Assembly: GCF_902498825.1 (NCBI RefSeq)
Contig: NZ_LR701450.1
Location: forward strand, 1 to 12,756
Origin: Rhizobium sp. EC-SD404
GTDB lineage: Bacteria; Pseudomonadota; Alphaproteobacteria; Rhizobiales; Rhizobiaceae
Direction of reading: 5' to 3'
DNA length: 12,756 nucleotides
Shown here: one piece after another, positions 1-12,756 of the stretch
How positions within the stretch are numbered: the stretch's first letter is position 1
Layout: each line of letters opens with the position of its first letter
Program-made: the position numbers and the translations under genes
The notes under the pieces: generated by a model
The model's database searches: none
The model's input: only the letters and a program-made list of their open reading frames with translations
Told to the model about the DNA's origin: nothing

Positions 1-421
1 CGTATTTCGGTGACTGTTTGCTAATGAAACGAAGCAAAAAGTACTGATACCTCGATGGCAGATTGACGATTCTGAGCTCCTGCGCCTTCTTTCGAGGATA
101 TGGCCCTGCCAGACGACCCATCTTCAGTGCCTGCCACACCTTCGAAAGGGATGGTCGAGACCGACGTTTTCTGTTGACGCGCATAAGCTAATCGCAAGGC
201 TGTGGTGTGGTGGGATAGCAATGCCTCAACGCGATCGGGAGGCAAAGCTCATATCGTTTGAAGTGTCTGCTTCTCACCCATTTCGTGACGGCAGCTTTGC
301 GCCCCCATTGCCGCCATTCCAACCAGCGGCTAGCGGTCCCGAAAGCCGTCATTCGTTCATGTGGCAACGTGACATCCCCTAACACCCGGGGTGTAGAGGT
401 TCATCGGGTGCCAGACCGCCA
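1..421. other. Left-edge stretch with no recognisable gene
   Basis: I see no protein I can recognise here. The plus strand is open from about 14 to a TAA at 380-382, but its only ATG is at 221, giving a 53-residue product. The minus strand has a 74-codon open frame at 21-245 with no family resemblance. Neither has a convincing ribosome binding site. The stretch lies downstream of the large minus-strand gene that ends at 422, and could hold the decayed end of an older gene. A 13-bp palindrome (382-394) is listed separately. Confidence 0.5.
382..394. terminator. Palindrome downstream of the Avs-like gene, possible weak terminator
   Basis: ACACC and GGTGT arms surround a CGG centre, about 28 nt past the stop codon of the large minus-strand gene. 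The flanks extend the pairing imperfectly. No T-run follows on the minus strand, so an intrinsic terminator is only a possibility; it may simply be a 3' hairpin. Confidence 0.25.
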
Positions 422-3400
422 TCACCCCCTTGCGTACCGCGACAGGAGCTCCTCGGTTGGGGCGACTCCGAGCAATCCCTCCAGCTGCTCCGCGCTCGGT
501 TTCTCCCGATCAAAATGCATGGATCGAACAAAGCCTTCGGTTTCCAGCGTGTAGACGCCTGTGTGCAAGACCCGACCGCCGAATCCACGGTGGGCGTCTT
601 TGCCGCCGAAAACGCCTTTCTCACCCGCAACGACCCAGATGGCAGCCAACCCTTCTCGGTCAAGCATCTCGAGAAAAGCGCCACGGTCGACCAGCGCTGC
701 TTGGTATCCTGGCTCGATTACTGAAGGATCGAAAAAGCGAACTTCACCATCCGTATCCACGAAGGTTGGCTTTTGGCCATCCTGCAACCGCAACCCCATC
801 GCCTTGGCGAGCCAGGGCGCAGGCAACTCGATCCGGACCGTCTCATCAACCGAATAGTCGTAACCGCCCCGCTCGGAAAGGTAATGTGAGGTGGTCGGGC
901 GAAGCGATACAGACAAGCTGTTCCATCCATCACCCTCTACCCAGTCATCCTGATCTTGCAGCGTCGGATGCCACGGATATTCGCCGAGAAAGTAGGAGCC
1001 ATCGAGATGGAATTCGGGCAGGGCGTGCGGATCAACGAGGATCTGGCTGCTAAGGTCCTCTTTGGCTTTGGCCGCATCCCCTTTGACGAGGACAATGCAG
1101 GTGACGCGATACCAAGTCTCGCGCTGCATGGATTTGTTATCGCCGTCGAGGCCAGATTGTCGCCAAGACGCAAAGCTATGCAAAGGCAACCAACGGCGTT
1201 TGGTTTTCGGGTCGATCAGATCGATAAGCGAAGCATCGTTAAGGATGTCACTGTCACTATCCAGCCAGGCTAGGCGCTCTAGCGGCTCAACCTGTCGCAG
1301 CCGGGGCTGGACCGGAACCCACCAGGTCCGGTCCCATTGCTTCCAACCGTCATAATGCGTTTTCGTGACCAACAGCGACGGGTCCATATCTCGCAGCCCC
1401 ACATCGCGCGCTCCTTCATAGGGACGGTGTTCGTCACCATAGCCCTGACCCATGAATAGCAGATTGTCCGCCATTCGCGCGACCAGCTCGCGAAGCGCCA
1501 GCCATTGGTATTTTTTCCCGATCCGCTCCACGCGATGATCGTGACGATCGCCACTGTAACCGCGTTCCAGCTTCGAGAACCGCTCCTGAGTCCAGCCGAG
1601 TTCATGCGCGCGCATGCAAATCCAGCGCCGACCCCAGCCTCGATTGAAGCGGGCTGAATAGTCGTGCGGCTGTTCCGAAGACAGGGAATGCCGAACGAAC
1701 GTTTGCGCCTTTACCCGGTATTCTTCCCATTCCTGGGGCGCTAACGTCGCTTGAAACGCCTTCTCGGCCGCTTTAAGCGCGGCGCGTTCAGGCGTTTCCT
1801 TAAAGCGAAGATCGCCGCCGCAAGCTTTAGCGGCCTCCGCTACGGCTTCAAACGCCGTAAGCTGCTCGGCACTGGCCTGCAAAATAAACCGGCCGAGCCA
1901 GTCGCGAGCCAGGCTGTGGGCGCTTGGGCAATTCTCTGCATCGATCGATACCGGCGCCCATTTGTCGATCGTATGGTCAATCACATAGCGCGCGAAATCG
2001 CCGTCATTGACCGCCGAACTGACGATGGCGTCGCCATGGTAAGCTCCGTTGTAGTTCTGCTTGTAACTCTCGATTTTGGCTTTCGACACGTATTCGATCG
2101 GCCATGGGCTCTTATATGGTGGGTGCACCTTCGCCAGATCGATGCTGGGCGGCAGTTGCTCGCGGAACTCGGCATAGGCGATGATGCCGCGCGCATGGTC
2201 TCGAAGTAGCTCGTTGAGAGGTGGGTCGTCGGCCGCAAATATAAGCGCATAGGTCGTGGCCGCCAGTTCGGACAGGCCATCGGCGGTCTTGCCCTGCAAT
2301 GCCGCACCATAGGCGGCGGCAAATAGCCGCTCCCTGAGATAGAGGTCATTCGCCTCCGCGAAAAGGCGAAGCGTGGATGCGGCAAGGGTCAGACGCGTGG
2401 CAAGGAGCGATGCCAGCGCTTTGGTTGCCTTATCGCGAACGGCGCGGTGCGAAGTGGTCAGGAACCAGGAGAGGGTGATCGCGGCTAGCTGGGCACGATC
2501 ATCGTCAATTGTGCCCATACCATTCTGCATGGCCCAGCTGATCACGACCTCAACCGGATCATCCTCGCTGCCGCGATCATTCAGAAACACCGACCAGTTG
2601 GCGTCCCGCTCGGGCATGGAACGCGCGGAGAGGCGTTCATGCATGTAGAGCGCGTTGAATTTGTTGTCGGGCTCGGTGGCGACCGAGATGAGTAGGTCGC
2701 GAATGCCATTGTCATTTTCGAAATGCCGGAGGCACTCAAAAGTTCGATCAGTAAAAAACCGCTGTTCGCGCCACAGCAAGCTGTCGAGAAATGCCTGCCG
2801 TATCGCCCAATTAATTTCCGGCCTGAGATCCACGATCTCCACGCCGCAGCGTTCAGGCAACTGGATTGCAATCGCTTCGATTATGCCGGCGACGCGGTAA
2901 TATTCTTCGCCGAAAACCAATCCTGCCAGCACGGTGCCGTCAGCAAACGAGGCCTTTACGTCTTCGGTATTCAAATACTCCCCTAGCAGGCGCGCCGCGA
3001 TGGCATGATCGCTGTACCGCTCAAAGGTGAAGCGGACCATCGGCACGATCTTGTCGTCGTCCTCCCGGATGAGTTCGATGGCCAGCACCCCCTCGCTCTC
3101 AAATTGAGAGAGCAGGCTCTTTTCAAGAGAGCCGCCGGAAGGAAGAACAGCCTCGAATGCGGCAATCACATCCGTTTTAGGAGCATATCCTTCGCCGCGA
3201 TTGACCAGGATATTAGTGAAACGCGCCAGCGCGGTCGAAACAAGAGCGAGATGAGGATCCAGCTTCATGCGCCGGGTGACAGAGCGGATAACGGCTTCGT
3301 TGTAGAAGCCAAAAATGGCGCTTACCCCGCGCAGGCCGCGCGGAAGCTCATTCCGGCCCTCCTTCTGAAGGAAGTCGCAGCAGGTTTTGAGGAAAAGCGG

Positions 3401-4990
3401 ATTCTGAAACTCTGGCACTAGATTGGGCGCGCCGGGGCGGACGATGCCCCGCTTGGCCAGATAAACGTTGGCGGCTTCACCGCCGCGCCCGGCGAAACCC
3501 TGATGAGTCACCCGCGCCAGGCGGTCGTCATCAAAGGAATCCGGCACGACGTGCTGCACATAGGTCGATCGGCAGGACAGCACGATGCCCACATGCAGGA
3601 AAGGCTCGGCCATCTTGAGAAACGTGGCTAATCGGTCCGGCCAAATGTCCGTGCCATGACGTTCGTTGATCGCATCAATGCAAATGATAGCGCGCACGCC
3701 CGCCGCTTGTCCTGCAGCGTCCAAACTTCCGAGGAAATGCTTGCCTTGCAAATCCGGCGCCATATCCAACTGCGCCATAATCTGCTTCCAGGGTTCACCT
3801 TCAACCAGCACGCTACCCAGCACTAGCAATGCCGGCCGATTGGCGTGGATCTGATGTTCCACAACGTCCGCGAGTAGATGCGATTTCCCCGTTCCTGCCT
3901 TACCCTGCAGCAATACGGCATGGGTATTTGCTAACCGCCAATCGTCGGATTCTAACTCCGCCTCAATGTTCCGGACGACATCTATTAGACGGTAAAGTTG
4001 TTCTCGCGCCCAATCTTCTCTGGTGACGCCATGCTCCGCTCGGCTGACGGGCAGGGTAAAGACCCAGTTTAGCGCATCATAGCAGGCTGAGGAGCATGCC
4101 TGCGCCGCCGCCTGCCAAGCAGCTAGCGGGAACTGGCTTTCGGGACCGATAGGCTCGATATCTAATGCTTGGCTGAATGACGATAGCGCCTCGCCCAGCT
4201 CGGTTACCTCTTTCGGCTCGTCATTCTCACCAACGGCGTGTGCGATGGCCTTGAGCGCACCACCGCCTCGGTCGCCTAAGCCCAGCGACCATTCCAGCAC
4301 CGTTCCATTAAGAGACGGGTCACGGGCAAATGCCAGGAAAGTCTGACGGATCGGCAATTCGACGTTGGTGTCGGGCGTATAGCGAGAGCCCAAGGCTTCG
4401 CGCGCCTTTCCAAATTGCTCTGCGAACCACTCCGAGGTGAGCGCGGTAGCCCCAAACCAATAAAGCAAGCGACCGCTATACGCGGGACTGTCGATGATAA
4501 GACGACCGCTTAGTGCGCCGCTGTCCCAGAGGGAAATCGTCAACGCTCGCTGTTGGTCCGCCGCTTTTTGCTCCCAGCCGGCTTTCCACGCCTCCCATTT
4601 CTGACGCGCGCTCTTTTTCTGGGTTCGGCTTTTTCCCTGATTTGGCCGCCCATCCGGGAGGTCAAATGGAACGCAGACAGTCAGCTCCGTCAATCGAGGA
4701 TGCTTCGCAAGCGCTGCTTCCATCGATTTATCGAGCTGGGCTTCGAGACTGGTATCCCAGTCGAATACATATTTGGCCTGCCATCCGCGCTCGTCGCCGT
4801 TGCTCAGCCTGACGAAACACTCAATTCCACCGTCACCGCCACGCCCTTTTCGCACAAAGGCAGAGCCCGCTGGCCGCTCTTCGAGAGACGCCAGTTGCGT
4901 GATCAGTTCCTCAAATCCGGTATGGCGACTACCATCGTGAGGGCGGATTTGGGAGAAATTGATATCGGGGAGGGCCACGGCAGGGATCAT
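422..4990 (-). CDS. Avs-like (AVAST) STAND NTPase with N-terminal PD-(D/E)xK nuclease
   Basis: Likely a cytoplasmic anti-phage sensor. In characterised Avs proteins a phage protein (terminase or portal) is recognised by the C-terminal region, the NTPase oligomerises, and the N-terminal nuclease degrades DNA. The product is 1522 residues. A nuclease-like N-terminus (about residues 20-190) carries FEELITQL (26-33), GGDGGIE (D53, E57) and WQAK (Q71, K73), the PD-(D/E)xK pattern of Mrr/Cap4 domains. The P-loop GKAGTGKS is at 363-370, Walker B IICIDAINE at about 435-443, and a sensor-like SCRS at about 472-475. The long remainder is probably alpha-helical repeats, ending with a conserved-looking WVVAGEKGVFGG segment near 1452. 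The ATG at 4990 is preferred because family-like sequence (INFSQIRPHDGSR) starts just after it. The upstream in-frame ATG at 5065 would place the start inside the inverted repeats of the divergent promoter. No clear Shine-Dalgarno sequence precedes 4990. The reading frame is intact. The exact Avs type is unassigned; types 2-4 carry comparable nucleases. Confidence 0.82.
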   Translation of the reverse strand: MIPAVALPDINFSQIRPHDGSRHTGFEELITQLASLEERPAGSAFVRKGRGGDGGIECFVRLSNGDERGWQAKYVFDWDTSLEAQLDKSMEAALAKHPRLTELTVCVPFDLPDGRPNQGKSRTQKKSARQKWEAWKAGWEQKAADQQRALTISLWDSGALSGRLIIDSPAYSGRLLYWFGATALTSEWFAEQFGKAREALGSRYTPDTNVELPIRQTFLAFARDPSLNGTVLEWSLGLGDRGGGALKAIAHAVGENDEPKEVTELGEALSSFSQALDIEPIGPESQFPLAAWQAAAQACSSACYDALNWVFTLPVSRAEHGVTREDWAREQLYRLIDVVRNIEAELESDDWRLANTHAVLLQGKAGTGKSHLLADVVEHQIHANRPALLVLGSVLVEGEPWKQIMAQLDMAPDLQGKHFLGSLDAAGQAAGVRAIICIDAINERHGTDIWPDRLATFLKMAEPFLHVGIVLSCRSTYVQHVVPDSFDDDRLARVTHQGFAGRGGEAANVYLAKRGIVRPGAPNLVPEFQNPLFLKTCCDFLQKEGRNELPRGLRGVSAIFGFYNEAVIRSVTRRMKLDPHLALVSTALARFTNILVNRGEGYAPKTDVIAAFEAVLPSGGSLEKSLLSQFESEGVLAIELIREDDDKIVPMVRFTFERYSDHAIAARLLGEYLNTEDVKASFADGTVLAGLVFGEEYYRVAGIIEAIAIQLPERCGVEIVDLRPEINWAIRQAFLDSLLWREQRFFTDRTFECLRHFENDNGIRDLLISVATEPDNKFNALYMHERLSARSMPERDANWSVFLNDRGSEDDPVEVVISWAMQNGMGTIDDDRAQLAAITLSWFLTTSHRAVRDKATKALASLLATRLTLAASTLRLFAEANDLYLRERLFAAAYGAALQGKTADGLSELAATTYALIFAADDPPLNELLRDHARGIIAYAEFREQLPPSIDLAKVHPPYKSPWPIEYVSKAKIESYKQNYNGAYHGDAIVSSAVNDGDFARYVIDHTIDKWAPVSIDAENCPSAHSLARDWLGRFILQASAEQLTAFEAVAEAAKACGGDLRFKETPERAALKAAEKAFQATLAPQEWEEYRVKAQTFVRHSLSSEQPHDYSARFNRGWGRRWICMRAHELGWTQERFSKLERGYSGDRHDHRVERIGKKYQWLALRELVARMADNLLFMGQGYGDEHRPYEGARDVGLRDMDPSLLVTKTHYDGWKQWDRTWWVPVQPRLRQVEPLERLAWLDSDSDILNDASLIDLIDPKTKRRWLPLHSFASWRQSGLDGDNKSMQRETWYRVTCIVLVKGDAAKAKEDLSSQILVDPHALPEFHLDGSYFLGEYPWHPTLQDQDDWVEGDGWNSLSVSLRPTTSHYLSERGGYDYSVDETVRIELPAPWLAKAMGLRLQDGQKPTFVDTDGEVRFFDPSVIEPGYQAALVDRGAFLEMLDREGLAAIWVVAGEKGVFGGKDAHRGFGGRVLHTGVYTLETEGFVRSMHFDREKPSAEQLEGLLGVAPTEELLSRYARG

Positions 4991-5114
4991 TGTTGTCGGG
5001 AACGACGAGCTTAATCGTTTTCCGTTTGTTCTGCCAGCCCAGGCTGGATTACTGTACCATCCCATCCAGCCGTCCAGACGAGCAAATCGGAAGGATGGGA
5101 ATTGCGGGGCTCAA
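4991..5114. promoter_or_regulatory. Divergent promoter region with nested inverted repeats
   Basis: This 124-bp gap separates the divergent Avs-like gene and the 564-residue gene, so it must hold both promoters. It contains CCAGCC (5034-5039), GGCTGGAT (5042-5049) and ATCCAGCC (5064-5071). The first two form a perfect 6-bp inverted repeat with a 2-bp centre. The last two form a perfect 8-bp inverted repeat with a 14-bp centre. A weak rightward promoter, TTGTTC (5026-5031) and TACTGT (5050-5055), would overlap them, so they could be an operator. The promoter match is poor; the repeats themselves are certain. Confidence 0.45.
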
Positions 5115-6809
5115 ATGATCGATATTGCCAATCTGATGGCCGTTTCAATTCCGCCGGCAGACCCAAAGGAATGGCTGCCAAATGCCGAGGCCGGGGTCGA
5201 TTACCTTCAATCGCAGCTCCGCAATGACGAAACGATTCTCTACGCACTCTTGCAATGCACGCTGGTGCATGGGGTCTTGGCGGATCGCGCCAAAGTCACT
5301 CCGCCCGACCATGCTGACCTGCTCCATGCGATGCTCATGCCGGACTCCACTTGGTCGATCAGCCATGTATCGGGTGGCGGAGCGCCGGATCGCGTCTATC
5401 TAGCTCCTCCCCATGATCACACCGGCAGCGATGCGCTTGACGATGCCGAGAGTCTTGTCGCCCGACGCTCCTTTTCCGCGGTTGACAAAGGCAAAACCCG
5501 CACCGAGGTGAGTCAGCGGTTGGTCCATGCGCTAGGCCTCTACTGGCTGGATGAGGAAAGCGCGTTCTGCCGACTGGATGAACATGGCGATATCGAACCG
5601 GTCCTGCGCGTCATCGACGTCGAACCTTACACCGGCCAATCGTCCGAAATTCTAGTGACGATCAAGGCGCGTGACCTCGCACGCTACATGGTGGTGACCA
5701 ACACCGTGCTGGTCCAGAAATTCGACTTTACGCGCTTTATTCCGGGCTCGTTCACGATGTGGGCACAACCTGGCGAATATCGTGAGCGCGGGGCCGATCT
5801 GTTCTACAACGTGACCTCACAACCCGGCGCTAGCTACGCGAACGGAATCCTTATCAGTCGCCCCGGCCTGACCTTCGCTGATCTGGTGCGCGAGCACCGA
5901 AGGCGATGGAATGATGAGGACAAGCAATATGCCACTTTCAAGGCATATGACTGGAAGCACCAACGAATCGCAGAAATTTCCTGCGCGCCGACGGCGCTAG
6001 CCAGTTACTTCGAGCCGGAATCTCCACTGCCATTCCAGATCACACCGGCATTCTTCCGGCCGGGAGTGCTCCAGCGCTACAAGGCCGATCCCGAGAAATA
6101 TAGGCTTGAGCATCGCTCGGTCTATTCCCGCGCCGGCTGGTCCCTTAAAACCTACGACATAAATGAAGCCGGCCAAGTTCACACATACCTGCATTATCTG
6201 GGTGACCTGCCTTATCACGAGCAGCTTTATTGGCAGGCGTTCAACGAGTGGCCCAAAGCCTCGATATCTAAGCGCGCCTACCAGACGGACATTCAGGGGC
6301 AATGGACAGATATCCCGGACCCGCTGATCGAGCTGGTTGCGGAGGTACGCAAGCTTGATGAGGCGAAGCCGGAATGGTGGCAGCCCCGGGGCGAAGATCT
6401 GCGGGCAACAGCGCACTATCCGATCACGACCTCGCCAGACGAATGGGGTAACGCAATTCTGATTCTCGATCAGATGCTGGTTGAGGGCTTCGCATCCAAA
6501 GGCATCCGCGCACGCCTCGACAATCTGTCGCATCCCTACGAGAAGGAATGGGGATCGCTGAAACTTATCCAAGAACTGATGATCGCCCAAGGTTTCGCGG
6601 CATCGGACGCTACCGAAGCGATGGAGCCGCTTCGCCAGCTCCATTTCCTGCGCTCAAAGATAAAGGGACATGCGGCCGAAGCTCAGCGGCAACAGCTTAT
6701 CAAGGAAGCGCGCACCAAAAACGGGAGTCTGAAAGAGCATTTCGAGCAGCTCGCGTTTGATTGCCAAAAGGCATTTGAAAAGGCCTGCTCCAGTCTATCA
6801 CGGGCGTGA
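5115..6809 (+). CDS. Uncharacterised 564-residue protein divergent from the Avs-like gene, possible defence partner
   Basis: I cannot assign a function. The product is soluble, with no signal peptide or membrane segment. It is rich in aromatic and charged residues, for example FNEWPKASISKRAYQTD (about 376-392), GLTFADLVREHRRRWNDEDK (251-270) and HYPITTSPDEWGNAIL (434-449). The density of such motifs, and my impression of having seen similar hypothetical proteins, suggest a conserved family; that is memory, not a search. Near the C-terminus LRSKIKGHA gives R513-x5-H519 in a helical context, which fits the R-x4-6-H pattern of HEPN RNases but could be chance. The ATG at 5115 is chosen because it follows GGGG (5106-5109) by 5 nt and avoids overlap with the divergent gene. 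The upstream in-frame ATG at 4959 lies inside that gene. The shared control region suggests a functional link. The gene may instead be an independent defence or housekeeping gene of the island. Confidence 0.8.
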   Translation: MIDIANLMAVSIPPADPKEWLPNAEAGVDYLQSQLRNDETILYALLQCTLVHGVLADRAKVTPPDHADLLHAMLMPDSTWSISHVSGGGAPDRVYLAPPHDHTGSDALDDAESLVARRSFSAVDKGKTRTEVSQRLVHALGLYWLDEESAFCRLDEHGDIEPVLRVIDVEPYTGQSSEILVTIKARDLARYMVVTNTVLVQKFDFTRFIPGSFTMWAQPGEYRERGADLFYNVTSQPGASYANGILISRPGLTFADLVREHRRRWNDEDKQYATFKAYDWKHQRIAEISCAPTALASYFEPESPLPFQITPAFFRPGVLQRYKADPEKYRLEHRSVYSRAGWSLKTYDINEAGQVHTYLHYLGDLPYHEQLYWQAFNEWPKASISKRAYQTDIQGQWTDIPDPLIELVAEVRKLDEAKPEWWQPRGEDLRATAHYPITTSPDEWGNAILILDQMLVEGFASKGIRARLDNLSHPYEKEWGSLKLIQELMIAQGFAASDATEAMEPLRQLHFLRSKIKGHAAEAQRQQLIKEARTKNGSLKEHFEQLAFDCQKAFEKACSSLSRA

Positions 6810-6815
6810 TCGGAG

Positions 6816-6835
6816 CTCGATGCCGCGGCACCGAG
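6816..6835 (+). terminator. Hairpin just after the 564-residue gene, weak terminator candidate
   Basis: CTCG and CGAG arms flank the perfect palindrome TGCCGCGGCA, each separated from it by one unpaired base, starting 7 nt after the TGA at 6807-6809. The sequence that follows has no T-run, so termination would be inefficient or Rho-dependent. Confidence 0.3.
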
Positions 6836-6886
6836 AACTAAAGTCCGCTTGAGCAAGGAGCGGGACCGGAAGCCGACAGTCGGCCA

Positions 6887-6931
6887 ACGGCCCCGAAGGC
6901 GTATGCAGGAAATCATTTCCTAGCTTGCCCA
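6887..6931. repeat. 45-bp imperfect direct repeat, copy 1
   Basis: This copy begins with the 16-bp word ACGGCCCCGAAGGCGT and ends in AGCTTGCCCA. By eye it matches the copy at 7014-7058 at 37 of 45 positions with no gap. Most mismatches lie in the middle. Confidence 0.75.
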
Positions 6932-7013
6932 CTCCGGCGCCCCCGACTGGACCGATGTCGGATGCCGAATGTCGGCTTCCTCCGCTTCTACGCTAGAACC
7001 GGACAGACCGCTC

Positions 7014-7058
7014 ACGGCCCCGAAGGCGTCGACCGGAAAACGTTTCCCAGCTTGGCCA
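7014..7058. repeat. 45-bp imperfect direct repeat, copy 2
   Basis: This is the second copy of the repeat at 6887-6931, offset by 127 bp. The first 16 bases are identical and the end reads AGCTTGGCCA. The origin is unknown. It could be a tandem duplication that has diverged, or two remnants of a dispersed intergenic element. Confidence 0.75.
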
Positions 7059-7127
7059 CGCCAGTTGATGCCGACGGTCGGACCGGGGTGGAAACCGGTC
7101 GGTCATCTCTCAGCAAAGACCTTCAGG

Positions 7128-7144
7128 AACCGGACCGTCCGGTT
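7128..7144 (-). terminator. 17-bp palindrome downstream of chrA, possible terminator or protein site
   Basis: AACCGGAC and GTCCGGTT form perfect 8-bp arms around a single base, about 31 nt past the chrA stop on the minus strand. As RNA it would be a strong GC-rich hairpin with a small loop. The downstream minus-strand sequence lacks a T-run, so it may equally be a symmetric protein-binding site or a chance product of the CCGG-rich spacer. Confidence 0.35.
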
Positions 7145-7175
7145 TAGAACCACGTACATAGATGCGGAGGCGCGC

Positions 7176-8567
7176 TCAGGCGAATAAGGCCGCCCCCATT
7201 AGCGCGCATGCAAGTAAAACCTTTATCATGCCGACCTTGAAGCCAAACACTGCGATCACTGCTGCGGCGGTGAGCGCGAGTGCCACTGGATCGAGCGTGT
7301 GGAAGACGGGCAACTCGATCTCGGTTCCAAGGCCGCGCCAGGTCGTGACCTCGCCAAAAAGGGCGTGGATGGAGAACCAGATGGCAAGGTTCATGATGAC
7401 CCCGACGACGGCGGCCGTGATCGCCGTCATCGCGCCCGTCAGGGCGACGTTTTCGCGCAGCCTCTCGATGAACGGCGCGCCCAGGAAAATCCACAGGAAG
7501 CAGGGGACGAACGTTACCCATGTGGTGAGGATCGCGCCGAAGGTCGCGGCGGCAAGCGGGTGGAGACCGGCTGCCTCGCGATAGGCTGCGAGAAATCCGA
7601 CGAATTGGACGACCATGATGAGCGGGCCGGGCGTCGTCTCGGCCATGCCGAGCCCATCCAGCATTTCTCCCGGTTCAAGCCAGCCGAAATTCTGTACGGC
7701 CTCCTGTGCCACATAGCCGAGCACGGCATAGGCGCCTCCGAAAGTAACAACCGCCATCTGGCTGAAGAAGACCGCGATCTGGCTGAAGACGTTGTCCTGG
7801 CCGAAAATAATCACGAGCGCGGCAACGGGAACCAACCACAATGCAAGCAGAACGCCCGAGATGCGTAGCGACCAGGCGAGGTTCGGACGAGCGTGCTCAG
7901 GCAGTCGGTCGCCAAGCGCCGTGTCCGCATCGGGTACCGTAGCGTTCGTGCCAGACCCATGCCCGCCGCCGAGGCGAAACCATGATGAACCAGACCGCCC
8001 ACCGACATAGCCGACAAGTCCGGCCGCAAGAATAATTACAGGGAACGGAACGCCGTAGACGAAAATCGCGACGAACGCCGCCATGGCAATGGCAACCGTC
8101 GCCGGGTTCTTCAGCACGCGCCCGCCGATGCGCAGTACGGCCTGCAGCACGACGGCAAGAACAGCCGCTTTCAGACCGAAGAACAGGCCTTCCACGACAC
8201 CGACTTCACCATAGATGACATAGACGAAGCTCAGGGCGAGGATCGACAGGAAGCCTGGGAGAATGAAAAGGACGCCCGCGACAAGGCCACCCATTGTCCG
8301 GTGAAGAAGCCAGCCGACATAGATCGCCAGTTGCTGCGCTTCGGGGCCAGGCAACAGCATGCAGTAGTTGAGCGCGTGCAGAAAGCGATGCTCGCCGATC
8401 CAGCGCTTCTCCTCGACCAGGATTCGATGCATCACGGCAATCTGCCCGGCTGGGCCGCCGAAGCTGAGGGCGGCGATCCGCGCCCAAACGCGAACCGCTT
8501 CCTTGAACGATATGTTGTGACCGGTGTTGTCGGCGGCCGCCGGATCGGTCTTGCTAATCTGATCCAT
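7176..8567 (-). CDS. chrA: ChrA, chromate transporter (two-domain CHR family)
   Basis: An inner-membrane transporter of the CHR family, which exports chromate from the cytoplasm and so confers Cr(VI) resistance. The product is 463 residues, typical of the long two-domain ChrA. The first CHR repeat includes SFGGPAGQIAVMHR (about 34-47) and LLPGPEAQQLAIYVGW (about 70-85). The second has VTFGGAYAVLGYVAQEAV (about 273-290) and AETTPGPLIMVVQFVGF (about 308-324). Both repeats are followed by several hydrophobic membrane segments, and a hydrophilic linker lies at about 190-230. The ATG at 8567 begins 1 nt after the stop of the rhodanese-ChrB gene, which indicates translational coupling. A longer open frame up to 8813 is an overlap artefact inside that upstream gene. 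The family and the conserved motifs are clear. Transport direction and substrate are taken from the family. Confidence 0.95.
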   Translation of the reverse strand: MDQISKTDPAAADNTGHNISFKEAVRVWARIAALSFGGPAGQIAVMHRILVEEKRWIGEHRFLHALNYCMLLPGPEAQQLAIYVGWLLHRTMGGLVAGVLFILPGFLSILALSFVYVIYGEVGVVEGLFFGLKAAVLAVVLQAVLRIGGRVLKNPATVAIAMAAFVAIFVYGVPFPVIILAAGLVGYVGGRSGSSWFRLGGGHGSGTNATVPDADTALGDRLPEHARPNLAWSLRISGVLLALWLVPVAALVIIFGQDNVFSQIAVFFSQMAVVTFGGAYAVLGYVAQEAVQNFGWLEPGEMLDGLGMAETTPGPLIMVVQFVGFLAAYREAAGLHPLAAATFGAILTTWVTFVPCFLWIFLGAPFIERLRENVALTGAMTAITAAVVGVIMNLAIWFSIHALFGEVTTWRGLGTEIELPVFHTLDPVALALTAAAVIAVFGFKVGMIKVLLACALMGAALFA

Positions 8568-8568
8568 G

Positions 8569-9384
8569 TCAGGCACCCGGCTTCGTGTGCGGCCAGTTGT
8601 GAGTCTCGCCGGTCGCGTCCCGGCACCAGCGATAGAAGGCGTCGTAGAGAAGCATCCCGGCATCGAGTTGTTCGAGATCGTCGGCATACATGCGCGACAG
8701 TCCAAGCGATGCCGCGAGAAGACCAGGAGCCTCCGGTGCAAGGTCCGGTCGTGCCGTATCCGCACCTCGCACGATCGCAGCAAGACGCAGGAGCGGTGCG
8801 GTCGCCAGGCCAAATTCCTGGATCATGACATCAAAGGTACAAAGGTCGCCGCGATGGCTCCAGAAGACGCTGTCGACGTCGAACGGCGCGCCGCCGAATC
8901 TTTCGGCCACCGCAGCGACTTCCGCCGGGGTGACGAACAGGATGATAGCGTCAGGATCGACGAACCGTCGGATCAACCACGGACACGCGATCCGGTCGAT
9001 CTTCGGGCGTGCCCGGGTTACCCAAACGGTTCGGCCGTCGACGTTAGGCTTCTCGCTCTTTTCCGTCGGCACAAGCGGATGGCGTGCGTCGCGCCATGCC
9101 TCGAAACCGCCTTCGAGAATTTCGGCGGCAGTACCGTGCGCGCGCAGGAATGCCGCGACACCTTCGCTCAGTTTGTGGCCCTGTTGGCAGTATACGATGG
9201 CAGGGGCACGGACCGATCCGATCCAGTCAGCAAGGCGATCCGCATTCCGGCGTCGCGCTGAGGGAATCAGTCTCGGATCGGACTGGAAATCCGCATCGTT
9301 GCGAACGTCGATCAGCGTCGGGCATTTCGGCGTACCGATGAGCCGTGCCAGTTTTTCAGGAGAAATGGTGGTCGTCGAAGACAT
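8569..9384 (-). CDS. chrB: Rhodanese-ChrB domain fusion, chromate resistance protein
   Basis: Probably a cytoplasmic accessory protein of chromate resistance, coupled to chrA. The product is 271 residues. Residues about 8-105 form a rhodanese domain with LIDVRND (24-30) and the active-site loop YCQQGHK, catalytic candidate C66. Residues about 118-257 match the ChrB C-terminal domain: VTRARPKIDRIACPWLIRRF, HRGDLCTFDVMIQEFGL, IVRGADT, and a YDAFYRWCR end. The usual ChrB N-terminal domain is absent and replaced by the rhodanese. The chromate-responsive regulator role described for classical ChrB therefore cannot be assumed. A sulfur-transfer or redox role is an inference. The ATG at 9384 is chosen because GGGAGGG lies 6 nt upstream on the minus strand. 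The in-frame extension to 9483 lacks family sequence. It is separated from the upstream nickel exporter gene by 109 bp. Confidence 0.9.
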   Translation of the reverse strand: MSSTTTISPEKLARLIGTPKCPTLIDVRNDADFQSDPRLIPSARRRNADRLADWIGSVRAPAIVYCQQGHKLSEGVAAFLRAHGTAAEILEGGFEAWRDARHPLVPTEKSEKPNVDGRTVWVTRARPKIDRIACPWLIRRFVDPDAIILFVTPAEVAAVAERFGGAPFDVDSVFWSHRGDLCTFDVMIQEFGLATAPLLRLAAIVRGADTARPDLAPEAPGLLAASLGLSRMYADDLEQLDAGMLLYDAFYRWCRDATGETHNWPHTKPGA

Positions 9385-9390
9385 GATGCG

Positions 9391-9397
9391 CCCTCCC
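9391..9397 (-). promoter_or_regulatory. Ribosome binding site of the rhodanese-ChrB gene
   Basis: The minus strand reads GGGAGGG, 6 nt before the ATG at 9384. This is the clearest Shine-Dalgarno sequence in the right block and decides the start against the longer open frame. Confidence 0.7.
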
Positions 9398-9438
9398 GTT
9401 TCAGGGTTTATGGACGCGATTCTTGGGCTGACGCCTCG

Positions 9439-9459
9439 TGGGGAGACCGCATGTCCCCA
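9439..9459. promoter_or_regulatory. Inverted repeat in the nickel exporter-chrB gap
   Basis: TGGGGA (9439-9444) and TCCCCA (9454-9459) form a perfect inverted repeat with a 9-bp centre. Two flanking bases extend it with one mismatch. It lies in the only sizeable gap of the five-gene minus-strand run, about 55 nt upstream of the ChrB start. It could be an operator for a separate chr promoter or a 3' hairpin of the nickel genes. No T-run follows it on the minus strand. Confidence 0.35.
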
Positions 9460-9493
9460 TGGCTCAATTCCATTCCCTCTCACGAACCGATTG

Positions 9494-10222
9494 TCAAGAC
9501 ACCGCGACTGTCCGGAACGCGATCAGCACCAGTATCAGACCGGCCAGTCCTTCGATCACCCGGCTCACCCGGTTAAGCAGCAAGGGATGTGACGCGATCA
9601 AGGCCGCAAGCGCCTGACGGAAGAAGACGGTGGCAAGCGCGACAGTCGAAAGCGTCGTTGCGACGCCAAGCATCATCATGGCCGCGAAGGCCAGCCCAGC
9701 CTCGGTGACGCCGCGCTGCATCGAAAAGATCATGACGAACAGCGTGAGCGGACACGGGATCAGCCCGGCGACGATGCCGACCAGCAAGCCTTTGTTGTCA
9801 CCATCACAGTGCCGGTGCCCACATATCGCGCGCCACAGCATCCATAGTCCGATGAGGCCCAGGAGACTGCGGCTGATATTTTCCATGGCGGGTGCGCGAC
9901 CGACGCTGCCGAGTGCGATGGAAATGAGCGGCAGCGAGAACAGCGCGATGATCACAGCCATCAGGACATGGGTGAACGACAAGGTCAGCGAAACCGCCAG
10001 ACCGCGTGCGACAGAGATCGTCGATCCGGCGAGATAGGTCGCCAGAACCGTCTTGCTGTGCCCCGGCGTCATCGCATGGACGGCGCCGAAGACGATCGCC
10101 ATCGGCAGAAACGTCGCCAGGTCCAGCCATCCGCCGCCGGAAGCGAATGCCCGGATCGTGTCGGCAAAGGTCAGATAGATGTCCCGCTGGACGTCGATCA
10201 GGCTCTGGACGAGGAACGGCAT
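9494..10222 (-). CDS. NicO/RcnA-family nickel/cobalt exporter
   Basis: An inner-membrane protein that probably exports Ni(II) and/or Co(II). The product is 242 residues, slightly shorter than E. coli RcnA. The signature HAMTPGHSKTVLATYLAGS (49-67) contains H49 and H55. A second conserved segment, GLIPCPLTLFVM (153-164), follows a short cytosolic-type loop GHRHCDGD (135-142), which replaces the longer His-rich loop of RcnA. About six hydrophobic segments are visible. A possible ribosome binding site GGAAAG lies about 8 nt upstream of the ATG at 10222. It lies 38 nt after the MFS gene and is most like the NicO-type member of ncr nickel-resistance operons. Substrate preference cannot be told from sequence. 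Confidence 0.88.
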   Translation of the reverse strand: MPFLVQSLIDVQRDIYLTFADTIRAFASGGGWLDLATFLPMAIVFGAVHAMTPGHSKTVLATYLAGSTISVARGLAVSLTLSFTHVLMAVIIALFSLPLISIALGSVGRAPAMENISRSLLGLIGLWMLWRAICGHRHCDGDNKGLLVGIVAGLIPCPLTLFVMIFSMQRGVTEAGLAFAAMMMLGVATTLSTVALATVFFRQALAALIASHPLLLNRVSRVIEGLAGLILVLIAFRTVAVS

Positions 10223-10260
10223 GCTTTACGCTTTCCGATGCGGGCCGGATTGGCGCTCCT

Positions 10261-11583
10261 TCAAGGGCGCGCTTGTGGCCACGCATCGTGAAGATCGTCG
10301 ATCACGAAGGCATGGGCGTGGCGTCGGTTGCCGGCATGCCCTCCTTGCGTCCAGTGCGGATGACTAGCCGGCAGGTTCGCATGGTCGTGTTCGACGATTT
10401 CAGGGTCGCCGGCAGGCCAAAGCATGGCCGAACAGGTTACGCCCGCGACTGCGATTGTCGCCAAGATCGTGGCCGTGGCTGGCAGTCCAAGGCTGGCGCC
10501 GGCCCATCCGGCAAGCGGATAGGTGATGAGCCAGCACGCATGGGACAGGGCGAATTGCGCGGCGAACAAGGCCGGACGATCTTCCGGATGGGACGAGCGC
10601 CTGAGCAGGCGGCCGGAAGGCGTCAGCGCGAGCGAAAAGCCAATGCCCATAAAGCCCCAAACCAGAAGCAGAAGGCCGTAAGAGTGGATGAACGCGGCGG
10701 CTCCTGTGGCGATCGTGATCACCGAGGCACCTGCAAGCATCACTGGACGATCGGCGAGACTGTCGAGCAGCCGGGGCAGCAACAACGCGACCGCCATGGA
10801 TCCGCCGCCAAACGCTGCGAGCGCGCCCGCCGTCTCGCTCTGCCCAAGCCCGAAGATCGCCTGGACGTAGACGACGGTGTTGACGATGACGAATGCGCTG
10901 CCGCCGGCAACGGCCATGTTGATGGCCAGCAATCCGCGCAGGCGGGGAGTGGCGAGATAGATGCGGATGCCGCGCGTGGTGCGATCGTAGATGCCGCGAG
11001 GTTTGCTCGGCTTCGGGCTCGGAAGAAGGACCGTCAGCACGAGGGCTGCGGATGCAAGAAAGCCAACGACCGTGCCGGCAAAGAGATTGTGGAAGCTGAT
11101 AATTGTGAGAAGAGCGGCGGCAATCATGGGGCTGACGAGACTTTCCAGATCATAGGCCAGCCTTGAGAGGGAAAGCGCTCGCGTATAATCCTTCTCGTCC
11201 GGCAGCACGTCTGGAATGGTCGCCTGAAACGTCGGCGTGAATGCAGCAGACGCCGACTGAAGCGCGAAGATCAGCACATAGACCTGCCAGACTTCCGAAA
11301 CGAAGGGCAGCAGTAAGGCGACTGCCGCCCGGACGAGATCGAGCGCGACCAGGGTTGTCCGGCGGGGCAACCGCTCGGCAAAGGCAGCAGCGATCGGCGC
11401 GACGCCGACATAGGCCACCATCTTGATGGCAAGCGCGGTCCCAAGCACGGCGCCCGCGTTATCGCCGGCCAGATCGAAGGCAAGCAGGCCGAGCCCCACT
11501 GTCGCAAGCCCGGTGCCGAGCAACGCAAGGATTTGGGCCAGAAAGAGATGCCGATAGGTGCGGTTCTTGAGAACGGCAATCAT
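10261..11583 (-). CDS. NreB-like MFS metal exporter with histidine-rich C-terminus
   Basis: A major facilitator superfamily inner-membrane exporter, probably for nickel. The product is 440 residues with about 12 hydrophobic segments. The N-terminus NRTYRHLFLAQILALLGTGLATV and the loop after the second segment (FAERLPRRTTLVALDLVRA) are typical MFS. The last about 50 residues (389-440) leave the membrane and carry eight histidines (near 399, 401, 408, 410, 416, 422, 424 and 432), including EHDH, SHPH and RRHAHAFVID. This is the hallmark of NreB/NcrA-type nickel-resistance proteins, where the tail is thought to bind the metal. The gene starts 12 nt after the CsoR-like gene and 38 nt before the NicO-family gene, consistent with one transcript. 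The start at 11583 is supported by alignment of the N-terminus with the first membrane helix. Confidence 0.88.
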   Translation of the reverse strand: MIAVLKNRTYRHLFLAQILALLGTGLATVGLGLLAFDLAGDNAGAVLGTALAIKMVAYVGVAPIAAAFAERLPRRTTLVALDLVRAAVALLLPFVSEVWQVYVLIFALQSASAAFTPTFQATIPDVLPDEKDYTRALSLSRLAYDLESLVSPMIAAALLTIISFHNLFAGTVVGFLASAALVLTVLLPSPKPSKPRGIYDRTTRGIRIYLATPRLRGLLAINMAVAGGSAFVIVNTVVYVQAIFGLGQSETAGALAAFGGGSMAVALLLPRLLDSLADRPVMLAGASVITIATGAAAFIHSYGLLLLVWGFMGIGFSLALTPSGRLLRRSSHPEDRPALFAAQFALSHACWLITYPLAGWAGASLGLPATATILATIAVAGVTCSAMLWPAGDPEIVEHDHANLPASHPHWTQGGHAGNRRHAHAFVIDDLHDAWPQARP

Positions 11584-11595
11584 GAGGAAGCGCCT

Positions 11596-11874
11596 TCAGA
11601 GATATTTTGCCAGTGCCTTGAGGTCGTCGACGAACTGGCGGTCCGGACCTGCCTCGCGGTCGCTCGGCGTTCCCAGGCAATGATCGAGATGATCGTGAAT
11701 GAGGGTCCGCTTGGCCTGCTGAACGGCCTTCTCCACGGCGTGCATCTGCTGCGCGATGTCGAGGCACGGACGCTCCGCCTCGATCATCGCAATGATGCTC
11801 TTGAGATGTCCTTCAGCGCGCTTGAGGCGCTTGACGATGTCGGGGTGAGAGGCATGAAGGTCGGCATGAGTCAT
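11596..11874 (-). CDS. CsoR/RcnR-family metal-sensing repressor
   Basis: A small all-alpha cytoplasmic repressor (DUF156 family) that binds G/C-tract operators and releases DNA on metal binding. The product is 92 residues, normal for the family. The core reads HPDIVKRLKRAEGHLKSI (10-27), then C37, then the second helix HDHLDHCL with H60, H62, H65 and C66. The spacing C37-H62-C66 reproduces the C-x24-H-x3-C ligand positions of CsoR. The N-terminal histidines H3, H7 and H10 add the extra ligand type used by nickel and cobalt sensors such as RcnR and InrS. Given the nickel-type neighbours downstream, I infer Ni(II)/Co(II) rather than Cu(I) sensing. No Shine-Dalgarno sequence precedes the ATG, and the apparent -10 box ends 6 nt before it, so the mRNA may be leaderless. 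Confidence 0.9.
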   Translation of the reverse strand: MTHADLHASHPDIVKRLKRAEGHLKSIIAMIEAERPCLDIAQQMHAVEKAVQQAKRTLIHDHLDHCLGTPSDREAGPDRQFVDDLKALAKYL

Positions 11875-11880
11875 TGCAAG

Positions 11881-11909
11881 AAGCTATCCCCCCGGGGAGG
11901 ATAGGGCAA
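11881..11909 (-). promoter_or_regulatory. Promoter and overlapping operator of the CsoR/RcnR-like gene
   Basis: On the minus strand a -35-like TTGCCC (11904-11909) and a -10-like TAGCTT (11881-11886) stand 17 bp apart. The 21-bp palindrome at 11884-11904 covers the spacer. It has CTATCC/GGATAG arms and a C/G-tract centre, and resembles the G-tract operators of the CsoR/RcnR family. Autorepression by the adjacent gene product is the natural reading. The -10 match is weak. Confidence 0.6.
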
Positions 11910-11977
11910 GCGCCATCATCTCGCCACCGAATCGCGGGAAAGGTGCTCTTAACCATTGCGGGGGTATCGCTGGCACT

Positions 11978-12355
11978 ATGGTCAACCGTCTTCAAAGCGT
12001 CGCGCTGCGCGTCGTCATCGTCTGTGCGATGGCGTTGTCGCTTATGCTGGCGCCGCCGACGGGATCAATGTCCCATGATCCGTTCACGGTTGCGCAGGCC
12101 GAGGCCGAACGCCATCAGGCGCTTTCCGCAGAAATTGCAGAACACGGACATTCCCATGACGATGGCTGGAGCGATGAGGCCCACTCGGGCCATCTCCACG
12201 GTCATGATGCTTCGGACCATCTGCACGACACGCCGGGCGACCCACCCGCAACGCCAGCCATGCTTGTCGCCGCCAGCGAGAGCTGGGATGTCGCGAGCTT
12301 CTACGACATTCTCCCATTGCAGATATTCGAACTGGATCGACCGCCACGCGCCTGA
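11978..12355 (+). CDS. Secreted histidine-rich small protein, probable periplasmic metal binder
   Basis: The product is 125 residues. A signal peptide is visible: basic start (MVNR...R11) and hydrophobic core VVIVCAMALSLML, with cleavage possibly near residue 30. The mature part is acidic and histidine-rich, with about 11 histidines at positions 33-83, including HGHSHDDG and GHLHGHDASDHLHD. It then ends in a hydrophobic/acidic tail without histidines. Such proteins accompany nickel/cobalt genes in alphaproteobacteria, and periplasmic metal buffering is inferred. It diverges from the CsoR/RcnR-like gene across 103 bp, and a hupE-like gene follows 58 nt downstream. A G-tract, GCGGGGGTATC (11959-11969), precedes the start and could be a second repressor half-site. 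I know of no characterised member. Confidence 0.75.
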   Translation: MVNRLQSVALRVVIVCAMALSLMLAPPTGSMSHDPFTVAQAEAERHQALSAEIAEHGHSHDDGWSDEAHSGHLHGHDASDHLHDTPGDPPATPAMLVAASESWDVASFYDILPLQIFELDRPPRA

Positions 12356-12366
12356 GCGATAGCCCG

Positions 12367-12384
12367 GCCTCGAAAAACCGAGGC
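12367..12384 (+). terminator. Stem-loop between the His-rich gene and the hupE-like gene
   Basis: GCCTCG and CGAGGC form a perfect 6-bp stem with loop AAAAAC, 12 nt after the stop of the His-rich gene. It is followed by TCGTTCTTCC, a poor T-rich tail. It may attenuate read-through into the next gene or only stabilise the 3' end. Confidence 0.35.
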
Positions 12385-12413
12385 TCGTTCTTCCTCAATG
12401 CGGATATCGATCC

Positions 12414-12756
12414 ATGACACGACCACCTTCTCGGGGTGTCGGTCGAACGCTTCCGGCGTTCGCTCCCCACCTCACGACCGGGCTCATCGCGCTCGGCTTG
12501 ATGCTCGCCTGCGCGTCCTCGGCGCTGGCCCACGCGGTCACCGCCGGCGATCAAGGCTACATCCAGGAAATCAGCGGGGTGAATCTCATTCCGTTTATCT
12601 ATCTGGGGGCCAAGCACATGGTCACCGGCTACGACCACATCCTGTTCCTGCTCGGCGTGATCTTCTTCCTTTACCGGATGCAGCACATCGCCATTTACGT
12701 GACGCTGTTTGCCATCGGTCATTCGACGACCATGCTTCTCGGCGTCTACTTCAACA
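12414..12756 (+). CDS. hupE: HupE/UreJ-family membrane protein, truncated by the window end
   Basis: The first 114 codons of a nickel/cobalt permease-type protein; the rest lies beyond 12756. A signal peptide ends at ASSALA, so the mature chain would begin at H40 (HAVTAGD), as in many HupE proteins. The family motif HMVTGYDHILFLLGV (68-82) carries H68, D74 and H75. HSTTMLLGV (103-111) follows in the next membrane segment. HupE proteins are described as Ni(II)/Co(II) uptake permeases, which would be opposite in direction to the exporters across the divergent promoter. Direction here is not shown by sequence. The ATG at 12414 has no strong ribosome binding site. The other nearby ATG at 12398 is out of frame. 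The gene probably forms an operon with the His-rich protein. Confidence 0.85.
   Translation, partial: MTRPPSRGVGRTLPAFAPHLTTGLIALGLMLACASSALAHAVTAGDQGYIQEISGVNLIPFIYLGAKHMVTGYDHILFLLGVIFFLYRMQHIAIYVTLFAIGHSTTMLLGVYFN

What the first reader, a model, noticed from the sequence alone, without database searches (positions are those of the whole stretch)
422..6809. Avs-like nuclease-NTPase diverging from an uncharacterised conserved-looking protein: candidate two-gene defence module
The minus-strand protein has the nuclease, STAND NTPase and long C-terminal layout of Avs anti-phage sensors. The divergent 564-residue protein matches no family I know, and the two share one 124-bp control region. A repeated association would point to an accessory factor of Avs-type immunity or to a new defence gene neighbouring it.
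Basis: partly seen in the sequence, partly recalled or inferred. Interest (0 to 1): 0.72.

Follow-up and report, generated by a model that had tools for sequence, protein, structure and literature searches.

The report
Avs2 beside a HEPN-like defence protein
A known type of bacterial antiviral sensor (Avs2) sits next to an undescribed protein that looks like a stand-alone phage alarm, with a domain shaped like the end of another antiviral sensor (Avs3) joined to a probable RNA-cutting (HEPN) domain; the two genes are neighbours here but were rarely found together elsewhere.

Summary
Both genes are real. The minus-strand gene is an ordinary Avs2: full-length PADLOC match, 1822 bits. The divergent 564-aa protein matches no PADLOC, Pfam, NCBIfam or PHROG family, yet has at least 1019 relatives.

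A fixed two-gene module is not supported: an Avs2 was found in 1 of 80 genome loci, plus one MAG with consecutive locus tags. Best reading: an independent single-protein HEPN-type defence family whose putative sensor has the Avs3 end-domain fold without the STAND ATPase. Function is untested.

The parts
422..4990 (-). avs2 gene (1522 aa from the likely start; the ORF is open to 5065, 1547 aa)
   Evidence: PADLOC Avs2 PDLC02164, 1822.5 bits over residues 33-1527; PDB 9o4e Avs2, E 1.2e-150; start placed by P0123
4991..5114 (.). 124-bp divergent intergenic region; no promoter-like site found in it by the sigma-70 scan
5115..6809 (+). gene of the 564-aa protein P0002 (undescribed family)
   Evidence: no hit in PADLOC, Pfam, NCBIfam, PHROGs
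5115..5900 (+). residues 1-262: domain with the fold of the C-terminal end of Avs3 (8dgc 1837-2077); putative sensor
5901..6314 (+). residues 263-400: most conserved part of the family (mean 71% consensus against 53-54% for the two ends), fold not identified
   Evidence: not searched as a separate model
6315..6806 (+). residues 401-564: helical domain resembling HEPN toxins; putative RNase effector
6651..6671 (+). R513-x5-H519, R-x4-6-H motif
   Evidence: invariant in 78 of 78 rows and in 197 of 198 rows, the other one gapped there

Best explanation
Two independent anti-phage genes lie side by side. The minus-strand gene is Avs2, a STAND sensor-nuclease. The 564-aa protein is a single-protein abortive-infection factor. 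Its N-terminal domain has the fold of the C-terminal end of Avs3 and probably binds a phage protein, possibly part of the packaging machinery. Binding would release or assemble a C-terminal HEPN ribonuclease (catalytic R513 and H519), which cuts RNA and stops growth of the infected cell. Shown by calculation: the Avs3-end fold, the invariant R/H pair, the defence-rich neighbourhoods and the patchy spread. Inferred: RNase activity, phage-protein sensing, the identity of the trigger, abortive infection.
Confidence: 0.6

Rival explanations
1. The pair is a functional two-gene module: the HEPN-like protein is an accessory or back-up effector of Avs2, expressed from the shared divergent region.
For: Adjacent and divergent in the window. 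Consecutive locus tags in an Allosphingosinicella MAG, with 69% identity for the 564-aa protein and 70% over the end of Avs2. A divergent Avs2 lies 1.4 kb downstream of a 35%-identical relative in L045. A 1758-aa protein with a sub-threshold nSTAND match lies 1.4 kb away in L026.
Against: An Avs2 was found in 1 of 80 genome loci; 36 of the 80 hold about 10 kb on both sides, and PADLOC was run singly on chosen large neighbours only. Only the own genome is in both 394-genome lists. The closest Avs2 relatives (P0123, P0125) and other close family members (P0005, P0006, P0018) share no contig length across the two hit lists (best 120 of each, compared by eye). In L045 two other genes lie between.
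Confidence: 0.12
2. The 564-aa protein is a HEPN toxin or RNase whose N-terminal domain is a regulator (ligand-binding or self-inhibiting) and not a phage-protein sensor; the Avs3 fold match reflects a common protein-binding or scaffold domain.
For: A shared fold shows no function; no sequence similarity to Avs3 was detected. A HEPN defence protein proposed to be switched by a ligand is known, DS-11 with CBS and HEPN domains (PMC13092281, passages read).
Against: The single clear match is to an immune receptor solved with its phage trigger. In 42 of 72 loci with neighbours on both sides, no co-directional ORF lies within 60 bp on either side, which fits a one-gene system.
Confidence: 0.22
3. 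The C-terminal domain is a helical bundle of another kind, and the invariant Arg/His pair serves structure or binding.
Against: The four best C-terminal matches are HEPN toxin entries, and the pair keeps the R-x4-6-H spacing range in 197 of 197 rows with letters.
Confidence: 0.15

Closest known systems
Avs2 (AVAST type 2)
   Same: The minus-strand protein is a full-length member.
   Different: Slightly below NCBI's own Avs2 name cut-off (937.9 against 1000 bits); the adjacent 564-aa gene is not part of any Avs2 description I know (recalled).
Avs3, C-terminal end domain (PDB 8dgc)
   Same: Fold of residues 1-262 of the 564-aa protein.
   Different: No STAND ATPase match and no P-loop in the 564-aa protein; domain at the N-terminus; no sequence similarity detected.
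Tha-1/Tha-2 (Staphylococcus prophages)
   Different: 301 aa, with an N-terminal part that could not be modelled there; no Avs3-like domain in the passages read; its sequence was not compared here.
ApeA (HEPN defence protein)
   Same: Similar general layout, unknown N-domain plus C-terminal HEPN (recalled).
   Different: No ApeA family among the Pfam matches of 40 members at E<=0.1; no PADLOC match at all for the protein.
HepT of the HEPN-MNT toxin-antitoxin system
   Same: Closest solved structures to residues 417-564.
   Different: HepT is a small separate toxin with a nucleotidyltransferase antitoxin (recalled); profile comparison gave nothing.

Membership tests
Avs2 | Full-length match to Avs2 profiles | tested here: met
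   PADLOC PDLC02164 1822.5 bits, profile 2-1503 of 1504; NCBIfam NF041813 937.9 bits over 3-1314 of 1317, below its cut-off of 1000
Avs2 | Senses phage terminase large subunit (recalled) | not testable with these tools
   none
Avs/STAND (for the 564-aa protein) | STAND NTPase domain | tested here: not met
   No Pfam or PADLOC match; no [AG]-x4-GK-[ST] in the sequence
Avs3 end-domain fold (for residues 1-262) | Fold of 8dgc 1837-2077 | tested here: met
Avs3 end-domain fold (for residues 1-262) | Sequence-profile similarity to Avs3 | tested here: inconclusive
   None found; the same kind of test also failed between Avs2 and Avs3 ends, so it may have little power
HEPN superfamily (for residues 401-564) | R-x4-6-H catalytic motif, invariant | tested here: met
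   78 of 78 rows; 197 of 198 rows, the other one gapped
HEPN superfamily (for residues 401-564) | HEPN helical fold | tested here: inconclusive
HEPN superfamily (for residues 401-564) | Profile similarity to a HEPN family | tested here: inconclusive
   No Pfam HEPN hit; hhalign score to 120 HepT proteins 11.6 against 10.5 for the reversed control
HEPN superfamily (for residues 401-564) | Ribonuclease activity | not testable with these tools
   none
ApeA | ApeA-type Pfam domains (names recalled) | tested here: not met
   Absent from the 7 families matched by 40 members at E<=0.1
Tha | Sequence relatedness to Tha-1/Tha-2 | not tested
   Tha sequences were not fetched

The most novel reading that the evidence does not exclude
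The 564-aa family is a STAND-free immune receptor: the end domain of an Avs-type pattern-recognition receptor joined directly to a HEPN ribonuclease, so that the Avs3 end-domain fold is a mobile module used both with and without the ATPase switch, in many bacterial phyla (and in one Woesearchaeota bin, whose 3.1-kb contig groups with Brocadia and may be mis-binned).
Probability: 0.4. Interest if true: 0.75.

Novelty: new variant of a known kind. Interest (0 to 1): 0.56.

Why it matters
If right, about a thousand related proteins (none of the 120 listed has a Pfam domain) become a testable class of phage sensors with a predicted effector (RNA cleavage at R513/H519) and a predicted sensing fold shared with Avs3. 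It would show that an Avs end domain is an exchangeable part and that a STAND ATPase is not needed to couple such a fold to a toxic nuclease. It would also give an annotation for proteins now called hypothetical.

Tried and rejected
Shared domain with the neighbouring Avs2: by eye the N-domain resembles the end of Avs2, but hhalign of the family against the Avs2 end and of its three parts against ten blocks of Avs2 gave nothing above background; left as unproven. Avs2 was not among the chains listed for the N-domain model; that is not evidence against a shared fold. The option -nocons given to hhalign was ignored by the program (warning).

N-domain profile against PDB sequences: five weak matches (E 0.38 to 1) to arenavirus glycoprotein pieces, taken as chance; 8dgc not found. 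Against two Avs3a ends hhalign gave 14 columns at probability 1.2%.

Viral origin: no match in phage records; best viral structure E 7e-3 with probability 0.11.

Conserved operon partner: none general. Small subgroups share a neighbour: a 777-816-aa protein in L016, L019, L022, L080 (SEC-C motif shown for L016 and L019), and a 266-aa gene overlapping the family gene's end in L064, L070, L071.

The genome-contig search with the single protein found nothing; the alignment search found 100 loci, of which 80 were kept. Own genome, 100 relatives and the family sample gave 1, 1 and 2 genomes with a match, the own genome counted each time. Nine paper searches listed nothing that describes this family as far as titles and abstracts show; passages were read in PMC11087260, PMC13092281, PMC12931631, PMC10884400, PMC10286901 and PMC13236601; the original Avs structure paper is not held.

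Full report
What is there. The window is the whole of contig C9 (12,756 bases) of an 18-contig genome. The minus-strand ORF at 422-5065 is Avs2: PADLOC gives 1822.5 bits over nearly the whole model, and the solved Avs2 9o4e matches at E 1.2e-150. NCBI's Avs2 model scores 937.9 bits, just under its naming cut-off of 1000. This half is a new member of a known system.

The 564-aa protein. It lies at 5115-6809 and has no match in PADLOC, Pfam, NCBIfam or PHROGs. It has at least 1019 homologues in the large protein set. An alignment search of genome contigs found 100 loci, of which 80 were kept; record titles name Pseudomonadota, Chloroflexota, Planctomycetota, Acidobacteriota, Nitrospirota, Cyanobacteriota and others, and one Woesearchaeota bin, whose short contig groups with Brocadia on the tree. 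A quick tree needs 24 changes of phylum label where the least is 13; shuffled labels need 27.5 on average and none of 200 shuffles was as low, so phyla are partly clustered and partly mixed, which is no proof of transfer. The family is in 7 of 398 sampled genomes of the phylum (own genome included, two of the seven only by weak partial matches) and in 2 of 394 of the family. This is consistent with a mobile gene.

Neighbourhood. For loci L002-L084 I took called ORFs of at least 100 aa within two called genes of the family gene: 239 proteins (simple longest-ORF caller). They match 323 (120 proteins) and 234 (119 proteins) PADLOC models at E<=1e-5; the 25 shown for each set include Gabija, type I and IIG restriction, Old, HEC-01 and AbiLi. 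The control was 130 of 182 genes from 19 random 11-kb stretches in four genomes with a family match, two of them weak (one of 20 stretches dropped as overlapping); it matches 6 models. These are model counts, inflated by redundant models, not gene counts, and the control genomes are few. Scanned singly, 4 of 10 chosen neighbours had a hit at 1e-5, and 4 of 6 chosen large neighbours at 1e-3, one of them weak; two of the chosen neighbours are housekeeping enzymes by Pfam (L007 glutamate dehydrogenase, L017 DNA polymerase III alpha). On a Pseudomonas aeruginosa plasmid the homologue lies beside a SAVED / nucleotidyltransferase / ThiF / Mov34 cluster, a CBASS layout (recognised from memory).

Is the pair a module? 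A P0001 search of the 84 loci held at that point found only the own locus and a weak hit in L045. There a divergent Avs2 (327.8 bits) lies 1.4 kb downstream on the same strand, with radical-SAM and DUF6375 genes between. L026 has a 1758-aa protein 1.4 kb away with a sub-threshold nSTAND match and a weak Avs4 hit (17.3 bits). Of the 80 genome loci 36 hold about 10 kb on both sides, so absence is partly untested. In the protein lists one pair, P0010 and P0127, shares contig length 114067 and consecutive tags VMG08_17235 and VMG08_17240 (the best 120 of each, compared by eye); its orientation was not seen. In the 394-genome samples of the family, family members and Avs2-like matches occur in 2 and 5 genomes, and only the window's genome is in both. 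Adjacency thus recurs rarely, as one would expect of genes that gather in defence islands. A partnership limited to the nearest relatives is not excluded.

Mechanism. Most likely the N-domain recognises a phage protein and switches a HEPN RNase, as in Tha, where a 301-aa HEPN protein is set off by minor tail proteins and cuts RNA without specificity (PMC11087260, passages). The Avs3 fold makes a packaging protein a reasonable first guess, but whether that part of Avs3 is what touches terminase is not something I checked. The middle region, the most conserved part, may transmit the signal; this is a guess.

Novelty. Nine paper searches in the open library listed no description of such a protein. 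Many subscription papers are missing, and DefensePredictor (PMC13092281, passages) reports four validated systems with HEPN domains whose sequences I could not compare. I rate it a new variant of a known kind.

Noticed in passing
window 7176-9483 (-): Chromate resistance genes: chromate transporter and a rhodanese/ChrB_C protein.
   Followed up: no
window 9382-9463 (-): chrB-a RNA, a cis-regulatory Rfam family, 78.8 bits, at the upstream end of the ChrB-type ORF.
   Followed up: no
window 9494-11874 (-) and 12414-12755 (+): NicO-type metal transporter, MFS transporter, metal-sensitive repressor, and a HupE/UreJ gene cut by the contig end.
   Followed up: no
window 6869-6935 and 6996-7062: Two 67-nt direct repeats, 78% alike, between the 564-aa gene and the chromate transporter; function unknown, no Rfam match.
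   Followed up: partly
L045:7389-10998: Two minus-strand ORFs (417 and 787 aa) that look like a McrBC pair beyond the divergent Avs2 (by eye).
   Followed up: no
L016:2147-4597, L019:11823-14156, L022:874-3213, L080:11829-14162: A 777-816-aa protein lies directly beside the family gene in four loci; a C-terminal SEC-C motif was shown for L016 and L019.
   Followed up: partly
L064:11656-12456, L070:11686-12486, L071:2699-3499: A 266-aa gene without a significant Pfam match (one of the three scanned) overlaps the end of the family gene by a few bases in three loci.
   Followed up: no
L063:12257-12580: A HepT/DUF86 (PF01934) protein lies about 0.6 kb downstream of a family member in Candidatus Brocadia.
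   Followed up: partly
L026:459-5735 (-): 1758-aa protein with a Walker A motif, a sub-threshold nSTAND match and a weak Avs4 match, 1.4 kb from a family member; possibly an unlisted Avs-like receptor.
   Followed up: partly
L080 / L088 / L091: In a Comamonas genome the family gene is split over two reading frames.
   Followed up: no
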